A stretch of DNA of 64,000 nt from Chitinophaga barathri. GTDB taxonomy: Bacteria > Bacteroidota > Bacteroidia > Chitinophagales > Chitinophagaceae. Location: assembly GCF_003807585.1 (NCBI RefSeq), contig NZ_RMBX01000012.1, positions 1-64,000 of the forward strand. The letters run 5' to 3'. Both the position numbers and the translations under genes were made by a program. Shown here piece after piece: positions 1 to 64,000 of this stretch. Every line of letters begins with the position of its first letter. The stretch's first letter is position 1. The notes under the pieces were generated by a model. The model made no database searches. It had not been told where the DNA came from and saw only the letters and a program-made list of their open reading frames with translations.

Positions 1-380
1 CTTTCCACAAAAATGCACATCTTTTTCACAGTATCCGCACTCCCCCGGGCCCCCCTCCTTAAATGCTTATAGTAGTAATAGTAGTAGCAATCTTTTTCAA
101 AGAACTATTTTGAACTAAAGGAGGAGCTGCGGGGATTTGTGCAAGAGCCGCGACGAAGCAATCTCCAGATCTAGGTGTACCTCCATTCGATGCAGGAGAT
201 TGCTTCGTCGCCCCACCCCACTTTAGCGCTGCTGCTCCGCGCAATGCCGGGCTTTGCGCCAGCTTGGGCACTAATGTTGAGGATCAGCACCGAAGCAGGA
301 CTTTAGTCCGGATTCCAAACCTCTGCGCTGAAAGCCCGGCACCCCGCATGGGCTTGTTCTGCTCCGGGAAGATGCCAGCC
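1..380. other. Intergenic stretch without a recognisable gene
   Basis: No reading frame here has a credible start, composition or family resemblance. The only structured element I see is the long inverted repeat at 151-210, listed separately. The flanks of that hairpin (about 122-135 and 225-237) also show partial complementarity, so the structured region may be close to 115 bp long. The stretch runs directly into the 11-bp repeat element that starts near 382. Confidence 0.6.
151..210. repeat. Perfect 16-bp inverted repeat, REP- or MITE-like hairpin
   Basis: The arm CGACGAAGCAATCTCC at 151-166 is matched exactly by its reverse complement at 195-210, with a 28-nt loop between them. Both arms lie outside any gene and no T-tract follows, so a simple terminator is unlikely. 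From memory, sequences like GAGATTGCTTCGTCG recur as dispersed hairpins in many bacterial genomes and may be mobilised by REP-associated transposases. No transposase gene is present here. Confidence 0.65.
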
Positions 381-381
381 T

Positions 382-563
382 TGTGAACGCTTTTACCTCG
401 CTGTTAGAACGCTTTTACCCTGCCGTAACGATGCTGTTACATCGTCGTTACAGGGAGATATGATGCCGTTTACAGGCCGGTAAGAGGCCGATAGGACGCC
501 GTCAACAGGCGGTGATGAAGCAAGGGAGAAGCGGCGGACAGGCCGCCGGCGGCGGTACAAAGG
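382..563. repeat. Degenerate 11-bp phased tandem repeat element, copy A
   Basis: Two GAACGCTTTTAC boxes (385-396 and 407-418, exactly 22 bp apart) lead into a run of 11-bp units. The units begin at 422, 433, 444, 455 (this one 10 bp), 465, 476, 487, 498, 509, 520, 531 and 542. The unit is roughly GCCGNTNNNAG; the clearest examples are GCCGTTTACAG, GCCGGTAAGAG and GCCGATAGGAC. A related element with the same leader boxes lies at 52702-52948. Frames across it give only low-complexity peptides, so I treat it as non-coding. Confidence 0.7.
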
Positions 564-690
564 CGGACCGGCGGCCGACGTGCCACCTACAGCGATCTTA
601 TTTGAGGCTGCCAATGCTGCGGCAGTTAGGAAAAATGATAAGCACCGCTATGGGAAAACGAAAAACTACCGGTCTTTATCCCAAAAAAGA

Positions 691-730
691 CCGGCCAAAA
701 CGACCCAAAATGGCCAAAAGCGGCCAAAAC
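691..730. repeat. Short 10-bp tandem repeat
   Basis: Four consecutive 10-bp blocks share the core GGCCAAAA or ACCCAAAA: CCGGCCAAAA, CGACCCAAAA, TGGCCAAAAG and CGGCCAAAAC. It lies about 80 bp upstream of the hypothetical gene that starts at 813. It could be promoter-proximal or an extension of the repeat-rich zone; function unknown. Confidence 0.5.
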
Positions 731-812
731 GGACCCTTGGTTTGGCGATGTTTCCCGGGGCCGGTAAATTGCCTCTGATAAAATTATTTCTTAACTCAAA
801 AAACAATTTTTT

Positions 813-1604
813 ATGGCCAGACAAATGGGCGTGATCCCGATTGCAGGCACCATCGGAGGTATCACTTTTTACGAAATGAACGGGCAATATTACGCCCGCA
901 GCAAAAGCTCGCTGAGCGGAAAACGCGTCAAGACCGACCCGAACTTTGAGCGGACAAGAATGTATTCGCGCAGGATGGGCCTGGCTTCCGGGACGGCCGC
1001 CCACATTTACCGCAGGCTTCCAAGGCAGGAGCGGGATGTGACCTTTTACCGCAAAATGGTCAGCGCGGGGCTGAAGCTGCTGAAGACCGGATGCACGGAA
1101 GAGCGGCTGGAAGCGGAACTGAAGGCGATGTTCCAGCCGGAAATCCTGGCTATGCAGGCAATGAAAGAAAAGTTAACGACGCGGAAAGCTGCCGCGCAAA
1201 AACGGCCTGAATCAACGATAATGAAACCTGTTGGGGAGGCCGTGCCGGAAGTGGCAAGGAAGGATGCGAAAGCACCGGCCTTGACGGAAAACAAAATGCA
1301 GATGCCGGAAGTGCCCGCCGGTACAGAGGCATTAAACGCATTGGAAAGCACGATAAAGAAACAGGCTCCGGTAGCCGGCGTCATCAGCGTAGACGCCGGG
1401 GGCAAGCTGGAACCATGCAGACGGGAGATTTCAAAACCAGGGGAAGAGCGTGCATCCCTGATAGGGAATTTAAGGCGATCCGGTGGCAAATTATATTCAC
1501 GGAAAACCACCCGTGCGTTTGTACCCGGCACAAAAAATGCTCATGCCCGGACGGAAAAAGAGGCCGTCCCATTGCGGAGACACTTTCTTTCTTTTATGAC
1601 ATAA
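813..1604 (+). CDS. Conserved Bacteroidota hypothetical protein
   Basis: 263 residues. The first ~110 residues (start MARQMGVIPIAGTIGGITFY) resemble a hypothetical family I associate with Bacteroidota; I know of no assigned function. The remainder is a Lys/Ala/Glu-rich, low-complexity tail. There is no signal peptide or membrane segment, and the N-terminus is strongly basic, so nucleic-acid binding is possible but unproven. The ATG at 813 follows an A/T-rich leader. The gene sits alone between repeat elements and the gldJ terminator. Its last codons (about 1555-1581) nearly duplicate the left part of that terminator (1720-1747), so the C-terminal end may have been rewritten by a short duplication. 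Function not recognised. Confidence 0.7.
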   Translation: MARQMGVIPIAGTIGGITFYEMNGQYYARSKSSLSGKRVKTDPNFERTRMYSRRMGLASGTAAHIYRRLPRQERDVTFYRKMVSAGLKLLKTGCTEERLEAELKAMFQPEILAMQAMKEKLTTRKAAAQKRPESTIMKPVGEAVPEVARKDAKAPALTENKMQMPEVPAGTEALNALESTIKKQAPVAGVISVDAGGKLEPCRREISKPGEERASLIGNLRRSGGKLYSRKTTRAFVPGTKNAHARTEKEAVPLRRHFLSFMT

Positions 1605-1721
1605 AATGAATGTTTTGCGACAAAAAAGGCCAATCAGGCCGAATAAATGGGTAATTGTCGCGATAAATGGAAAGAAGTTTGGGGGAAAAAGTAGATACCC
1701 TGCAAGGACATACGAACAAAA

Positions 1722-1756
1722 AAAGAGGCCGTCCCATTTGCGGAGACGGCCTCTTT
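1722..1756 (-). terminator. Terminator downstream of gldJ
   Basis: A perfect 12-bp stem (AAAGAGGCCGTC at 1722-1733 with GACGGCCTCTTT at 1745-1756) encloses an 11-nt loop. An A-run on the plus strand gives a T-run after the stem on the minus strand. It lies 24 bp past the gldJ stop codon. Confidence 0.85.
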
Positions 1757-1779
1757 GTATGTGAAACAGTTGGCTGTTG

Positions 1780-3324
1780 TTATCTCTTCTGACGTTGTTT
1801 GCGGAAGATCTGACCGGTCTTGAACTTGTTGCCCTCGGGGCTGCCCACGCGGTCCATGGCGCAACGGAAACCTACGGTGTTCGTTGCCATGTCTTCCTGC
1901 ATGTAGCGGCGGTTGCCGGGGGAGAGCCAGTAAGCGCGGTCGTTCCAGCTGCCGCCTTTTACAACGCGTGACTTGTCGTTGATCAGGGTGGTAATGCCGT
2001 AACCGTATTCTACCAGTGAAAGGCTGTCACCGTCAAGGTAGTTGATCACGTCGCCTTTCTGGTAGTTCAGGCGGCTGGCGGATTCTTCGTCGGTTACATC
2101 ACGCATTTTGAGCGCGCCCAGGCTGTCTTTTTCGAACTCTTTTTCAGCGTTCTGGTATACTGTCTGGAATTTGTTACCACGGAAGTAGTTGAAGTCGTCA
2201 CCGTCGATGGTGGTGAGGGGACGGTAAACGTCGTTCACCCACTCGCTTACGTTGCCGGACATATTATAGATACCGAAAGTGTTCGGGAAATAAGACTGAA
2301 CGGGAGCAGGGATGGAAGCGCGGTCATTCAGACCACCGGCCATACCCATGTTGTCACCGGAGCCGCGTTTGAAGTTCGCGAGGAACTGGCCCTGCCAGTT
2401 GCCGCGGCGGATGTCGCGCAGGCCGCTGTTGTTCGTACCCCAGGAGTAGATCTGTTTGTTCATGATCAGCTCTTCACCGCGTTTGCCTTCTTTTTTGGAA
2501 GGGTTCGGGTTCTGGCCAATATAACCGAGGGCTGCATATTCCCACTCAGCTTCCGTGGGGAGGCGGTAGTTAGGGAGCATGATACCGTCTTCGAACTGTG
2601 CGCCGCGGGGTGAGCCGTCAGGATTGCTGAACTGCTTTTTCGAGGTTTTGCTCATCTTGCCGGGAGTGCCTTCGTAAAGGCCGGCGAGGTAAGATTTGCT
2701 GTCGAAGGTATTATCGTCCGCCTGGTTCATGATGTCCGCTTTGGACAGCAGGCCGGCATCCATGAGGAGCTTTTCGTTCACACGGTTGGAGCGCCATTTG
2801 GCGTAATCGGTCGCCTGTTTCCAGGTAACGCCTACCACCGGGTAATCATTATAAGCCGGGTGACGGAAATAATATTCCACCAAAGGCTCGTTGTAAGCCA
2901 GCTCGCTACGCCAAACCAGGGAATCCGGCAGGGCGCCGCGGTATGTGTCCGGGAAAGATTCGCCGTACATGCGGGTGAGCCAGTACAGGTACTCGCGGTA
3001 GTTCACGTTGGATACCTCATTCTCGTCTATATAGAAGGAAGATACCGTGATACGGCGGGGTATATTGTTCCAGTCCATCATCACATCCTGCTCGGTAGCA
3101 CCCATGGCGAATGTACCGCCCTGAACGAAAACGAGACCCGGACCGGTGAATTGGTCTTTGCTTTTGGCTACGCTAAAACCACCCATTTTAGGGTCGTTGT
3201 AGGCCCAGCCTGTAGCTGAAGAAGACTCTTTCTTCTTTCCAAAAAGGCCACCATTCTTACAGGCCGACATTGACAACAACACACCGGTGCCTAGCATCAA
3301 GGATAAGGAGGTTAATCTGCGCAT
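1780..3324 (-). CDS. gldJ: Gliding motility / T9SS lipoprotein GldJ
   Basis: 514 residues with a lipoprotein signal peptide (lipobox LSMSAC, lipidated Cys about residue 22). A formylglycine-generating-enzyme-like (SUMF1/FGE) fold runs from about residue 64 to near the C-terminus. Landmarks are FVQGGTFAMG, YRLPTEAEWEYAALG, GNVSEW and VVKGGSW. GldJ and its paralogue GldK both have this fold and form part of the periplasmic/outer-membrane ring of the type IX secretion and gliding machinery; the fold is structural here, not enzymatic. I chose GldJ over GldK because the gene is divergent from porU-porV, the usual gldJ neighbourhood, and no gldLMN genes follow. Transcription likely starts from the TTG/TACATTTG promoter about 50 bp upstream, and a strong hairpin ends it. 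Confidence 0.88.
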   Translation of the reverse strand: MRRLTSLSLMLGTGVLLSMSACKNGGLFGKKKESSSATGWAYNDPKMGGFSVAKSKDQFTGPGLVFVQGGTFAMGATEQDVMMDWNNIPRRITVSSFYIDENEVSNVNYREYLYWLTRMYGESFPDTYRGALPDSLVWRSELAYNEPLVEYYFRHPAYNDYPVVGVTWKQATDYAKWRSNRVNEKLLMDAGLLSKADIMNQADDNTFDSKSYLAGLYEGTPGKMSKTSKKQFSNPDGSPRGAQFEDGIMLPNYRLPTEAEWEYAALGYIGQNPNPSKKEGKRGEELIMNKQIYSWGTNNSGLRDIRRGNWQGQFLANFKRGSGDNMGMAGGLNDRASIPAPVQSYFPNTFGIYNMSGNVSEWVNDVYRPLTTIDGDDFNYFRGNKFQTVYQNAEKEFEKDSLGALKMRDVTDEESASRLNYQKGDVINYLDGDSLSLVEYGYGITTLINDKSRVVKGGSWNDRAYWLSPGNRRYMQEDMATNTVGFRCAMDRVGSPEGNKFKTGQIFRKQRQKR

Positions 3325-3374
3325 GCGATAACAGCTTTTGATCGATACAATTTAGGTATTCAATTAAGTAAACG

Positions 3375-3403
3375 CAAATGTAATTCTTTTTATTTTATAA
3401 CAA
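3375..3403 (-). promoter_or_regulatory. Bacteroidota-type promoter of gldJ
   Basis: On the minus strand a -33 TTG (plus-strand 3401-3403) is followed after 18 bp by TACATTTG (3375-3382), an exact TAnnTTTG -7 box. The start codon lies about 50 bp further on. Confidence 0.75.
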
Positions 3404-3459
3404 AATTAATTAATCTGTAATAGCATAGCCCTAAAAGTTTACCGGAAAACGTCCCCCGG

Positions 3460-3490
3460 TTGCGAAATACCTTGTAATACATTAGGTTTG
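3460..3490 (+). promoter_or_regulatory. Bacteroidota-type promoter of porU
   Basis: TTG at 3460-3462, a 20-bp spacer, then TAGGTTTG at 3483-3490 match the TTG-N19-21-TAnnTTTG consensus. The porU ATG is 27 bp downstream. This and the gldJ promoter are back to back in one 193-bp intergenic region. Confidence 0.8.
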
Positions 3491-3517
3491 TGTTGAATAC
3501 AAACCCTGCCATTCTTT

Positions 3518-6500
3518 ATGAACCGCTCCCGCTTTGCCCTTTGCGCCATCTTTTGCCTGCTTTGCGGGGCCGGCCGGGTTGCGGGCCAGCGAACTTATGC
3601 CCCCCGGTCCGTACTGGCGGACGGCAGCTGGCACAAGATCGCCGTAAAAGAGGCGGGTATATATAAGATAGATGCCGCCCAACTCCAGTCCATGGGCATT
3701 TCCACCGCCAATCTCGCCTCAGGCTCCATCCGCCTCTTCGGAAACGGCGGCGGTATGATCCCGGAAGATAATGCCGTACCCCGGCCGGACGATCTCCGGC
3801 AGAATGCCATTTTTGTGGAAGACGGGGGAGACGGCTTATTTAACGGTGGCGACTTCCTTTTATTTTACGCTCCCGGGCCGCACCGCTGGGCCCGCGACGG
3901 TAGCGGGTACTACCATACCAGCCATCTGTATTCAGACTCAGCCTGTTACTTTGTGAATATTGCGCCCGGCGGGCTCCGGATAAACACGGATACTGCCATG
4001 CCCGCAGCCACGCGCACCGTGACGGCCTACGACTTTCATACCGTATACGAAAAAGACGAAATAAATATCCTGTCCAGCGGCAAACAATGGTTCGGCCAGC
4101 TGTTCAGCACCGTACCGGGCGGTGTTGCGGAAAGAAGTTATGCACTTACCGCCCCCGCCGGGCTTACCGCGGCCATCCTGCGTATCCGGCTGGCGGCCCG
4201 CAGCAGCTCCGGCGCCCGTTTCGACCTGAGCCTGGGCAACAACGCCATAAAATCCTTCCTCCCGCCCCCCGTGAGCGGGAATATTTTTGAAACCTATGCC
4301 AGCACGGTCACCGAAAGGCTGACCGTGGCCGGCGCGGGTAACTTTACGCTCCGGTTCACCGGCAACTCCGGCGCACAGGGCTGGCTGGACTTTATCGCGA
4401 TAGAAGGCAGAAGCCCTTTGGCTTTACCGGCACAGGGCGTTTTAATGTTCCGCGACAATCCAAGCACGGGCGCGGGGCAAACGGCCGGTTTTGAGCTGGC
4501 CAACGGTACCGCGCAAACGATGGTCTGGGACGTGAGCATACCGCATCAGCCCGTACGACTCGCTGCTTCGCTCACCGGCAGCACGCTTCGTTTTTCGAGG
4601 GATGCCGCTGTTTTGAGGGAATACGCCGCCTTTAATCCCGCCGTGCTGCCCGCGCCCCTGTATGTGGGCCCCGTGGCAAACCAGGATTTGCACGGGCTTT
4701 CCGCACAGGACATGCTGATCGTCTGCCCCGCCGCATTTCAACCGGCGGCAAACCGGCTGGCGGCATGGCATGGGGAAAAGCATGGGCTGAAAGTGGCGGT
4801 GGTGCCTACCGAACAGGTATGGAACGAATTCGGCTCCGGCATCGGCGATCCCGCGGCCCTGCGCGATCTCCTGAAAATGCTGCACGACCGCGGCGGCCTG
4901 CGGTACGTTCTCCTGTTGGGCCGCGCCTCCTGCGATTATAAAGACCGGGTAAGGAACAATACGAACTTTGTGCCCACCTGGCAAAGCGATAATTCCCTTC
5001 ATGGCATCAACAGTTACATGTCCGACGACTTTTATGGTTTCCTGGGAGACAGGGACGACATCAATGGCAGCGGCGCCCTGCTGGACGCGGCCGTTGGCCG
5101 CCTGCCCGTGAGGATCCCGCAGGAGGCGGATGCAGCTGTGAATAAGATCATACAATACAATACCCCGGCTGATTTTGGCCCATGGCGGCAGGAAATGACC
5201 TTTGTGGCGGACGATGAGGACGGCAACCTGCACCTGGAAGATGCGGAGATAGTCAGCAACATCGTAGCCGGGGAAGAAAGCGCTTTTAATATCGGCAAAC
5301 TGTACCTGGACGCATTCCCGCAGGTATCCGCCACGGCCGGAAGCCGTTATCCCGCGGTGAACGAAGCGATCCGGCAGCGTATGTACAGCGGGAACCTGGT
5401 ATGGAATTATACCGGCCATGGCACCTTCAACCGGCTGGCCGAAGAGGCCGTGCTGGAAGAAAGCGCCATCGACGGCTGGCAGAATGCGGGCCGGCTGCCC
5501 CTGATGGTGACGGCTACCTGCGACTTTGCGCCATTTGACAATCCGGATTTTAATTCACTCGGAGAAAAGCTGCTGCTGCGGGAAAATGGAGGTGCGATTG
5601 CGCTGATGACCACCACCCGCGCAGTGTTCGCTTATTCGAACCTCGTGATGAACGCCAATTATTTCCGGCGCGCGTTCAGCCCCGGCGCGGGCGGCCGGAT
5701 GCCCACATTGGGCGAAGGCGCCATGCTGGCTAAAAACGATACCTATTCCCAGAACGGGGATGTGATCAATAACCGGAAGTTCCAGCTGCTGGGCGATCCG
5801 GCCATGCCGCTGGCTTTCCCGGAATGGACGGTGAACACCGATTCGCTGAACGGGCGGGAGATACAGCTCAGTGATTCGCTGAAGGCACTGGGAAAATATA
5901 CCCTCTCCGGCAGCGTGCGGGACGGGGCGGGCAACCTGCAATCCGGCTACAGCGGCATACTGGACGTGACGGTGTACGATAAACCCGCGGGCCGCAATAC
6001 CCGGGGAAACGACCCGGGCAGCAGCCCCGTAAGTTTTGCGGTACAGGACCGTATCCTTTTCCGGGGGCGCGATACCGTGCAGAACGGGCGCTTCAGGTTC
6101 ACGTTCGTGGTGCCGAAAGACATGAGCCAGGCGGACGGCAACGCGCGCATCAGTTATTATACCAGCAATGCCCGGGAAGACGGCGGCGGGTTTTATAACC
6201 GGCTGGCAGCCAATGGCACCGCGCCCGATGCGCCGGAAGACAACGAAGGCCCCGCGATCAGGGCCTGGATGAACGACCGGGGTTTTACCAGCGGGGACAT
6301 TACAAACGAAAACCCGCTGCTGCTCATCAACCTCCGCGACGCCAACGGCATCAACGCCACGGGCAACGGCATCGGCCACGACATTACCGCCATCCTGGAT
6401 GACAGTACGCAGTTCTTCATACTCAACGAGTTCCACGAAGCCCTGCCCGGCGACTACCGGGAAGGGAATATACGTTTCCCCATGGCCGGGCTGGCCCCGG

Positions 6501-6895
6501 GGGAGCATACGCTCACCATCCGAGCATGGGACAGCTACAATAACTCCACGACCATTAACATCCGTTTTACGGTCATCCCCAAATCCTCGCTGGCAGTGGA
6601 AAAGGTCGGTAATTACCCCAACCCTTTCCGGGGGCAGACGAGGTTTATCTTTTATCATAACCAGCAAGGCGTTGATGTTGATGTGGTTATACGTATCTTT
6701 ACTGCCGCCGGACAAAATGTGAGCACGATCCGGCGCACAATAAACACGGGAAATGGCCGTTATGATGGCGTCTCGTGGAATGGCACGGCCGACACAGGAG
6801 CGAGAGTAACCCCTGGCATCTACTTTTATCAAATCGTTGTAAAGGGAAGGGACAATACTCAAAAAGTATTCGGAGGGCAACTTATATTATTATAA
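3518..6895 (+). CDS. porU: Type IX secretion sortase PorU (C25 peptidase)
   Basis: 1125 residues with an N-terminal signal peptide (ends near VAGQ). The central gingipain-like C25 domain carries the catalytic pair His634 (in YTGHGTFN) and Cys668 (in VTATCDFAPFD). PorU is the outer-membrane-associated sortase that removes the C-terminal sorting domain of T9SS cargo and attaches the cargo to anionic lipopolysaccharide. The last ~100 residues contain YPNPFRGQTRF and end in a strand-rich segment (GIYFYQIVVKG), itself a type A sorting-domain-like module. It is transcribed away from gldJ and followed by porV, the classic PorU partner. The length fits the family (about 1100-1300). The ATG at 3518 is supported by the signal peptide and the promoter spacing. 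Confidence 0.92.
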   Translation: MNRSRFALCAIFCLLCGAGRVAGQRTYAPRSVLADGSWHKIAVKEAGIYKIDAAQLQSMGISTANLASGSIRLFGNGGGMIPEDNAVPRPDDLRQNAIFVEDGGDGLFNGGDFLLFYAPGPHRWARDGSGYYHTSHLYSDSACYFVNIAPGGLRINTDTAMPAATRTVTAYDFHTVYEKDEINILSSGKQWFGQLFSTVPGGVAERSYALTAPAGLTAAILRIRLAARSSSGARFDLSLGNNAIKSFLPPPVSGNIFETYASTVTERLTVAGAGNFTLRFTGNSGAQGWLDFIAIEGRSPLALPAQGVLMFRDNPSTGAGQTAGFELANGTAQTMVWDVSIPHQPVRLAASLTGSTLRFSRDAAVLREYAAFNPAVLPAPLYVGPVANQDLHGLSAQDMLIVCPAAFQPAANRLAAWHGEKHGLKVAVVPTEQVWNEFGSGIGDPAALRDLLKMLHDRGGLRYVLLLGRASCDYKDRVRNNTNFVPTWQSDNSLHGINSYMSDDFYGFLGDRDDINGSGALLDAAVGRLPVRIPQEADAAVNKIIQYNTPADFGPWRQEMTFVADDEDGNLHLEDAEIVSNIVAGEESAFNIGKLYLDAFPQVSATAGSRYPAVNEAIRQRMYSGNLVWNYTGHGTFNRLAEEAVLEESAIDGWQNAGRLPLMVTATCDFAPFDNPDFNSLGEKLLLRENGGAIALMTTTRAVFAYSNLVMNANYFRRAFSPGAGGRMPTLGEGAMLAKNDTYSQNGDVINNRKFQLLGDPAMPLAFPEWTVNTDSLNGREIQLSDSLKALGKYTLSGSVRDGAGNLQSGYSGILDVTVYDKPAGRNTRGNDPGSSPVSFAVQDRILFRGRDTVQNGRFRFTFVVPKDMSQADGNARISYYTSNAREDGGGFYNRLAANGTAPDAPEDNEGPAIRAWMNDRGFTSGDITNENPLLLINLRDANGINATGNGIGHDITAILDDSTQFFILNEFHEALPGDYREGNIRFPMAGLAPGEHTLTIRAWDSYNNSTTINIRFTVIPKSSLAVEKVGNYPNPFRGQTRFIFYHNQQGVDVDVVIRIFTAAGQNVSTIRRTINTGNGRYDGVSWNGTADTGARVTPGIYFYQIVVKGRDNTQKVFGGQLILL

Positions 6896-6915
6896 TGTAT
6901 AGATTAAAAATTGAC

Positions 6916-6923
6916 TATATTTG
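6916..6923 (+). promoter_or_regulatory. -7 box upstream of porV
   Basis: TATATTTG matches TAnnTTTG exactly and lies about 20 bp past the porU stop. It would give porV an AT-rich leader of roughly 90 nt in addition to readthrough from porU. No convincing TTG -33 box was seen at the right spacing. Confidence 0.5.
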
Positions 6924-7020
6924 AATAATAAATATTATACGTTCGGCTCCTTTACTTGGATTTAATAAATTACACATTATTTTTACGTTTAAGCTAACTA
7001 CTAACTAAATATAGTATTGC

Positions 7021-8187
7021 ATGTTTTCCAGGATAACGACAGTTGTTATTTGCATTTTCTCCCTGTTCCTATGTCAGCGTTCTTACGCTCAGCTGGATCC
7101 CGGTGTACCGGTGGACGGCAGGTCAAATGTAATCAGCACGGCTGTTCCTTTTTTAAGAATATCCCCGGACGCGCGCAGCGGTGCGCTTGGCGATGCGGGC
7201 ATTGCCATTTCGCCTGATGCCAACTCCGTGTACTGGAACTTCTCCAAGCTGCCTTTTGCCAAACAGAAATCAGCGGTAGCCGTTACGTATACTCCCTGGC
7301 TGAAAGAGCTGGTGAACGATGTGTTCCTCGCACAGGTTGCCGGTTACACCCAGATAGACGAGCTCCAGACCATCGGCGGTTCCCTCCGTTATTTTTCCCT
7401 GGGCGACATTGAGTTCAGGAACAGCAACGGCCAGTTCGACGGTAACTTCCGCCCCCGCGAATGGGCGCTGGACGCTGGGTACGCCCGCAAGCTCAGTGAC
7501 AACTGGTCCATGTCCGTAGCACTTCGCTACATTCATTCCAGCCTTGCTTCCGGAACGATAGACAACCAGCCCATCAGGCCCGGCCGCTCCGTAGCCGCGG
7601 ACCTTACCGGTTTTTATACGAAAGACTTCGAGAAGGACGATGGGGTGAATAACAATTTCAGCTTTGGTTTTGCCATTACCAATATCGGTCAGAAGATCTC
7701 CTACACCCAGTCCGCGCAGAAAGACTTTCTGCCTACGAACCTGGGCGTTGGCGCCGCTTACACCATTGGGATGGATGAATATAATAAAGTGACCTTTACC
7801 CTGGACGTGAACAAACTCCTGGTGCCCACACCCCAGTACCAGGGCGATACCATGCTGGTATATCCTGACAAAAGCGTGCTGGAAGGGTTGTTTTCCTCCT
7901 TTGGCGATGCCCCCGGCGGCCTGAAGGAAGAAATGCACGAACTGATGTATTCAGTGGGCGCTGAATACTGGTACAACGACATGTTTGCCGTGCGCGCCGG
8001 TTATTACAACGAGCACGCCACCAAAGGCAACCGCAAATACTTTACAGCCGGCATTGGCGTTAAATACAACATCTTCGGGCTCAACTTCTCCTACCTGGTG
8101 CCGTCCGGTACGGGGATCCAGCGCAACCCATTGTCTAACACGCTGCGCTTCACGCTCAGCTTCGACATCGGTGCCAAAGAGGAATAA
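7021..8187 (+). CDS. porV: Type IX secretion outer-membrane protein PorV (LptO)
   Basis: 388 residues with a signal peptide ending near RSYAQ, followed by the PorV hallmark region (VPFLRISPDARSGALGDAG) and a FadL-like transmembrane beta-barrel of alternating strands ending in FTLSFDIGAKEE. PorV shuttles cargo from the SprA/Sov translocon to PorU and is part of the cell-surface attachment complex. It lies 125 bp downstream of porU in the same orientation. No catalytic residues are expected. The length (about 380-400) is typical of the family. Confidence 0.92.
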   Translation: MFSRITTVVICIFSLFLCQRSYAQLDPGVPVDGRSNVISTAVPFLRISPDARSGALGDAGIAISPDANSVYWNFSKLPFAKQKSAVAVTYTPWLKELVNDVFLAQVAGYTQIDELQTIGGSLRYFSLGDIEFRNSNGQFDGNFRPREWALDAGYARKLSDNWSMSVALRYIHSSLASGTIDNQPIRPGRSVAADLTGFYTKDFEKDDGVNNNFSFGFAITNIGQKISYTQSAQKDFLPTNLGVGAAYTIGMDEYNKVTFTLDVNKLLVPTPQYQGDTMLVYPDKSVLEGLFSSFGDAPGGLKEEMHELMYSVGAEYWYNDMFAVRAGYYNEHATKGNRKYFTAGIGVKYNIFGLNFSYLVPSGTGIQRNPLSNTLRFTLSFDIGAKEE

Positions 8188-8190
8188 ACG

Positions 8191-8198
8191 TATATTTG
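8191..8198 (+). promoter_or_regulatory. Candidate -7 box upstream of ispF
   Basis: TATATTTG directly after the porV stop codon matches the Bacteroidota -7 consensus and would give ispF a leader of about 75 nt. A hairpin (8221-8246) lies inside that leader, so the transcript may be attenuated or the match may be fortuitous. Confidence 0.4.
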
Positions 8199-8220
8199 CC
8201 ATAATAACTGATAGTTGAAT

Positions 8221-8246
8221 AAATCCTCCGAAGCTAAGGGGGATTT
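8221..8246 (+). terminator. Hairpin after porV
   Basis: AAATCCTCC (8221-8229) pairs with GGGGGATTT (8238-8246) around an 8-nt loop, with one G-U pair. A mixed T/A stretch follows rather than a pure T-tract. It probably terminates porV transcripts weakly; alternatively it is a leader hairpin of ispF. Confidence 0.5.
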
Positions 8247-8276
8247 ATTATTTTACGGGTCTGCTAAACAAACAAT

Positions 8277-8759
8277 ATGAGCAAGTTAAGGATCGGATTA
8301 GGCGTGGATTTTCATCAACTGGTGCCGGACAGGGACTTCTGGCTGGGCGGCGTACTGGTGCCGCATACAAAAGGCGCGCTGGGCCACAGCGATGCGGACG
8401 TGCTGCTGCACGCCATCTGCGACGCGATGCTGGGCGCGGCCAGCCTGGGAGACATCGGGGTACATTTCCCCGATACGGATCAGGCGTATAAAAATATCGA
8501 CAGCAAAATACTGCTGGCCCGCACTACAGAGCTGATAGCGGCCAAAGGCTACAGCGTAGTGAATGTGGATGCGTCGCTCTGCCTGCAGGCACCCAAGATC
8601 AAACCTTATGTGCCCGCCATGCAGGAAGTGATTGCGCAGCACCTGGGCGTGACCGTGGAGGAAGTGTCCATCAAGGCCACGACCACCGAAAAGCTCGGTT
8701 TTGTAGGGCGCGAAGAAGGCGTGGTGGCCTATGCCACCGTGCTGCTGGAAAAGCAATAA
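8277..8759 (+). CDS. ispF: 2-C-methyl-D-erythritol 2,4-cyclodiphosphate synthase
   Basis: 160 residues, the usual size. IspF catalyses the fifth step of the non-mevalonate isoprenoid pathway: it cyclises CDP-methylerythritol 2-phosphate to MEcPP and releases CMP. The zinc ligands are visible as Asp11 and His13 (GVDFHQL) and His45 (DADVLLHAI). The conserved C-terminal ATTTEKLGFVGREEG is intact. The protein is cytoplasmic and forms trimers in known members. It is followed by dut after 32 bp, but dut has its own -7 box, so the two need not be cotranscribed. Confidence 0.95.
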   Translation: MSKLRIGLGVDFHQLVPDRDFWLGGVLVPHTKGALGHSDADVLLHAICDAMLGAASLGDIGVHFPDTDQAYKNIDSKILLARTTELIAAKGYSVVNVDASLCLQAPKIKPYVPAMQEVIAQHLGVTVEEVSIKATTTEKLGFVGREEGVVAYATVLLEKQ

Positions 8760-8779
8760 TTCATTTATAGATAACTAGT

Positions 8780-8787
8780 TACCTTTG
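8780..8787 (+). promoter_or_regulatory. -7 box of dut
   Basis: TACCTTTG ends 4 bp before the dut ATG. An initiation site 4-7 bp after the box would give a leaderless or nearly leaderless mRNA. Confidence 0.6.
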
Positions 8788-8791
8788 TTCA

Positions 8792-9235
8792 ATGGCTGAT
8801 ATTCAAGTAAAGATCATCAATCGCTCGGCAAACCCTTTGCCTTCATACGCCACGGCGGACGCCGCCGGCATGGACCTTCGCGCGAACCTGGAAGCTGCTG
8901 TCACCCTGCAGCCGATGGAGCGCACCCTGGTGCCTACCGGTCTTTTTATGGAACTGCCTTCCGGTTTTGAAGCACAGGTGCGCCCACGCAGCGGCCTCGC
9001 CATTAAACAAGGGCTTACACTGCTGAATACGCCTGGCACGATAGATGCAGATTACAGGGGAGAGATTAAGATCATTATAATTAACCTGTCCGTGGAACCG
9101 CAAACCATCCAGCATGGGGACCGCATTGCCCAAATGGTGATTGCGCCTTTTGTACAGGCTACGCTGGCCGAAGTGCCCGAGCTGAGCGATACGGAAAGAG
9201 GAGCGGGCGGATTTGGCCATACCGGAAAATCCTGA
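8792..9235 (+). CDS. dut: dUTP diphosphatase (dUTPase)
   Basis: 147 residues, typical for trimeric dUTPases. It hydrolyses dUTP to dUMP and pyrophosphate, limiting uracil in DNA and supplying dUMP for thymidylate synthesis. All five family motifs are present in order: [29 protein letters not shown] (with the catalytic Asp), GDRIAQMVI and the C-terminal [12 protein letters not shown] arm. It is followed 2 bp later by the TPR lipoprotein gene, so it heads an operon that continues into envelope genes. This order (dut, TPR, DUF4292, EnvC-like) is one I recall from other Bacteroidota. Confidence 0.96.
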
Positions 9236-9237
9236 GC

Positions 9238-10977
9238 ATGCGCTTAAGCGGAATATTTATAACTGTCACCGCGTGCCTGATAGCCGCAGCCTGTGGGAAC
9301 ACGAAAAAAGTCGTTTCCACACCCGGCCCCCTGCAACAGGAGGTAATGGCCCAGCGCGCGGACAGCCTGTTTTTCGCCGCGCAGCGTTCCAAAATGCTCG
9401 GCGATTACAAAACAGCGATCACGCAATATTCCGATTATATCCGGCTGAACCGGAACAATCCCACCGTTTATTACGAACTGAGCCGCCTCTTCCTGGAAGT
9501 GCGCAACCCGCAGTACGCGCTTGGTTTCGCACGCCGCGCCGCCGCCATGGACACCTCGAACAAATGGTTCCAGATGGCGCTGGCTGAAGGATATTCCGTC
9601 AACGAAATGTTTGACAGCGCGGCGATCGTATACGACCGCCTGAGCAAACAGGACCCACTGAACGAAGAGCTGCTGTTCAATAAAGGCATTTCGCTCTCCA
9701 AAGCCAGGAACTACTCCGAAGCGCTCCAGGTGTTTGACACGCTGGAAGCCAAGGTGGGCGTGGCCGAAGAGATCATCTTCCAGAAGCAGCGCATTTACCT
9801 GCGGCTGGACATGGTGGACGAAGCAGCCGCCCAGGTGCGGAGGCTGATAGCCCAGGAGCCGGCTGAACTGCGCTATTGGGGCCTGCTGGCGGAGATTTAC
9901 GAATCCGTGGAACGCACCAAAGAAGCCAGGGCCGTCTATGACACCATCCTCACGATGGACCCGAAACATCCGCGGGCGCTGATCGCCATCGCCAACTTCG
10001 AAAAGAAAAACGGCAACGAACCGCAATACCGCGCATACCTGATCAAAGCATTCAGCAACCCGGATTACACGATCGACGAAAAAGTATCTTTCGTATATCC
10101 GTACCTGCAAATGCTGGAGACGGACACGACCAAAAAAGACGAAGGCATCCTGCTTACCAAACTCATTGTGGATTCCCATCCCAATGAGCCGAAGGCATAC
10201 GCGCTACGGGCGGACATGTTCTCCCAGGCGGACATGCCGGATAGCGCCATCGTGAATTACCACAAGTCCATTGCACTGGACAGCACACGCTTCAGCGTAT
10301 GGTACCAGCTGATGTGGCTGTATTCGAGGGCGGACCAGTCGGACTCCCTGCTGCGCGTGAGCGATCATGTGATCACGCAGTTCCCGAAAGAGTTCATGGG
10401 CTATTATTTTAACGGTCTTGCCAACTATTTCAAACAACGGCATGACGCCGCGGCCCGCTCGTTGAACACCGCCCTTGCCATCGGCGGGGAAAAACGTTTC
10501 GTGGGTGATGTGTACGCGCTGCTGGGCGATACTTACCACGCCAGCGGCATGCACGCCCGCAGCGACAGCTGTTACGACATGGTGCTGAGCCTGCGCCCGA
10601 AGGACCATATGGTGATGAACAACTACAGCTATTACCTGTCCATGCGGGGAGACAAGCTGGACAAAGCCGAACAGCTGAGCCGCCGCTCGCTGGAACTGAA
10701 GCCGGAAAGCCCCACCTACATGGATACTTACGCCTGGATATTGTTCCGCCTGGGCCGTTATAAAGAAGCAAAAGTATGGATCGAGAAGGCGCTGCAGAAT
10801 CCTGAAGCGCAGCAGGACCCGGATGTGCTGGAACATTACGGGGATATTCTTTTTAACCTGAACGAAAAAGAAAAAGCTGTTCAGTACTGGCAGCTGGCCA
10901 AGGAAAAAGGAGCGAACTCCAACGGCCTGGCCCGGAAGATAGCAGAGAAACGTTACATCAGAAACATGGACCGGTAA
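9238..10977 (+). CDS. TPR-repeat lipoprotein
   Basis: 579 residues with a lipoprotein signal peptide (lipobox LIAAAC, Cys about residue 19), then tetratricopeptide-like helix pairs over nearly the whole chain, for example around ALGFARRAAAMDTSNKWF and ALAIGGEKRFVGDVYALLG. TPR lipoproteins act as scaffolds at the periplasmic or outer-membrane surface; no enzymatic motif is visible. It starts 2 bp after dut, implying translational coupling, and precedes a DUF4292 lipoprotein and an EnvC-like protein, so a role in envelope assembly is likely but inferred. The partner is unknown. Confidence 0.85.
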   Translation: MRLSGIFITVTACLIAAACGNTKKVVSTPGPLQQEVMAQRADSLFFAAQRSKMLGDYKTAITQYSDYIRLNRNNPTVYYELSRLFLEVRNPQYALGFARRAAAMDTSNKWFQMALAEGYSVNEMFDSAAIVYDRLSKQDPLNEELLFNKGISLSKARNYSEALQVFDTLEAKVGVAEEIIFQKQRIYLRLDMVDEAAAQVRRLIAQEPAELRYWGLLAEIYESVERTKEARAVYDTILTMDPKHPRALIAIANFEKKNGNEPQYRAYLIKAFSNPDYTIDEKVSFVYPYLQMLETDTTKKDEGILLTKLIVDSHPNEPKAYALRADMFSQADMPDSAIVNYHKSIALDSTRFSVWYQLMWLYSRADQSDSLLRVSDHVITQFPKEFMGYYFNGLANYFKQRHDAAARSLNTALAIGGEKRFVGDVYALLGDTYHASGMHARSDSCYDMVLSLRPKDHMVMNNYSYYLSMRGDKLDKAEQLSRRSLELKPESPTYMDTYAWILFRLGRYKEAKVWIEKALQNPEAQQDPDVLEHYGDILFNLNEKEKAVQYWQLAKEKGANSNGLARKIAEKRYIRNMDR

Positions 10978-11019
10978 GTGCGCGCACGTACCGGTAAATT
11001 ATAAACTATTACACGCACA

Positions 11020-11850
11020 ATGAAGCCAAAAGCAGTACTACAGCTTGTTACATGTCTTGCCAGCCTGGCCCTGTTCAGCTGCCGCTCCACGAAGATCACG
11101 CGCGCCACTTTTCCTTCAGACACCACGGCATCGCGTACCGCGGACTCCGCCGGTAGTGAAAAAGACCTTGCCCTTGCCAGGAGCATTCATGAAAAAGTGA
11201 CTGCCAACCGCCTGGAATACAAGACCTTTTCAGCCGAAATGAAAATGGACTACGAGGACGACAAGGGGAAAAAAATGAACAACCTTGGCGTGAACGTGCG
11301 TATGCAATACGACAGCATCATCTGGATCCGCGTATCCGGCCCGCTGAACGTGGAAGGCGCGCGTATACTCGTTACAAAGGACAGCATCAAGATCATCAAC
11401 AAGATGGAAGGCACCGTCACCCTCCGCAGCGTGAGCGAAGGGAAGGAACTGCTGAAGATGGACCTGAGCCTGGCAGCCCTGCAGGACCTGATCGTGGGCA
11501 ACCCCGTATTCCTGTCCGATTCCATCAGCAATATCGTGAGCACTCCGTCCATCATTTCTTTTACGTCCTTACAGCCCGAGCTGGTAAGTATGTTTAATGT
11601 ATTTGCGGACGACTTCCTGATACAACAATGCAAGATCACCGAAAAAGACAGCACCCGCCCCGATCCCCGCGTGGTGGAGCTGACCTACGGCGATCACAAA
11701 CCCGTGGAGAATAAAAAAATGGCCTTCCAGCGGAAAATATACGTGGAAGAAAAGAACGTGGTGAAAGTGGCATTGGATTTCAAGAAGATGGAACTGAACA
11801 AACCGCTGACTTTCCCCTTTGCCATTCCTCCATCCTACACCCGTCAGTAA
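11020..11850 (+). CDS. DUF4292 family lipoprotein
   Basis: 276 residues with a lipobox LALFSC (Cys about residue 21). The body is strand-rich and matches the DUF4292 family of Bacteroidota, thought to have a LolA/LolB-like half-barrel that could carry lipids or lipoproteins; this is fold-level inference. Characteristic stretches are FSAEMKMDYEDDKGKKMNN and IWIRVSGPLNVEGARILVT. It lies 42 bp after the TPR gene and 47 bp before the EnvC-like gene, all in one direction, suggesting a single envelope-biogenesis operon. No catalytic residues are recognised. Confidence 0.82.
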   Translation: MKPKAVLQLVTCLASLALFSCRSTKITRATFPSDTTASRTADSAGSEKDLALARSIHEKVTANRLEYKTFSAEMKMDYEDDKGKKMNNLGVNVRMQYDSIIWIRVSGPLNVEGARILVTKDSIKIINKMEGTVTLRSVSEGKELLKMDLSLAALQDLIVGNPVFLSDSISNIVSTPSIISFTSLQPELVSMFNVFADDFLIQQCKITEKDSTRPDPRVVELTYGDHKPVENKKMAFQRKIYVEEKNVVKVALDFKKMELNKPLTFPFAIPPSYTRQ

Positions 11851-11897
11851 ACAATTTCGTTGTATATTTAACGTTATAATCATCACTAAATAGCAAT

Positions 11898-13337
11898 ATG
11901 GTGCAATTGAAAAAGTTTATCCCTGTTTTGTTGTTGGCGCTGGCCCTCATGCCCGTAATGCTGCATGCGCAAAACCAACCTTCGCGGGAGGAACTGGAGA
12001 AGAGAAAGCGCGAGCTGCAAAAGGAAATGGAGGAAGCGCAGGCTATTTTGAAAGAGACGAAAAAAACCAGTAAAGAAAGCCTGGGCCAGCTGCGCGCCCT
12101 CCGCAACAAGATTGACGTGCGCAGCAAAATGATCCGGAATATCAACGAAGAGATCAACTTCATCAATGGCGACATCAACAACGCCCTGCGCGATGTGAAG
12201 ACCCTGCAAAACGACCTGGACACGCTCAAGCAACAATACGCCCAACTGATCGTAGCCGCGTACAAAAACCGCAGCTCCTATGCGTTGATGAACTTCATCT
12301 TTTCCGCCGAAAGTTTTAACGAAGCGATCAAACGTTACCAGTACCTCAAACAATACCGGGACTTCCGCCGCCGCCAGGCAGACAATATCATCGAAACACA
12401 AACACAGCTGCAAACGAAGGTGAAGAACCTCCAGGATCAGCGAGTGAAACGTTCCGTTACACTCAAAACCGAGCAGGAAGAACGCGCCACCCTCGAAAAA
12501 GACCGCAAGGAAAAAGATGAAGTGGTAGCCAAGCTGAAAGGCCGTGAAAAAGAACTGCTGGCGGACATCAGCCAGAAACAGAAAGACCAGAAAAAGATAC
12601 AGGACCTGATCCGCTCCGTGATCCGGAAAGAAATAGAAGCCGCCCGTAAAAAGGCGGAAGCCGAAGAGCTGGCCCGTAAAAAGGCCGCCGAAGCAGAACG
12701 CAAACGCAGAGAAGAGGAAAGACAGCGCGCACTCGCCGCAGCAAGGGAAGCCGCCAAAGCTGCCGCCGCGAACAATGCAGCCAACAACACAGCCGCCGCC
12801 AGCCAGCCTTCAGCGCCAGCCCCCCCTCCCAAACCGGAGCCAGAGGCCCCTGCCCCCGCAGCCAAATCTTCCCGTGTATACAACGTACTGGAAGCATCCC
12901 CCGAAGCTGCCGCACTTTCAGAAAAATTTGAAGACAACAAAGGCAGGCTTCCCTGGCCGGTGGAATCAGGGATGATCATCGGGTTTTTCGGGAAACAGAA
13001 AATGGTCGATATCGATAAAGTAGTGGAAGAAAATGACGGGATGATTTTCGCCACCCGCAAAGGCGGCAGCGTAAAAGCTATTTTTGAAGGAGAAGTAAGG
13101 GTGGTAATGGCGATCCCTGGTGGTGGTTATTCCATCCTGGTGAAACATGGCCAGTACTTCACCAACTATGTGGGCATGCAATCCTTCACTGTTAAATCCG
13201 GGCAGAAAATAAGCACCGGCCAGGTGATAGGCACCGCCAAAACAAATGAAGAAGAAAGCGCCGGCACCGTGGAAGTACAGATCTACAAACTGGATAAGTT
13301 GCAGAACACCAATCTCTGGATACCTAACCGCAGATAG
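11898..13337 (+). CDS. EnvC-like murein hydrolase activator, degenerate LytM domain
   Basis: 479 residues: signal peptide ending near MLHAQ, a long coiled coil (about 30-250, rich in Glu/Lys/Arg heptads), an Ala/Pro-rich linker (about 270-325) and a C-terminal M23/LytM domain (about 340-479). The LytM zinc ligands are not conserved. The usual H-x3-D region reads EENDGMIFATRKG and the final HxH position reads TVEVQIYK; only the KHG motif remains. By analogy with EnvC it should be a non-catalytic activator of amidases that split septal peptidoglycan. It closes the dut-TPR-DUF4292 operon and is followed by a strong bidirectional terminator. Annotation as an active M23 endopeptidase would be misleading. 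Confidence 0.87.
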   Translation: MVQLKKFIPVLLLALALMPVMLHAQNQPSREELEKRKRELQKEMEEAQAILKETKKTSKESLGQLRALRNKIDVRSKMIRNINEEINFINGDINNALRDVKTLQNDLDTLKQQYAQLIVAAYKNRSSYALMNFIFSAESFNEAIKRYQYLKQYRDFRRRQADNIIETQTQLQTKVKNLQDQRVKRSVTLKTEQEERATLEKDRKEKDEVVAKLKGREKELLADISQKQKDQKKIQDLIRSVIRKEIEAARKKAEAEELARKKAAEAERKRREEERQRALAAAREAAKAAAANNAANNTAAASQPSAPAPPPKPEPEAPAPAAKSSRVYNVLEASPEAAALSEKFEDNKGRLPWPVESGMIIGFFGKQKMVDIDKVVEENDGMIFATRKGGSVKAIFEGEVRVVMAIPGGGYSILVKHGQYFTNYVGMQSFTVKSGQKISTGQVIGTAKTNEEESAGTVEVQIYKLDKLQNTNLWIPNRR

Positions 13338-13353
13338 GGTGATTTGACAAGAT

Positions 13354-13393
13354 AAAAAAAGGCGTCCCGAAGCTTTCGGGACGCCTTTTTTAT
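13354..13393. terminator. Bidirectional terminator between envC-like gene and bshA
   Basis: A-run, stem GGCGTCCCGAA / TTCGGGACGCC (13361-13384) with a 2-nt loop centre, then a T-run. It serves the plus-strand operon and the convergent minus-strand bshA. Confidence 0.92.
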
Positions 13394-13407
13394 TTGACCG
13401 GGGCCGG

Positions 13408-14544
13408 TTATTTCACCAGCGCCGCTTGTAATACATTGTCGTACAAAGCCTCATACTGCGGTATGATATTGTCGATGTGAAAGCGGGAGGCTTGCTCCAG
13501 CGCACCTTTGCGCAGCTGGGCCAGCAGGTTGTCATCTTTCAGGATGGCGATGGCATGGGCCGCCATCTGGTCCACATCGCCCACGGGGCTGCTGTAGCCG
13601 GTCACACCGTCGATATTGATCTCGGGAAGCCCGCCCGCGTTCGAACTCAGTACCGGTACCTGTGAAGCCATGGCTTCCAGCGCGGCAAGGCCGAAGCTCT
13701 CGTATTCGGAGGGCAGGATAAAGAGGTCGCTGATGGACATGACATCTTCCAGCTGCTCCTGTTTCCCGACAAAACGGATATCGTCGCAGAGGCCCAGCTC
13801 GCGGCAGAGGCATTCGATGGAAGGCCTGTCCGGCCCGTCACCTACCAGCAATAATTTAGCCGGCATCACGTCGCGCACCTGCTTGAATACTTTCACCACA
13901 TCCGGTACACGTTTCACTTTGCGGAAGTTGGACACGTGCAGGAGGATCTTCTCCCCGTTAGGCGCCACGGCCTGGCGGAAGTGCGGAAGGTCTTTCCGTG
14001 CAAAACGCGCCGTATCCACGAAGTTGTAGATCACGGAGATATCCTTTTCGATAGGGAATGACTTAAACGTTTCTTCCCGCAGGTTGTGGGATACCGCGGT
14101 AATGGCGTCGGACTCGTTGATCGAGAAAGTAACCACCGGGGCATAGGTTTTATCCTTGCCTACCAGCGTGATGTCCGTACCATGTAAGGTGGTGATGAAA
14201 GGTATGTACCTGCCGTGTTTGGCCACGATCTGCTGCGCCATATATGCCGTGGAGGCGTGGGGAATGGCATAGTGTACATGTAAAAGGTCTAATTTCTGGT
14301 TCAGGATCACGTCCACCATCGTGCTGCTCAGGGCGCTTTCATAAGGAGGAAAGTCGAACAGCGGATATGTGGGAACCTGTACTTCATGATAAAAAATGTT
14401 GGCGTGGAAGCCATTGAGGCGAACGGGTTGCTGGTAGGTGATAAAATGTACCATATGCCCTTTGTCCGCCAGCGCTTTCCCTAATTCTGTAGCCAACACA
14501 CCGCTACCCCCGTAAGTAGGATAGCAAACTATTCCAATGCGCAT
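13408..14544 (-). CDS. bshA: N-acetyl-alpha-D-glucosaminyl L-malate synthase BshA
   Basis: 378 residues, matching the family length. BshA is a GT4 glycosyltransferase that joins UDP-GlcNAc to L-malate, the first step of bacillithiol synthesis. The N-terminal sequence MRIGIVCYPTYGGSGVLATE and the segment HVHYAIPHASTAY are diagnostic. The retaining GT4 signature E-x7-E appears in PSEYESFGLAALEAM, followed by PVLSSNAGGLPEI. The protein is cytoplasmic. bshB and bshC are not in this window. The gene stands alone, convergent with the EnvC-like gene and divergent from the M28 peptidase. A near-match -7 box (TACCTTAG on the minus strand) lies about 30 bp upstream. Confidence 0.94.
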   Translation of the reverse strand: MRIGIVCYPTYGGSGVLATELGKALADKGHMVHFITYQQPVRLNGFHANIFYHEVQVPTYPLFDFPPYESALSSTMVDVILNQKLDLLHVHYAIPHASTAYMAQQIVAKHGRYIPFITTLHGTDITLVGKDKTYAPVVTFSINESDAITAVSHNLREETFKSFPIEKDISVIYNFVDTARFARKDLPHFRQAVAPNGEKILLHVSNFRKVKRVPDVVKVFKQVRDVMPAKLLLVGDGPDRPSIECLCRELGLCDDIRFVGKQEQLEDVMSISDLFILPSEYESFGLAALEAMASQVPVLSSNAGGLPEINIDGVTGYSSPVGDVDQMAAHAIAILKDDNLLAQLRKGALEQASRFHIDNIIPQYEALYDNVLQAALVK

Positions 14545-14623
14545 CCCTGTTGTGGTTTTTATGAGTTGCTAAGGTACATATTTTAAAATTAGTTAGCTTT
14601 AAAGCCAAATCGAGATCCTTACA

Positions 14624-15997
14624 ATGAGAAAGCCAATTTTAGTACTCCTGGCCTGCTGTGCGGCACAGTTTTCCTTTGCGCAGCAGGACGATTCCACCAC
14701 GCTCCGCCGCCTGGCGGATGAGGTGCTGACGAACGGAAAAGCCTATGACAACCTGCGTGTGCTGACCAAGACCATTGGCGGCCGGCTGGCCGGAAGCCCG
14801 CAGATGGTAAAAGCCGAAAAGTGGGGCGAAGCCGCGCTGAAAGCAGCAGGCGCGGATAAGGTCTATACCCAGGAATGTATGGTGCCGCATTGGGTCCGCG
14901 GTGAAAAGGAGCAGGCGCGCATCATCAGCAACCGCCGCGACTATGTGGCTCCGCTGAATATCATCGCCCTGGGCAACTCTGTAGGCACCGGTGCCAAAGG
15001 CGTTACGGCCCCCGTCCTGGAGATCAATTCATTTGAAGAACTGGAAGAAAAGAAGGACCTGGTGAAGGGGAAAATCGTGTTCTACAACTATAAATTTAAC
15101 CCAAAATTCATCAAAACATTCCGTTCCTACGGCGATGCGGTACGCTTCCGCAGCCAGGGCCCCAGTCGTGCATCCAAATACGGCGCGCTGGCTATCGTGG
15201 TGCGTTCCATGAGCCACAGCACGGACAATCATCCGCATACGGGCGGCACCCGGTACAACGATTCTTTTCCAAAGATCGCCGCAGTGGCCATTGGTCTGAA
15301 AGACGCGGAAGTACTCAGCAAACGCATCACGAACGACCCTTCCATGAAACTCTTCCTGCGCACCACCTGCCAGATGCTGCCCGATACCATCGGCCATAAT
15401 ATCATCGGCGAGCTGCGCGGCTCCGAGTTCCCGGACGAATACATCACCGTAGGCGGCCACCTGGATGCCTGGGACAATACCGAAGGCGCGCACGATGACG
15501 GCACCGGCTGCGTGCAGAGCATCGAGATCATCCGTGCCTACAAAGCTCTCGGCATCCGCCCGAAACGCACCATCCGCGTGGTACTGTTCGCCAATGAAGA
15601 GAACGGCCTGCGCGGCGGCAGCAAATATGCGGAACAGGCCAAAGCCAACAATGAAAAACACCTCTTCGCCCTGGAAAGTGACGCGGGCGGCTTCACGCCC
15701 CGTGGGTTTATCATGGATATGAGCGATGCGCAGCGCAACAAGATCAAAAGCTGGCTACCGCTTTTCCTGCCTTATGGGCTGTATGATTTCGACGAAGTAG
15801 GCGGCGGAGCGGACATCGGCCCGCTGCACAACCTGCTGGGCACCCCCATGGCTGAACTTTCTCCCGACTCACAACGTTATTTTGATATTCACCATGCCGC
15901 TTCAGATGTATTTGAAGCCGTGAACAAGCGGGAGCTTGAACTGGGCGCCGTAGGAATGGGCGCGCTGGTATACCTCGTAGATAAATACGGTTTATAA
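14624..15997 (+). CDS. Secreted M28-family zinc peptidase (carboxypeptidase Q-like)
   Basis: 457 residues with a signal peptide ending near QFSFAQ. A PA-type insert (about 120-230) precedes the M28 catalytic core. The dinuclear zinc ligands are visible: His in VGGHLDAWD, Asp in GAHDDGTG, the Glu pair in ANEENGLRGG, Asp in LESDAGG and His in YFDIHHAASD. Relatives of plasma glutamate carboxypeptidase act as exopeptidases on peptides; the exact substrate cannot be read from sequence. It is probably periplasmic or exported. It is followed 7 bp later by a small membrane-anchored protein, so both are likely cotranscribed up to the terminator at 16421. Confidence 0.9.
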   Translation: MRKPILVLLACCAAQFSFAQQDDSTTLRRLADEVLTNGKAYDNLRVLTKTIGGRLAGSPQMVKAEKWGEAALKAAGADKVYTQECMVPHWVRGEKEQARIISNRRDYVAPLNIIALGNSVGTGAKGVTAPVLEINSFEELEEKKDLVKGKIVFYNYKFNPKFIKTFRSYGDAVRFRSQGPSRASKYGALAIVVRSMSHSTDNHPHTGGTRYNDSFPKIAAVAIGLKDAEVLSKRITNDPSMKLFLRTTCQMLPDTIGHNIIGELRGSEFPDEYITVGGHLDAWDNTEGAHDDGTGCVQSIEIIRAYKALGIRPKRTIRVVLFANEENGLRGGSKYAEQAKANNEKHLFALESDAGGFTPRGFIMDMSDAQRNKIKSWLPLFLPYGLYDFDEVGGGADIGPLHNLLGTPMAELSPDSQRYFDIHHAASDVFEAVNKRELELGAVGMGALVYLVDKYGL

Positions 15998-16004
15998 TTT
16001 AACT

Positions 16005-16400
16005 ATGAAAAGATTTATTCTCGTAATCGTTGCAGTGCTGCTGCTCATTTTTGGGGTCTTTTTTGTGATCCGTTATTATTTCGTATTCGGGCGCGGCACC
16101 AAGGCCGGGGAACTGAACTTTTTTGTGCAGAAAGGATACGTCTGGAAAACTTACGAAGGCCGCCTGATACAGACCGGTTTCAAACCCCAGAACATGGGCG
16201 GGGTGCAGTCCAACGAATTCCAGTTTTCCGTGACCAGCGAAAAAGTGGCCGCACAGCTGATGGCGGCCAGCGGCAAAACGCTGGAGCTGCATTATAAGGA
16301 ATACCTGGGCGCGCTTCCCTGGCGCGGTTATAGCAACTTTATCGTGGACAGCGTATTGTCTGTAACCGATCCGGCTACGGGGAAAAAGGTGCCTTTTTAG
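16005..16400 (+). CDS. Small membrane-anchored conserved protein
   Basis: 131 residues with one N-terminal membrane segment (about 3-26, rich in Ile/Val/Leu/Phe) and a soluble domain of about 100 residues containing GVQSNEFQFSVTSEKVA and LHYKEYLGALPWRGYS. Similar Bacteroidota proteins have sometimes been labelled 6-phosphogluconate dehydrogenase, but no Rossmann motif or substrate-binding residues are present, so I would not use that name. It follows the M28 peptidase by 7 bp. Function unknown; the soluble part probably lies in the periplasm. Confidence 0.75.
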   Translation: MKRFILVIVAVLLLIFGVFFVIRYYFVFGRGTKAGELNFFVQKGYVWKTYEGRLIQTGFKPQNMGGVQSNEFQFSVTSEKVAAQLMAASGKTLELHYKEYLGALPWRGYSNFIVDSVLSVTDPATGKKVPF

Positions 16401-16420
16401 GATAATGATCTTTCAAAATA

Positions 16421-16449
16421 AAAGCCGGGCTGTATGGCAGCCCGGCTTT
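16421..16449. terminator. Bidirectional terminator
   Basis: Stem AAAGCCGGGCTG / CAGCCCGGCTTT with a 5-nt loop, flanked by A- and T-rich ends, between the converging small membrane protein and methyltransferase genes. Confidence 0.9.
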
Positions 16450-16475
16450 GTTATTGATAAAGTAAAATGATGGGA

Positions 16476-17090
16476 TCAGTTGTGCTTTGTTTTGAAGCTG
16501 CAGAAAGTAAAATTCTGCATTGTCTTAAAAGGCGTTACATGGTCTTCAGTAATGCACCTGATTTTGGTAAATCCTTCAGAAAGCCGCTCCTGCAAATCTT
16601 CTTCGTTATACTGCCTGATCTCAAGGCCGCTGCACTTCGTAGGCCCATCATGCGAAAAGGTGCCAATGGTAAGAAAACCATTCACGGAAAGCCGGGCAAT
16701 CTCCAGGTATTTTTCGATCTGTTGATCTGAGGTCAGAAAATGAAATGTAGCCCGGTCGTGCCAGAGATCATAACGCTTAGACGGCTTAAAGTCCGTAATG
16801 TCCGAAACGATCCAGGTTACCTTGCCGGCCTGCGCCCCTAATCTATCCTGAGCCCTTTGCAAGGCCTGCGCTGAGATGTCCAGAACGGTAATATCCTGGA
16901 AGTCTTCCTGTAACAGGAAATCTACCAGCTTGCTGTCGCCTCCTCCTATATCAATGATGTTCGCGTTTTTTGGGAGATTAAATTCCCGGATAAAGGCCAG
17001 GGAGGTTTCCGGAACTTCCTGGGTCCAGCTTACCTCATGAGGTTGTTTTTCGGTGTAGACTTTCTCCCAATGCTGTTTGTTGGTCATCAT
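16476..17090 (-). CDS. Class I SAM-dependent methyltransferase
   Basis: About 204 residues. The Rossmann methyltransferase motif I is clear (NIIDIGGGDSKLVDFLL, about 45-60), followed by the acidic motif II (DITVLDIS) and the motif around SDITDF. The family resembles small-molecule methyltransferases; the substrate cannot be named. I use the ATG at 17090 rather than an in-frame GTG three bases earlier, because a -7 box lies 17 bp upstream. The protein is cytoplasmic. It is transcribed separately from the RsmI-like gene behind it. Confidence 0.85.
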   Translation of the reverse strand: MMTNKQHWEKVYTEKQPHEVSWTQEVPETSLAFIREFNLPKNANIIDIGGGDSKLVDFLLQEDFQDITVLDISAQALQRAQDRLGAQAGKVTWIVSDITDFKPSKRYDLWHDRATFHFLTSDQQIEKYLEIARLSVNGFLTIGTFSHDGPTKCSGLEIRQYNEEDLQERLSEGFTKIRCITEDHVTPFKTMQNFTFCSFKTKHN

Positions 17091-17106
17091 CACAAAGAAT
17101 TTTAAA

Positions 17107-17114
17107 CAAAGTTA
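17107..17114 (-). promoter_or_regulatory. -7 box of the methyltransferase gene
   Basis: The minus strand reads TAACTTTG, an exact TAnnTTTG match, 16-19 bp before the start codon. Confidence 0.6.
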
Positions 17115-17177
17115 CCTGATAAAATGGGGAACTGTGTGCTCAGCATTCAACTGTTGCAAAATATGCAAGGGTTCAAT

Positions 17178-17882
17178 TCACCCCGCATAGATCAAAAATA
17201 TCGCCGGCCGTTTATGAAAATCCGCATCGGCCTGTTTCTTCCACTGCGCCACCGTCTGCGTGCGGATGTATTCCGTGGGGGCGGTGAGATCAACGGCTAC
17301 GCAGAGCAACGTGCTGTCGTTGCAGTTGGCGAGGATATCTTTCAGTAACTGGTTATTCCGGTAAGGCGCTTCGATGAAAAGCTGTGTTTGTTGTTTTTTG
17401 GCGGAAGCAGCTTCCAGGTCTTTGATGGCTTTGCCGCGCTCCGGCGGCTTCACCGGCAGGTAACCTACAAACTGGAAATTCTGTCCATTCATGCCGGACG
17501 CCATCAGGGCCAGCAGCATGGAGTTGGGGCCAACGAGCGGCACCACTTTGGCATTTACGCTGTGCGCTGCCTGAACCACGAGTTGCCCCGGGTCCGCAAT
17601 GGCGGGGCAGCCTGCTTCGCTGATCACGCCGATGGAATGGCCTTCCTGCAATAGTTTGCGCGTGAGGTTCAGGTCCGGCGGGTTGTGTTCGTTCATCAGG
17701 TGCAGCTGCAGCGAATCGATGTCGATGGACTTATCCAGCGCTTTCAGGAAACGGCGGGCCGTTCTTTCATTTTCCACATAAAATATCTTCAGCTGCCGCA
17801 CCGTATCCGTAATGTAGGGCGGCAGGCTGAAAAGCGCGTCCGCGCTCAGTACCGTGGGCACCAGGAAAACTTTACCGGGCAT
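17178..17882 (-). CDS. RsmI-like tetrapyrrole-methylase-fold SAM methyltransferase
   Basis: 234 residues from the ATG at 17882 (MPGKVFLVPT). The tetrapyrrole methylase fold is indicated by GVISEAGCPAIADPG, VGPNSMLLALMASG and LFIEAPYRN, which correspond to the conserved motifs of RsmI, the enzyme that 2'-O-methylates C1402 of 16S rRNA. It diverges from canonical RsmI (usually SDAGTPxISDPG), so it may be the shorter paralogue common in Bacteroidota, and its target is uncertain. An upstream in-frame start at 17921 would add 13 residues of poor composition inside the EI24 gene. The chosen start overlaps that gene by 11 bp, which suggests translational coupling. Confidence 0.85.
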   Translation of the reverse strand: MPGKVFLVPTVLSADALFSLPPYITDTVRQLKIFYVENERTARRFLKALDKSIDIDSLQLHLMNEHNPPDLNLTRKLLQEGHSIGVISEAGCPAIADPGQLVVQAAHSVNAKVVPLVGPNSMLLALMASGMNGQNFQFVGYLPVKPPERGKAIKDLEAASAKKQQTQLFIEAPYRNNQLLKDILANCNDSTLLCVAVDLTAPTEYIRTQTVAQWKKQADADFHKRPAIFLIYAG

Positions 17883-18645
17883 TGGGAAGGCGTTGTTGTT
17901 GTAAATGGATGGTAGCGGCAATCACGGCGTAACAGGGCGCCAGTATCCATCCCAGCAGGGGGACGAACATCATCAGGTAAAACACGACACCGTTGCCGAT
18001 GGCCATGCCTTTGTGCTGCCCGATGTAAGTGATGCTCTGCTTCATGGTCCACTGGCGGCGTTCGAAACTATAATCCATCATGGAGAAGCCGAAATAATAA
18101 CACTCCACGAATAAAGCGATGAGCGGCGTGAGCCAGCCCACGACGGGAATAAAAGCCAGTATCGCGATGATGAGCATGAATACGGTCTGGTACAGCAGGT
18201 TGCGCAGGGAAAGACGGATACCGCGCACCACGTCTTTCATGAGCTGGGAAAAACTGAAAGGGAACTCTTTCTTTTGCATGATCGCTTCCGTTTTTTCGGA
18301 GAGGTACGCAAATAGCGGCGAGCCCACGATCAGGAAAAGATATTTAAAGAAGGAAAAATACATGAGCAGGAATACCAGCCGCATTGCAAACCCGACCAGC
18401 AGGAAAAAGAAATTGACCCAGGCGTTCTGTATGTCAGCGATCCAGGTTTTTAAAGGCAGCAGGTTCAGCACGTAGTCTATGAACACGCCGGAATAATCGA
18501 ATACGAAATATATACCCACGGCAAACAGCAGGCAATAGATAATGCCCGGTATAATGATCCACTTCCACAAACGGTTCGCTGAAATGAACTGGTGCGCTTT
18601 GCCGTAAGACTGGATGGCGCCCAGTACTTCTCTTAATGAAAACAA
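17872..18645 (-). CDS. EI24-domain (CysZ-like) integral membrane protein
   Basis: 257 residues with several membrane helices (about 28-50, 72-105, 140-175, 205-240). The pattern fits the EI24/CysZ superfamily; CysZ imports sulfate in proteobacteria, but substrate specificity here is not supported by context. The frame has no ATG near the N-terminus. The likely start is TTG at 18645 (MFSLREVLGA), since an in-frame stop lies five codons upstream. It overlaps the start of the RsmI-like gene by 11 bp. No sulfate-assimilation genes are nearby. Confidence 0.8.
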   Translation of the reverse strand: MFSLREVLGAIQSYGKAHQFISANRLWKWIIIPGIIYCLLFAVGIYFVFDYSGVFIDYVLNLLPLKTWIADIQNAWVNFFFLLVGFAMRLVFLLMYFSFFKYLFLIVGSPLFAYLSEKTEAIMQKKEFPFSFSQLMKDVVRGIRLSLRNLLYQTVFMLIIAILAFIPVVGWLTPLIALFVECYYFGFSMMDYSFERRQWTMKQSITYIGQHKGMAIGNGVVFYLMMFVPLLGWILAPCYAVIAATIHLQQQRLPNAR

Positions 18646-18736
18646 AGGTCTTTCTTTTTAAAATGACGCAATCAGGCAGAGGGAGAAACACAGGAACAAA
18701 GGATGTAACGAATGTAAAATAGTAATATTTTGCAGT

Positions 18737-19348
18737 ATGGCTAAACTGGACAGAGCATTTTATGCTGATAAAGATGTGTTAAAAGTTGCTAAAGCCTTGC
18801 TGGGTAAGATTTTGGTGACAGAAATAAATGGTGTGCGCACTTCGGGAAAGATCGTGGAAACGGAGGCTTATAACGGCGCGGTGGACAGGGCTTCCCATGC
18901 CTGGAACAACCGGCGCACGAACAGGACGGAGATCATGTACGGCCCGGGTGGCGCGGCTTATGTGTATCTCTGTTACGGCATTCATCATTTGTTCAACGTG
19001 GTCACCAATGTGAAGGATGTGCCGAATGCCGTGCTGGTACGTGGCCTGGAGCCGCTGGAAGGAATTGAGCCGATGCTTTTCCGTTGTGGCAAACAGAAGC
19101 TGGATCATACGCTTACGGCCGGCCCCGGCAGCCTGTCCAAAGCCCTGGGCATTACCACCGCGCTCACGGGGCAAAGCCTGCTGGGCGATACGATCTGGAT
19201 AGAAGATGCGCCGGCGGTGCCTAAAAAAGATATTGTGACGGGCACCCGTGTAGGCGTGGCATATGCGATGGAAGATGCTTACCTGCCTTACCGGTTTTCA
19301 TTGAAAGGGAGCCGCTGGGTGAGCAAAGGGAAGGGGCTGGAGAAATAG
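18737..19348 (+). CDS. DNA-3-methyladenine glycosylase (AAG/MPG family)
   Basis: 203 residues, the usual length. This monofunctional glycosylase removes alkylated purines such as 3-methyladenine and hypoxanthine to start base excision repair. Family signatures are present: KIVETEAYNG (with the catalytic Glu), DRASHAWNNRRTNRTEIMYG, YVYLCYGIHHLFNVVT and TAGPGSLSKALGI. The protein is cytoplasmic. A slightly shortened -7-like sequence (TATTTTG) precedes the ATG by 4 bp. It stands alone and ends at a strong hairpin shared with the convergent PorP/SprF gene. Confidence 0.94.
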   Translation: MAKLDRAFYADKDVLKVAKALLGKILVTEINGVRTSGKIVETEAYNGAVDRASHAWNNRRTNRTEIMYGPGGAAYVYLCYGIHHLFNVVTNVKDVPNAVLVRGLEPLEGIEPMLFRCGKQKLDHTLTAGPGSLSKALGITTALTGQSLLGDTIWIEDAPAVPKKDIVTGTRVGVAYAMEDAYLPYRFSLKGSRWVSKGKGLEK

Positions 19349-19377
19349 GTATAAAACGTACAAACTGGTTTAAATAA

Positions 19378-19408
19378 GAAGGGCTGGCAATCTCTGAGCC
19401 AGCCCTTC
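19378..19408. terminator. Bidirectional terminator
   Basis: Stem GAAGGGCTGGC / GCCAGCCCTTC with a 9-nt loop between the converging glycosylase and PorP/SprF genes. Confidence 0.88.
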
Positions 19409-19425
19409 ATTATTATGAGAAACGG

Positions 19426-20442
19426 TTAGAATTTCGGACAAAGCGTGCCGTTCTTCTTGTTGTCGTTTTTGGTACGGATGTAGATGACCGAAAGTTCCAT
19501 ACCACCCCGGTAATTGGAGGCAGGTTTCAGTGTGGACACGTTCAGGTCATAGCTCAGGCCTACTTTCACGCTGTTGAATTCAAGCCCTACGTAGGGGTTG
19601 ATTGCATCTTTCAGGCGGAACCATGCGCCCAGGTAAAAGACGGTGGGCGCATCCGGATCTCCGTTGAGGTTAAAGCCGTAAGCACCGCCCATGGTAGTTT
19701 CCACGGCCTGGTTCTGTTTCATGTAGTGCGCGCTAAGGTGAATGCGGTTGCTGCCGTTCACCGGGAAAGAGCCGCCGCCATGGATGGTATAACGGTAGCT
19801 CAGGCGGTTGTTGTCCGCATTGAGGAACGTTTCCGTGGGCTGTGTAAAGTGATAATAAGACACGCCCAGGTAAAGGTTGGAAGATTCGCCTACCAGGCCA
19901 CTATACAACAATCCCACGTTATAATCCATGTAAGAAATAGCAAGGTTGGTGATGGTTTCGCCGCTGGGCAGGGAAGGATCGTAACCGTTGTCCCCTATCT
20001 GCTGCTCGAATATCAGTTTGCTCTGGTCCACCCTCTTCTGCACAAAAGCCGCCTGGAGGCCGATACCCAATGTGTGATTCCCTTCCACGTCAAGGCCTTT
20101 ATGATAGGCCGTGCTGAGCGCCACATAGTTGGAATTCAGCGCGCCGCCGCCTGTTTTGTCATACAGCGCCAGGATGCCTACGCCCCAGGTATCGGTGTAG
20201 GAAATGGTGTTTTTGAGGATACCGAAGTCCGCGGCAAGCGTACCGGTAACATATGGGGAGGCAATACTGCGCCATTGGGAGCGGTAATTGCCGGAAAGAC
20301 GAAGGTCTCCGGAGAAGTACCCTGTAAAAGCAGGGTTCAGCGTAAGCGGAGAGGCGAAGAACTGCGTGAAATGCGGGTCCTGCGCCTTGGCGGAGCTGAA
20401 TGCATAAAGGGTAATGGTTAATAGGAGTAGAACTTTTTTCAT
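19426..20442 (-). CDS. PorP/SprF-family type IX secretion membrane protein
   Basis: 338 residues from the ATG at 20442 (MKKVLLLLTITLYAF). The signal peptide ends at SSAKAQ. The mature start DPHFTQFFASPLTLNPAFTGY is diagnostic of the PorP/SprF family, whose members form outer-membrane beta-barrels that anchor T9SS cargo or connect to the PorKN ring. The body shows alternating strands typical of a barrel. It is encoded alone here, without an adjacent large adhesin carrying a type B sorting domain, so its dedicated cargo, if any, lies elsewhere. A start 57 bp further upstream is in frame but would bury the signal peptide. Confidence 0.9.
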   Translation of the reverse strand: MKKVLLLLTITLYAFSSAKAQDPHFTQFFASPLTLNPAFTGYFSGDLRLSGNYRSQWRSIASPYVTGTLAADFGILKNTISYTDTWGVGILALYDKTGGGALNSNYVALSTAYHKGLDVEGNHTLGIGLQAAFVQKRVDQSKLIFEQQIGDNGYDPSLPSGETITNLAISYMDYNVGLLYSGLVGESSNLYLGVSYYHFTQPTETFLNADNNRLSYRYTIHGGGSFPVNGSNRIHLSAHYMKQNQAVETTMGGAYGFNLNGDPDAPTVFYLGAWFRLKDAINPYVGLEFNSVKVGLSYDLNVSTLKPASNYRGGMELSVIYIRTKNDNKKNGTLCPKF

Positions 20443-20483
20443 CACTTCAACGGTTATAAAAAATATAGGGACACTATATAATC

Positions 20484-20491
20484 CAAAGCTA
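20484..20491 (-). promoter_or_regulatory. -7 box of the PorP/SprF gene
   Basis: TAGCTTTG on the minus strand, about 41 bp before the chosen ATG. This supports the shorter start at 20442. Confidence 0.55.
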
Positions 20492-20669
20492 CAAAACAAT
20501 ATTCATATTTCAAATTAAATCTATATAACGAAAATACGCTAATGTATCTGCTTTGAAATGAATTGTAGAAGGTTTTCTGATCGACAGCTGCTACGGATCT
20601 GGTTGACGCACGGAAACGCCCCGGGAAGGGACTGGTTTCTTTCAATAGAACGCAAAAAAACGGAATTTG

Positions 20670-21323
20670 TTACTGCTGCACCTTGGTTCCGAAAGCGAGA
20701 TCGCCCGCATCGCCGAGGCCGGGAACGATATACCCTTTGGCCGTGAGCTCGTCATCTATATCCCCGGCCCAGATGCTGATATTGGCGTCCGCATTCCTTT
20801 GTACGTATTCGATGCCGATGGTGCAGGCAATGGCCGTAACAATGTGAATATGAGCGGGTTTTCCGTATTCAGCCAGGTGATCGATGGTTTTGACGAGGGA
20901 GGCGCCGGTGGCCAGCATGGGATCGGAGAGGATCAGCACCTGTCCGTCCAGCGGGGGGCAGGATACATATTCCAGGCTGATCTCGAAGGTACCGTCCCGG
21001 TTGTGCTTACGGTAGGCGGAGATGTAGGCGTGGTTCGCTTTGTCGAAGTAATTCACGAGGCCCTGGTGTAAAGCCAGGCCGGCCCGGAGAATGGTGCCGA
21101 GTACAGGCTGCTGCCGGATTACCCCGCAGGTGGCGGTGCCCAGCGGCGTCTGTACTTCTTTATCGACGTAGGTGAGGGTTTTGCTGATCTCATAGGAGGC
21201 TACTTCGCCCAGGCGCTCCAGGTTCCTGCGAAACCGCATCCTGTCCGTCTGAATGACCTCGTCCCTGATTTCGCTCATCCATTCGCCTACCAGCGAATTG
21301 GTTTCACTCAAATTGATAATCAT
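20670..21323 (-). CDS. upp: Uracil phosphoribosyltransferase
   Basis: 217 residues from the ATG at 21323 (MIINLSETNSLVGEW). It converts uracil and PRPP to UMP in pyrimidine salvage. The PRPP-binding loop (LILSDPMLATGAS) and the C-terminal uracil-binding motif (PGLGDAGDLAFGT) are intact, and RAGLALHQG matches the family. An in-frame extension to 21389 would add 22 residues not seen in the family. The protein is cytoplasmic. A hairpin at 21392-21420 lies just upstream and separates it from the VWA gene. Confidence 0.93.
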   Translation of the reverse strand: MIINLSETNSLVGEWMSEIRDEVIQTDRMRFRRNLERLGEVASYEISKTLTYVDKEVQTPLGTATCGVIRQQPVLGTILRAGLALHQGLVNYFDKANHAYISAYRKHNRDGTFEISLEYVSCPPLDGQVLILSDPMLATGASLVKTIDHLAEYGKPAHIHIVTAIACTIGIEYVQRNADANISIWAGDIDDELTAKGYIVPGLGDAGDLAFGTKVQQ

Positions 21324-21391
21324 AAGCCCTGCCGTTTTGCGTTTGCACGCCAAAATAGCACTTTTTAGCTTACCAATGGTGAAAAGCACCG

Positions 21392-21420
21392 CGGCGAAAG
21401 GATTTATTAACCTTTCGCCG
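21392..21420. terminator. Strong hairpin between upp and VWA genes
   Basis: CGGCGAAAGG (21392-21401) pairs perfectly with CCTTTCGCCG (21411-21420) around a 9-nt A/T loop. It lies downstream of the VWA gene on the minus strand and upstream of upp. The T-tract is poor, so a processing or weak terminator role is possible. Confidence 0.6.
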
Positions 21421-21544
21421 CCGTGATGCTTTAAATAAGGCGCCGGTGGCTTATTGGCCCTTCCGCCGGAGGTGCCCGAAGCCGTTTACCGGCCGCCGTT
21501 ATTTTTATTACCCATTGTTGTAAAGTTTGTCCGGGATTGCCCGT

Positions 21545-23449
21545 CTATTCCCCTTTTGCCACGGATTCACTGATGGCCTTCGCTTTTTTCACCAGCTGGA
21601 TGTATTCCGCGCGGTATCCCTCGGTGTCGTCCCCTTTGGCGGATACCGCCAGTTTGATGGCCGCATCGTAGCTGGATTTACCTGCATGCGGGCTGCTGCG
21701 CAACAACATACCGAACTGTGCCACGGAAGCGGCTAAACGGAAGTCTGCCGGGCATTCCGTGATATTTTTCGCGCCGGGCTGCAGTACTTCCTGGAGGAGC
21801 ATGCTCTTATGGCCCTGTGGGGTTTTGTAACGCACCTTTACTGTGAGCACTTCTTTGCTCTGCACCAGCGGAGCCGGCGGCGGTGTGTTTTGCTGGTATT
21901 TGAGCGGGTCCACGGTGCCGCCTGCCGGCATGCGGGAGCCCGCCGGCACGATCTCATACAGGGCGGTCACCGCATGGCCGGAACCCATGTCCCCCGCGTC
22001 TTTTTTGTCATCGTTAAAATCCTCTTTGTTCAGCAGCCTGTTCTCATAACCTATGAGCCGGTAACCCTGAACCTGCGCGGGATTGAACTCCACCTGGAGT
22101 TTTACGTCCTTTGCAAGGGTGAAGAGGGTGCCGCCAAACTCTAAAGCAAAAGTCCGGCGGGCCTCTTCGAAATCATCGATATAGGCATAGTTTCCGTTTC
22201 CCTTGTCCGCAAGGGTTTCGAGATGATTATCTTTATAGTTGCCCATTCCAAATCCAAGCACGGACAGGAATACGCCATGTTCTCTTTCTTTTTCGATCAG
22301 TTTTTCCAGGTCCCGGTCGCTGGAGATGCCTACATTAAAATCTCCGTCTGTAGCCAGTATCACGCGGTTGTTCCCTTCCTTCATGAAATTCTCTTTTGCA
22401 ATGCGGTAAGCCAGCTGGATACCTTCGCCGCCTGCCGTGGAGCCGCCTGCTTCAAGCTTGTCCAGGGCGGCAATGATGCGGCCTTTCTGATTGCCAGGGG
22501 TGGAGGGCAGCACCGTGCCTGCCGCGCCCGCATACACTACGATAGACACACGGTCTTTCGGCCGCAACTGCTGCACCAGCAGTTTAAATGCTTCTTTCAC
22601 AAGGGGCAGCCTGTTCTCCGCATCCATAGAGCCGGATACATCCAGCAGGAATACGAGATTGGACGCGGGGAGATTATCGGTGGGTATACGTTTGCCCTGC
22701 ATGCCTATGCGCACCAGCTGGTGGGAAGGGTTCCAGGGGCAAACGGCCAGGTCCGTATGAATGGCCACCGGGTCCTGGTTCTGCGGCGCGGGATAGTTAT
22801 AATCGAAATAATTGATCAGCTCTTCCACCCGGACTGCGTCCACATCCGGCAGCTGGCCGTTTGCCAGAGAACGGCGTACGAGGGTGTACGAAGCGCGGTC
22901 CACATCCGCTGAAAACGTGCTCAGCGGCTCGCTTTTCACGGTGTGGTATTTGTTTTCGCTGATGCTGCTGAATTCGTTGGTGTTTACCTCTTCGGAATAG
23001 GCAAGTATGGGCTGGGTATGCACCAGACCTGGCGCCGCCATTCTCGCCTCGGTTTCACTGGCATTACCGATTACGAAATTTTTATCCTCCGTTTTTGCTC
23101 TGGGTGAATTATACCCTCTCACTATTATATCCTTCATTGCCGTCTGGGTTTCGGTCAGCACGATGCGGATATTTTTATCGTTTACGGAGAATGATTGCAG
23201 TTGGGATACATAACCGATGGCCCGTATCTCCAGCGTCACAGAATCGGTTTTCACTTTGAGGCTGAAGCTGCCTGAATCGTTTGTGGACGTTCTGAAGCGC
23301 GTGTCCGCCACCACTATCTGGGCGAATGGAACAGGCAATTGATCGCCGGCGCCCACCACCTGCCCTGAGATTATTTTATCGGTTGTTTTCTGGGCGTTTG
23401 CCATCAATACGGGGAAGGCTGCCAGCACCAGCAGGAGTATTTTTTTCAT
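21545..23449 (-). CDS. VWA-domain protein with carboxypeptidase-regulatory-like N-terminus (YfbK type)
   Basis: 634 residues. A signal peptide (ends near MANAQ) is followed by a carboxypeptidase D regulatory-like beta-sandwich (about 25-110), then a von Willebrand factor A domain (about 262-440) with the metal-binding site DVSGSMD and TDGDFN, and a C-terminal conserved extension of the YfbK family. The region before the VWA domain (FSADVDRASYTLVRRSLANG) is a family hallmark. Such proteins bind divalent metal and partner proteins at the cell envelope; their role is unclear. It lacks a TonB-dependent barrel although the N-terminal module resembles those fused to SusC proteins. Confidence 0.88.
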   Translation of the reverse strand: MKKILLLVLAAFPVLMANAQKTTDKIISGQVVGAGDQLPVPFAQIVVADTRFRTSTNDSGSFSLKVKTDSVTLEIRAIGYVSQLQSFSVNDKNIRIVLTETQTAMKDIIVRGYNSPRAKTEDKNFVIGNASETEARMAAPGLVHTQPILAYSEEVNTNEFSSISENKYHTVKSEPLSTFSADVDRASYTLVRRSLANGQLPDVDAVRVEELINYFDYNYPAPQNQDPVAIHTDLAVCPWNPSHQLVRIGMQGKRIPTDNLPASNLVFLLDVSGSMDAENRLPLVKEAFKLLVQQLRPKDRVSIVVYAGAAGTVLPSTPGNQKGRIIAALDKLEAGGSTAGGEGIQLAYRIAKENFMKEGNNRVILATDGDFNVGISSDRDLEKLIEKEREHGVFLSVLGFGMGNYKDNHLETLADKGNGNYAYIDDFEEARRTFALEFGGTLFTLAKDVKLQVEFNPAQVQGYRLIGYENRLLNKEDFNDDKKDAGDMGSGHAVTALYEIVPAGSRMPAGGTVDPLKYQQNTPPPAPLVQSKEVLTVKVRYKTPQGHKSMLLQEVLQPGAKNITECPADFRLAASVAQFGMLLRSSPHAGKSSYDAAIKLAVSAKGDDTEGYRAEYIQLVKKAKAISESVAKGE

Positions 23450-23524
23450 AACAGATCAGGTTTGTTTTCCTGGATATAGATGCAGGAAACAGGAGGTATT
23501 CCATAAAAGTTTTTTCCTTCCCGT

Positions 23525-23532
23525 TATCTTTG
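23525..23532 (+). promoter_or_regulatory. -7 box of anmK
   Basis: TATCTTTG, exact match to TAnnTTTG, 14 bp before the anmK ATG. Confidence 0.65.
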
Positions 23533-23546
23533 CAAAAATTCGCGGT

Positions 23547-24638
23547 ATGGTATATAACGTAATCGGTTTAATGTCAGGCAGTTCGCTGGACGGGTTGGAT
23601 CTTGCATTTGTGGAGCTGAGCGAGGTGCGGGGCCAGTGGGGGTATGTGATCCATGCCGCTGAATGCCTGCCTTACGACGCCCAATGGATAACTGATCTGA
23701 AAGGCGCCGTAAACCTGCCCGCGCGGGAATACCAGCTGCTGCATACCGCCTACGGGCATTATATCGGCACGCAGGTAAAAGAATTTATCCGCCGCCATCA
23801 CCTGGAGCACCGGGTACATTTTATTGCCTCACATGGCCATACCACCTTTCATATACCCGAACAGAAAATGACGGCCCAACTGGGAGACGGCGCGGCTATC
23901 GCCGCGGAGACCGGCCTGCCTGTGATCAGCGACCTCCGCTCCATGGACGTAGCCCTGGGCGGCCAGGGCGCCCCGATCGTGCCCATCGGGGAAAAACTGC
24001 TTTTCCAGGATTATGATTACTGGCTGAACCTGGGAGGCATCGCCAATCTTTCAGCCAGAACGGCGGACGTTTACCACGCTTTTGACGTATGCCCGGCGAA
24101 CCGTGTGCTGGACGCCCTGGCGCTGGCCCTCGGCAAAAATTATGATGAAAACGGCACCCTGGCTTCCGGCGGCGTCACAGACTCCAAACTGCTGGACGCG
24201 CTGAACGCACAGCCTTATTACGCGCAGCCCTTCCCCAAATCCCTGGCGAACGACTTCGGCACGGATGTGATATTGCCGCTGATCGGCACCTATACGCTGT
24301 CCACGCAGGGCAAACTGCGCACGTACGTGGAGCATATCGCGCAGCAGGTAACGGCGGCCGTTAAAGCCGTTTCAGGAGAAAATACACAGGAAAAGAAATT
24401 GCTGGTCACCGGCGGCGGTGCGTTTAACCACTTCCTGGTCAAAACGATAAAATCACAGCTGGAGCCCCTGGGCATCGCGGTGGTGATTCCCGATGAGCAG
24501 ACGGCCGCTTACAAGGAAGCGCTGGTAATGGCGCTGATAGGCGCTTTGCGCTGGCGCCAGCAGCCGAATGTGCTCAGCTCTGTAACAGGCGCCGCCCGGG
24601 ACAGTGTGAATGGTGCGTTGTACCTGGGCGAAGGCTGA
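23547..24638 (+). CDS. anmK: Anhydro-N-acetylmuramic acid kinase
   Basis: 363 residues, typical size. AnmK opens the 1,6-anhydro ring of anhydroMurNAc and phosphorylates it to MurNAc-6-phosphate, recycling cell-wall sugar. The ATP-binding start VIGLMSGSSLDGLDLAF and SHGHTTFH, DVCPANRVLDALA and VTGGGAFNHFL are conserved family motifs. The protein is cytoplasmic. Its stop codon abuts that of the convergent adenine deaminase with no spacer, so no terminator lies between them. Confidence 0.94.
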   Translation: MVYNVIGLMSGSSLDGLDLAFVELSEVRGQWGYVIHAAECLPYDAQWITDLKGAVNLPAREYQLLHTAYGHYIGTQVKEFIRRHHLEHRVHFIASHGHTTFHIPEQKMTAQLGDGAAIAAETGLPVISDLRSMDVALGGQGAPIVPIGEKLLFQDYDYWLNLGGIANLSARTADVYHAFDVCPANRVLDALALALGKNYDENGTLASGGVTDSKLLDALNAQPYYAQPFPKSLANDFGTDVILPLIGTYTLSTQGKLRTYVEHIAQQVTAAVKAVSGENTQEKKLLVTGGGAFNHFLVKTIKSQLEPLGIAVVIPDEQTAAYKEALVMALIGALRWRQQPNVLSSVTGAARDSVNGALYLGEG

Positions 24639-26285
24639 TCAGTCCTGCGGGAAAGCCAGTTCCTCGAACGTAAAACTATCCCCGTTAAATAATCCTTTGT
24701 CGCTGAGCTTCAGGTGAGGGATCACCAGCAGCGCCATGAAGGATAATGTCATAAAAGGCGCATCCAGTTTGCATCCTAAAGCCTTGGCCGCTTTGTCCAG
24801 CCGGCCGTAGCGGTGGGCGGTGAGGTAACCGTCTTCCGCGCTCATAAGCCCCGCCACCGGCAAGGGCATCACTTCATTCCCTTTTTCAGACACTACGCTG
24901 ATGCCGCCTTTGCATTCGATCAGGGCGTTCACCGCCGCGCAGATACTTTCGTCATCGGTGCCTACGGCAATGATGTTATGACTGTCGTGCGCCACGGTAG
25001 ATGCGATAGCCCCGTGTTTCAGCCCGAAGTGATGGATAAACCCGCAGGCTACGGGAGCGTCGTTGTAACGGTTCACCACGGCCACTTTCAGCACATCCTG
25101 CGAAACGTCCGAAGGGAGATTGCCATTGTGGCTGCACAATATCGCACTGATGCGGTTCGTGATCAGCTGGCCCTGGAGGGCTTCTATCACCTTTACCCTG
25201 ATTGTCTGTTCGTGGCAGGCGATATGAAAATCCGCCGGCGTTTTGGGTGAGCAGCTGAAGCGGTTGATGGGAGTGATGGGCACAGAAGGGATCAGCGTCT
25301 GTCCGTGTTGCGCCACCAGCGTGCCGTTGATATAGGTTTCGAGAATGTTGAAGTCTGTTAGATTATCCACCACGATACAATCAGCCGGGTCATCTACCCG
25401 CAGCAGGCCCAGGGGCATTTTGTAGTGTAAAACAGGATTGACGCAGGCGGCCTGTAAAATGTTGTAGAGGTTGTAGCCCTTTGCCAGCGCCCTTTTCACC
25501 AGTACGTTGATGTGGCCTTCCTCCAGGTTGTCCGGATGTTTGTCGTCGCTGCAGAACATCACCATCTGCGGATGTGAATCGATCAGGGAGGAGAGGGCTT
25601 CGAAGTTCCGCGCGGCGCTGCCTTCCCTGATGAGGATGTGCATACCGTATTGCAGTTTATCCAGGGCTTCTTCCAGTGTAAAACATTCATGATCGGTAGA
25701 GATGCCCGCCGCGATATAACGGCCCGCGTCCGCGCCGCGGAGGCCGGGAGCATGGCCATCCACGGGTTTTCCCTGCTGCCTGGCCGCGGCTATTTTGGCC
25801 ATCACCTCCGCGTCTTCATGCAGTACGCCGGGGTAGTTCATCATTTCGGAGAGGTAATAAATATCGGGGCGTTGCAGGAGCTGGTCCACGGCTTTGGCGT
25901 CTATGCTGTCCCCCGCTGTTTCGAATATGGTGGCGGGCACGCAGGAAGGCGCCCCGAAGCAGAATTTAAAAGGTACCTGGCGGCCGTTTTCCAGCATAAA
26001 CTCCACTCCTTCCACACCGCAAACATTGGCTATTTCATGCGGGTCGGATACGGTGCCGGTGGTACCGTGCACCACGGCCATACGGGCAAATTCCGAAGGC
26101 ACCAGCATGGCGCTTTCCACGTGTACATGCGCATCGATAAAACCGGGGAGAATGAAGCGGTCCGGCACAGGGTCTGCTGTGGGCTGAATATTCCGGATAA
26201 AACCGCCCGCAATGGTCACCACGGCGGGGTATGTTCTTCTGCCGGGAATGTCCACCACATGGCCGGCCAGCTGTAATTCGTTCAT
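24639..26285 (-). CDS. ade: Adenine deaminase
   Basis: 548 residues. It is an amidohydrolase-superfamily enzyme that converts adenine to hypoxanthine and ammonia in purine salvage. The metal-binding motif is FILPGFIDAHVHVESAM, with further markers GTVSDPHEIANV and the C-terminal substrate domain LSFMALLVIPHLKLSD. Length and domain order fit bacterial Ade (about 540-600). It is cytoplasmic and monocistronic. The stop codons of ade and anmK are adjacent, so converging transcripts overlap. Confidence 0.94.
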   Translation of the reverse strand: MNELQLAGHVVDIPGRRTYPAVVTIAGGFIRNIQPTADPVPDRFILPGFIDAHVHVESAMLVPSEFARMAVVHGTTGTVSDPHEIANVCGVEGVEFMLENGRQVPFKFCFGAPSCVPATIFETAGDSIDAKAVDQLLQRPDIYYLSEMMNYPGVLHEDAEVMAKIAAARQQGKPVDGHAPGLRGADAGRYIAAGISTDHECFTLEEALDKLQYGMHILIREGSAARNFEALSSLIDSHPQMVMFCSDDKHPDNLEEGHINVLVKRALAKGYNLYNILQAACVNPVLHYKMPLGLLRVDDPADCIVVDNLTDFNILETYINGTLVAQHGQTLIPSVPITPINRFSCSPKTPADFHIACHEQTIRVKVIEALQGQLITNRISAILCSHNGNLPSDVSQDVLKVAVVNRYNDAPVACGFIHHFGLKHGAIASTVAHDSHNIIAVGTDDESICAAVNALIECKGGISVVSEKGNEVMPLPVAGLMSAEDGYLTAHRYGRLDKAAKALGCKLDAPFMTLSFMALLVIPHLKLSDKGLFNGDSFTFEELAFPQD

Positions 26286-26393
26286 AGCCGTAAAACTCGT
26301 GAAAAACCGTTAAAGAAAACTTAATTGATTTTGCCAGTTCTGATAAAAAGATACATTTGTATCTATTCCCAATCTATCACTAAACTATTTTTT

Positions 26394-27104
26394 ATGAAGA
26401 ATTTCCTCATGTTAACCCTGGCGGTAACCCTTACAGGTACTGCGGTTAGCACGAAAGCACAGACAGTGGACGAAATTGTTGAGAAACATATCACCGCAAT
26501 GGGCGGGAAAGATAAGCTGGCCGCCATCAAGTCTACCACCACGGAAGGCACGATGGAAGTACAGGGCATGGAATTCCCCTTTAAAGCGACGATCATCAAT
26601 AAACGCGGCATGCGCATCGAATTTGAGGCCATGGGCACCAAAAACGTGCAGGTGGCTACCACTACCGGCGGCTGGAACCTGCTGGGCGTACAGCAGCAGA
26701 CAGAACCGGTGGACGTGCCCGCCGAAAGCCTGAAAGAAATCGGCCCGGACCTGGATATTGAAGGTGAACTGGTAAATGCCAAAGAAAAAGGGCATACCCT
26801 GGAGCTGATCGGCAAAGAACCTATTGATGGCGGCGCTGAACTGTACAAGATCAAGCTGACCCGTAAAGACGGTAATGTGGCGAACTATTTCATCGACACA
26901 AAAACTTACTACATCACCAAAAGATCAGCAAACATGGGTGGTGAGGAAGCGATCAATTCATTGCTGGATTATAAAAAGACGGATGACGGCTACGCTTACG
27001 CTACTGTTGTGGAAACACAGCCCACCGGCGTAAAAGTGAAAGTGAACAAGATTACTTTTAATCCCCCCGTGGACGAAAAGATCTTCGACAAACCGGCGAA
27101 ATAA
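26394..27104 (+). CDS. LolA-like periplasmic protein
   Basis: 236 residues from the ATG at 26394 (MKNFLMLTLAVTLTG). The signal peptide ends near VSTKAQ. The mature start TVDEIVEKHITAMGGKDKL and the strand-rich body (EGTMEVQGMEFPFKATII) resemble LolA/LolB-like lipoprotein-sorting folds common in Bacteroidota. No lipobox is present, so it is probably soluble in the periplasm. Function is inferred from fold resemblance only. A longer in-frame start at 26325 would hide the signal peptide. It is monocistronic and ends at a strong terminator. Confidence 0.82.
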   Translation: MKNFLMLTLAVTLTGTAVSTKAQTVDEIVEKHITAMGGKDKLAAIKSTTTEGTMEVQGMEFPFKATIINKRGMRIEFEAMGTKNVQVATTTGGWNLLGVQQQTEPVDVPAESLKEIGPDLDIEGELVNAKEKGHTLELIGKEPIDGGAELYKIKLTRKDGNVANYFIDTKTYYITKRSANMGGEEAINSLLDYKKTDDGYAYATVVETQPTGVKVKVNKITFNPPVDEKIFDKPAK

Positions 27105-27122
27105 ACATCCCGGCAACGTATA

Positions 27123-27160
27123 AAAAAAGAGGGTGCTCCACAAGGGGCACCCTCTTTTTT
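27123..27160. terminator. Bidirectional terminator
   Basis: A-run, stem AGAGGGTGC / GCACCCTCT, then T-run. It serves the LolA-like gene and, on the other strand, overlaps the stop of the convergent WYL regulator. Confidence 0.9.
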
Positions 27161-28166
27161 ATGGCTTGTATTTTTTGAGCATTTCCGAGGCCTCGTCCCT
27201 GACGCGGTCCGCCAGGTGTTGCGGCTGCAGCACTTTTACGCGGCTGCCGTTGCTGAGCAGCAACATGATCAGCTCATGGTTCACCACGATATTCAGTTTG
27301 ATGCGGCATTCCTCTTCATTGTCTATCAGCACCTGCTGGGAAGAGTGCAGCGGCTGCGTTTTCACGTATTTCCCCTGGTGCGGGGTGTAGGAAAGAATGA
27401 TCTCTTCCGGCTCGCCTTCCGATACGGTAATGCCGATAGCGTGCTGGAAATAACTGGCGTCGTCAAAATTCTTTTCGTCGAAGTGTTTGTCTGTGGGCCA
27501 GAGTTTCACCACACGGTCCAGCGCAAAGGTGAGCAGGGTGCCGCCTTTTGCTTTCTGGCTTTTGCCGATGAGGTAAAAACGATGGTTGTATTCGCGGAGG
27601 TGGTAGGGCTCCACCCAGTGTTCTTTGGGTTCGCTGCGGTCAAAGCTCTGGTAGGCGATACGGATCACTTCCAGGTTTTTGATGGCGTCCACGATCTCGG
27701 GGATCAGTTCCGCGCCCTTGTACTGGCTACCCCTGCTGAATTTGATCAGGCCGCGGTTTTCCAGCTGCTGGCGGTTCATTTTGAGGCTGGCGGCTATTTT
27801 GAGGATAGCGTCTTCGAACCGCTGGATGACGGGCAGGTTGCGAAACTGTTCCAGTATGCCGATGGCCACTTCCAGCCCCTGGAGGTCCGCTTCGTCTATG
27901 GGGCTGTTGCTGATCGAGAAATTTTCATCCGAATAATGGTACGCCCGCTTGCCGCGGTCGTATACAATAGGAGCGAAGTAGTTGAGCTCCGCATCGTTAC
28001 GCATATCTTCTATGTCTTTCTGGATCGTACGCACGGCAATGGACTTGTCCATTTTGTCCGAAACGAACGCCACCAGGTCTTCCAGGGAGGGTTTGGGCAG
28101 GCGTTTATTGCGAAAGCGCTCGTCCAGCCAGCGGTAACGGGAAAGCGCATCTTTATTTTTGGGCAT
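27159..28166 (-). CDS. WYL-domain transcriptional regulator
   Basis: 335 residues. The N-terminal ~80 residues form a helix-turn-helix region (YRWLDERFRNKRLPKPSLEDLVAFVSDKM), followed by a central and a WYL domain (about 145-330) with EPYHLREYNHRFYLIG. WYL proteins bind ligands such as nucleic acid ends or nucleotides and regulate stress or defence genes in several phyla; the target here is unknown. It is divergent from a hypothetical gene (28265) across a 98-bp gap, which is the most obvious candidate target. Confidence 0.85.
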   Translation of the reverse strand: MPKNKDALSRYRWLDERFRNKRLPKPSLEDLVAFVSDKMDKSIAVRTIQKDIEDMRNDAELNYFAPIVYDRGKRAYHYSDENFSISNSPIDEADLQGLEVAIGILEQFRNLPVIQRFEDAILKIAASLKMNRQQLENRGLIKFSRGSQYKGAELIPEIVDAIKNLEVIRIAYQSFDRSEPKEHWVEPYHLREYNHRFYLIGKSQKAKGGTLLTFALDRVVKLWPTDKHFDEKNFDDASYFQHAIGITVSEGEPEEIILSYTPHQGKYVKTQPLHSSQQVLIDNEEECRIKLNIVVNHELIMLLLSNGSRVKVLQPQHLADRVRDEASEMLKKYKP

Positions 28167-28234
28167 TTTTATCTTTTTTACCGGCTCTAAAATAAAACAA
28201 TTTTGCTACGCATATCCCCTGCGTAAAGCCCCAA

Positions 28235-28242
28235 TACTTTTG
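28235..28242 (+). promoter_or_regulatory. -7 box upstream of hypothetical gene 28265
   Basis: TACTTTTG, exact TAnnTTTG match, 22 bp before the ATG. Confidence 0.6.
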
Positions 28243-28264
28243 TATCGTTATCAATTCAGCAACT

Positions 28265-28855
28265 ATGAAAAAGGTATCCGTACAAACATCAGATTACAGG
28301 GAAGCAACCGCCATCAAAGTGGGCCAGATCATACTGGACGATTCTCACTACCTCACCTGCTGGGGTTATCTTGAGACGGCGGAAGGCTGGCGCAAATGCG
28401 ATTTTGTCACCAATTACGACGTGCTGAACACGATGCTGCGCGCCGTGGAAGACAAAAGCGAGGCCGTACAGATGGCGATCGTGCAGAAGCTGGAAACGAT
28501 GGAGCAGATACCTGAAATGATTGATTTTGAAGCGCAGCTGGGTGAGCCCGTATTGTTTGACAATCTCAGTTTCCAGCTGGCCCGCCCGCAGTTTGAGCCG
28601 GGTACCGAATGGATGGAATATTCAGATAACAACTGTTTTTATATCCGCAAAGCCGAGCCGATCACCAGCGCGGAAGCCAACGCCCGCGGCGTGGCGCAGT
28701 GCATGAGCACGCTGGCCGGTCATTACGAGCTGTACCTGGGTTACCTGGAGCTTGAATTTGACGAAATAACCGCCCGGCAGGAAGCTGAACTGCAGGACGA
28801 TATGAAATACACCCTGGCGTATTACGCCTGGCAACAATCCGCTAAAAGAGCTTAA
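28265..28855 (+). CDS. Hypothetical protein, 196 residues
   Basis: I do not recognise a family. The protein is acidic and soluble-looking, with no signal peptide or membrane helix. It has a strand-rich start (KVSVQTSDYREATAIKVG) and a helical, Glu-rich C-terminal part (ELEFDEITARQEAELQDD). Base and codon usage match the neighbours, and a -7 box lies at the right distance, so it is very likely expressed. It is divergent from the WYL regulator and followed by the 30-bp repeat array. No function can be assigned. Confidence 0.8.
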   Translation: MKKVSVQTSDYREATAIKVGQIILDDSHYLTCWGYLETAEGWRKCDFVTNYDVLNTMLRAVEDKSEAVQMAIVQKLETMEQIPEMIDFEAQLGEPVLFDNLSFQLARPQFEPGTEWMEYSDNNCFYIRKAEPITSAEANARGVAQCMSTLAGHYELYLGYLELEFDEITARQEAELQDDMKYTLAYYAWQQSAKRA

Positions 28856-28869
28856 AAATATTCAGCCGT

Positions 28870-29122
28870 TCTGATCATCCGTTTCCCCTTGTTAACCTTA
28901 AAACATTCATTGCACCCTTTGTTAACCATTTAAAAACATCCGTTTCTCCGGTTAACCCTTAAGACACATTCATTGTAACCCTATGTTAACCATCAAAACG
29001 ACCGTGTATCCCTTTGTTGACCCTGGAGCGTCCATTTATCCCTTTGTTAACCTGTGAAGCACCGTTTGATCCCTTTTGCCCCCGGGGAGAGAACGGCCAC
29101 ATCCGGACATTTGTTAACCCCC
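28870..29122. repeat. Degenerate ~30-bp tandem repeat array with GTTAACC core
   Basis: The core GTTAACC (one GTTGACC, one degenerate TTTTGCCCC) occurs at 28891, 28921, 28951, 28985, 29016, 29046, about 29078 and 29113, with spacings of 30, 30, 34, 31, 30, 32 and 35 bp. Between cores a second motif close to CATTCATT or CCRTTTAT precedes CCCTTT. It fills most of the 444-bp gap before the peroxiredoxin gene. There is no open frame of note on the plus strand, and spacers are not unique, so it is not a CRISPR array. No other gene is seen in this gap. Confidence 0.75.
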
Positions 29123-29267
29123 ACTCGTCCATTGTTGTATGAACAGGGCTCCGGCAGGCACCAGATTGCCTGCCGTCCCTGGAATACAATACAGGCGGCC
29201 CTTTTGGAGCAAGATTAAAAAACTGTAAAAAAAATCCGTAAAGTCTATAAAATTTGTAGGAAATTAG

Positions 29268-29275
29268 TATTTTTG
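29268..29275 (+). promoter_or_regulatory. -7 box of the peroxiredoxin gene
   Basis: TATTTTTG, exact TAnnTTTG match, 24 bp before the chosen ATG at 29300. It overlaps an alternative in-frame start at 29273, which argues against that longer form. Confidence 0.65.
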
Positions 29276-29299
29276 GTTCCATCAAAACAGGAACTGACC

Positions 29300-29935
29300 A
29301 TGAGTTTAAGATTAGGCGATGCTGCCCCCAACTTTAAGGCAAATACTACAGCAGGCGAAATAGATTTTTACGAATACCTCGGCGACAGCTGGGGCGTATT
29401 ATTTTCTCACCCCGCGGACTTTACTCCTGTTTGTACTACCGAGCTTGGCAAAACGGCGCTCCTGAACGGCGAATTTGCCAAACGTAACGTAAAAGTGTTG
29501 GCTCTCAGCGTTGATCCCCTGGATAAACACAAAAGCTGGATCGGCGATATCAATGAAACACAAGGTTGTGATGTAACATTTCCCATCATTGCCGATGAAG
29601 ATAAAACAGTGGCGAACCTCTATGGTATGATCCATCCGAATGCTTCGGAAACCTTTACCGTACGCTCGCTTTTTATAATAGGTCCGGATAAGAAAGTGAA
29701 ACTCACGATCACTTATCCCGCCTCCACCGGCCGCAACTTCCATGAAGTGCTGCGCGTGATAGATTCCCTGCAGCTGACAGCCAACTACAGCGTGGCTACA
29801 CCGGCAGACTGGAAAGACGGGGAAGATGTGATTGTGGTGCCCGCGGTGAAAACGGAAGACATTCCTGGCAAGTTCCCGAAAGGTCACAAAATCATCAAAC
29901 CTTACCTGAGAACAACACCACAGCCAAATAAATAA
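29300..29935 (+). CDS. 1-Cys (Prx6-type) peroxiredoxin
   Basis: 211 residues from the ATG at 29300 (MSLRLGDAAPNFKANT). It reduces hydrogen peroxide and organic peroxides. The peroxidatic Cys45 sits in HPADFTPVCTTELG, the Prx6 signature, and the C-terminal dimer extension with VVPAVKTEDIPGKFPKG is typical of this group. A second Cys (in TQGCDVTFPIIAD) is not at the resolving position of 2-Cys enzymes. The protein is cytoplasmic. It is followed by a small possible ORF with its own -7 box. Confidence 0.93.
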   Translation: MSLRLGDAAPNFKANTTAGEIDFYEYLGDSWGVLFSHPADFTPVCTTELGKTALLNGEFAKRNVKVLALSVDPLDKHKSWIGDINETQGCDVTFPIIADEDKTVANLYGMIHPNASETFTVRSLFIIGPDKKVKLTITYPASTGRNFHEVLRVIDSLQLTANYSVATPADWKDGEDVIVVPAVKTEDIPGKFPKGHKIIKPYLRTTPQPNK

Positions 29936-29945
29936 ATGGCTGCAT

Positions 29946-29953
29946 TATCTTTG
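29946..29953 (+). promoter_or_regulatory. -7 box upstream of a small ORF
   Basis: TATCTTTG lies 10 bp after the peroxiredoxin stop and only 2 bp before the ATG of the small ORF. Such close spacing is unusual and leaves open whether the transcript is coding. Confidence 0.45.
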
Positions 29954-29955
29954 CC

Positions 29956-30072
29956 ATGAAAAGGATCATACGCTATATACTGCATTGGTTCCATCCTTCA
30001 GCCAACGAAGGGAAGATATTAAAGGAGCAAAAAGACCGGCAACACCGCTGGTTGCAAGGGTTTTACTCCTGA
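29956..30072 (+). CDS. Possible small protein of 38 residues
   Basis: ATG at 29956 to TGA at 30072. The peptide begins MKRIIRYILHWFHPSANEG and continues Lys/Gln/Arg-rich; it is basic and partly amphipathic. A terminator hairpin follows at 30107-30132, and a -7 box precedes it. Together these define a compact transcription unit of about 170 bp. The peptide is not recognised; the unit could equally be a small RNA. Confidence 0.4.
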   Translation: MKRIIRYILHWFHPSANEGKILKEQKDRQHRWLQGFYS

Positions 30073-30106
30073 TCGTTTTTTTTAATGGTTGGTTTTTGAT
30101 TTTACG

Positions 30107-30132
30107 AAACGGGGATTTTTCCCCGTTTTTTT
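30107..30132 (+). terminator. Terminator
   Basis: AAACGGGG pairs with CCCCGTTT around an ATTTTT loop and is followed by a T-run. It ends the peroxiredoxin/small ORF transcripts. Confidence 0.9.
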
Positions 30133-30208
30133 ATGCCCGGAAGTTTCCTTCTCTTTTTTGCAGAATTAAAATGTTGATGCTGATTATCAGTATGTTAGGC
30201 GCGCCAGG

Positions 30209-30326
30209 CTACTGACACCCTACTGACATCCTCCGACCATCCTCCGACCGTGTTCGGTCGTAGCAAGGGTTTGAGGGTGTTTCGCCGGAGGATCGCCGGA
30301 GGATCGTCGGAGGTTCGCCGGAGGAT
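30209..30326. repeat. Inverted pair of 11-bp tandem arrays
   Basis: Left arm: four 11-bp units from 30209 to 30252 (CTACTGACACC, CTACTGACATC, CTCCGACCATC, CTCCGACCGTG). Right arm: four 11-bp units from 30283 to 30326 (CGCCGGAGGAT twice, CGTCGGAGGTT, CGCCGGAGGAT). The right arm is approximately the reverse complement of the left, so a stem of up to about 44 bp with a ~30-nt loop could form. The period equals that of the elements at 382-563 and 52702-52948. No gene lies in the gap between 30073 and 30396. Confidence 0.75.
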
Positions 30327-30341
30327 GGGCGCGGCAAAAGA

Positions 30342-30372
30342 TAAAAAAAGGGCCGCCGGATGGCAGCCCTTC
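30342..30372 (-). terminator. Terminator of the S41 protease gene
   Basis: Stem AGGGC-GCC / GGC-GCCCT with one mismatch and a short loop; on the minus strand it is followed by a seven-T run. It lies about 25 bp past the protease stop. Confidence 0.85.
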
Positions 30373-30396
30373 CTGATATATTTTACCAAAAGGGAT

Positions 30397-31995
30397 CTAT
30401 TCGGGTTTTAACCTTCTCCTGTGCTCGATCATACCGTTGAAACCGGGGCTTACAACGGGGTCCATTTTCAGGTCGGAGGCATTTATCACGGTTCCGTCCG
30501 CAATGGCGATACGGGCGTTGGAAAGCCTGCCGGTGGAGCCTGTGTTGATGTAGTTGATCGCTTTGGCCAGGCTGCTTTCCTGTACATCGCCAAAGTCTTT
30601 TGTTACCAGGTCCTGCTCGGGCATATTGGGCGTCATGCCTGCATAATAATTGCCTTCGTTGTCTGCATTGGTGCTGGAGAACTGGGACATGTATACGGTG
30701 AACTTGTCTATGCCGATACCGAAGAAACCAACCGGTTTGCCGTAAGAAGTGCTGCCCACTGTTTTTACGTCGATATATTCGGGCCAGGCGGCCAGGCTGT
30801 TGATGGTCAGTTCGCTGGCGGAGGCTGAGGAACCGGTGATGATGAACACTACCTTGCCGACGTTGTTCAGGGTGCCTTTTTTGCTGAAATCAGTCACGTT
30901 CCCGGCCAGGGAGAAGTCCACATCCGCATAGGTAAGTGGCTTGCCGGAAGAGCTGACCTGCTGCTTGTAATTAGCATCCAGCAGGGGGAGCGACTTCAGG
31001 ATGGGGGCTTTGCCTTGCTGGAGGAGATCGTTGAACTGTTCCTTGTACATCACTTTGCCGTTCAATGCATTGGGAGCGATGAGGTTAGCAAGGTACTCGA
31101 AGGTTTCAACGTACCCGCCGCCGTTATAGCGAAGGTCCACTACCAGGCTGTTCACACCTGCCGCGGTAAAGGCATTGAAAGCTTCGTCCAGCGACGGTTT
31201 CACCACCCCGATGCGGGAGAAACGCATGAGGGTCAGGTAACCGATCTTATTGCCGCCGGTGCCCTGGATCACTTTGTAGGTGGTGAGGGGATCGTTTTTA
31301 TAAGCGGTTTTGGTAAGGTTTACGGTGCCCTGGGTATTATTCGGCCTGGTGAACTCCAGGCTGAGGGTGGTACTGTTCGTCAGGCTGCTCAGCGAGCCGG
31401 CGTCTGTGGGAGGCGCGGCGCCGTTCACTCTGGTGATCAGGCATCCACGGGTGAGGCCCGCCACGTTAGCGGGAGAACCTTTTTCCACATAAGCTACGTA
31501 CACATATCTTTTTCCCGGGTCAGTGGTGAAAGTAACGGGGATAGCGAGGAAGCCCATGTCGTTGCCGTCCCCTTCCAGGTCCACCGCACTTTGTTCCAGT
31601 TCCAGCGCGCCTTTGATACCACGCGCCAGGTTACCGCTTTCCACGAAGGAAAATTTGGAGCGGGAAGGGCTGGGAATATAATATTCGTAAGGTTTCTGGG
31701 TGGTGGGATTTTCTTTCAGCTGGCTGATCTTATACATCGCGCTTTTGAGGCTAGCCAGATCGTCGGAGCCGGCATATCCCCTGGGGTTGAACGTGTTGTA
31801 ATCAGGAATAGCGTCGTACCAGAGGTAAGTCTCTTTAGCGAAAAGGTACAGAGTGTCGAGGCTTAACTCAAGGCGGCTGCCGGTTGTTGGCGTGGTCGGT
31901 CCCGGAGGATCAGGCTCCGTTTTTGAACTCTTTTTACAGGCGGCTAAAGCGGCGGCGCACAGGAATACTGTGCCGATGATCCGGAGCTTAATCAT
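30397..31995 (-). CDS. S41-family (C-terminal processing-type) serine protease lipoprotein
   Basis: 532 residues with a lipobox ALAAC (Cys about residue 20), a Pro/Thr-rich linker, a helical region with YLWYDAIPDYN, a PDZ-like domain (about 165-225, YVEKGSPANVAGLTRGCLI) and the S41 catalytic domain. The Ser-Lys dyad is visible as Ser in TGSSASASELTIN and Lys in STSYGKPVG. Such proteases act on periplasmic or surface proteins; the substrate is unknown. The lipid anchor suggests outer-membrane attachment. It is monocistronic. Confidence 0.9.
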   Translation of the reverse strand: MIKLRIIGTVFLCAAALAACKKSSKTEPDPPGPTTPTTGSRLELSLDTLYLFAKETYLWYDAIPDYNTFNPRGYAGSDDLASLKSAMYKISQLKENPTTQKPYEYYIPSPSRSKFSFVESGNLARGIKGALELEQSAVDLEGDGNDMGFLAIPVTFTTDPGKRYVYVAYVEKGSPANVAGLTRGCLITRVNGAAPPTDAGSLSSLTNSTTLSLEFTRPNNTQGTVNLTKTAYKNDPLTTYKVIQGTGGNKIGYLTLMRFSRIGVVKPSLDEAFNAFTAAGVNSLVVDLRYNGGGYVETFEYLANLIAPNALNGKVMYKEQFNDLLQQGKAPILKSLPLLDANYKQQVSSSGKPLTYADVDFSLAGNVTDFSKKGTLNNVGKVVFIITGSSASASELTINSLAAWPEYIDVKTVGSTSYGKPVGFFGIGIDKFTVYMSQFSSTNADNEGNYYAGMTPNMPEQDLVTKDFGDVQESSLAKAINYINTGSTGRLSNARIAIADGTVINASDLKMDPVVSPGFNGMIEHRRRLKPE

Positions 31996-32118
31996 AAATT
32001 GAAGCGATTTACTAGAAAATTACGTCAAATCTGTCAAATCCCGCAACAGGAACCGGCCAATCTATAAATCTGCCGGTTAAACGCATAGATTTAACATACT
32101 AACGGCAAAAACTGAAAT

Positions 32119-32853
32119 TTAGTTGCCTTGTGGTTTTTTATGTTTCCGTAACTGCTGTAATACGGCCTGCATATCTTTGGGCAGGGGGGCTTCCAGCTCA
32201 AATACCTGGCCTTTTTCGTCTGTAAACTTAATCCTGTACGCATGCAGGGCCAGCCTTCCCAGCAGCGGCTTTTCCTCTTCCGTGAATTTCCCCAGCCTGA
32301 ATTTCTTTTTGATGGCGCTCAGCAGGATGGGCTGGCTGTTGCCATACAGCGGGTCCACCGCGATGGGATGGCCCAGGTGTTTCATATGTACGCGTATCTG
32401 GTGCGTTCTGCCGGTGTGGATGCGCAGCAGTACCAGGCTGAACAGCCCGAAAGCTTCTTCCACGGTGTAATCGGTGAGGGAGGGGCGGCCTTTGGCGTTA
32501 GTGACCATCTTGCCGCGCTGTACGGGGTGTTCCATGATAGGGGCGTTCACACTGCCGGTAGGGTCTGCGAACTCACCGTTTACCAGCCCGAGATAATACT
32601 TTTCCACGTCCCGGCTTTCAAACGACTGGGAGAGGCTTTTATGAGCGGCTTCATGTTTGGCGAAGATCACGATGCCGCTGGTATCCCGGTCCAGGCGGTG
32701 CACGGTGAAGATCTGCCCGTAATGTTTTTTAAGAAGGGCGGAGAGGGCTTCCAGCTCGTTGTCATGACGGTCGGGGATGGTAAGCAGGCCCGAAGGTTTG
32801 TTCACCGCTACAAAATCGTCATTCTCGAATATGATCAGCGATTCCAGTCTCAT
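32119..32853 (-). CDS. RluA-family pseudouridine synthase
   Basis: 244 residues. The catalytic Asp lies in HRLDRDTSGIVIFAK, the RluA-family signature, and the motif RTHQIRVHMKHLGHPIAVDPLYG is intact. No S4 domain precedes it, so it is of the short RluA/RluC-like class that isomerises uridine in rRNA or tRNA; the exact site cannot be read from sequence. The protein is cytoplasmic. It follows the RluB-type gene on the minus strand after a 56-bp gap that contains a hairpin. Confidence 0.9.
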   Translation of the reverse strand: MRLESLIIFENDDFVAVNKPSGLLTIPDRHDNELEALSALLKKHYGQIFTVHRLDRDTSGIVIFAKHEAAHKSLSQSFESRDVEKYYLGLVNGEFADPTGSVNAPIMEHPVQRGKMVTNAKGRPSLTDYTVEEAFGLFSLVLLRIHTGRTHQIRVHMKHLGHPIAVDPLYGNSQPILLSAIKKKFRLGKFTEEEKPLLGRLALHAYRIKFTDEKGQVFELEAPLPKDMQAVLQQLRKHKKPQGN

Positions 32854-32874
32854 GTATGGATTGTGTATTTCAAA

Positions 32875-32904
32875 AGCGGCCTTGCTGTTGATTGCAAGGC
32901 CGCT
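32875..32904 (-). terminator. Intercistronic hairpin between RluB-type and RluA-type genes
   Basis: Perfect stem AGCGGCCTTGC / GCAAGGCCGCT (32875-32885 with 32894-32904) followed on the minus strand by TTTTG. The T-tract is short, so partial readthrough into the RluA-type gene is plausible. Confidence 0.7.
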
Positions 32905-32909
32905 GCCGG

Positions 32910-34472
32910 TTATTTAAAGTGTTTGAGCAGGATCACTTCCTTTTCGGTCAGGAAGCGCCATTTGCCACGGTTGACATTCTTTTTGGTGAGGCCGGCGTAC
33001 ATCACGCGGTCCAGCTTTTCCACCTTGTATTCCAGGTGTTCGAAGATGCGGCGCACGATACGGTTTTTACCGCTGTGTATCTCGATGCCGACCTGCTTCT
33101 TATCCTTGGTGTCCACATAACCGAGGGCATCCACGAGGGCCAGCCCGTCTTCGAGGGTGACGCCCGAGATGATCTGGTCGAAGTCTGCTTTGGTAAGCGG
33201 CTTGTCCAGCTCTACGTGGTAGATCTTTTTGATGTTGTGTTTCGGATGAGCCAGTTTCTGCGCCAGTTCGCCATCGTTGGTGAGCAGCAGCAGGCCGGAC
33301 GTATTGCGGTCCAGGCGGCCTACGGGGAAGAGCCTTTCTTCATCCGCCGCGTCTTCCACCAGTTCCATTACGGTCTGGCGGCCTTCGGGGTCATCGGTGG
33401 TGGTGATGTAACCTTTGGGTTTGTTCAGCAGAACGTAGATGAGGTTCTTTTGAATGTAAATGCGTTTGTCGTTGAGTTTCACCTCGTCTTTGGCGGTAAC
33501 CTTAAATGCGGGCTCAACGATCTTTTCACCGTTCACCGTTACCTGGCCTTCTTTGATGTAGTCCACGGCTTTACGGCGGCTGCAGATGCCGCAATGGGAG
33601 ATGAACTTGTTCAGCGGCATTTCATTGCTGCTGCTTTCGTCCGTTGCGGTTTCTTTTATGATACGTTTGCGGGTGCTCTTTTCCTTCTTTTTGCCGTGTA
33701 TTTCCGCTTTGCGCTCGCTTTTGCGGGGACGGTCGGAGGACTTATCCTTGTCTTTTTTCGGGCGGTCTTCGCGATCTTCAAACTTTCTTTTCGGACGGTC
33801 TTCGCCGTCACCGAAACTGCGTTTGGGGCGGTCTTCATCGTCACCAAAGCTTTTCCTGGGTTTGAATTCTTTATCGCCGAAGCTGCGTTTAGGTTTATCG
33901 TCCCTGTCACCAAAACTGCGTTTGGGGCGGTCTTCGCCGTCACCAAAGCTTTTCCTAGGTTTGAATTCTTTATCGCCGAAGCTGCGTTTAGGTTTATCGT
34001 CCCTGTCACCGAAACTGCGTTTGGGGCGGTCTTCATCGTCACCAAAGCTTTTTCTCGGTTTGAATTCCTTGTCGCCGAAGCTGCGTTTAGGTTTATCGTC
34101 CCTGTCGCCGAAACTGCGTTTGGGGCGGTCTTCGCCGTCACCAAAGCTTTTCCTGGGTTTGAATTCTTTATCGCCGAAGCTGCGTTTAGGTTTATCGTCC
34201 CTGTCACCGAAACTGCGTTTGGGGCGGTCTTCGCTATCGCCGAAGCTTTTTCTTGGTTTGAATTCTTTATCACCGAAGCTGCGCTTCGGTTTGTCGTCCC
34301 CGCTGCCGGAGCGGTTGTCCCTGAAACTTTTGTAGGATCCTTTTTCATCGGACCTTCCGCGCGGGCTATCCTCTCCGTCCTTTTTTGGGCGGCGTTCTGA
34401 TGAGGGTTTGCCGGTCTTGTTTTCTTTGAAGGGTGTGAACCCTTTCCGGGGGGCGGGTCTGCTTTTTTTCAT
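32910..34472 (-). CDS. RluB/RsuA-type pseudouridine synthase with long repeat-rich N-terminus
   Basis: 520 residues, about twice the family core. Residues 1-60 are basic and disordered. Residues 61-236 are sixteen tandem 11-residue units of the type [11 protein letters not shown] / [11 protein letters not shown] / [11 protein letters not shown], repeating as 33-residue triplets. After a Lys-rich linker come an S4 RNA-binding domain (about 283-330, [18 protein letters not shown]) and the synthase domain with the catalytic Asp in [16 protein letters not shown]. RluB-type enzymes make pseudouridine in 23S rRNA (U2605 in E. coli). The highly charged tail is probably disordered and RNA-binding. 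It lies 47 bp behind rlmN on the same strand, so the two probably form an RNA-modification operon. Confidence 0.92.
33765..34292 (-). repeat. In-gene tandem repeats, 33-bp units in 99-bp periods
   Basis: DNA encoding residues 61-236 of the RluB-type protein. Sixteen 33-bp units occur, organised as 99-bp higher-order copies that are nearly identical at the nucleotide level (for example recurring GAAGCTGCGTTTAGG). The near identity suggests recent expansion by slippage or recombination, so copy number probably varies between strains. Confidence 0.9.
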
Positions 34473-34519
34473 GCTGTATGTTTAGGTTGCTGCATTCCTG
34501 CAGTAGATACTATGCTTTA

Positions 34520-35566
34520 TTAAACGGTTGCTTTGTTTGCCAGCTGCCCGCAGGCGGCATCTATATCCTTGCCGCGGCTCCTGCGCAGGCGCGCGTTCAC
34601 ACGGTTTTTGCCAAGGTATTCCATAAATGCTTCCGTGGCTTCGGGAGAAGGTTTCTGGAAGCGTGCCTGATCGATGGGATTGTATTCGATGATGTTCACA
34701 AGGTCCACCGGCACCTGGCGGTAGATCTTGATCAGCTCGTCCGCATCCTTTTCGGAATCGTTGAAGTCCTTGAACAGGATGTATTCGAAAGAGATTTCGT
34801 TTTCGGTGGCTTTGTAAAAATAGTTCAGCGAATCCACGAGCACCTTGAGATTGTTGGTTTCGTTGATCGGCATGATCTGGCTGCGTTTTTTATCATTCGC
34901 GGCGTGGAGGGACAGGGCGAGGTTAAATTTCACCTGGTCGTCTCCCAGCTGCTGGATCATTTTGGCTACGCCCGCGGTGGATACGGTGATCCTTTTCGGG
35001 CTCATGGCCAGGCCGTCAGTGGAAGTGATCTTTTCTATGGATTTCAGTACGTTGCGGTAGTTGAGCAGGGGTTCGCCCATGCCCATGTATACGATATTAG
35101 TGAGTTTCTTACCGGAGGTTTCGATGGCCTGTTTGTTGATGAGGGCTACTTCGTCGAATATCTCGTCGAATTCCAGGTTCCTTTTGCGGTCCATGAAACC
35201 GGTGGCGCAGAACTTACAGCTGAGGCTGCAGCCTACCTGGGAAGAAACGCAGGCGGTCTGGCGGGTGCTGGTGGGTATGAGCACACCTTCCACCAGGTGG
35301 CCGTCGTGCAGGCGGAAGCGGCTTTTGATGGTGCCGTCTGTACTATGCTGGGTAGCGTCTATCCTGATGGAGGGGAAGTCGAAATTTTCTTCCAGGGCAG
35401 CGCGCAAAGGCTTGCTGAGATTGGTCATGCTCTCAAAATCAGGGGCCTGTTTCAGCCACAGCCACTCATAGACCTGCTTGGCCCTGAACGACTTTTCGCC
35501 CATCTGTTCAAATACTTCCTGGATTTGGGCCAGGCTCAGGTGCCTGATATTCTGCTTCCTCATCAT
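34520..35566 (-). CDS. rlmN: 23S rRNA (adenine2503-C2)-methyltransferase RlmN
   Basis: 348 residues from the ATG at 35566. It is a radical-SAM enzyme that methylates A2503 of 23S rRNA and A37 of some tRNAs. The cluster motif CSLSCKFC (C-x3-C-x2-C) and the following ATGF are present, as is YMGMGEPLLNY, and the methyl-carrying C-terminal Cys lies in DIDAACGQLA. Frames upstream to 35662 are open, but a -7 box (35571-35578 on the minus strand) lies 4 bp before this ATG, which decides the start. It heads the rlmN/RluB-type pair. Confidence 0.95.
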   Translation of the reverse strand: MMRKQNIRHLSLAQIQEVFEQMGEKSFRAKQVYEWLWLKQAPDFESMTNLSKPLRAALEENFDFPSIRIDATQHSTDGTIKSRFRLHDGHLVEGVLIPTSTRQTACVSSQVGCSLSCKFCATGFMDRKRNLEFDEIFDEVALINKQAIETSGKKLTNIVYMGMGEPLLNYRNVLKSIEKITSTDGLAMSPKRITVSTAGVAKMIQQLGDDQVKFNLALSLHAANDKKRSQIMPINETNNLKVLVDSLNYFYKATENEISFEYILFKDFNDSEKDADELIKIYRQVPVDLVNIIEYNPIDQARFQKPSPEATEAFMEYLGKNRVNARLRRSRGKDIDAACGQLANKATV

Positions 35567-35570
35567 CCCG

Positions 35571-35578
35571 CAAAGGTA
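35571..35578 (-). promoter_or_regulatory. -7 box of rlmN
   Basis: TACCTTTG on the minus strand, exact match, 4 bp before the ATG-ATG pair. It implies an almost leaderless mRNA and fixes the start. Confidence 0.7.
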
Positions 35579-35663
35579 CATCCATATTTCGGATTTGAGA
35601 TTAGGAAGGAGGCCCGTTAATACCGGATAGTTACCTAAATTCGCAACTTTAACAAAAGACAAT

Positions 35664-36863
35664 ATGCAAACTGCTTATATAATTGACGCTGTAAGGACCC
35701 CTATAGGCCGCTATGGTGGCAAGCTCAGCACCATCAGGCCGGATGATATGCTGGCCCTGATGCTCAGGAGCTTATTAACACGTAATCCCTCGCTGGACCC
35801 CGCTTCCATCGAGGATGTGATAGCCGGGGCCACCAACCAGGCCGGGGAAGATAACCGGGACGTGGCCCGGATGGCGGTATTACTGGCCGGCCTGCCCGTA
35901 TCCGTGGGCGGCAACACCGTAAACCGTCTCTGCGCCTCTGGTCTTCAGGCGATTATGGACGCTGCCCGCGCCGTTATGTGCAACGAAGGGGATGTATACA
36001 TCGCCGGCGGCGTAGAAAGCATGACCCGCGCCCCGCTCGTAATGCCTAAAGCAGACGGCGCCTTCAGCCGCAAAACCGAAATTTACGACTCCACCATCGG
36101 CTGGCGCTTTACCAACCAGAAGCTGGTGGACCTGTATTATCCCTTTTCCATGGGCGAAACCGCTGAAAACGTAGCCAGGGAATGGAAGATCAGCCGTGAA
36201 GACCAGGACCGATTTGCCTTCGAAAGCCAGCTGAAATACAAACAGGCCCTCCTGGCGGGCAAATGGCAGGATGAGATCATTCCCGTGGAAATCACACCCA
36301 ATAAGGAGGAACAGGTGATCTTCAGCAAAGACGAGCATCCCCGTGAAACCTCCCTCGAAAAGCTGGCCGGCCTGCGCCCCGCTTTTGCCAAAGACGGTTC
36401 CGTGACCGCGGGCAACTCCGCCGGCATCAACGACGGCGCTTCCGCCCTGCTGATCGTCTCCGAAAGCGCACTTAAACGTTTCAATCTCAAACCGATAGCT
36501 ATGGTCCGCTCCATGGCCGTGAGCGGTGTGGACCCCGCCATCATGGGTATCGGGCCGGTGCCATCCACGGTTAAAGCGCTGAAAAGGGCGGACCTGTCCG
36601 TGTCCGACCTGGATGTGATAGAACTGAATGAGGCTTTTGCTTCCCAATCCCTTGCCTGCATCCGTGAGCTGGGGCTGAACCCGGAGAAGATCAACTTCAA
36701 CGGCGGCTCCATTTCCATCGGTCACCCGCTGGGCTGCAGCGGCGCGCGCATTACCACGACGCTTATGCATGAGATGAAACGGCAGCAGGGTGTGAAGTAC
36801 GGCCTGGCTACGATGTGCGTGGGCGTAGGGCAGGGTGCGGCGATTGTGTTTGAGAAAGTGTAA
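35664..36863 (+). CDS. Acetyl-CoA acyltransferase (thiolase)
   Basis: 399 residues, typical thiolase length. It catalyses thiolytic cleavage or condensation of 3-ketoacyl-CoA. Nucleophile Cys90 is in NRLCASGLQA, the active-site His is in SIGHPLGCSG and the second Cys is in ATMCVGVGQG. The sequence is closest in feel to the 3-oxoadipyl-CoA/acetyl-CoA acyltransferase group (PcaF/FadA type); no partner beta-oxidation genes are adjacent, so chain-length preference is uncertain. A near-match -7 box (TAAATTCG at 35636-35643) precedes it. The protein is cytoplasmic. Confidence 0.93.
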   Translation: MQTAYIIDAVRTPIGRYGGKLSTIRPDDMLALMLRSLLTRNPSLDPASIEDVIAGATNQAGEDNRDVARMAVLLAGLPVSVGGNTVNRLCASGLQAIMDAARAVMCNEGDVYIAGGVESMTRAPLVMPKADGAFSRKTEIYDSTIGWRFTNQKLVDLYYPFSMGETAENVAREWKISREDQDRFAFESQLKYKQALLAGKWQDEIIPVEITPNKEEQVIFSKDEHPRETSLEKLAGLRPAFAKDGSVTAGNSAGINDGASALLIVSESALKRFNLKPIAMVRSMAVSGVDPAIMGIGPVPSTVKALKRADLSVSDLDVIELNEAFASQSLACIRELGLNPEKINFNGGSISIGHPLGCSGARITTTLMHEMKRQQGVKYGLATMCVGVGQGAAIVFEKV

Positions 36864-36930
36864 GCATGATTCATTCATCAAATCCCGCTGAAGTTCTTTC
36901 CCGAATCCCCGATCTTTGCGGCACCGAACC

Positions 36931-37860
36931 ATGAAAAGATCCAATTATGCCCTCGGCTTTGCCATGGCCCTCATCGGCGCTATGATGTTCTCCGCCAAGG
37001 CCATTTACGTAAAACTCGTTTACCGCACGGAAGATATAGACGCTATTTCCATGCTGGCGCTGCGTATGATGTTCGCCGTGCCTTTTTACATCGTGACCGC
37101 CGTCGTGCTTTTCCGCCGGGCGGACAATGTGAAGCTCACCGCCCGCCAGTGGAGCTGGATAGCGGTACTCGGTTTCCTCGGCTATTATGCCAGCAGCCTG
37201 CTGGATTTTATGGGGCTGGCTTATATCACCGCCGGTCTTGAGCGGCTGATCCTTTTCCTTTACCCCACGTTCGCGTTGCTGATCGGTGCCATCGGCTTCG
37301 GTAAAAAGATCAGCCGCATCCAGTGGATAGCCTTGCTGATAGCGTATGGCGGCATGATAGTGGCTTTTGCGGGAGACGTGCAGCAGCAATGGGACCCCGG
37401 CGTGATCACGGGAAGCCTGCTGGTACTGGGTTGCGCGGTGACTTATGCTTTTTATATCGTGGGCGGCGGGGAGATCATCCCGAGGGTAGGCTCTATGAAA
37501 TTCACTTCCTATGCCCTGTGTTTCGCCGCTATCGGCATATTTGTACAGTATTTCGTGAAACACGGCACCGAGGTGCGGCATTTTTCCGGGCATACGTACT
37601 GGTTATGTTTCCAGATGGCGATCGTGTCCACGGTGATCCCCACGTTCCTTACCAGTGAAGGCATCCGGAAGATCGGGTCCGGCAATACGGCGATCATCAC
37701 GAGCGTGGGCCCGGTGGCAACGATTGTACAGGCATATATTTTCCTGGATGAGCCTATTACCTGGCCTCAGCTGGGCGGTACGGCGCTGGTGCTGGCGGGC
37801 GTGCTGCTGATCGGGAAAAACGGGAAGGAAAAGGAAACGGCAATAAAAAACGAGCGGTAG
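36931..37860 (+). CDS. EamA/DMT-family permease
   Basis: 309 residues from the ATG at 36931, with about ten membrane helices in two homologous halves (EamA repeats about 8-145 and 165-300). DMT permeases export metabolites such as amino acids or nucleobases; the substrate cannot be inferred. A -7-like GATCTTTG (one mismatch, 36911-36918) precedes the start by 12 bp. The gene ends 52 bp from the convergent sigma factor, with an imperfect hairpin around the stop codon. Confidence 0.9.
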   Translation: MKRSNYALGFAMALIGAMMFSAKAIYVKLVYRTEDIDAISMLALRMMFAVPFYIVTAVVLFRRADNVKLTARQWSWIAVLGFLGYYASSLLDFMGLAYITAGLERLILFLYPTFALLIGAIGFGKKISRIQWIALLIAYGGMIVAFAGDVQQQWDPGVITGSLLVLGCAVTYAFYIVGGGEIIPRVGSMKFTSYALCFAAIGIFVQYFVKHGTEVRHFSGHTYWLCFQMAIVSTVIPTFLTSEGIRKIGSGNTAIITSVGPVATIVQAYIFLDEPITWPQLGGTALVLAGVLLIGKNGKEKETAIKNER

Positions 37861-37912
37861 ACTTTAACATCCCACCGCCCGTTCATTGGCAAGCAAAAGC
37901 AAAAAAGGGTAC

Positions 37913-38494
37913 TCACAAACAAATCTGCTTCTCCGTCATCATCTTCCGGAGATTGATCAGACCGTATCTCATACGGCCCAATGCAGTATTGATGCTCACA
38001 TTTGTGAGGTCGGCAATTTCTTTGAAACTCAGCTCCGCATAATGACGCAGGATGATCACTTCCCTTTGTTCGCCGGGAAGCAGATCCAGCATACGGCGCA
38101 CGCTGTCGTGGCTCTGCCGGGTCATCATCTTTTCTTCAGCGCTGGGCTCGGAGAAGTTCAGTACGTTGAAGATGTCTTTATCGTCGCCGGTTTTAATAAC
38201 AGGCGTGCGTTTGATTTTACGGAAATGGTCCACGCACAGGTTATGCGCGATGCGCATGGCCCAGGGAAGGAATTTGCCTTTCTCCGTATACCGGTCCGCA
38301 CGGATGGTATCGATAATCTTGATGAAAGTATCCTGGAAGATATCTTCGGCAAGAAAAGTATCTTTTACGAGCAATACGATGGAGGTGAAAAGTTTGTCCT
38401 TATGACGATACACCAATTCTTCCAGGGCGGAAGAGTGACCTTTCTTGAACAGATTGATCAGTTGTTCGTCGTTCATTTTGTACATTACTTGCAT
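37913..38494 (-). CDS. ECF-family RNA polymerase sigma factor
   Basis: 193 residues. Sigma region 2 (AEDIFQDTFIKIIDTIR and FLPWAMRIAHNLCVDHFRK) and region 4 (LPGEQREVIILRHYAELSFKEIADLTNVSINTALGRM) are clear. ECF sigmas direct RNA polymerase to dedicated promoters. No FecR-type or ZAS-type anti-sigma gene is adjacent, unlike the SusCD-linked ECF sigmas of this phylum, so regulation is not visible. The start may be any of three in-frame ATGs (38494, 38485, 38476); the last, giving MNDEQLINLF, fits the family well. Confidence 0.92.
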   Translation of the reverse strand: MQVMYKMNDEQLINLFKKGHSSALEELVYRHKDKLFTSIVLLVKDTFLAEDIFQDTFIKIIDTIRADRYTEKGKFLPWAMRIAHNLCVDHFRKIKRTPVIKTGDDKDIFNVLNFSEPSAEEKMMTRQSHDSVRRMLDLLPGEQREVIILRHYAELSFKEIADLTNVSINTALGRMRYGLINLRKMMTEKQICL

Positions 38495-38773
38495 ATACGT
38501 CTACCAATAGCGGTTAGTAAATAGTACGGACTTAACAGTCAGTAGGTTGTTTTAGTAGCGTAAAGTTTAAGCGATAATGTACAATTTTATAAGTTATGAA
38601 TATTCAACCGGGACTAGGTATAAGATGTCGGTTATTGCAAATATAACGGAATGTTTGAATAAAACAACACCAGCCGGATAATTTTGCTACTAAAGATGTA
38701 CGAGGGATCGGGGCTCCCGGATTTGGGGAAAATTACCCGGGGGAATTTGACCGGCATACTGCCTCCGAATCCT

Positions 38774-38781
38774 TAAATTTG
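38774..38781 (+). promoter_or_regulatory. -7 box of uvrA (first copy)
   Basis: TAAATTTG, exact TAnnTTTG match, 7 bp before the uvrA ATG. The remaining ~290 bp between the sigma factor and uvrA holds no other feature I can support. Confidence 0.6.
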
Positions 38782-38788
38782 TGATCCT

Positions 38789-41593
38789 ATGTGCGCAAAA
38801 GTAAAATCCAAGGAAGTGACCGTTGAACGTGAACCAGTTAGCTCACCTGACCATATCTTCATCAAAGGTGCCAGGGTGCATAATCTCAAGAATGTCAGCG
38901 TATCCATTCCCAGAAATAAACTCGTAGTGGTGACCGGTGTGAGCGGCTCGGGCAAATCCAGCCTCACCATGGACACCCTGTATGCCGAAGGCCAGCGCCG
39001 CTACGCGGAAAGCCTCAGCTCCTACGCCCGCCAGTTCCTCATGAGGATGAACAAGCCGGACGTGGATTACATCAAGGGCATCTGCCCGGCCATCGCCATC
39101 GAACAGAAGGTGATCACCCGTACCCCCCGCTCCACCGTGGGCTCCATGACCGAACTGTACGACTACCTGCGCCTGCTTTTTGCCCGCGCCGGCAGAACGT
39201 ATTCCCCCGTTTCGGGCCAGCTGGTCAAAAAACACGAAGTGGCGGACGTGGTGGACTTTATCAGCCGCCTCCCCCATGGCAGCAAAGTGCAGATACTGGT
39301 GCCTTTCCGCCAGCACGCGAACCGTAAAGCGCCGGAAGAACTGAATATCCTGATGCAGAAAGGGTTTTCCCGCCTGTATACGGACGGCGGCCTGGTGCGC
39401 ATCGAAGAGCTGCTGGAGGAAAAATCGCCCAAAATACCCGCTTCCGCCTATGTGCTGATAGACCGCATCGTGGTGAAAGACTTTGAGGAAGATGATAAAC
39501 ACCGGATCGCGGACTCCATCCAGACCGCCTTTTACGAAAGCGAAGGAGATTGTATCCTGGAAGTGGACGGCAAGCTCGCCCAGACCTTCTCCAACCGCTT
39601 CGAGCTGGACGGCATCCAGTTTGAAGAGCCTGTACCGAACCTTTTTTCCTTCAACAATCCTTACGGCGCCTGCCCCACCTGTGAAGGTTTTGGCCAGGTG
39701 CTGGGCATAGACGCGGACCTGGTGATCCCGGACAAACGCCTGAGCGTGTTCGAAGGCGCCGTGGCCCCCTGGCGGGGCGAAAAGATGGGTGAATACAAGG
39801 AAGCCCTGGTGAAAGCCGCCCGGAAGTTCAATTTCCCCATCCACAAACCCGTCTCCGAGCTGACGGATGAGCAGGTAAAGCTGCTCTGGACGGGCAACGA
39901 GCACTTTTACGGCCTGAACGAATTCTTCAAAATGGTGGAGCAGAACCTGTACAAGGTGCAATACCGCGTATTGCAGGCCCGCTACCGCGGCCGCACTGTA
40001 TGCCCCACCTGCAACGGCGCCCGCCTGCGTAAAGAGGCCCTTTATGTAAAAGTGGGGGAGGCCAGCATTGCGGACCTCGTGGAAATGCCCGTGGAGAAAC
40101 TGAAAGTATGGTTTGACGGCCTGGAACTGAACGAATACCAGCAACAGGTGTCCAAACGGATCCTGATAGAAGTGCACCACCGCGTAAAGACCCTGCTGGA
40201 CGTAGGTCTTGGCTACCTTACCCTGAACCGTGTGGCGAACACGCTCAGCGGCGGGGAAAGCCAGCGTATCCAGCTCACCCGCACCCTTGGCAGCAACCTG
40301 ACCAATTCCCTGTATATCCTGGACGAGCCGAGCATCGGCCTGCACGCCCGCGATACCCACCGCCTCATCCGCGTATTGCACGAGCTCCGCGACCTGGGGA
40401 ACACCGTGGTGGTAGTGGAGCACGACGAGCAGCTGATGGAACAGGCGGATTATATCATAGACATGGGGCCGCTGGCCAGCCACCTGGGCGGCGAAGTGAT
40501 CTTTGAAGGTACTTACCCCGAGATATTAAAAGACGGCAAAAGCCTCACCGGCAAATACCTCAGCGGCCACCTCCGCATAGAGCCGCCGGCGCACCTCCGC
40601 AAATGGAAACGCTCCATCACGCTGGAAGGCTGCCGCCAGCACAACCTGAAAAATATTGACGTGGAATTCCCGCTGGGCGTGCTTTGTGTAGTGACCGGCG
40701 TGTCCGGCTCAGGCAAGACCACCCTCGTGAAACAGATACTCTATCCCGCGCTGATGAAGCTGAAAGGGGAGTTTACGGACCGTGTGGGCACGCATCGGCT
40801 CATGAAAGGTGATATGGACCACATCACCCAGATCGAGATGATCGACCAGAACCCGATCGGCAAAAGCTCCCGTTCCAACCCGGTGACCTACATCAAAGCC
40901 TACGACGAGATCCGCGACCTGTTCTCCAAACAACCGCTGTCAAAAATGCGCGGCTTCCAGCCCAAACATTTTTCGTTCAACGTAGACGGCGGGCGCTGCG
41001 ATACCTGCAAAGGCGAAGGCGAAGTGATCGTGGAAATGCAGTTCCTCGCGGACGTGCACCTCACCTGCGAGACCTGCGGCGGCAAACGTTTTAAAGACGA
41101 AGTGCTGGAGGTGCAGTATAAGGGCAAAAGCATTTACGACATCCTGGAAATGGGTGTGGACGAGGCCATCGAGTTTTTCAAAGAAGAAAAAGATGTGGCA
41201 GGAAAGATCCGCCCGCTCAGCGATGTGGGCCTGGGTTATGTGAAGCTGGGCCAAAGCTCTGATACGCTTTCCGGTGGCGAGGCGCAGCGTGTGAAGCTCG
41301 CGAGTTTCCTCGGCAAAGGCAAAGCGCAGGGGCATATCCTTTTTATCTTCGATGAGCCCACTACCGGGCTTCACTTCCACGATATCCGCAAACTGCTGGC
41401 GAGTTTCAACGCCCTGATAGAACAGGGCCACAGCGTGCTGGTGATAGAGCACAACCTGGACGTGATCCGCAGTGCGGACTGGGCGATAGACCTGGGGCCG
41501 GAAGGCGGAGAAGGTGGCGGGAAACTGCTGTACGCCGGTGTGCCGGAGGGGTTGAAAAAAGTGAAGGAAAGTTATACCGGCAAGTTCCTCTGA
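38789..41593 (+). CDS. uvrA: Excinuclease ABC subunit A
   Basis: 934 residues, full-length UvrA. It is the damage-sensing ATPase of nucleotide excision repair. Two ABC modules are visible: Walker A GVSGSGKSSL and GVSGSGKTTL, signatures NTLSGGESQRI and DTLSGGEAQRV, and Walker B regions YILDEPSIGLH and FIFDEPTTGLH. Zinc-binding cysteines occur in CPTCNGARLR and CDTCKGEGE with CETCGGKRF. The protein is cytoplasmic and acts with UvrB. A second, distinct uvrA begins at 62303, so the genome encodes at least two UvrA proteins. A -7 box 7 bp upstream suggests expression independent of neighbours. Confidence 0.96.
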   Translation: MCAKVKSKEVTVEREPVSSPDHIFIKGARVHNLKNVSVSIPRNKLVVVTGVSGSGKSSLTMDTLYAEGQRRYAESLSSYARQFLMRMNKPDVDYIKGICPAIAIEQKVITRTPRSTVGSMTELYDYLRLLFARAGRTYSPVSGQLVKKHEVADVVDFISRLPHGSKVQILVPFRQHANRKAPEELNILMQKGFSRLYTDGGLVRIEELLEEKSPKIPASAYVLIDRIVVKDFEEDDKHRIADSIQTAFYESEGDCILEVDGKLAQTFSNRFELDGIQFEEPVPNLFSFNNPYGACPTCEGFGQVLGIDADLVIPDKRLSVFEGAVAPWRGEKMGEYKEALVKAARKFNFPIHKPVSELTDEQVKLLWTGNEHFYGLNEFFKMVEQNLYKVQYRVLQARYRGRTVCPTCNGARLRKEALYVKVGEASIADLVEMPVEKLKVWFDGLELNEYQQQVSKRILIEVHHRVKTLLDVGLGYLTLNRVANTLSGGESQRIQLTRTLGSNLTNSLYILDEPSIGLHARDTHRLIRVLHELRDLGNTVVVVEHDEQLMEQADYIIDMGPLASHLGGEVIFEGTYPEILKDGKSLTGKYLSGHLRIEPPAHLRKWKRSITLEGCRQHNLKNIDVEFPLGVLCVVTGVSGSGKTTLVKQILYPALMKLKGEFTDRVGTHRLMKGDMDHITQIEMIDQNPIGKSSRSNPVTYIKAYDEIRDLFSKQPLSKMRGFQPKHFSFNVDGGRCDTCKGEGEVIVEMQFLADVHLTCETCGGKRFKDEVLEVQYKGKSIYDILEMGVDEAIEFFKEEKDVAGKIRPLSDVGLGYVKLGQSSDTLSGGEAQRVKLASFLGKGKAQGHILFIFDEPTTGLHFHDIRKLLASFNALIEQGHSVLVIEHNLDVIRSADWAIDLGPEGGEGGGKLLYAGVPEGLKKVKESYTGKFL

Positions 41594-41699
41594 TAAACTG
41601 ATTAAACGATTGCATGTATTCCAGTGGCGAATTACCGATTGGTTTCGCCTGCAACATGTTCCGGATGACGGGAATGTTGCAGCTGGTAATCAGATACAA

Positions 41700-42434
41700 A
41701 TGGATTATACAACGATTGGTGTATTGGCAATAACCTTTATTGCCACCATCATAAGATCAACTTTTGGATTCGGGGAAGCATTGATCGCCGTTCCACTGCT
41801 TATCCTCTTTCTGCCGATTAATATCGCCGTTCCGCTCTCCGTGCTTTTGTCGGTTTTTATTGCGTTGGTCGTAGTAGTGCAGGACCATAAAAAAATCCAC
41901 TTAAGCAGTGCAAAATGGCTGATCCTGTTCGCATTGCCGGGAATTCCTTTGGGGATTGTGATATTGATGTACGGGAGTGAGTTGTTTGTGAAAATCGGAT
42001 TGGGGCTTATCCTGATCGTTTATTCACTGTATTCGTTGTTGGGGAAAAGCAAGATCGTGCTTCCAAAGGATAACATGTTCTGGCTTTTTATATGCGGCTT
42101 CGCCTCGGGCGTTTTTGGCGGGGCTTATGGCATAAACGGGCCGCCGCTCGTGGTGTATGGCAATATGCGGCAATGGGGCGCTAAACAATTCCGGGCTACG
42201 TTGCAGGCATATTTTTTACCGGCCAGTCTTATTGGCGTGATCGGATATTTTTGGGAAGGGCTTTTAAATGCCGAAGTGTGGAAATACTTCCTGTTTTCAT
42301 TGCCGGTAACAGTACCTGCCATATTCCTGGGGCGTTATTTTAACCACCAGTTAAAGGACGATTCGTTTTTCAAATACATTTACTGGGGGCTGATATTGAT
42401 CGGGATATTTTTGATCGCGGATACATTCCGGTAA
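41700..42434 (+). CDS. TauE/SafE-family permease (sulfite exporter-like)
   Basis: 244 residues from the ATG at 41700 (MDYTTIGVLAITF), with about eight membrane helices. The TauE/SafE family moves organosulfur or sulfite-type anions across the inner membrane; the paired signature regions IRSTFGFGEALIAVPLL and SGVFGGAYGINGPPLVVYG are conserved. A longer in-frame start at 41610 lacks family support. It lies downstream of uvrA by about 100 bp and ends at a terminator. Confidence 0.88.
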   Translation: MDYTTIGVLAITFIATIIRSTFGFGEALIAVPLLILFLPINIAVPLSVLLSVFIALVVVVQDHKKIHLSSAKWLILFALPGIPLGIVILMYGSELFVKIGLGLILIVYSLYSLLGKSKIVLPKDNMFWLFICGFASGVFGGAYGINGPPLVVYGNMRQWGAKQFRATLQAYFLPASLIGVIGYFWEGLLNAEVWKYFLFSLPVTVPAIFLGRYFNHQLKDDSFFKYIYWGLILIGIFLIADTFR

Positions 42435-42437
42435 TAG

Positions 42438-42467
42438 AAAAAGGCAAACCCTGCGGTTTGCCTTTTT
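42438..42467. terminator. Bidirectional terminator
   Basis: AAAAAGGCAAACC pairs with GGTTTGCCTTTTT around a 4-nt loop, between the converging TauE/SafE and DUF4293 genes. Confidence 0.9.
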
Positions 42468-42489
42468 ACATATCTTTTAATGGAGCCGC

Positions 42490-42939
42490 TTATCTCAGGC
42501 GGTCCAGGCTTTTGATCAGTTTTTCGTCTTTGTAGATCCCGCGCGCTGCCAGGAAGAGGCATACGACCATTACCACGGGCAGAAAGGCCGGCAGCAGGTA
42601 GTTTGCCCGCACAATGATGGCACCGGAGGACTGGAGGGCATTGGCGGTATCCTGTACTTTAAAATAGATCAGCGCCAGTATGCCGATAGCCAGCAGGATG
42701 TTCAGTACGGTGAGCCTGAACTGGAGCTTGCGTTTTTTGTACAGGAAAATGGTGACCAGGCTCAGGATGGTGCTCACCATCAGCACGGTAAATATCAGAT
42801 AACTGGAGGTGGCATTGAACGTTTCCACGGCGGTGGTGGCGCCCCTGGTAAGGGTGGCTTTCCAGAGATCAAAACTACCCATGGCGCCCCCGGCAATGGC
42901 GGCAAGCAGCAGAAACAGGCTTTGAATGCGTTGTATCAT
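42490..42939 (-). CDS. DUF4293 integral membrane protein
   Basis: 149 residues with four membrane helices (about 5-22, 43-65, 73-95, 107-130). The start MIQRIQSLFLLLAAIAGG is typical of the DUF4293 family restricted to Bacteroidota, whose function is unknown. It is monocistronic, convergent with the TauE/SafE gene and divergent from the malic enzyme gene. Confidence 0.85.
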   Translation of the reverse strand: MIQRIQSLFLLLAAIAGGAMGSFDLWKATLTRGATTAVETFNATSSYLIFTVLMVSTILSLVTIFLYKKRKLQFRLTVLNILLAIGILALIYFKVQDTANALQSSGAIIVRANYLLPAFLPVVMVVCLFLAARGIYKDEKLIKSLDRLR

Positions 42940-43054
42940 GATATTTGCGAATGTTTAACAGGGTAAAAGTAAATAATTATTGTGAACCTACACGAACAGA
43001 GTAGGCCCCGTTCCTCCGATACTTCGTATATTGCACGCCCAATAACAATCTTAT

Positions 43055-45361
43055 ATGGCTAAGAAACTGAATAAGCAGGATGCCCTCGATTATCATGCGA
43101 AGGGCAGGCCCGGCAAGATAGAAGTTATACCTACGAAAGACACCAAAACCCAGTGGGATCTTTCCCTCGCCTACTCTCCCGGCGTGGCGGAACCATGCAA
43201 GGAAATAGCCGCAGACGTTGAAAATGTTTATAAATATACCGCCAAAGGTAACCTCGTTGCCGTGATAAGCAACGGCACCGCCGTACTCGGCCTCGGGGAT
43301 ATTGGCCCCGAAGCAGGCAAACCGGTGATGGAAGGGAAAGGCGTACTTTTCAAAATATTTGCGGACATCGATGTGTTTGATATTGAACTGAATACGCGGG
43401 ACGTAGATGAGTTTGTACAGGTGGTGAAAGCCATGGAACCGACTTTCGGCGGCATCAACCTGGAAGATATTAAAAGCCCCGAGTGTTTTGCGATAGAAGA
43501 GCGGCTGAGAAAGGAATTGAAGATCCCCATCATGCACGACGACCAGCACGGCACCGCCATCATTTCCAGCGCGGCTTTGCTGAATGCGCTGGAGCTGGTG
43601 AAAAAGAAAATAGAAAAAGTGAAGTTCGTGGTGAACGGCGCGGGCGCCGCCGCCATGGCTTGTGTGAGGCTTTACGCTTCGCTGGGCGCCAAACCGGAGA
43701 ACTTCATCATGTTCGATAAAGACGGTGTGCTGAACCGCCAGCGTACGGACCTGGACCAGATGAAACTTGAGTTTGCCACCACTTCCAAAGCAACCACCCT
43801 CACGGAAGCCCTGAAAGGCGCGGACGTGTTTGTGGGTCTTTCAGTGGGCAACGTCGTTACGGCTGAAATGGTGAAAAGCATGGCTAAAAACCCGATCGTG
43901 TTCGCCATGGCGAACCCTGACCCGGAGATCGCCTATGAAACAGCCGTAACCTCCCGCAAAGACGTGATCATGGCCACCGGCCGTTCCGATTATCCTAACC
44001 AGGTGAACAACGTACTGGGTTTCCCGTACATCTTCCGCGGCGCGCTGGACGTACGCGCCACGCAGATCAACGAGGCGATGAAACTCGCCGCCGTACATGC
44101 TTTGGCGGACCTTGCCAAATCGCCCGTGCCGGATATTGTGAACCTGGCTTACAACGAACGTAACCTCGTATTCGGCCCTACCTATATTATTCCCAAACCG
44201 CTGGACCCGCGCCTGCTGAGCACCGTAGCCCCCGCAGTGGCGAAAGCCGCCATGGACAGCGGTGTAGCGCATGCGCCCATCACAGACTGGGACGCCTACA
44301 AAGTGGTGCTGAACCACCGCCTGGGCCTGGACAACCAGCTGTTCCGCGTGATCGGCTCCAAAGCCCGCAAAGACCCTCGCCGCGTGGTGTTTGCGGAAGC
44401 GGACAATATCAAGATATTAAAAGCCGCGCAGGTGGTGAATGATGAAAACATCGCGCACCCGATACTCCTGGGCAATGAAAAACGTATCCGCCAGCTGATG
44501 GAGGAGAACAGCATTGAGATAGACGACGTAGTGATCATTGACCCGAAAAGCGAAGAAATGGCGGCCAAACGCCATCACTTCGGGGAGCTGTTTTTCCAGA
44601 AACGCCAGCGCAAGGGCATGAACCTGTACGAAGCCAAAAAGATCATGCGCGAGCGCAACTACTTTGGCTGTATGATGGTGGAAACAGGAGAAGCGGACGC
44701 TCTGATCTCCGGCCTTACCCGCAAATACCCGGACACCATCCGCCCGGCCCTGCAGGTAATAGGCATGGAAGAAGGCGCCAAACGCGTGGCCGGGATGTAC
44801 ATCATCAATACCAAACGCGGCCCGCTGTTCCTCGCGGATACCACGGTGAACCTGAACCCTACGGCGGAAGAGCTGGCGGACATCACGCTGCTGGTAGCCA
44901 AAGAAGTACGCCAGTTCAACATCACGCCGCGCATCGCCATGGTGTCTTATTCAAACTTCGGCTCCAGCCAGACGCCCGAGGCGCAGATGATGAGCCAGGC
45001 CCGTGAGATCGTAAAAAAGAAAGACCCGACCCTCACGGTGGACGGCGAGATACAGGCGGCGATGGCTTTCAACAAAGAAATACTGAAAGACAATTATCCT
45101 TTCTCCGAACTGATCGGCGAAGATGTGAACACCCTCATTTTCCCGAACCTGGCCGCCGGCAACGTGGCTTACAACCTGCTCCAGGAAGTGGCCGGCTTTG
45201 ACGCCATCGGCCCGATCCTGCTCGGGATGAAGAAACCGGTGCATATCCTGCAACTGGGATCTACCGTAAGGCAGATCGTGAACGTGGTGCTGATAGCTGT
45301 CGTGGATGCACAAACGAAATGTTGCAAAGAGGCAGAAACGAAGGGCGGGAAGAAGAAATAA
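43055..45361 (+). CDS. maeB: NADP-dependent malic enzyme with phosphotransacetylase-like domain
   Basis: 768 residues. The N-terminal malic domain (about 15-420) oxidatively decarboxylates malate to pyruvate. Its signatures are [28 protein letters not shown] and the NAD(P)-binding [12 protein letters not shown]. The C-terminal phosphotransacetylase-like domain (about 435-768, with [15 protein letters not shown]) is regulatory in known MaeB enzymes and binds acetyl-CoA. The length matches MaeB (about 760). The protein is cytoplasmic. It is monocistronic and ends at a strong hairpin. Confidence 0.95.
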
Positions 45362-45386
45362 GTGTTAAACTGAAATTTAATATAAG

Positions 45387-45417
45387 CAAACGGCACGGAT
45401 ATCCCGTGCCGTTTGTA
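45387..45417 (+). terminator. Terminator of maeB
   Basis: AAACGGCACGG (45388-45398) pairs with CCGTGCCGTTT (45404-45414) around a short ATAT-type loop, followed by a mixed T-rich stretch. Confidence 0.85.
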
Positions 45418-45449
45418 TTTTGTTAGCCGTAACCAAATATCCCTACAAG

Positions 45450-45902
45450 ATGAAAAAACTAGTATGCACCATGCTTGTCTGCATTTTCTGTGCGCAGACT
45501 GTTTTCTCCCAAACTGAACCGACACCTGAGAAAGTAAAAGAATTAATGCAACTCACCGGCGCTGCCAATCTTGGTATCCAGATGATGAACAACATGATCG
45601 GTGAGTTCAGGACCATGCTTCCCCACGTGGATTCAACATTCTGGCAGGATTTTGCGAAAGAAGTGAAGGTGGATGAAATGGTGGACCTGGTGGTTCCCAT
45701 TTACCAGAAACACTTCACATCGCAGGATGTGGACGGGCTGATCGCCTTCTACAAAACGCCGCTGGGCAGAAAGACGGTGGCACAATTGCCGCTGGTCACC
45801 CAGGAATGTTATCACGCTGGCCAGAAATATGGTGAACAGCTTGGCAAGCGGGTAGTGGAACGGCTAAAGGCCAAAGGCATTGACCTTGAAAAAAAGGGAT
45901 GA
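45450..45902 (+). CDS. DUF2059-domain secreted protein
   Basis: 150 residues from the ATG at 45450 (MKKLVCTMLVCIFCAQ). The signal peptide ends near VFSQ. The helical DUF2059 domain is recognised by IYQKHFTSQDVDGLIAFYKTPLGRK. Family members are periplasmic and of unknown function. An upstream in-frame start at 45420 would spoil the signal peptide. It is monocistronic, between two terminators. Confidence 0.88.
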   Translation: MKKLVCTMLVCIFCAQTVFSQTEPTPEKVKELMQLTGAANLGIQMMNNMIGEFRTMLPHVDSTFWQDFAKEVKVDEMVDLVVPIYQKHFTSQDVDGLIAFYKTPLGRKTVAQLPLVTQECYHAGQKYGEQLGKRVVERLKAKGIDLEKKG

Positions 45903-45928
45903 GCTGTCTGAAGAGACAAAACAGATCT

Positions 45929-45957
45929 AAACCACCGGCGAACCCGGTGGTTTTTCT
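45929..45957 (+). terminator. Terminator of the DUF2059 gene
   Basis: AAACCACCGG / CCGGTGGTTT with a 5-nt loop and a T-run. Confidence 0.9.
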
Positions 45958-45992
45958 TTACCCGGCAACAGGGATAATTCGTAAATTTCGGG

Positions 45993-47024
45993 ATGCAATC
46001 TATCTCCCGCAAGAAGATATTTTTCCCGCTGAACCCCGCATTCAGGAACTACCTGAAGCTGTATGAAAGGGAAGTGGACCTGCCGCTCAGCTACGAAGAG
46101 CTGAAGTATTACGACTACGGCATCCCCGTGTACGACAAGCAGGGGAAGGACACGCTATGGGAATCGGTGATGTACCCGCAAAGTATGGTAGGCCCCATAC
46201 AGGCGGGCCTCAAACGCATCTATTCCATCATGAAGGCCGGCGGGGACCAGACGGCGGAAGAGCACCTGCACATCGAGCGGATAGACTACTGCACGTTTGG
46301 CAACAGCCATCCTTTCCGTATCAAGATCGTGAACAACTACAACGAGGTGTACGATTATTTCTACATCAAGATCGCGGATGCGTCGCGGATATACGGCCTG
46401 GAGCTGGAGCATATCCTCAGCCCGTACTGGATGACCTTTCTCGTGGACGGCAACACGCTGGTGGAAGAACACATTGCGGGCGTGCCCGGCGACCAGTTCG
46501 CCAAAGATTACCTGGACCGCCCGGAGTTCAACCCCAAACGTATCGCCAAGGAGTTCGTGAAATTCAACGAACGCTGTTTTGTGCGGCTGCTGGGGGATAT
46601 GCGCTCCTACAATTTTATCTTCGACATCACGCCGGACTTTGACGACGTGCAGTTCCGCATACGCGCCATAGACTTCGACCAGCAGTTCTATGAAGGCAAA
46701 AAGACCCTGTACATGCCCCAGTTCTTTAAGGAGAACCGGGTATTTGTGGAGCTGGCCATGAAACACCTGAACGCCGAGGTGGTGAAACAGTACCAGCAGG
46801 AGGAGCGCTCGCTCATTGCCCGCCGCATCAAGGTACAGCGCCACCGGATCAAAGACCTGCGGGATGTGATCATGACGGACCGTGTATCCTTTCCCGGGAA
46901 AATAAAACAACTGGGTGAGGAGCTGGCGCAGCATTACCACGACGCGGTATTTGCCCGCTGCACCACGATGGGCGAAATTATCGAGCGGAGCCTTAAACGG
47001 CTGCTGGTAGGCAGCTTGCGATAA
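45993..47024 (+). CDS. Orphan protein with kinase-like catalytic motifs
   Basis: 343 residues, no signal peptide or membrane helix. I do not recognise a named family, but the order of motifs resembles aminoglycoside/choline-kinase-like folds. A candidate ATP-binding Lys126 lies in YFYIKIAD, an acidic helix follows (ELEHIL), then a hinge-like stretch LVEEHIAGVPG (about 156-166), a catalytic-loop-like LLGDMRSYNF with Asp202 and Asn207, and a metal-binding-like AIDFDQ with Asp227. The canonical catalytic-loop His is replaced by Leu. These assignments are inference. Lipid, sugar or protein phosphorylation are all possible. The next gene is an MlaE-type permease with its own -7 box, so cotranscription is uncertain. 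Confidence 0.7.
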   Translation: MQSISRKKIFFPLNPAFRNYLKLYEREVDLPLSYEELKYYDYGIPVYDKQGKDTLWESVMYPQSMVGPIQAGLKRIYSIMKAGGDQTAEEHLHIERIDYCTFGNSHPFRIKIVNNYNEVYDYFYIKIADASRIYGLELEHILSPYWMTFLVDGNTLVEEHIAGVPGDQFAKDYLDRPEFNPKRIAKEFVKFNERCFVRLLGDMRSYNFIFDITPDFDDVQFRIRAIDFDQQFYEGKKTLYMPQFFKENRVFVELAMKHLNAEVVKQYQQEERSLIARRIKVQRHRIKDLRDVIMTDRVSFPGKIKQLGEELAQHYHDAVFARCTTMGEIIERSLKRLLVGSLR

Positions 47025-47049
47025 ATGACATTCAAATAGTTTTTCCCAG

Positions 47050-47057
47050 TATCTTTG
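47050..47057 (+). promoter_or_regulatory. -7 box of the MlaE-type permease gene
   Basis: TATCTTTG, exact match, 7 bp before the ATG at 47065, so the mRNA would be close to leaderless. Confidence 0.65.
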
Positions 47058-47064
47058 ACTAGTT

Positions 47065-47808
47065 ATGGAGTTTAGATTTTTTTACCATTTCGGCAGGTAC
47101 CTGCTGATGCTGAAAGGAATGTTTTCCCGCCCGGAGAACATGCGGATGTATTGGAAGGAATTCATGAAACAGTGTGTGGACATAGGGTTGGGCTCCCTGG
47201 GCATTGTGGTGATCATCTCCCTGTTCCTCGGGGCGGTAACCACGGTACAAACAGCTTACCAGCTGGTAAGCGGCTTCATTCCCAAATCCACCATCGCACA
47301 GGTGGTGAGGGACACCCTGATCCTGGAGCTGGCCCCCACCATGGTATGTATCGTGCTGGGCGGGGTGGTAGGCTCCAAAATAGCCTCCGAGCTGGGGAAT
47401 ATGCGCATTTCCGAGCAGATAGACGCGCAGGAGATCATGGGCATCAATACAAAAGCATACCTCATCGGACCCAAAATACTAGCCGCCCTGGTGACCATAC
47501 CGGGGCTGGTGGTGATCGCCGCTTTCCTCGGCATCTTCGGGGGGCTGGAAGCCGGCAAGATGAGCGGCATCATTTCCCACGAAGAATTCATGCAGGGCCT
47601 CAGGCAATCTTTTGACGGGTACAACGTGTTTTTCGCCCTGAGTAAAGCATACACCTACTCCTTTATCATTTCCAGTATTCCCGCTTATTACGGCTACAAC
47701 GTGACCGGCGGCGCCCTGGAAATTGGTCGCGCCAGTACTACCGCCGTGGTGGTAAGCTGTGTGCTGATCTTATTTGCTGACTACGCACTGGCTGCACTGT
47801 TGCTCTAA
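47065..47808 (+). CDS. MlaE-family ABC transporter permease
   Basis: 247 residues with about five to six membrane helices. The MlaE domain is marked by VVRDTLILELAPTMVCIVLGGVVGSKIASELGNMRISEQIDA and the conserved ALVTIPGLV. MlaE permeases work with MlaF ATPases and MCE substrate-binding proteins to move phospholipids between inner and outer membranes. The ATPase gene follows after 20 bp. No MCE (MlaD) or MlaB gene is adjacent. Confidence 0.92.
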   Translation: MEFRFFYHFGRYLLMLKGMFSRPENMRMYWKEFMKQCVDIGLGSLGIVVIISLFLGAVTTVQTAYQLVSGFIPKSTIAQVVRDTLILELAPTMVCIVLGGVVGSKIASELGNMRISEQIDAQEIMGINTKAYLIGPKILAALVTIPGLVVIAAFLGIFGGLEAGKMSGIISHEEFMQGLRQSFDGYNVFFALSKAYTYSFIISSIPAYYGYNVTGGALEIGRASTTAVVVSCVLILFADYALAALLL

Positions 47809-47828
47809 AAAACACAAGACACGAACAG

Positions 47829-48641
47829 ATGATAGAACTGAAAAACATCCGGAAGAGCTTTGGAGACAAGGAGATACTAAAAGACGTGTCCGCGAACATG
47901 GAGCCGGGTAAAACGAACCTGATCATCGGCGCGAGCGGCAGCGGCAAAACGGTGCTGATGAAATGTATGGTGGGCCTGATGAAGGTGGATAGCGGCACTG
48001 TGCTGTACAACGGCCAGGATTTTACCGCCATGGACGATCACGAAAAGAAACCCATCCGCCAGGAAATAGGCATGTTGTTCCAGGGTTCCGCCCTGTTTGA
48101 CAGTATGACCGTGGAGCAGAACATCATGTTCCCCCTGGATATGTTCTCCAGCATGAGCTACAGGGAACGCCGCAAAAGAATGCAGGAGTGCCTGGACCGT
48201 GTGGAACTGAAAGACGCGAACAAAAAGTTTCCCGCCGAGATCTCCGGCGGGATGAAAAAGCGTGTAGGCATTGCCCGCGCCATCGTGCTCAACCCCAAAT
48301 ATCTTTTTGTGGATGAGCCGAATTCCGGCCTGGACCCCCAGACCTCCCTCATTATCGATAAACTCATCAAGGACATCACCGTGGAATACAACATTACCAC
48401 GGTGGTGAACACCCATGATATGAACACCGTAATGGAATCCGGCGACCATATCATCTATATGCACCAGGGCAAGAAGCAGTGGGAAGGCAGCAATGAAGAC
48501 ATCATCTTCAGCGAAGACAAGCTGCTGAACGACTTCATTTTTGCGTCCGAGTTCTTCCAGGATATCAAGGAGATGCGGAAGCTGGAGATGTTCCGGGACA
48601 AGAACTGGAGAGCCAAACAGGCGGGTGGCGGTAACAAATAG
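47829..48641 (+). CDS. MlaF-like ABC transporter ATP-binding protein
   Basis: 270 residues. Walker A GASGSGKTVL, signature EISGGMKKRVGIARAIV and Walker B KYLFVDEPNSGLDP are intact, with the switch His in NTHDMNT. It powers the MlaE-type permease encoded 20 bp upstream, probably in lipid transfer across the envelope. The C-terminal ~30 residues, rich in Lys/Met/Arg, extend beyond the nucleotide-binding domain. It is cytoplasmic and membrane-associated. Confidence 0.92.
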   Translation: MIELKNIRKSFGDKEILKDVSANMEPGKTNLIIGASGSGKTVLMKCMVGLMKVDSGTVLYNGQDFTAMDDHEKKPIRQEIGMLFQGSALFDSMTVEQNIMFPLDMFSSMSYRERRKRMQECLDRVELKDANKKFPAEISGGMKKRVGIARAIVLNPKYLFVDEPNSGLDPQTSLIIDKLIKDITVEYNITTVVNTHDMNTVMESGDHIIYMHQGKKQWEGSNEDIIFSEDKLLNDFIFASEFFQDIKEMRKLEMFRDKNWRAKQAGGGNK

Positions 48642-48693
48642 TTAATATTCTTCAACTAAATGGCCTTTCCTTTTCTTTTTAGCCATTATCCGT

Positions 48694-48701
48694 TATTTTT
48701 G
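48694..48701 (+). promoter_or_regulatory. -7 box of sucD
   Basis: TATTTTTG, exact TAnnTTTG match, 37 bp before the sucD ATG, in a T-rich region typical of these promoters. Confidence 0.65.
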
Positions 48702-48738
48702 CCCCACCTTAACGTAAAAATTAATTAAATCAAGCGCG

Positions 48739-49620
48739 ATGAGTGTTTTAGTAAATAAGCATAGTAAAGTGATTGTGCAGGGATTTACCGGTACTGAAGG
48801 TACTTTCCACGCCACACAAATGATTGAATACGGCACCAACGTGGTAGGTGGCGTGACCCCGGGTAAAGGCGGCAGCAGCCACCTGGAGCGCCCGGTATTT
48901 AATACCGTGGCCGATGCTGTAAAAGCAACGGGAGCGAACGTATCCATCATTTTCGTACCGCCGGCATTCGCCGCGGACGCGATCATGGAAGCTGCCGATG
49001 CGGGCATCGCGCTGGTGGTTTGTATCACAGAAGGTATCCCCGTACAGGACATGGTGAAAGCCAAGAGTTACCTGTTAAATCATAATACCCGCCTGATCGG
49101 CCCGAACTGTCCGGGTGTGATCACCGCGGAAGAAGCTAAAGTAGGCATCATGCCCGGCTTTATCTTCAAAAAAGGCCGTATCGGCATCGTATCCAAATCC
49201 GGTACCCTCACTTACGAAGCTGCGGACCAGGTGGTGAAAGCAGGCCTGGGCGTATCTACCGCTATCGGTATCGGTGGCGACCCGATCATTGGCACCCCCA
49301 CCAAAGACGCTGTGGAACTGCTGATGAACGATCCTGAAACGGACGCTATCATCATGATCGGCGAGATCGGCGGCAGCATGGAAGCTGAAGCAGCCGAGTG
49401 GATCAAGGCAAATCCCCGCAAACCCGTGGTAGGTTTCATCGCCGGCCAGACTGCTCCCGCAGGCCGCCGTATGGGCCATGCCGGTGCAATTGTTGGTGGT
49501 GAAGACGATACCGCTGCCGCTAAAATGAAGATCATGCGCGCCTGTGGCGTTCACGTGGTGGACAGCCCGGCGGACATCGGAAAGAAAATGGCTGAAGTGC
49601 TGAAAGGCGTACCCGCCTGA
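48739..49620 (+). CDS. sucD: Succinate-CoA ligase, alpha subunit
   Basis: 293 residues, normal length. With the beta subunit it interconverts succinyl-CoA and succinate plus a nucleoside triphosphate in the TCA cycle. The CoA-binding Rossmann start ([15 protein letters not shown]), IGPNCPGVI and the phosphohistidine loop [11 protein letters not shown] are all present. sucC is not adjacent, so the subunits are encoded apart, as often occurs in this phylum. It ends at a strong terminator. Confidence 0.96.
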
Positions 49621-49643
49621 GGCCAGGAAGCTCAGAAATAGTT

Positions 49644-49680
49644 AAAAGCCCCGTTGCTGTTTAAGCTACGGGGCTTTTTT
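49644..49680 (+). terminator. Terminator of sucD
   Basis: AAAGCCCCGT / ACGGGGCTTT stem with a 13-16 nt loop and a six-T run. Confidence 0.9.
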
Positions 49681-49740
49681 GTGCGGATAAGAGATATGAA
49701 CGGGGTTGCGGCCCGGCAACAGGCATGGCGCCTTAAATAT

Positions 49741-49748
49741 TACCTTTG
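49741..49748 (+). promoter_or_regulatory. -7 box of the FAD oxidoreductase gene
   Basis: TACCTTTG, exact match, 10 bp before the ATG at 49759; it decides against in-frame starts further upstream. Confidence 0.65.
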
Positions 49749-49758
49749 CACCGGTTTT

Positions 49759-50805
49759 ATGCGAACGTACGATTACATACTGGTAGGCCAGGGCATTGCA
49801 GGCACGATGCTCGGCTGGTTCCTGCAACAGGCGGGGCAGCAGGTCGTGGTATATGACGATGCCCGCCCGCACAGCGCTTCCCGCACCGCCGCGGGTATCA
49901 TCAACCCCGTGTCTGGCCGGAAGTTTGAAGTGGCATGGCGCTACGACAGCATCTATCCTTTTGCGGAGCAGACCTACCGGGCCATGGAAGCGGCTTTGCA
50001 GATCAGCTGTTTCCGGGAGCGGGATATCTGGAACGTATGGCCTTCCGCGCAGATGCGGGACGCGTTCGCCGCCTGCCCCACACCGTATTCCCATCAACCG
50101 CCGGAACTGAGATATAAAGAGGAATTGCAGCAGCCTTTTGGCGCGGGGATCGTGAAGGGAGCGAATGTACAGCTTGGCAGCCTGCTGCCCGCCTGGCGAA
50201 AGACCGCCGAAGTGCGCGCGGAACGGTTTGATGCGGGGAAGCTGGCGCTGAAGGAAAACGGGGTGGAATACGAAGACGTACAGGCAAAGGCCGTGATCTT
50301 CTGCGAAGGCGTGGAAAGCCCGCTGAACCCATGGTTCGGCAAGCTGAAGTTTTTACCCAATAAAGGAGAAGCCCTGATCATACAACTACCCTTTCCTACC
50401 ACGGACATTATCAAAAAAAGCGTCACGCTCGTGCCTTTGGATGACGCACCCGGTATGCCTGCTGAAGCGCTCTACTGGGCAGGCGCCACCTTTTCCTGGG
50501 ATTATACGGACGCACTGCCCACCGCAGCCGCCCGTGAATCGCTGGAAAACCAGCTCAAACAATTGCTGAACACCGGCTTTGAGGTAAAGGACCATATTGC
50601 CGCAGTGCGCCCTTCCGGGCCGGACAGGCGGCCGATGGCCGGCCTGCACCCGCGTATTCCGCAGGTGGGCATCTTCAACGGGATGGGCTCCAAAGGTTGT
50701 TCCCTGGCTCCCTGGGCCGCTAAAGCCTTTGTGGACAACCTGCTGGAAAACACCCCGCTGCCGCCTGAAATAGATATTAAACGGTATTTTAATGCCTTAA
50801 GATAG
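49759..50805 (+). CDS. FAD-dependent oxidoreductase (DAO family)
   Basis: 348 residues from the ATG at 49759. The N-terminal dinucleotide fold YDYILVGQGIAGTMLGWFL carries the GxGxxG-type motif, and the C-terminal GIFNGMGSKGCSLAPWAA resembles the FAD-contacting end of D-amino-acid-oxidase-like enzymes. It is likely an amine or amino-acid oxidase; the substrate cannot be named. The open frame extends back to 49654, but that part overlaps the sucD terminator and precedes the -7 box. The protein is cytoplasmic. Confidence 0.88.
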   Translation: MRTYDYILVGQGIAGTMLGWFLQQAGQQVVVYDDARPHSASRTAAGIINPVSGRKFEVAWRYDSIYPFAEQTYRAMEAALQISCFRERDIWNVWPSAQMRDAFAACPTPYSHQPPELRYKEELQQPFGAGIVKGANVQLGSLLPAWRKTAEVRAERFDAGKLALKENGVEYEDVQAKAVIFCEGVESPLNPWFGKLKFLPNKGEALIIQLPFPTTDIIKKSVTLVPLDDAPGMPAEALYWAGATFSWDYTDALPTAAARESLENQLKQLLNTGFEVKDHIAAVRPSGPDRRPMAGLHPRIPQVGIFNGMGSKGCSLAPWAAKAFVDNLLENTPLPPEIDIKRYFNALR

Positions 50806-50825
50806 ATTTTCAGAGGTCCAGTGCT

Positions 50826-50833
50826 TATCTTTG
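50826..50833 (+). promoter_or_regulatory. -7 box of aspS
   Basis: TATCTTTG, exact match, 33 bp before the aspS ATG. Confidence 0.65.
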
Positions 50834-50866
50834 ACCTCCTTTATCAATAGAAAAGCATAGTATACA

Positions 50867-52615
50867 ATGTACAGATCGCACACATGTGGAGAATTGCGCA
50901 TGGAGCACGTAGGCCAGCCGGTCACGCTGGCAGGATGGGTGCAGACCGTCCGCAAGTTTGGAAGTATTACGTTTGTTGACCTCCGCGACCGCTACGGTAT
51001 TACGCAGCTGCTGCTGGGCGAATCGCTCAACGCACAGCTGGACGCGCAGCCCCTGGGCCGTGAATTCGTCATCCAGGTAAAAGGTACCGTTACAGAACGT
51101 ACCGCGAAAAACGCCAATATCCCCACCGGCGATGTCGAAATAACCGCTTCGGAATTCACCGTGCTGAACGGTTCCAAAACGCCCCCTTTCACCATCCAGG
51201 ACGAAACGGATGGCGGGGACGAGCTGCGCATGAAATACCGTTACCTCGACCTGCGCCGCAATATCGTAAAACAAAACCTTACCCTCCGCTACCGGGTGAA
51301 CCGCTCCGTGCGGAACTTCCTGGACAGCCGCGGGTTTATGGATATCGAAACGCCGGTGCTCATCAAGTCCACGCCGGAAGGCGCGCGCGACTTCGTGGTG
51401 CCCAGCCGTATGAACCCCAACCAGTTCTACGCCCTGCCGCAATCCCCGCAAACATTCAAACAACTGCTGATGGTAAGCGGCTACGACCGTTATTACCAGA
51501 TCGTGAAATGTTTCCGCGACGAGGACCTGCGCGCAGACCGCCAGCCCGAGTTCACACAGATAGACTGTGAAATGAGCTTCGTGGACCAGGAAGATATCCT
51601 GGGAAACTTCGAGGAAATGACCAAACACGTATTCCGCGAGATCAAAGGCATAGAATTCCATGAGCCGTTCCCCCGCATGACCTGGGACGATGCCATGAAA
51701 TATTATGGCAACGACAAGCCGGACATCCGTTTTGAAATGAAACTGGTAGACCTCGGCGAAACCGCCCGTGGCAACGGTTTTAAAGTATTTGACGACGCGG
51801 AACTGGTGGTAGGCATTAATGCTTCCGGCTGCGCCGAATATACCCGCAAACAACTGGACGAACTGACCGAATGGGTGAAACGCCCGCAGATCGGCATGAC
51901 CGGCCTGATATATATCCGTTACAATACGGACGGTTCGCTGAAAAGCTCCGTGGACAAGTTCTTCAACGAAACGGCCCTGAAACTGTTCGCAGACCAGTGC
52001 CAGGCAAAACCGGGCGACCTGATCCTGATCCTCGCCGGAAAAGAAGAACGCACCCGCAAAGCGATGAGCGAACTGCGTCTTGAAATGGGCGAGCGCCTGG
52101 GATATCGTAATAAAGATGTGTACAAACCCCTGTGGGTGATAGACTTCCCGCTGTTCGAATACGCGGAGGAAGACAACCGCTGGGTGGCCCGTCACCATCC
52201 TTTTACAGCGCCCAAGCCCGAGCACATCCACCTCATGGATGATACTTCGCAGTACGGCAGGATCAAAGCGAACGCTTACGACATCGTGCTGAACGGCACC
52301 GAGATCGGCGGCGGCTCTATCCGTATCTTCCAGCGCGACCTGCAGGAGAAAATGTTCTCCGCCCTCGGTATGACCAAAGAAGAAGCGGCGCACAAGTTCG
52401 GCTTCCTGCTGGGCGCATTCGAGTTTGGCGCGCCTCCGCACGGCGGTATCGCCTTCGGTTTCGATCGTTTCTGCTCATTGCTGGGCGGCAGCGAAACCAT
52501 CCGCGACTTCATCGCGTTCCCGAAAAATAACTCCGGCCGCGACGTAATGCTGGATGCACCGAGTGAAATAGACCAGGTGCAGCTGGATGAACTGAAATTG
52601 AACCTGCTGAAATAA
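50867..52615 (+). CDS. aspS: Aspartate-tRNA ligase
   Basis: 582 residues, typical of bacterial AspRS. An OB-fold anticodon-binding domain (about 1-105) is followed by the class II catalytic core with a bacterial GAD insertion. Class II motif 2 is [18 protein letters not shown] and motif 3 is [29 protein letters not shown] is the aspartate-site region. It charges tRNA-Asp, and possibly tRNA-Asn if the organism uses an amidotransferase. It is cytoplasmic and monocistronic. Confidence 0.97.
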
Positions 52616-52637
52616 ACAGGTAAAAGATAAAAGGAAG

Positions 52638-52660
52638 GGCCACCCGGTTTGGGTGGCCTT
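52638..52660 (+). terminator. Terminator of aspS
   Basis: GGCCACCC / GGGTGGCC stem with a 5-nt loop and a TTTT tail. Confidence 0.9.
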
Positions 52661-52701
52661 TTCGTTTAAGCAGGTTGGCTGAGGTGATTTTCTGGTGATT
52701 A

Positions 52702-52948
52702 GAACGCTTTATCTGTTTTTCAACGCTGTGAGAACGCTTTTACTGCGGTATTACTAAGCCGTAAAAGGGAGAAGCGATGCCGGTTACACGCCGGTATAAG
52801 GCCAGTATGAGGCCGGTTAGAAGAAGGTTAGCAGCAAAAGACCGGGTAGAATGCCTCTGCCGATCTAAAGTGATGATATATTCACCTAAAGCCATGTCGA
52901 ACGATAGAGCAAGGAAAGAGCAAGGATAGAGCAAGGGAAGAGCAAGGA
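52702..52948. repeat. Degenerate 11-bp phased tandem repeat element, copy B
   Basis: GAACGCTTTATC (52702) and GAACGCTTTTAC (52732) lead into 11-bp units from 52779: GCCGGTTACAC, GCCGGTATAAG, GCCAGTATGAG, GCCGGTTAGAA, GAAGGTTAGCA. After a less regular middle, four exact-period units of WAGAGCAAGGR fill 52905-52948. The leader boxes and GCCGGTA-type units match copy A at 382-563, so both belong to one dispersed family. The 362-bp gap between aspS and the RES toxin holds no gene I can support. Confidence 0.72.
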
Positions 52949-52977
52949 GAAGAAGTGGTAAAATAGTACCAGGAAAC

Positions 52978-53436
52978 TTAGAACAACCGGATATCCGGGA
53001 TGATGGGTATCACCTTTACTACTTTCACCAGGTTGTTAAAATCCGGGTACAGCGGGTTGAGGAGGTAATTGAATTCCTGCTGCAACACAGCCGAGCGTAC
53101 TTTGACGGCGAGGTATTGCAGGTCTTTCATCAGCGCGTCCCCTTCTTCTTTCAGCGCTATATTTTCCGTTTCCATCCATTCGGCGGGGAGTTTATCATCC
53201 GGGAAGTGGTAAACGGGAGCCTTGTCGCTTACCTCGATCTCCATGATGAACATATCCGGGGGCATTTCGGACTCATCTACGTGCACGAGGGTTTCCAGCA
53301 TGGCCAGGGAGCGGTTTTCGCTGGCATACAATACAAACGTGCCGGGATTGTTCCAGCGGCCGCCAAACTTAAAGGCGCCCGTGCCGGAAAGGTCCCGCGT
53401 TCTTTCTTCGTTCTGAACGATCCGGTACACCAGCAT
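52978..53436 (-). CDS. RES-domain toxin (NAD+ phosphorylase type)
   Basis: 152 residues, typical RES size. The RES signatures are FKFGGRWNNPG (with Arg27), VLYASENRSLAMLETLVH (Tyr37, Glu48) and a late conserved hydrophobic tail. Characterised RES toxins (MbcT, ParT types) degrade NAD+ or modify a target with ADP-ribose. It lies 3 bp behind its antitoxin gene on the same strand. It is cytoplasmic. Which of the two RES activities it has cannot be told from sequence. Confidence 0.88.
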   Translation of the reverse strand: MLVYRIVQNEERTRDLSGTGAFKFGGRWNNPGTFVLYASENRSLAMLETLVHVDESEMPPDMFIMEIEVSDKAPVYHFPDDKLPAEWMETENIALKEEGDALMKDLQYLAVKVRSAVLQQEFNYLLNPLYPDFNNLVKVVKVIPIIPDIRLF

Positions 53437-53439
53437 ATA

Positions 53440-53949
53440 TCAGGAATAAACGCCTTCTTCCAAACGGCCCAGCACCTGGGTAACGAGTTTGATGCCGGTA
53501 GGGGTGTTCAGCAGGTCGAAGGGCTTTTGATTATTAAGGGCTTTGTTTTCTTTATTGAACCAGCGTGTGACCTTACCAGCATCCTGGAAGATGCCGAAGG
53601 CCATGGCATAAGTGCCGGCAATCTCGTACATATGACTGCTTACATAGTCTTCCAGCTTCTCGTCCTCTTTTTTGCGGATGAGGGTTTTGTAAGACATGTT
53701 CAGCAGCGGGGCCATGAGCGTCATGGGTATATCGAGGAACTGCGAAAAGTGGTCCACCGCGCTTTTGGGGATGCCTTCGTGGAGTATCCTGAATACGTCT
53801 ATGGTGGAAGTGGGCGTTACTTTGATGTAACTCGCCGCTCCCAGCAGGTACCATGTGAACTGGGACACGGAAAAGTTGCCCCTGGCGGTATAAGCCGAGG
53901 CCGGCGCGACGGCGGCCAATGTTTCCTGTTTGTTGTGTCTCCTGATCAT
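53440..53949 (-). CDS. Xre/MbcA/ParS-type antitoxin
   Basis: 169 residues from the ATG at 53949 (MIRRHNKQETLAAV). An Xre-like N-terminal region (about 60-105, LDIPMTLMAPLLNMSYKTL) precedes the MbcA/ParS toxin-binding domain (about 110-169), which ends FDLLNTPTGIKLVTQVLGRLEEG. The family neutralises RES toxins and represses its own operon. An earlier in-frame start at 53976 would place the N-terminus inside the promoter. The first ~30 residues are longer than in many homologues. Confidence 0.88.
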   Translation of the reverse strand: MIRRHNKQETLAAVAPASAYTARGNFSVSQFTWYLLGAASYIKVTPTSTIDVFRILHEGIPKSAVDHFSQFLDIPMTLMAPLLNMSYKTLIRKKEDEKLEDYVSSHMYEIAGTYAMAFGIFQDAGKVTRWFNKENKALNNQKPFDLLNTPTGIKLVTQVLGRLEEGVYS

Positions 53950-53965
53950 TGTGGGTAATTTTACC

Positions 53966-53973
53966 CAAAGGTA
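53966..53973 (-). promoter_or_regulatory. -7 box of the RES/Xre toxin-antitoxin operon
   Basis: TACCTTTG on the minus strand, exact match, 16 bp before the antitoxin ATG. The intervening GGGTAAAATTACCC is a near-perfect palindrome and a good candidate operator for autorepression. Confidence 0.65.
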
Positions 53974-54164
53974 CAATGCATTTTACCTATTTCCAAAACA
54001 TTCCTTTCTTCTCCTTTCTTCCTGAAAACCAGCCGGATACCCTTTGCTGTAGGTTAAATTACAACCGATTAACATATCAATTGCAAGATATGTATCCATA
54101 TTGCTGTAATATTGCCGGGTGAATACGCCTTACCTGTGCAGATTGGTCCACTTAATTTTTACGC

Positions 54165-54674
54165 ATGTTTTTAAAGAAAAGAAACCTGTTGCTCAGCGGT
54201 CTCCTGGTTACCAGCCTTGCGGCCCCGGCACAGAAAGCCCCCAAAAATTACATTAAGAAATTCTCGCCCGTTGCAGTTAACCTCATGAAAGAAACCGGCG
54301 TGCCCGCCAGTGTGATCCTGGGCATCGCTATGCTGGAGTCCGGCAGCGGCACCAGCAAAAACGCCCGCCTCCTTCGGAATCACTTCGGGATCGTGGGCAA
54401 AAACAACCTTGCCAAACGCGGTGAAACTTACCGCAGCGTGTACCGCGAGTATGCCACAGATACCGCCTCTTATCATTCATTCGTGAGGCTGGTGCTGAAA
54501 AGGAAATGGTACCCCGCCATGAAAGGGAACGAGGATTATAACGCCTGGCTGGAGAAGCTGATTCATTCCAATTATTCCTCCGCGGGAAATGTGTGGGTGA
54601 GCCGCGTAAAATCCATGATCCGGAAGTATAAATTATATGAACTGGATGATGAATTAAAGCTGGCAAAACAATAG
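54165..54674 (+). CDS. Glucosaminidase-domain (GH73-like) secreted protein
   Basis: 169 residues with a signal peptide (ends near SLAAPAQ). The GH73-like mannosyl-glycoprotein endo-beta-N-acetylglucosaminidase domain is recognised by ILGIAMLESGSGTS with the likely catalytic Glu, then RNHFGIVG and YHSFVRLVLKRKWY. Such enzymes cleave peptidoglycan glycan strands in the periplasm. It is followed 70 bp later by two SGNH hydrolases and an MBOAT acyltransferase on the same strand, consistent with a wall- or polymer-modification locus. A near-match -7 box (TACCTGTG) lies upstream. Confidence 0.88.
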   Translation: MFLKKRNLLLSGLLVTSLAAPAQKAPKNYIKKFSPVAVNLMKETGVPASVILGIAMLESGSGTSKNARLLRNHFGIVGKNNLAKRGETYRSVYREYATDTASYHSFVRLVLKRKWYPAMKGNEDYNAWLEKLIHSNYSSAGNVWVSRVKSMIRKYKLYELDDELKLAKQ

Positions 54675-54743
54675 ATTTGTATCCGATTTTAAGCGGGGTA
54701 TAACCGGGCCGGGTATACGATTCCGCTTTTGAATATACCGACT

Positions 54744-56108
54744 ATGCCATCCGGAAACAAACATCCCTATCCTTTTATGATAGTGCTGGGCACCCTGCTC
54801 GGCCTTGCCGTGATCTCGCTTGTCAACAATACCATTACCTTCGGCAGTTATACCCTGCGGCCGCTGGATATCCTGGCCGATCTCCGCAGGCAGCAGCCCG
54901 ATGGGGACACGATAACGGTGGCGGCTATACCCGCCGGCGCGGATTCCCTTGAGACGGATTCGGCAGGGATGCACATTCCTAAAGACTTTGCCACTTACAC
55001 CGGGATCCTGGACTACGGTTTCAACGCCGGGGACAAAGGCGCCGGGATGCAATATTTTATGCACGCGCTGAAAGAGCTGAAGACCGGCAGGCGCAAAAAA
55101 GTGCGGATCGCCTATTTCGGGGACTCGATGATAGAAGGCGACCTGATCACGGCGGACCTGCGGGACAGCCTCCAGGCTTATTTCGGCGGGGAAGGCGTGG
55201 GTTTTGTGCCCGCCACTTCCGTGGTATCCGGCTTCCGTACCACCATCAGCCACAGCTTTTCCCCTAACTGGACGGATTATCATTTCCGCAACAACCCGCC
55301 GGCCGGCACTGAGCTGGGCCCTTCCGGCCATGCATTTGTGCCCGCGCCCGAAAGCTGGGTGCGCTACCAGCCGGTGAAACACCACCGCCTGGACCAGTTT
55401 GAAGAAATAAGCCTCCTCTACGGCAGCGGCCACCGGAACATTGTGGTGAACAACAAAAGCCTGGAACTGAACGGCAAGGGCAAGATCAACGCTTATTCCT
55501 TCGTAACGGATTCTTCCCAGAGGTCCCTCACCCTCAAATTCAACAACAACAATCCCGCGCTCTTTTATGGCGTATGTTTCGAAAGCCTGAACGGCATCTT
55601 CCTCGATAATTATTCCTTCCGCGGCATCAGCGGCATAGAGCTGGGCAAGCTCAGCCGCAGCATGTGGGACCAGGTGCAGAGCGTGCGCCCGTACGACCTC
55701 ATTGTACTGCATTACGGTGCCAACGTGCTTTTCCTGCCGGAGAACACCCGGTTTGACTGGTACGAAAAACCGATGGTGAAAGTGGTGGATTCCCTGCGCC
55801 GGTATTTTCCGCATACCTCTATCCTGATCGTAGGTACGGCGGATAAGGCGTACAAGAAAAAAGGCAAATACGTGACCGCGCCCGGTGTAAAAGCGTTGAT
55901 GAAAGTGCAGCACAAGTTTGCGGAAAGCCGCAGCATCGCTTACTGGAACCTCTTTTCGGCTATGGGCGGCGAAGGGGCTATGACGCGCTGGGTGGATACG
56001 GCCATGGCCAATAAAGATTACACGCACTTCAATTTCCGCGGGGCCTCCAAGGTAGGCGCCCTTTTATATAAAGCGATCATGGATGAATATCAGCAGGCGG
56101 ATATGTAA
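54744..56108 (+). CDS. SGNH/GDSL hydrolase-like protein, membrane-anchored
   Basis: 454 residues from the ATG at 54744. One N-terminal membrane helix (about 12-33) is followed by a periplasmic SGNH domain: block I AYFGDSMIEGD, block III LHYGANVLFL and block V DYTHFNFRG. The Ser, Gly/Asn and Asp-His catalytic set is therefore present. Such proteins serve as O-acetyltransferases or esterases for cell-wall or exopolysaccharide sugars, often fed by an MBOAT membrane protein. It overlaps the next SGNH gene by 26 bp. Confidence 0.87.
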   Translation: MPSGNKHPYPFMIVLGTLLGLAVISLVNNTITFGSYTLRPLDILADLRRQQPDGDTITVAAIPAGADSLETDSAGMHIPKDFATYTGILDYGFNAGDKGAGMQYFMHALKELKTGRRKKVRIAYFGDSMIEGDLITADLRDSLQAYFGGEGVGFVPATSVVSGFRTTISHSFSPNWTDYHFRNNPPAGTELGPSGHAFVPAPESWVRYQPVKHHRLDQFEEISLLYGSGHRNIVVNNKSLELNGKGKINAYSFVTDSSQRSLTLKFNNNNPALFYGVCFESLNGIFLDNYSFRGISGIELGKLSRSMWDQVQSVRPYDLIVLHYGANVLFLPENTRFDWYEKPMVKVVDSLRRYFPHTSILIVGTADKAYKKKGKYVTAPGVKALMKVQHKFAESRSIAYWNLFSAMGGEGAMTRWVDTAMANKDYTHFNFRGASKVGALLYKAIMDEYQQADM

Positions 56109-57294
56109 GGGCCTCATATGGTTTTGGTTTTTCACAGGGAGTTGCACGGCGGCATTCGCACAGCGGCATCACCTGTACAACGATACAAGCCTGTACCGGG
56201 TTTATGGCCTGTTGCAGCAAAAAGAAGAGAAAGTGATACCTATCCTTCACCTCGGCGATTCGCATGTGCAGGCGGGATTTTTCCCGAATGCAGTGAGGGA
56301 CAGGCTGCAGGGTGAATTTGGCGATGCGGGCCAAGGCTGGGTGTTTCCCTATAACCTTGCAGGCACCAATGGTCCGGATGATTACCGCTGGAGCAGTTTT
56401 TTCCGCTGGAACGGTGATCGTATGGTGGACCGGAACCTGGGTCAGTGGCCTGGTCCGGGAGGTATCATGATCAGCAGGCAGCAGGGCATGTCGCTGCTTA
56501 CTTTCAGCGGCAAACCCGTAAAATGCCTGAAGCTGTGGTACGAAGGCGGGGAGGGCCTGCCCGAAGCCAACGCCGGAGAAGACCACCCGGCAGCCGGTGA
56601 GGCTATGGTGTATGAAGGTGAGCCGGTGATGGCGGCAAAGGAAGTAAAGGTGTGTATGGATTCGGTGGTGAGCGGCATCAGCCTGAGGTTCCCTTCTATC
56701 AGCCGCTTTTATGGTGCAGTGGCGGAGAATGGAAAGCCTGGCATATTGTATCATGCTATCGGGATCAACGGGGCGCAGTTCTCCCACTACAACCAGTTTG
56801 AGGGGAAGATCACCGCTTCGCAGATGGAAATATTAAAACCTGCGCTGGTGATCATTTCGCTGGGTACGAACGAAGCCTTTGGAGGAATATCCGCAGTGCA
56901 GCTTCGGCAGGAGATCGGGAAGATGATGGAGGTGATGAAAAGCCTTGCGCCGGAAGCGCGTTTTATTTTTACCACCCCGCCATCGGGGATGATGAAAAAA
57001 CGGCAGGTGCCGTATAAAAAGAAGGGCAAAAAACGCACGTATTACCGCGTGAGTTATGTAAAAGTGCCCCAGGCCACCACCCTCCGCGATGCCATGATCA
57101 CCCTGTGCGACGAGAACGGATGGGCGTACTGGGACCTGTACGAGGCGATGAAGGCGGACAAACGGTTTGCCCGCGCCTGGAGCGGGGACCACGTGCATTT
57201 TAACGCCTACGGCTACAACCTGCAAGGGCAGCTGCTGGCCGAAGCCGTCCTGGATTCTTTTCAACAATGGAACAAACAAAAAAGCAAACCATAA
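56083..57294 (+). CDS. SGNH/GDSL hydrolase-like protein, secreted
   Basis: 403 residues with a signal peptide (ends near AAFAQ). The SGNH blocks are LHLGDSHVQAG (Ser60), ISLGTNEAFGG and GDHVHFNAYG (Asp/His pair). It is related in layout to the preceding gene but clearly diverged. Its start lies 26 bp inside the previous gene and its stop is 3 bp before the MBOAT ATG, so the three genes are tightly coupled. It probably takes acetyl groups from the MBOAT protein or removes them from the polymer. Confidence 0.87.
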   Translation: MNISRRICKGLIWFWFFTGSCTAAFAQRHHLYNDTSLYRVYGLLQQKEEKVIPILHLGDSHVQAGFFPNAVRDRLQGEFGDAGQGWVFPYNLAGTNGPDDYRWSSFFRWNGDRMVDRNLGQWPGPGGIMISRQQGMSLLTFSGKPVKCLKLWYEGGEGLPEANAGEDHPAAGEAMVYEGEPVMAAKEVKVCMDSVVSGISLRFPSISRFYGAVAENGKPGILYHAIGINGAQFSHYNQFEGKITASQMEILKPALVIISLGTNEAFGGISAVQLRQEIGKMMEVMKSLAPEARFIFTTPPSGMMKKRQVPYKKKGKKRTYYRVSYVKVPQATTLRDAMITLCDENGWAYWDLYEAMKADKRFARAWSGDHVHFNAYGYNLQGQLLAEAVLDSFQQWNKQKSKP

Positions 57295-57297
57295 CCC

Positions 57298-58782
57298 ATG
57301 TCTTTTGAAAACCTGAAATCGCTGTTGCTCTATAACAAAGAGGAATTGATCCTCTTTAACAGCGCATTTTTCCTGTATTTCTTCGCCACCTTCCTGTTTT
57401 GTTACCAGCTGGCGCGTAAGAACGAAAGGGCCAGGGTATGGGTGTTCACACTGTTTTCCCTTTATTTTTTCTATAAAGCCTGCAACGAATATGTACTGCT
57501 GGTGATCCTTTCCGCCATCGTGGATTTTTACATCAGCAACCGCATCCATACCGAACAAAAGGACATCATCCGCAAACGGCTGCTATGGTTCAGCGTGGTG
57601 ATCAATGTGGGGATGTTGTGTTATTTCAAATACACGAACTTCTTTATACAGATCGTCAACGATGTGACGGCGGGCAACATCAGCCCGGTGAACCTGATCC
57701 TGCCCATCGGTATTTCCTTTTACACTTTCGAGAACCTGAGTTATACCGTGGACGTGTACCGGAAAGAGATCAAACCGGTGGACAAGTTCATGGACTATCT
57801 TTTTTTCCTGTCCTTTTTCCCGAAACTGATGATGGGCCCGATCGTGCGGGCGGCGGACTTTATCCCGCAGATCAGGCAGGCGTATGTGCTGAATATGGAA
57901 GATGTGGGGAAAGGGATGTTCCTGATCATCAGCGGACTGTTCAAAAAAGTGGTGCTCAGCGATTTTATCAACCAGAATTTTGTCCAGTATATTTTTGACG
58001 ACCCTGGGCGTTACTCCGGCCTGGAGTGCCTGTTTGGCGTGTATGCCTATGCGCTGGTGATCTACTGCGATTTCTCCGGTTATTCCGATATGGCCATTGG
58101 TATTGCCCGCTGGGTGGGCTTTAAGCTGCCGCCCAACTTCAATAAACCCTACCAGAGCAGTTCCATTACCGAATTCTGGCGGAGGTGGCATATTTCTTTA
58201 TCGTCCTGGCTGAAGGATTACATCTATATCCCGCTGGGGGGCAACCGCAAGGGCACGTTCCGGCAATATGTCAACCTGTTCCTGACCATGCTGATCGGCG
58301 GCTTCTGGCATGGGGCCAGCTGGAATTTTATCTTCTGGGGCGGCGTACACGGCGGGGCGCTGGGGATAGATAAAATATGGATACAATGGCAGAAAACCCG
58401 TACCTGGATGCGGAGTACGCCTTTGCGGGCGCGTCTCTGGAAAGCCGGCGGGGTACTGTTCACTTTCCACCTGGTTTGTTTCTGCTGGATCTTTTTCAGG
58501 ATGGAGCACTTCAGCGGCGCCTGGGCGCTGCTGCACCAGGTCGTTTTTGAGTTCCAGGGCCACCTGCTGCCGCAGCTGCTGAATGCCTATCCCCAGGTGT
58601 TCACGCTGATGGCTACTGGTTATTTCCTGCATTTCCTGCCCGAGGTGGCGGAAAAGAAGCTGGAGGGCAGGCTCCAGGTAATGCCCGTCTGGGCGTCCGT
58701 GGCCGTAATGATCCTGTTTATCTGGTTCCTGAACGAGGTAAAGACACTGGAGCCGATGATCCCGATCTACTTGCAGTTTTAA
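57298..58782 (+). CDS. MBOAT-family O-acyltransferase (AlgI-like)
   Basis: 494 residues, polytopic, with about ten to twelve membrane helices. The MBOAT signature is WRRWHISLSSWLKDYIYIPLGG, and the catalytic-type histidines are His338 in GFWHGASWN and His351 in GGVHGG. AlgI/PatA-like proteins pass acetyl groups from cytoplasmic donors to periplasmic SGNH partners for O-acetylation of alginate, other polysaccharides or peptidoglycan. It lies 3 bp behind the second SGNH gene. The polymer substrate is not fixed by sequence; a neighbouring glucosaminidase favours peptidoglycan. Confidence 0.92.
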   Translation: MSFENLKSLLLYNKEELILFNSAFFLYFFATFLFCYQLARKNERARVWVFTLFSLYFFYKACNEYVLLVILSAIVDFYISNRIHTEQKDIIRKRLLWFSVVINVGMLCYFKYTNFFIQIVNDVTAGNISPVNLILPIGISFYTFENLSYTVDVYRKEIKPVDKFMDYLFFLSFFPKLMMGPIVRAADFIPQIRQAYVLNMEDVGKGMFLIISGLFKKVVLSDFINQNFVQYIFDDPGRYSGLECLFGVYAYALVIYCDFSGYSDMAIGIARWVGFKLPPNFNKPYQSSSITEFWRRWHISLSSWLKDYIYIPLGGNRKGTFRQYVNLFLTMLIGGFWHGASWNFIFWGGVHGGALGIDKIWIQWQKTRTWMRSTPLRARLWKAGGVLFTFHLVCFCWIFFRMEHFSGAWALLHQVVFEFQGHLLPQLLNAYPQVFTLMATGYFLHFLPEVAEKKLEGRLQVMPVWASVAVMILFIWFLNEVKTLEPMIPIYLQF

Positions 58783-58867
58783 GGGTTTTTCATACTGAGC
58801 ACATTTAAAATCTGAAGTGTATGCAGATTTTTTTACATGCGTATGCACAAACCTGATAATAAGTGAC

Positions 58868-58875
58868 TACCTTTG
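58868..58875 (+). promoter_or_regulatory. -7 box of fabF
   Basis: TACCTTTG, exact match, 31 bp before the fabF ATG at 58907. Confidence 0.65.
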
Positions 58876-58906
58876 CGTCCTAACTTTTGTCTTTAAAGTA
58901 AAACTT

Positions 58907-60169
58907 ATGCGTACTGTTACACTGAGGAGAGTCGTGATAACCGGAATGGGAGCTATCACACCGATCGGTAATGATGTGAACACGTTCTGGAATAATCTGA
59001 AAGCCGGCAAGAGTGGTGCGGGCCCGATAACGAAGTTCGACACCACGGAATTCAAAACGAAATTTGCCTGTGAACTGAAGGGACTGGATATAGAAGCGTT
59101 TATAGAAAAGAAGGAAGCCCGCAAGATGGATACTTTCACGCAATACGCCATGGTGGTAGCGCAGGAAGCGATCCAGAACTGCGGGGTGGACCTGGAGAAG
59201 ATAGACCGCAGCAAGTTTGGCGTGATCTGGGCATCCGGCAACGGCGGTATGCAGACGTTCGAGGACCAGATCGTGGAGTTCACCCAGGCGAACTTTGTAC
59301 CGAAGTTCAGCCCTTTCTTTATACCGAGGCTCATCTCAGACATTGCGGCCGGTCAGATCGCCATTAAATATGGCCTGATGGGCATAAATTACTGTACAGT
59401 ATCCGCCTGCGCATCGTCCAACAGTGCGCTGGTAGACGCTTTCAACTATATCCGCCTCGGCAAGGCCAATATGATCATTGCCGGCGGTTCCGAAGGCCCG
59501 ATCACCCGTGCGGGTATAGCAGGTTTTAATGCCCTCAAGGCGCTTTCCACCCGCAACGACGATGCTTTGCATGCTTCACGCCCCTTCGATAAAGACCGTG
59601 ATGGTTTTGTAATGGGCGAAGGCGCGGGCGCCGTTATCCTGGAAGATTACGATCATGCCATTGCACGCGGTGCCACTATCTACGGAGAAATGGTAGGCGG
59701 CGCGATGAGCTGCGACGCATATCACCTTACCGCCACTCACCCCGAAGGCGTGGGCGCGCAGCTGGGTATGAAAGAAGCGCTGGCGGATGCAGGTCTTTCC
59801 CTCACCGATGTGGATTATATCAACGCACACGCGACCTCTACACCGCTGGGAGATATCAGCGAACTGAAAGCGATCAAAACCCTCTTCGGCGATCATGCAT
59901 CCAAGCTGAATATCAGCGCTACCAAATCCATGACAGGCCACCTGCTGGGAGCTGCCGGCGCGATAGAAGCGATTGCCTGTATCAAAGCCGTGCAGGAAGA
60001 TATCGTACCGCCGACCATCAACACCACTGAGCTGGGCGAAGATATCCCCGCGGGGCTGAACCTCACGCTGGGAGAGGCGCAGAAGCGTACGATCAATGTT
60101 GCGCTGAGCAATACCTTTGGTTTTGGCGGGCACAATGCGATTGCAGCGTTCGCGAAATTCCAGGGATAA
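58907..60169 (+). CDS. fabF: Beta-ketoacyl-ACP synthase II
   Basis: 420 residues from the ATG at 58907 (MRTVTLRRVVITGMG). It condenses malonyl-ACP with acyl-ACP in fatty acid elongation. The nucleophile Cys168 is in TVSACASSNSAL, and the two histidines are in NAHATSTPLGD and KSMTGHLLGAAGA. The length fits the family. An in-frame extension to 58817 includes the promoter and is rejected. acpP, often the neighbour of fabF, is not present, so this may be a stand-alone or additional FabF. It ends at a strong terminator. Confidence 0.94.
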   Translation: MRTVTLRRVVITGMGAITPIGNDVNTFWNNLKAGKSGAGPITKFDTTEFKTKFACELKGLDIEAFIEKKEARKMDTFTQYAMVVAQEAIQNCGVDLEKIDRSKFGVIWASGNGGMQTFEDQIVEFTQANFVPKFSPFFIPRLISDIAAGQIAIKYGLMGINYCTVSACASSNSALVDAFNYIRLGKANMIIAGGSEGPITRAGIAGFNALKALSTRNDDALHASRPFDKDRDGFVMGEGAGAVILEDYDHAIARGATIYGEMVGGAMSCDAYHLTATHPEGVGAQLGMKEALADAGLSLTDVDYINAHATSTPLGDISELKAIKTLFGDHASKLNISATKSMTGHLLGAAGAIEAIACIKAVQEDIVPPTINTTELGEDIPAGLNLTLGEAQKRTINVALSNTFGFGGHNAIAAFAKFQG

Positions 60170-60192
60170 AAAATACGTTTATACGACACTAA

Positions 60193-60225
60193 AAAGGGGT
60201 GGGAATTTAAAACTTCCACCCCTTT
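60193..60225 (+). terminator. Terminator of fabF
   Basis: AAAGGGGTGG (60193-60202) pairs with CCACCCCTTT (60216-60225), followed by a T-rich tail. Confidence 0.88.
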
Positions 60226-60720
60226 ATATTTTTACATATTATCAAATCAAATATCCCGGTTTTTGTACCCGGCGAATGAAAACATTTGCTAATTTTACGT
60301 CCGTTAACCTTAATTCTGAAATGATGTTTTAATTTGTTTGTTAGTGTACCCGCGTACTCACCGTTTTTTATTCAGCACATATTTGCAGATGTTTGTGAAT
60401 GCCTTACCTGGCAAGCGTTTGCGCGCATGTTCACAGGCCGTTTGTGTTTGGCTGTTCAGCAGGATGTAATGCCTTTTCCGGGCCTGATGTACTTTTGCAG
60501 GATACGATTTTCCATGCTCATGATATCCTTTTGCAGAAGACATTTTCATCATTACGATATCCTTTTTTCGGCAGCATCAGGCGTCTTTTACATGCAGTCT
60601 TTGCAAGCGTGTGCATATGGGTGAGTATGCTCCATAATAGATGTATAATGATTCGTTTGTTAAACCCGGCTTGAAGAAGCCATTTGTTAGTCCATTTTTC
60701 TTTAATCTTTTAAACCCCTC
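60226..60720. other. Intergenic stretch with several -7-like boxes, no gene recognised
   Basis: No frame has credible coding character. The exact -7 box TACTTTTG occurs at 60490-60497, and CATATTTG near 60377 is one mismatch away. GATATCCTTTT recurs near 60519 and 60557. A small hairpin (GGCTT-GAA-GAAGCC type) lies near 60668. The layout could hold an untranslated RNA or a long leader of the small lipoprotein gene at 60721, but nothing fixes its limits. Confidence 0.4.
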
Positions 60721-60990
60721 ATGTCAAAAATGAAACATTTGAAAAACGTTCTCCGGCTGACCGCAGCCGCAGTTGTTATGTTAACCGTATCCTGTCAAAC
60801 CCAGCATGAATTAGTAAAACCGATCAAGTACAATTTCCTGGAAAACCTGGACCCGGATTCTGTACTGATCCTTTGCCCGCCGCCTTCCGGCGGCAGCGTG
60901 ACGCAGCAAAGCGGCACCTGGAACGGGAACCTGATACGGTATGGCCAGTCCCTGCAAGTGCAGAAATTACCACAGGTCGATAACAGATAA
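60721..60990 (+). CDS. Small orphan lipoprotein
   Basis: 89 residues with a signal peptide and lipobox LTVSC (Cys about residue 25). The mature part of about 65 residues is Pro/Gly-rich with CPPPSGGSVTQQSG and no recognised domain. The start is ATG at 60721 or 60730 (MKHLKN); the second gives a more conventional signal peptide. No family is recognised. The following gene (61243) is another lipoprotein of unknown function on the same strand. Confidence 0.6.
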   Translation: MSKMKHLKNVLRLTAAAVVMLTVSCQTQHELVKPIKYNFLENLDPDSVLILCPPPSGGSVTQQSGTWNGNLIRYGQSLQVQKLPQVDNR

Positions 60991-61242
60991 CCTATTAAAA
61001 CAGGAGCGGAAGAGTGGTCCTTCTGCTCCTGATATTTAAAAATGAGGGATTGGGCTGTTGATTTTACCGGCCCGCGCTCCGTTTTTGATGCTGTTCCTAT
61101 TTTTTTTGTGCCATGTGTTCCGGATGCGCTATTTTTGTCCTCTATTAACCCCACACCCCTTTTAACTACACCTACACATATTGTTTTCCTGAATTGCCGG
61201 TTCCTTATAACGCGGTACGTATTCACTATTAAACTCCCTGTT

Positions 61243-62055
61243 ATGAAATGGATTAATCCCATCAAACTTTTATTGTTACCTGTAGTTTTGTTTGCCCTGG
61301 CATCCTGTAAAAAATATCCTTCCCCGGGCTGGCATTGCCCTCCTGTACCGCAATGCCCGGTAGCATCTATTGTAAAGACGAACGAGAGCCTGCCCTTTTG
61401 TTACGTGCAGAGGAATTACATGAATGTGCCCGTGAAACTTGAATATTATGAAAGAAGTGTAGCCGGCGCTATTTATGAGGGAGTACTGGATGTGCATTAC
61501 CAGGGCAGGAAACTTTACCTGACAGATGTTGTGACGCAGGATACGGTACTGGCAGTGAAGCTGGACGAATGCGGCCGCCCGGTACAATCTTTTTTTGCGG
61601 AAACAATGCACCTTCCCGGCGTACCGGTATCGTCCCGCTATTTTTACAATGCACAGGGCCGCCTGAGCAGGTATGAGTCGATTGAAGGAGATTTGGGAAG
61701 CGCCCAAAATTTCAGTTATGACCAGCGGGGTAACCTGTTGAAAATATCCGCCGCGGGAGATCTTGCGTTCGAGTATACGTATGACTATGCCAGGCCTGTG
61801 GAGAAAGGAACCGTGACGTATGCGGAAGTCAGGGAAAGACGGATGAACCCGCTGACAATGCTGGAATACCTCGGCCATATTGACCTGATGCCCCGTAACC
61901 TGCGCCTGACTTCAAGATCATGGATAGGTGACTACCAAACAGCTTCCTTTGCCTACAGCAATCATGTGTTCAGCGGCCAGCGGCTGGTAAGTTACGAGGG
62001 GGACGGTACCTTTGCGTTAACCTGGAGTTGTCAGAAAACGCCTCCGCGTAAATAA
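61243..62055 (+). CDS. Lipoprotein with YD/RHS-like repeats
   Basis: 270 residues from the ATG at 61243 (MKWINPIKLLLL). The lipobox is ALASC (Cys about residue 21). The mature protein contains strand repeats of the YD type: RYFYNAQGRLSRYES, FSYDQRGNLLKIS and FEYTYDYARP, as in DUF4595-like surface lipoproteins of Bacteroidota. Function unknown; likely outer-membrane anchored. The open frame extends upstream to 61042, but only this start gives a signal peptide. It ends before a hairpin at 62082. Confidence 0.78.
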   Translation: MKWINPIKLLLLPVVLFALASCKKYPSPGWHCPPVPQCPVASIVKTNESLPFCYVQRNYMNVPVKLEYYERSVAGAIYEGVLDVHYQGRKLYLTDVVTQDTVLAVKLDECGRPVQSFFAETMHLPGVPVSSRYFYNAQGRLSRYESIEGDLGSAQNFSYDQRGNLLKISAAGDLAFEYTYDYARPVEKGTVTYAEVRERRMNPLTMLEYLGHIDLMPRNLRLTSRSWIGDYQTASFAYSNHVFSGQRLVSYEGDGTFALTWSCQKTPPRK

Positions 62056-62081
62056 ATACTGCCATTGCAATCGTGAACCTG

Positions 62082-62105
62082 GTCAGGGGCATTTTTGCCC
62101 CTGAC
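62082..62105 (+). terminator. Hairpin after the YD-repeat lipoprotein gene
   Basis: GTCAGGGGC (62082-62090) pairs with GCCCCTGAC (62097-62105) around a T-rich loop. No T-tract follows, so termination efficiency is uncertain. Confidence 0.6.
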
Positions 62106-62302
62106 AGTACCATTTGAGTGGAGATTTCCGAACTCCCTTTAATACAATCACAGGATAATACGTATTCTAAAAAAGATAATATTCAATGTATGCCTTTCTG
62201 CTGCGATTTTGCTGTCATTCCGGTTTTCCCGGCCCGTTTTTATTTTTCATTGAACCCACAAATACGTAGTTTAGTACTTTGAATTTCGTGTTCGGGAACT
62301 AT

Positions 62303-64000
62303 ATGGCAAAACAAAGCAAAAAAACTACAATACAACCCGCCCCGGCAGCTCAACAGGAGGAAATGATCGAAGTGTACGGAGCCCGGGAGCATAATCTTAA
62401 AAACGTGGATATCCGCATTCCGAAGAACAGCCTGGTGGTGATCACCGGCATCAGCGGCAGCGGCAAATCTTCCCTCGCATTCGACACCATCTATGCCGAA
62501 GGGCAGCGCAGGTACATGGAGAGTTTCTCCGCCTACGCCCGCCAGTTCATCGGCGATATGGAAAGACCGGATGTAGATAAGATCATGGGCCTTTCGCCCG
62601 TTATCTCCATTGAGCAGAAGACCACGAACAAGAACCCCCGTTCCACCGTCGGCACCATCACCGAGATATACGACTTTCTCCGTCTCCTTTACGCACGCGT
62701 GGGTGAAGCCTATTCCTACAACACGGGTAAACGTATGGCGCGTTTTTCCGAAGAGGAGATCATGGCCCACATCTTCGCCAATTTCCCTAAAAAGAAACTG
62801 GTAGTACTCGCTCCCCTCGTGCGCGGCCGCAAAGGCCACTATCGCGAACTGTTTGAGCAGGTACGCAAGCAGGGTTACCTGAAAGTGCGGGTGGATGGTG
62901 AAGTGCTGGACCTGAAGGAACGTATGCAGGTGGACCGTTACAAGATCCATGACATCGAGCTGGTGATAGACCGTGTGCAGGTGCAGGACGATGCACGCAC
63001 CCGCATCAGCCAGAGCGTGCAGAAAGCCCTGCAGATGGGCAAAGGCCTGATGTTTATCATGGAGCACGACAGCAACAAGGTGAAACAATACAGCCGCCAG
63101 CTGATGTGCGAGGACACGGGTATTTCCTACGAAGAACCTTCTCCCAATACCTTTTCCTTCAATTCCCCTTATGGCGCCTGCCCTCGCTGCAAAGGCCTGG
63201 GCACCATTTACCAGATCGATATGGACGAGGTATTGCCGGACCGCAGCAAATCCATCAGCGACGGCGGACTGGTGCCGCTCGGCGAAGCCAGGGATACTTT
63301 TACTTTCAAACAGATACAGCAGCTCTCCAAAAAGTATAAATTTTCCCTCACCGCCCCCATCGAAAAGATACCGGAAAACGCCATGAACGTGCTCCTGTTC
63401 GGCGATGAAAACGGTAAGCTGGAAGTAGATATGGGCTTTGAAGAAAACGGCGCCGAAACCTACGCCACGGAATACGAAGGCGTGGTGAACATGGTGCGCC
63501 GTTATTTCAACGACACCTCGTCCGACGCGGTGCGCAACTGGGCGGAAGGGTTTATGAAACTCTCCACCTGCCCGGAATGCAATGGCGCCCGCCTCAAAAA
63601 AGAAAGCCTGATGTTCAAGGTAGACGGGCAGAACATTTCCGAGCTGGGCGAAATGAACCTCAGCAAGCTGGCCGTATGGTTTGCGGACATAGAGAAACGG
63701 TTAGACAAGAAGCAGAACGTGATTGCCAAAGACGTGCTGAAAGAGATCCGCGAGCGCCTCGGCTTCCTGCTGGACGTGGGGCTCACCTATCTCACGCTGA
63801 ACCGCGCCACGCGCACGCTCAGCGGCGGGGAAAGCCAGCGTATCCGTCTTGCCACGCAGATCGGTTCCCAGCTGATGGGCATCACTTACATTCTTGACGA
63901 GCCCAGCATCGGCCTGCACCAGCGGGACAATATGCGGCTCATAGACGCGCTCCGCAACCTGAAAACCATGGGCAACACCGTGATAGTGGTGGAGCACGAT
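62303..64000 (+). CDS. uvrA: Excinuclease ABC subunit A, second copy, 5' part
   Basis: 566 codons are visible; the gene runs off the window end without a stop. Walker A is GISGSGKSSLAF (about 49-60), the first zinc-finger region is CPRCKGLG and CPECNGARLKKESL, and the first ABC signature RTLSGGESQRIRLATQIG and Walker B YILDEPSIGLH are intact. It has an N-terminal extension of about 20 residues (Lys/Gln/Pro-rich) not present in the copy at 38789, and differs from it throughout, so this is an old paralogue, not a recent duplicate. The ATG at 62303 follows a near -7 box (TACTTTGA). Confidence 0.93.
   Translation, partial: MAKQSKKTTIQPAPAAQQEEMIEVYGAREHNLKNVDIRIPKNSLVVITGISGSGKSSLAFDTIYAEGQRRYMESFSAYARQFIGDMERPDVDKIMGLSPVISIEQKTTNKNPRSTVGTITEIYDFLRLLYARVGEAYSYNTGKRMARFSEEEIMAHIFANFPKKKLVVLAPLVRGRKGHYRELFEQVRKQGYLKVRVDGEVLDLKERMQVDRYKIHDIELVIDRVQVQDDARTRISQSVQKALQMGKGLMFIMEHDSNKVKQYSRQLMCEDTGISYEEPSPNTFSFNSPYGACPRCKGLGTIYQIDMDEVLPDRSKSISDGGLVPLGEARDTFTFKQIQQLSKKYKFSLTAPIEKIPENAMNVLLFGDENGKLEVDMGFEENGAETYATEYEGVVNMVRRYFNDTSSDAVRNWAEGFMKLSTCPECNGARLKKESLMFKVDGQNISELGEMNLSKLAVWFADIEKRLDKKQNVIAKDVLKEIRERLGFLLDVGLTYLTLNRATRTLSGGESQRIRLATQIGSQLMGITYILDEPSIGLHQRDNMRLIDALRNLKTMGNTVIVVEHD

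Follow-up and report, generated by a model that had tools for sequence, protein, structure and literature searches.

The question raised by this locus is how a tandem array may hold a constant pitch while the words that compose it drift, and what kind of element such an array represents. The window, i.e., the whole stretch of 64,000 nucleotides analysed here, is the start of contig C3 in a genome of 6.86 Mb and 28 contigs. Its forward strand carries an array of 15 units of 11 bp at 385-549, all in one register, in which the early units resemble GAACGCTTTTA or CCTCGCTGTTA and the later ones GAGGCCGGTTA. Two leader boxes, both reading GAACGCTTTTAC, are found on the same strand, the one at 385-396 corresponding to unit 1 plus one base, and the one at 407-418 to unit 3. 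They are separated by exactly 22 bp, i.e., the two periods claimed in the preliminary description of this DNA.

That description had also claimed that consecutive units keep an 11-bp register in spite of their drift, and had taken shuffled sequence as the standard against which the periodicity should be judged. The mean identity of 382-563 at lags 11, 22, and 33 is 0.515, vs. 0.256 (sd 0.020) in 2000 dinucleotide shuffles (z 13.1), and this score was matched by none of the 2000 shuffles, nor by any of 1000 at any period from 5 to 24, which bears out the claim on both counts. Under a looser delimitation, the array extends from 373 to 595. The array at 385-549 was left unreported by Tandem Repeats Finder, and a scan of the window at periods 4-40 placed period 11 at 387, 30203, 52716, and 52875, apart from which the matches at periods not divisible by 3 were period 22 at 379 and one weak period 31 at 28933.

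Families of arrays sharing one pitch

Further copies of the array, with the same register and leader, had been named as the support to look for in the genome, and they exist. Exact matches to the box number 31 in the 6.86 Mb, vs. three for the pattern read backwards, and many intergenic copies keep both the register and the boxes while their words drift at a constant period. These box-bearing phased arrays have two main layouts, of which the first, that of the array at 385-549, consists of GAACGCTTTTA-like followed by GAGGCCGGTTA-like units (seven copies were compared), and the second alternates GAACGCTTTTA and CCCTGCTTTAT before passing to CATTACTGTAT-like units. Another copy of the same family is found in the window at 52703-52850, on the forward strand, with a box at 52732-52743 and a diverged box at 52702-52713, located between a GAD-domain class II aminoacyl-tRNA synthetase gene, which was read as aspS, and a convergent RES-domain gene.

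The same pitch is also present in arrays made of other words. At 30209-30329 of the forward strand, an array designated family C has ATCCTCCGACC 11-mers in its left half and GCCGGAGGATC in its right half, inverted about the centre, and three other copies of it were found in an 864-kb set composed of the window and forty 20-kb stretches of this genome, about nine of which had been chosen for their boxes. Family E is represented at 52861-52973, also on the forward strand, by a frame TGATGATATATTC...GGTAAAATAGTACC around the 11-mers AGAGCAAGGAT. Both families C and E occur as sharply bounded paralogous copies of approximately 100-120 bp, nearly ungapped, at unrelated loci. Inverted halves are found only in family C and in some arrays of other species, and the family of the array at 385-549 is made up of direct 11-mers rather than of the palindromic units of 20-40 bp that characterise REP/BIME.

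When the regions of the 864-kb set are sorted by period, 35 belong to period 11 and 13 to period 22, followed by period 5 (three), period 8 (two), and periods 10 and 17 (one each), and 11 (with 22) stands almost alone once the periods divisible by 3 are set aside. No region of period 7 was found in these 864 kb by the three-lag score, and the arrays are not heptamer sets in this sense. In twenty 20-kb stretches of contig C11 (400 kb) that were not chosen for boxes, ten regions had period 11, three period 22, two period 5, and one period 17, with none at fourteen other periods tested, a density that would extrapolate to some 170 arrays per genome. Intergenic tandem arrays are present in many sets in this genome, and they are short, non-coding, multi-copy, and intergenic, as MITEs are.

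An all-versus-all comparison of the 864 kb yielded seven clusters, with 28 members in total, in every one of which the best period between 7 and 29 is 11 or 22. The sequences of these clusters are mostly different, although a relationship among clusters AB, G, and H is possible. The two largest repeat clusters, of 13 and 8 members, have no period 11. It is customary to describe a bacterial tandem repeat by its word, whereas here several words share one pitch within one genome.

Two side observations concern dispersed repeats of another kind. Positions 1-292 of the window belong to an 8-copy repeat with GGAGATTGCTTCGTCG, not periodic at 11, and a 13-copy repeat of 76-399 bp (L064:5527-5669 and 12 others) has no 11-bp period and almost no register changes.

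The constancy of period rather than of word had been held to be unusual for slippage repeats, a view that proved half right. In the comparison of six array families (family F was left out), with register changes counted between solid blocks, 6 of the 11 changes between paralogous arrays were multiples of 11, vs. 0 of 41 in two non-periodic families, so that whole-unit slippage is part of the story. Within families C and E, on the other hand, no net register change was found in six pairs each. This scarcity of indels does not by itself prove that the pitch is selected, given that one of the non-periodic control families is also nearly indel-free, with 2 register changes in 63 pairs. Among the arrays observed, divergence is lowest in two that consist of identical GGTGTAGACCC runs, of 12 units at L062:12801-12932 and 6 units at L156:10814-10879, and these point to a turnover that proceeds unit by unit.

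Family E provides the clearest view of how frame and units are related. The 39 distinct copies in this genome have a constant frame of approximately 100 bp, TGATGnTATATTC-like on the left and GGTAAAATAGTACC-like on the right, and between these ends mostly three to five exchangeable 11-mers, each with a core ASGA and seven variable positions. The likeness of the variable parts is 0.64 between the units of one element, vs. 0.52 between units of the same rank in different elements. A model of family E built from 13 copies had 49 matches in this genome, where 60 of 1333 candidates were scored with model R1, and it matched 13 of the 59 other genomes of the genus, mainly G007 (53), G014 (33), G052 (13), and G020 (12), some of the matches elsewhere being arrays of another layout with similar units. 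Among the loci that were printed, those of G011, G020, and G052 have E-type ends, and those of G007, G012, G014, G034, and G055 have other layouts, several with inverted halves.

In other species, the ends of family E form inverted repeats, TGATAYTATWTTAACM, placed 99-113 bp apart (L353, L368, L369, and L370; the species are G011, G020, G052, G026, and G125). They have no mismatch in L369, at 99 bp, and one each in L353 and L368, and they are degenerate in the genome studied here; the G026 element and L369 have no evident 11-mers. The end motif was found in 49 of 79 genomes of the genus, with 99 occurrences, vs. 5 for the control. Of the 30 occurrences inspected, each with 1.5 kb on either side, six can be paired with a second end 99-113 bp away that has no more than four mismatches, close partners being present at no other distance, and many of the remainder look like ordinary gene or tRNA flanks. 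Near these 30 of the 99 matches, where partner ends alone were searched for, no transposase gene bounded by such ends came to notice.

Position between genes and an insertion sequence in the arrays

Genes were called with a codon-usage caller made for this analysis rather than with a published one, and none of the 31 array regions is inside a called gene. Among the intergenic gaps of at least 100 bp, arrays are present in 15 of 42 convergent gaps, 10 of 184 tandem gaps, and 1 of 75 divergent gaps, i.e., 15 of 42 vs. 11 of 259 for convergent against all others (Fisher p 3e-8). In the window and the stretches that were not chosen for boxes, the proportions are 9 of 28 and 5 of 200 (p 2e-6). For family E, 36 of the 39 copies could be placed, 18 in convergent, 12 in tandem, and 6 in divergent gaps, and these six indicate that family E avoids the promoter side of genes less strictly than would be gathered from the array count.

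At 30 loci, i.e., this genome and 29 of its 59 relatives in the genus, the 600 bp that follow the aspS homologue were compared, and a period-11 score of at least 0.5 was found in this genome and in G014, which has other units. Orthologous conservation of the array downstream of aspS was rejected on this basis, as 28 of the 29 relatives examined are without it.

An insertion sequence is also associated with the arrays. This element has an rve integrase domain and the ends TGTCTCCTCC and GGACAAGACA, and its designation as IS3-type rests on that domain and on its layout, with a 3-bp target duplication being assumed. Twelve of its ends were found, 11 of which adjoin arrays or a box when judged by eye, the exceptional cases being L101, which adjoins neither, and L097, which is accompanied by a single box. 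All seven junctions that could be read against the box are in one phase, at unit position 3-4 if the 3-bp duplication is assumed. All twelve ends are within 1 kb of a contig end, on contigs C2, C3, C7, C10, C11, C13, C17, C23, C24, and C25 of this genome (G000), and for this insertion sequence the arrays are landing sites locked to one phase.

A probable dispersed element with a drifting body, and its alternatives

The array at 385-549 is probably one copy of a class of dispersed intergenic elements, similar to MITEs and BIMEs, of approximately 100-200 bp, with a degenerate 11-bp minisatellite body, which are copied to new sites and turn over unit by unit. We infer that whole elements would reach further intergenic sites by being copied, and that they probably do so as non-autonomous mobile elements, by analogy with the ends of family E. 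The family of the array at 385-549 has no visible terminal inverted repeats (by eye, in the seven copies compared), and its mobility would thus be an analogy drawn from family E. The body may then evolve by point mutation, with whole 11-bp units being gained, lost, and homogenised, as a result of which the words would drift and the pitch would stay. The elements would survive mainly where they do little harm, i.e., at the 3' ends of genes and between convergent genes, where selection against the disturbance of promoters would leave them, and they would act as landing pads for the IS3-type element.

Similar elements are known from other bacteria. REP/BIME sequences are mosaics of short elements that occupy the 3' flanks of genes and the gaps of convergent gene pairs, where they are targets of insertion sequences, and REPs are palindromes of 20-40 bp linked to the RAYT transposase. 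The arrays resemble them in their location at gene 3' ends and in convergent gaps, and as targets of an insertion sequence, and differ from them in being made up mostly of direct 11-bp units.

The nearest described case that was found is BrickBuilt, a minisatellite of 23-nt units inside a MITE of Porphyromonas gingivalis, with 19 copies, in the excerpt of PMC4596501 on which we draw. As there described, BrickBuilt has intergenic direct tandem repeats, a constant "leader" and "tail", and small inverted-repeat ends, as in family E, and whole repeat units are gained and lost, with no transposase inside the element (PMC4596501). It differs in the length of the unit and in being a single family, whereas here the unit has 11 bp and there are several families, and the words change within one constant frame (PMC4596501). 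In addition, the same excerpt states that no copy of BrickBuilt is bisected by a full-length element, in contrast to the arrays studied here, which have an insertion sequence inside them (PMC4596501).

After BrickBuilt, the next nearest case is that of the intergenic heptamer repeats, i.e., the TAACTGA repeats of Beggiatoaceae, Cyanobacteria, and some Bacteroidetes (PMC4679880, in part) and the G-rich heptamers of Xanthomonas and Nostoc (PMC4692102, in part). The portions of these reports used here describe many intergenic sets of short tandem units, with heptamer words mixed in some genomes, indels of whole 7-nt units, and no known function, all of which is similar to the present case (PMC4679880, PMC4692102). 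The differences are the 7-nt unit, here 11 bp, and the strong degeneracy and whole-element families of the arrays (PMC4679880, PMC4692102). An 11-bp class was not found for this group in the open-licence literature as represented by titles and the openings of abstracts, which is weak evidence. The arrays look like a new variety among the known bacterial repeat elements, rather than a proven site of protein binding or bending.

The pitch itself varies among relatives. The exact box followed by the next unit was found in 2 of 60 genomes of the genus (this one and G019), and in 1 of 60 in a draw from the family (this one), and period-11 arrays with other words occur in G007, G014, G019, G052, and others. 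In 37 stretches from the genus, six regions had period 11 and four had period 7, and in 16 stretches of approximately 20 kb from sister genera, there were 16 regions of period 7 vs. one of period 11, with degenerate 7-bp arrays in 5 of the 16. Some sister genera thus have a pitch other than that of this genome, which opens the cause of the over-representation of heptamers, and now of 11-mers, to comparative tests. A scan for the box in a collection of named, mostly unrelated genomes, which may leave out this genome and its near relatives, retrieved 86 stretches vs. approximately 60 expected by our own estimate, and 80 of these 86 had no excess of period 11 (five loci, vs. eight at period 7 and six at period 5). 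As a separate observation, the 7-bp array loci of the sister genera (L268, L272, L278, L279, and L280) are possibly the counterpart of the 11-bp arrays.

The preliminary description had read the 11-bp period as one helical turn, suited to a nucleoid or regulatory protein or to sequence-directed bending, and this reading did not hold up well. A binding protein may read the pitch, and a nucleoid protein, a gyrase-like wrapper, a transposase, or a filament-forming regulator that binds one site per turn would leave the pitch selected and the word free, which would account for one pitch across different words, for the inverted halves that are in register in some families (by eye), and for the ASGA core that family E keeps while its flanks change. 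Gyrase-binding BIMEs have a location that resembles that of the arrays in convergent gaps. Words containing a TA step are mildly in excess (18 of 22, vs. a permuted mean of 14.3, sd 1.9), which leans towards this reading. The same test, however, found the first-harmonic alternation of A/T and G/C to be no greater than in permuted words (p 0.70, in 22 words chosen by eye), which left intrinsic bending through such alternation unsupported. The similar arrays in 5 of the 16 sampled sister-genus stretches have a pitch of 7 bp, which is not a helical turn, and no candidate protein was found, the product of the gene at 813-1604 being without a family, a PDB sequence, or a confident fold match. Selection of the pitch by helically phased binding consequently appears unlikely to us. 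A bolder proposal, in our view quite unlikely, is that the pitch rather than the sequence would be inherited and recognised, i.e., that a protein or copying machine would work on any word with a step of 11 bp, or of 7 bp in certain sister genera, with constant frames such as that of family E carrying exchangeable 11-mers. If true, such a pitch-reading machine would define a sequence-free, spacing-coded class of bacterial repeats.

The arrays could also be a mutational product and nothing else, functionless and immobile, in which slippage or copying specific to the lineage makes units of 11 bp (in some sister genera, of 7 bp). This origin appears decidedly improbable, given that the copies of families C and E are whole elements dispersed with a common frame, not independent local expansions, and that no slippage process with a preference for 11 bp is known to us, even though the exact GGTGTAGACCC runs with differing numbers of units, the 6 of 11 register changes that are multiples of 11, and the differing pitch of relatives all agree with it. 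A link between the excess of heptamers and polymerase slippage, which counts in its favour, is cited as a hypothesis in the available text of PMC4692102. Rho-utilisation sites, i.e., C-rich RNA with cytosines every 11-13 nt at gene ends, acting from both sides between convergent genes, are very improbable as an explanation. The 11-bp spacing does fit the rule of RhoTermPredict (78 nt, C>G, cytosines every 11-13 nt), as given in the excerpt of PMC6407284 used here. The arrays are located at gene 3' ends, and family E is nearer to the stop codon of the gene that reads it as C-rich (median 35 bp, n=25) than to that on the other side (77 bp, n=23). Nevertheless, the prediction that C should exceed G on the RNA strand of the entering gene failed: the excess is equally strong on non-entered (p 0.001) and entered strands (p 0.004), the length-matched difference between them has a p of 0.18, and a first skew test was positive on 28 of 45 entered sides vs. 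104 of 190 control flanks, with array halves roughly delimited. Nor does the orientation of family E in tandem gaps show a preference (7 vs. 5). Finally, a structured RNA or hairpin element, which would suit the hairpin of family C, where 6 of 31 pairs carry changes at both positions in one or more of four sequences, is scarcely credible for the class as a whole. Family E yields no consensus structure, no Rfam match was found in the window, and 19 box-bearing arrays folded on both strands had z of -2 or less in 4 of 38 cases and +2 or more in 3 of 38 (40 shuffles each), so RNA structure was rejected as a general explanation.

The gene at 813-1604 and other features of the window

The gene at 813-1604, which follows the array, has four copies, i.e., itself and three at 62-66% identity, and for three of the four (on C3, C21, and C28, and not on C22) the first box of an array of the same family precedes the gene by 348-555 bp. 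This is unlike what purely neutral spread would predict, and the association may reflect either co-duplication or regulation. The protein has no match in Pfam, PHROG, NCBIfam, or the sequences of the PDB, and the single-sequence fold of its N-terminal 115 residues (pLDDT 78) has no confident match, the best E being 0.35, in view of which it was set aside as a candidate for binding the arrays. Upstream of the gene, at 692-732, CCAAAA-type repeats are found approximately 10 bp apart, and this upstream region and the gene recur at L068:7978-8424 and L070:6358-6783, in each case with an 11-bp array some hundreds of bp upstream.

Other repeats were also observed in the window. Two pairs of similar segments are formed by 38867-39188 with 62378-62699, and by 40192-40425 with 63766-63999. 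A tandem repeat of 33/99 bp is located at 33798-34300, with 92% matches at period 99, and it overlaps an ORF of 520 amino acids on the minus strand, at 32910-34472.
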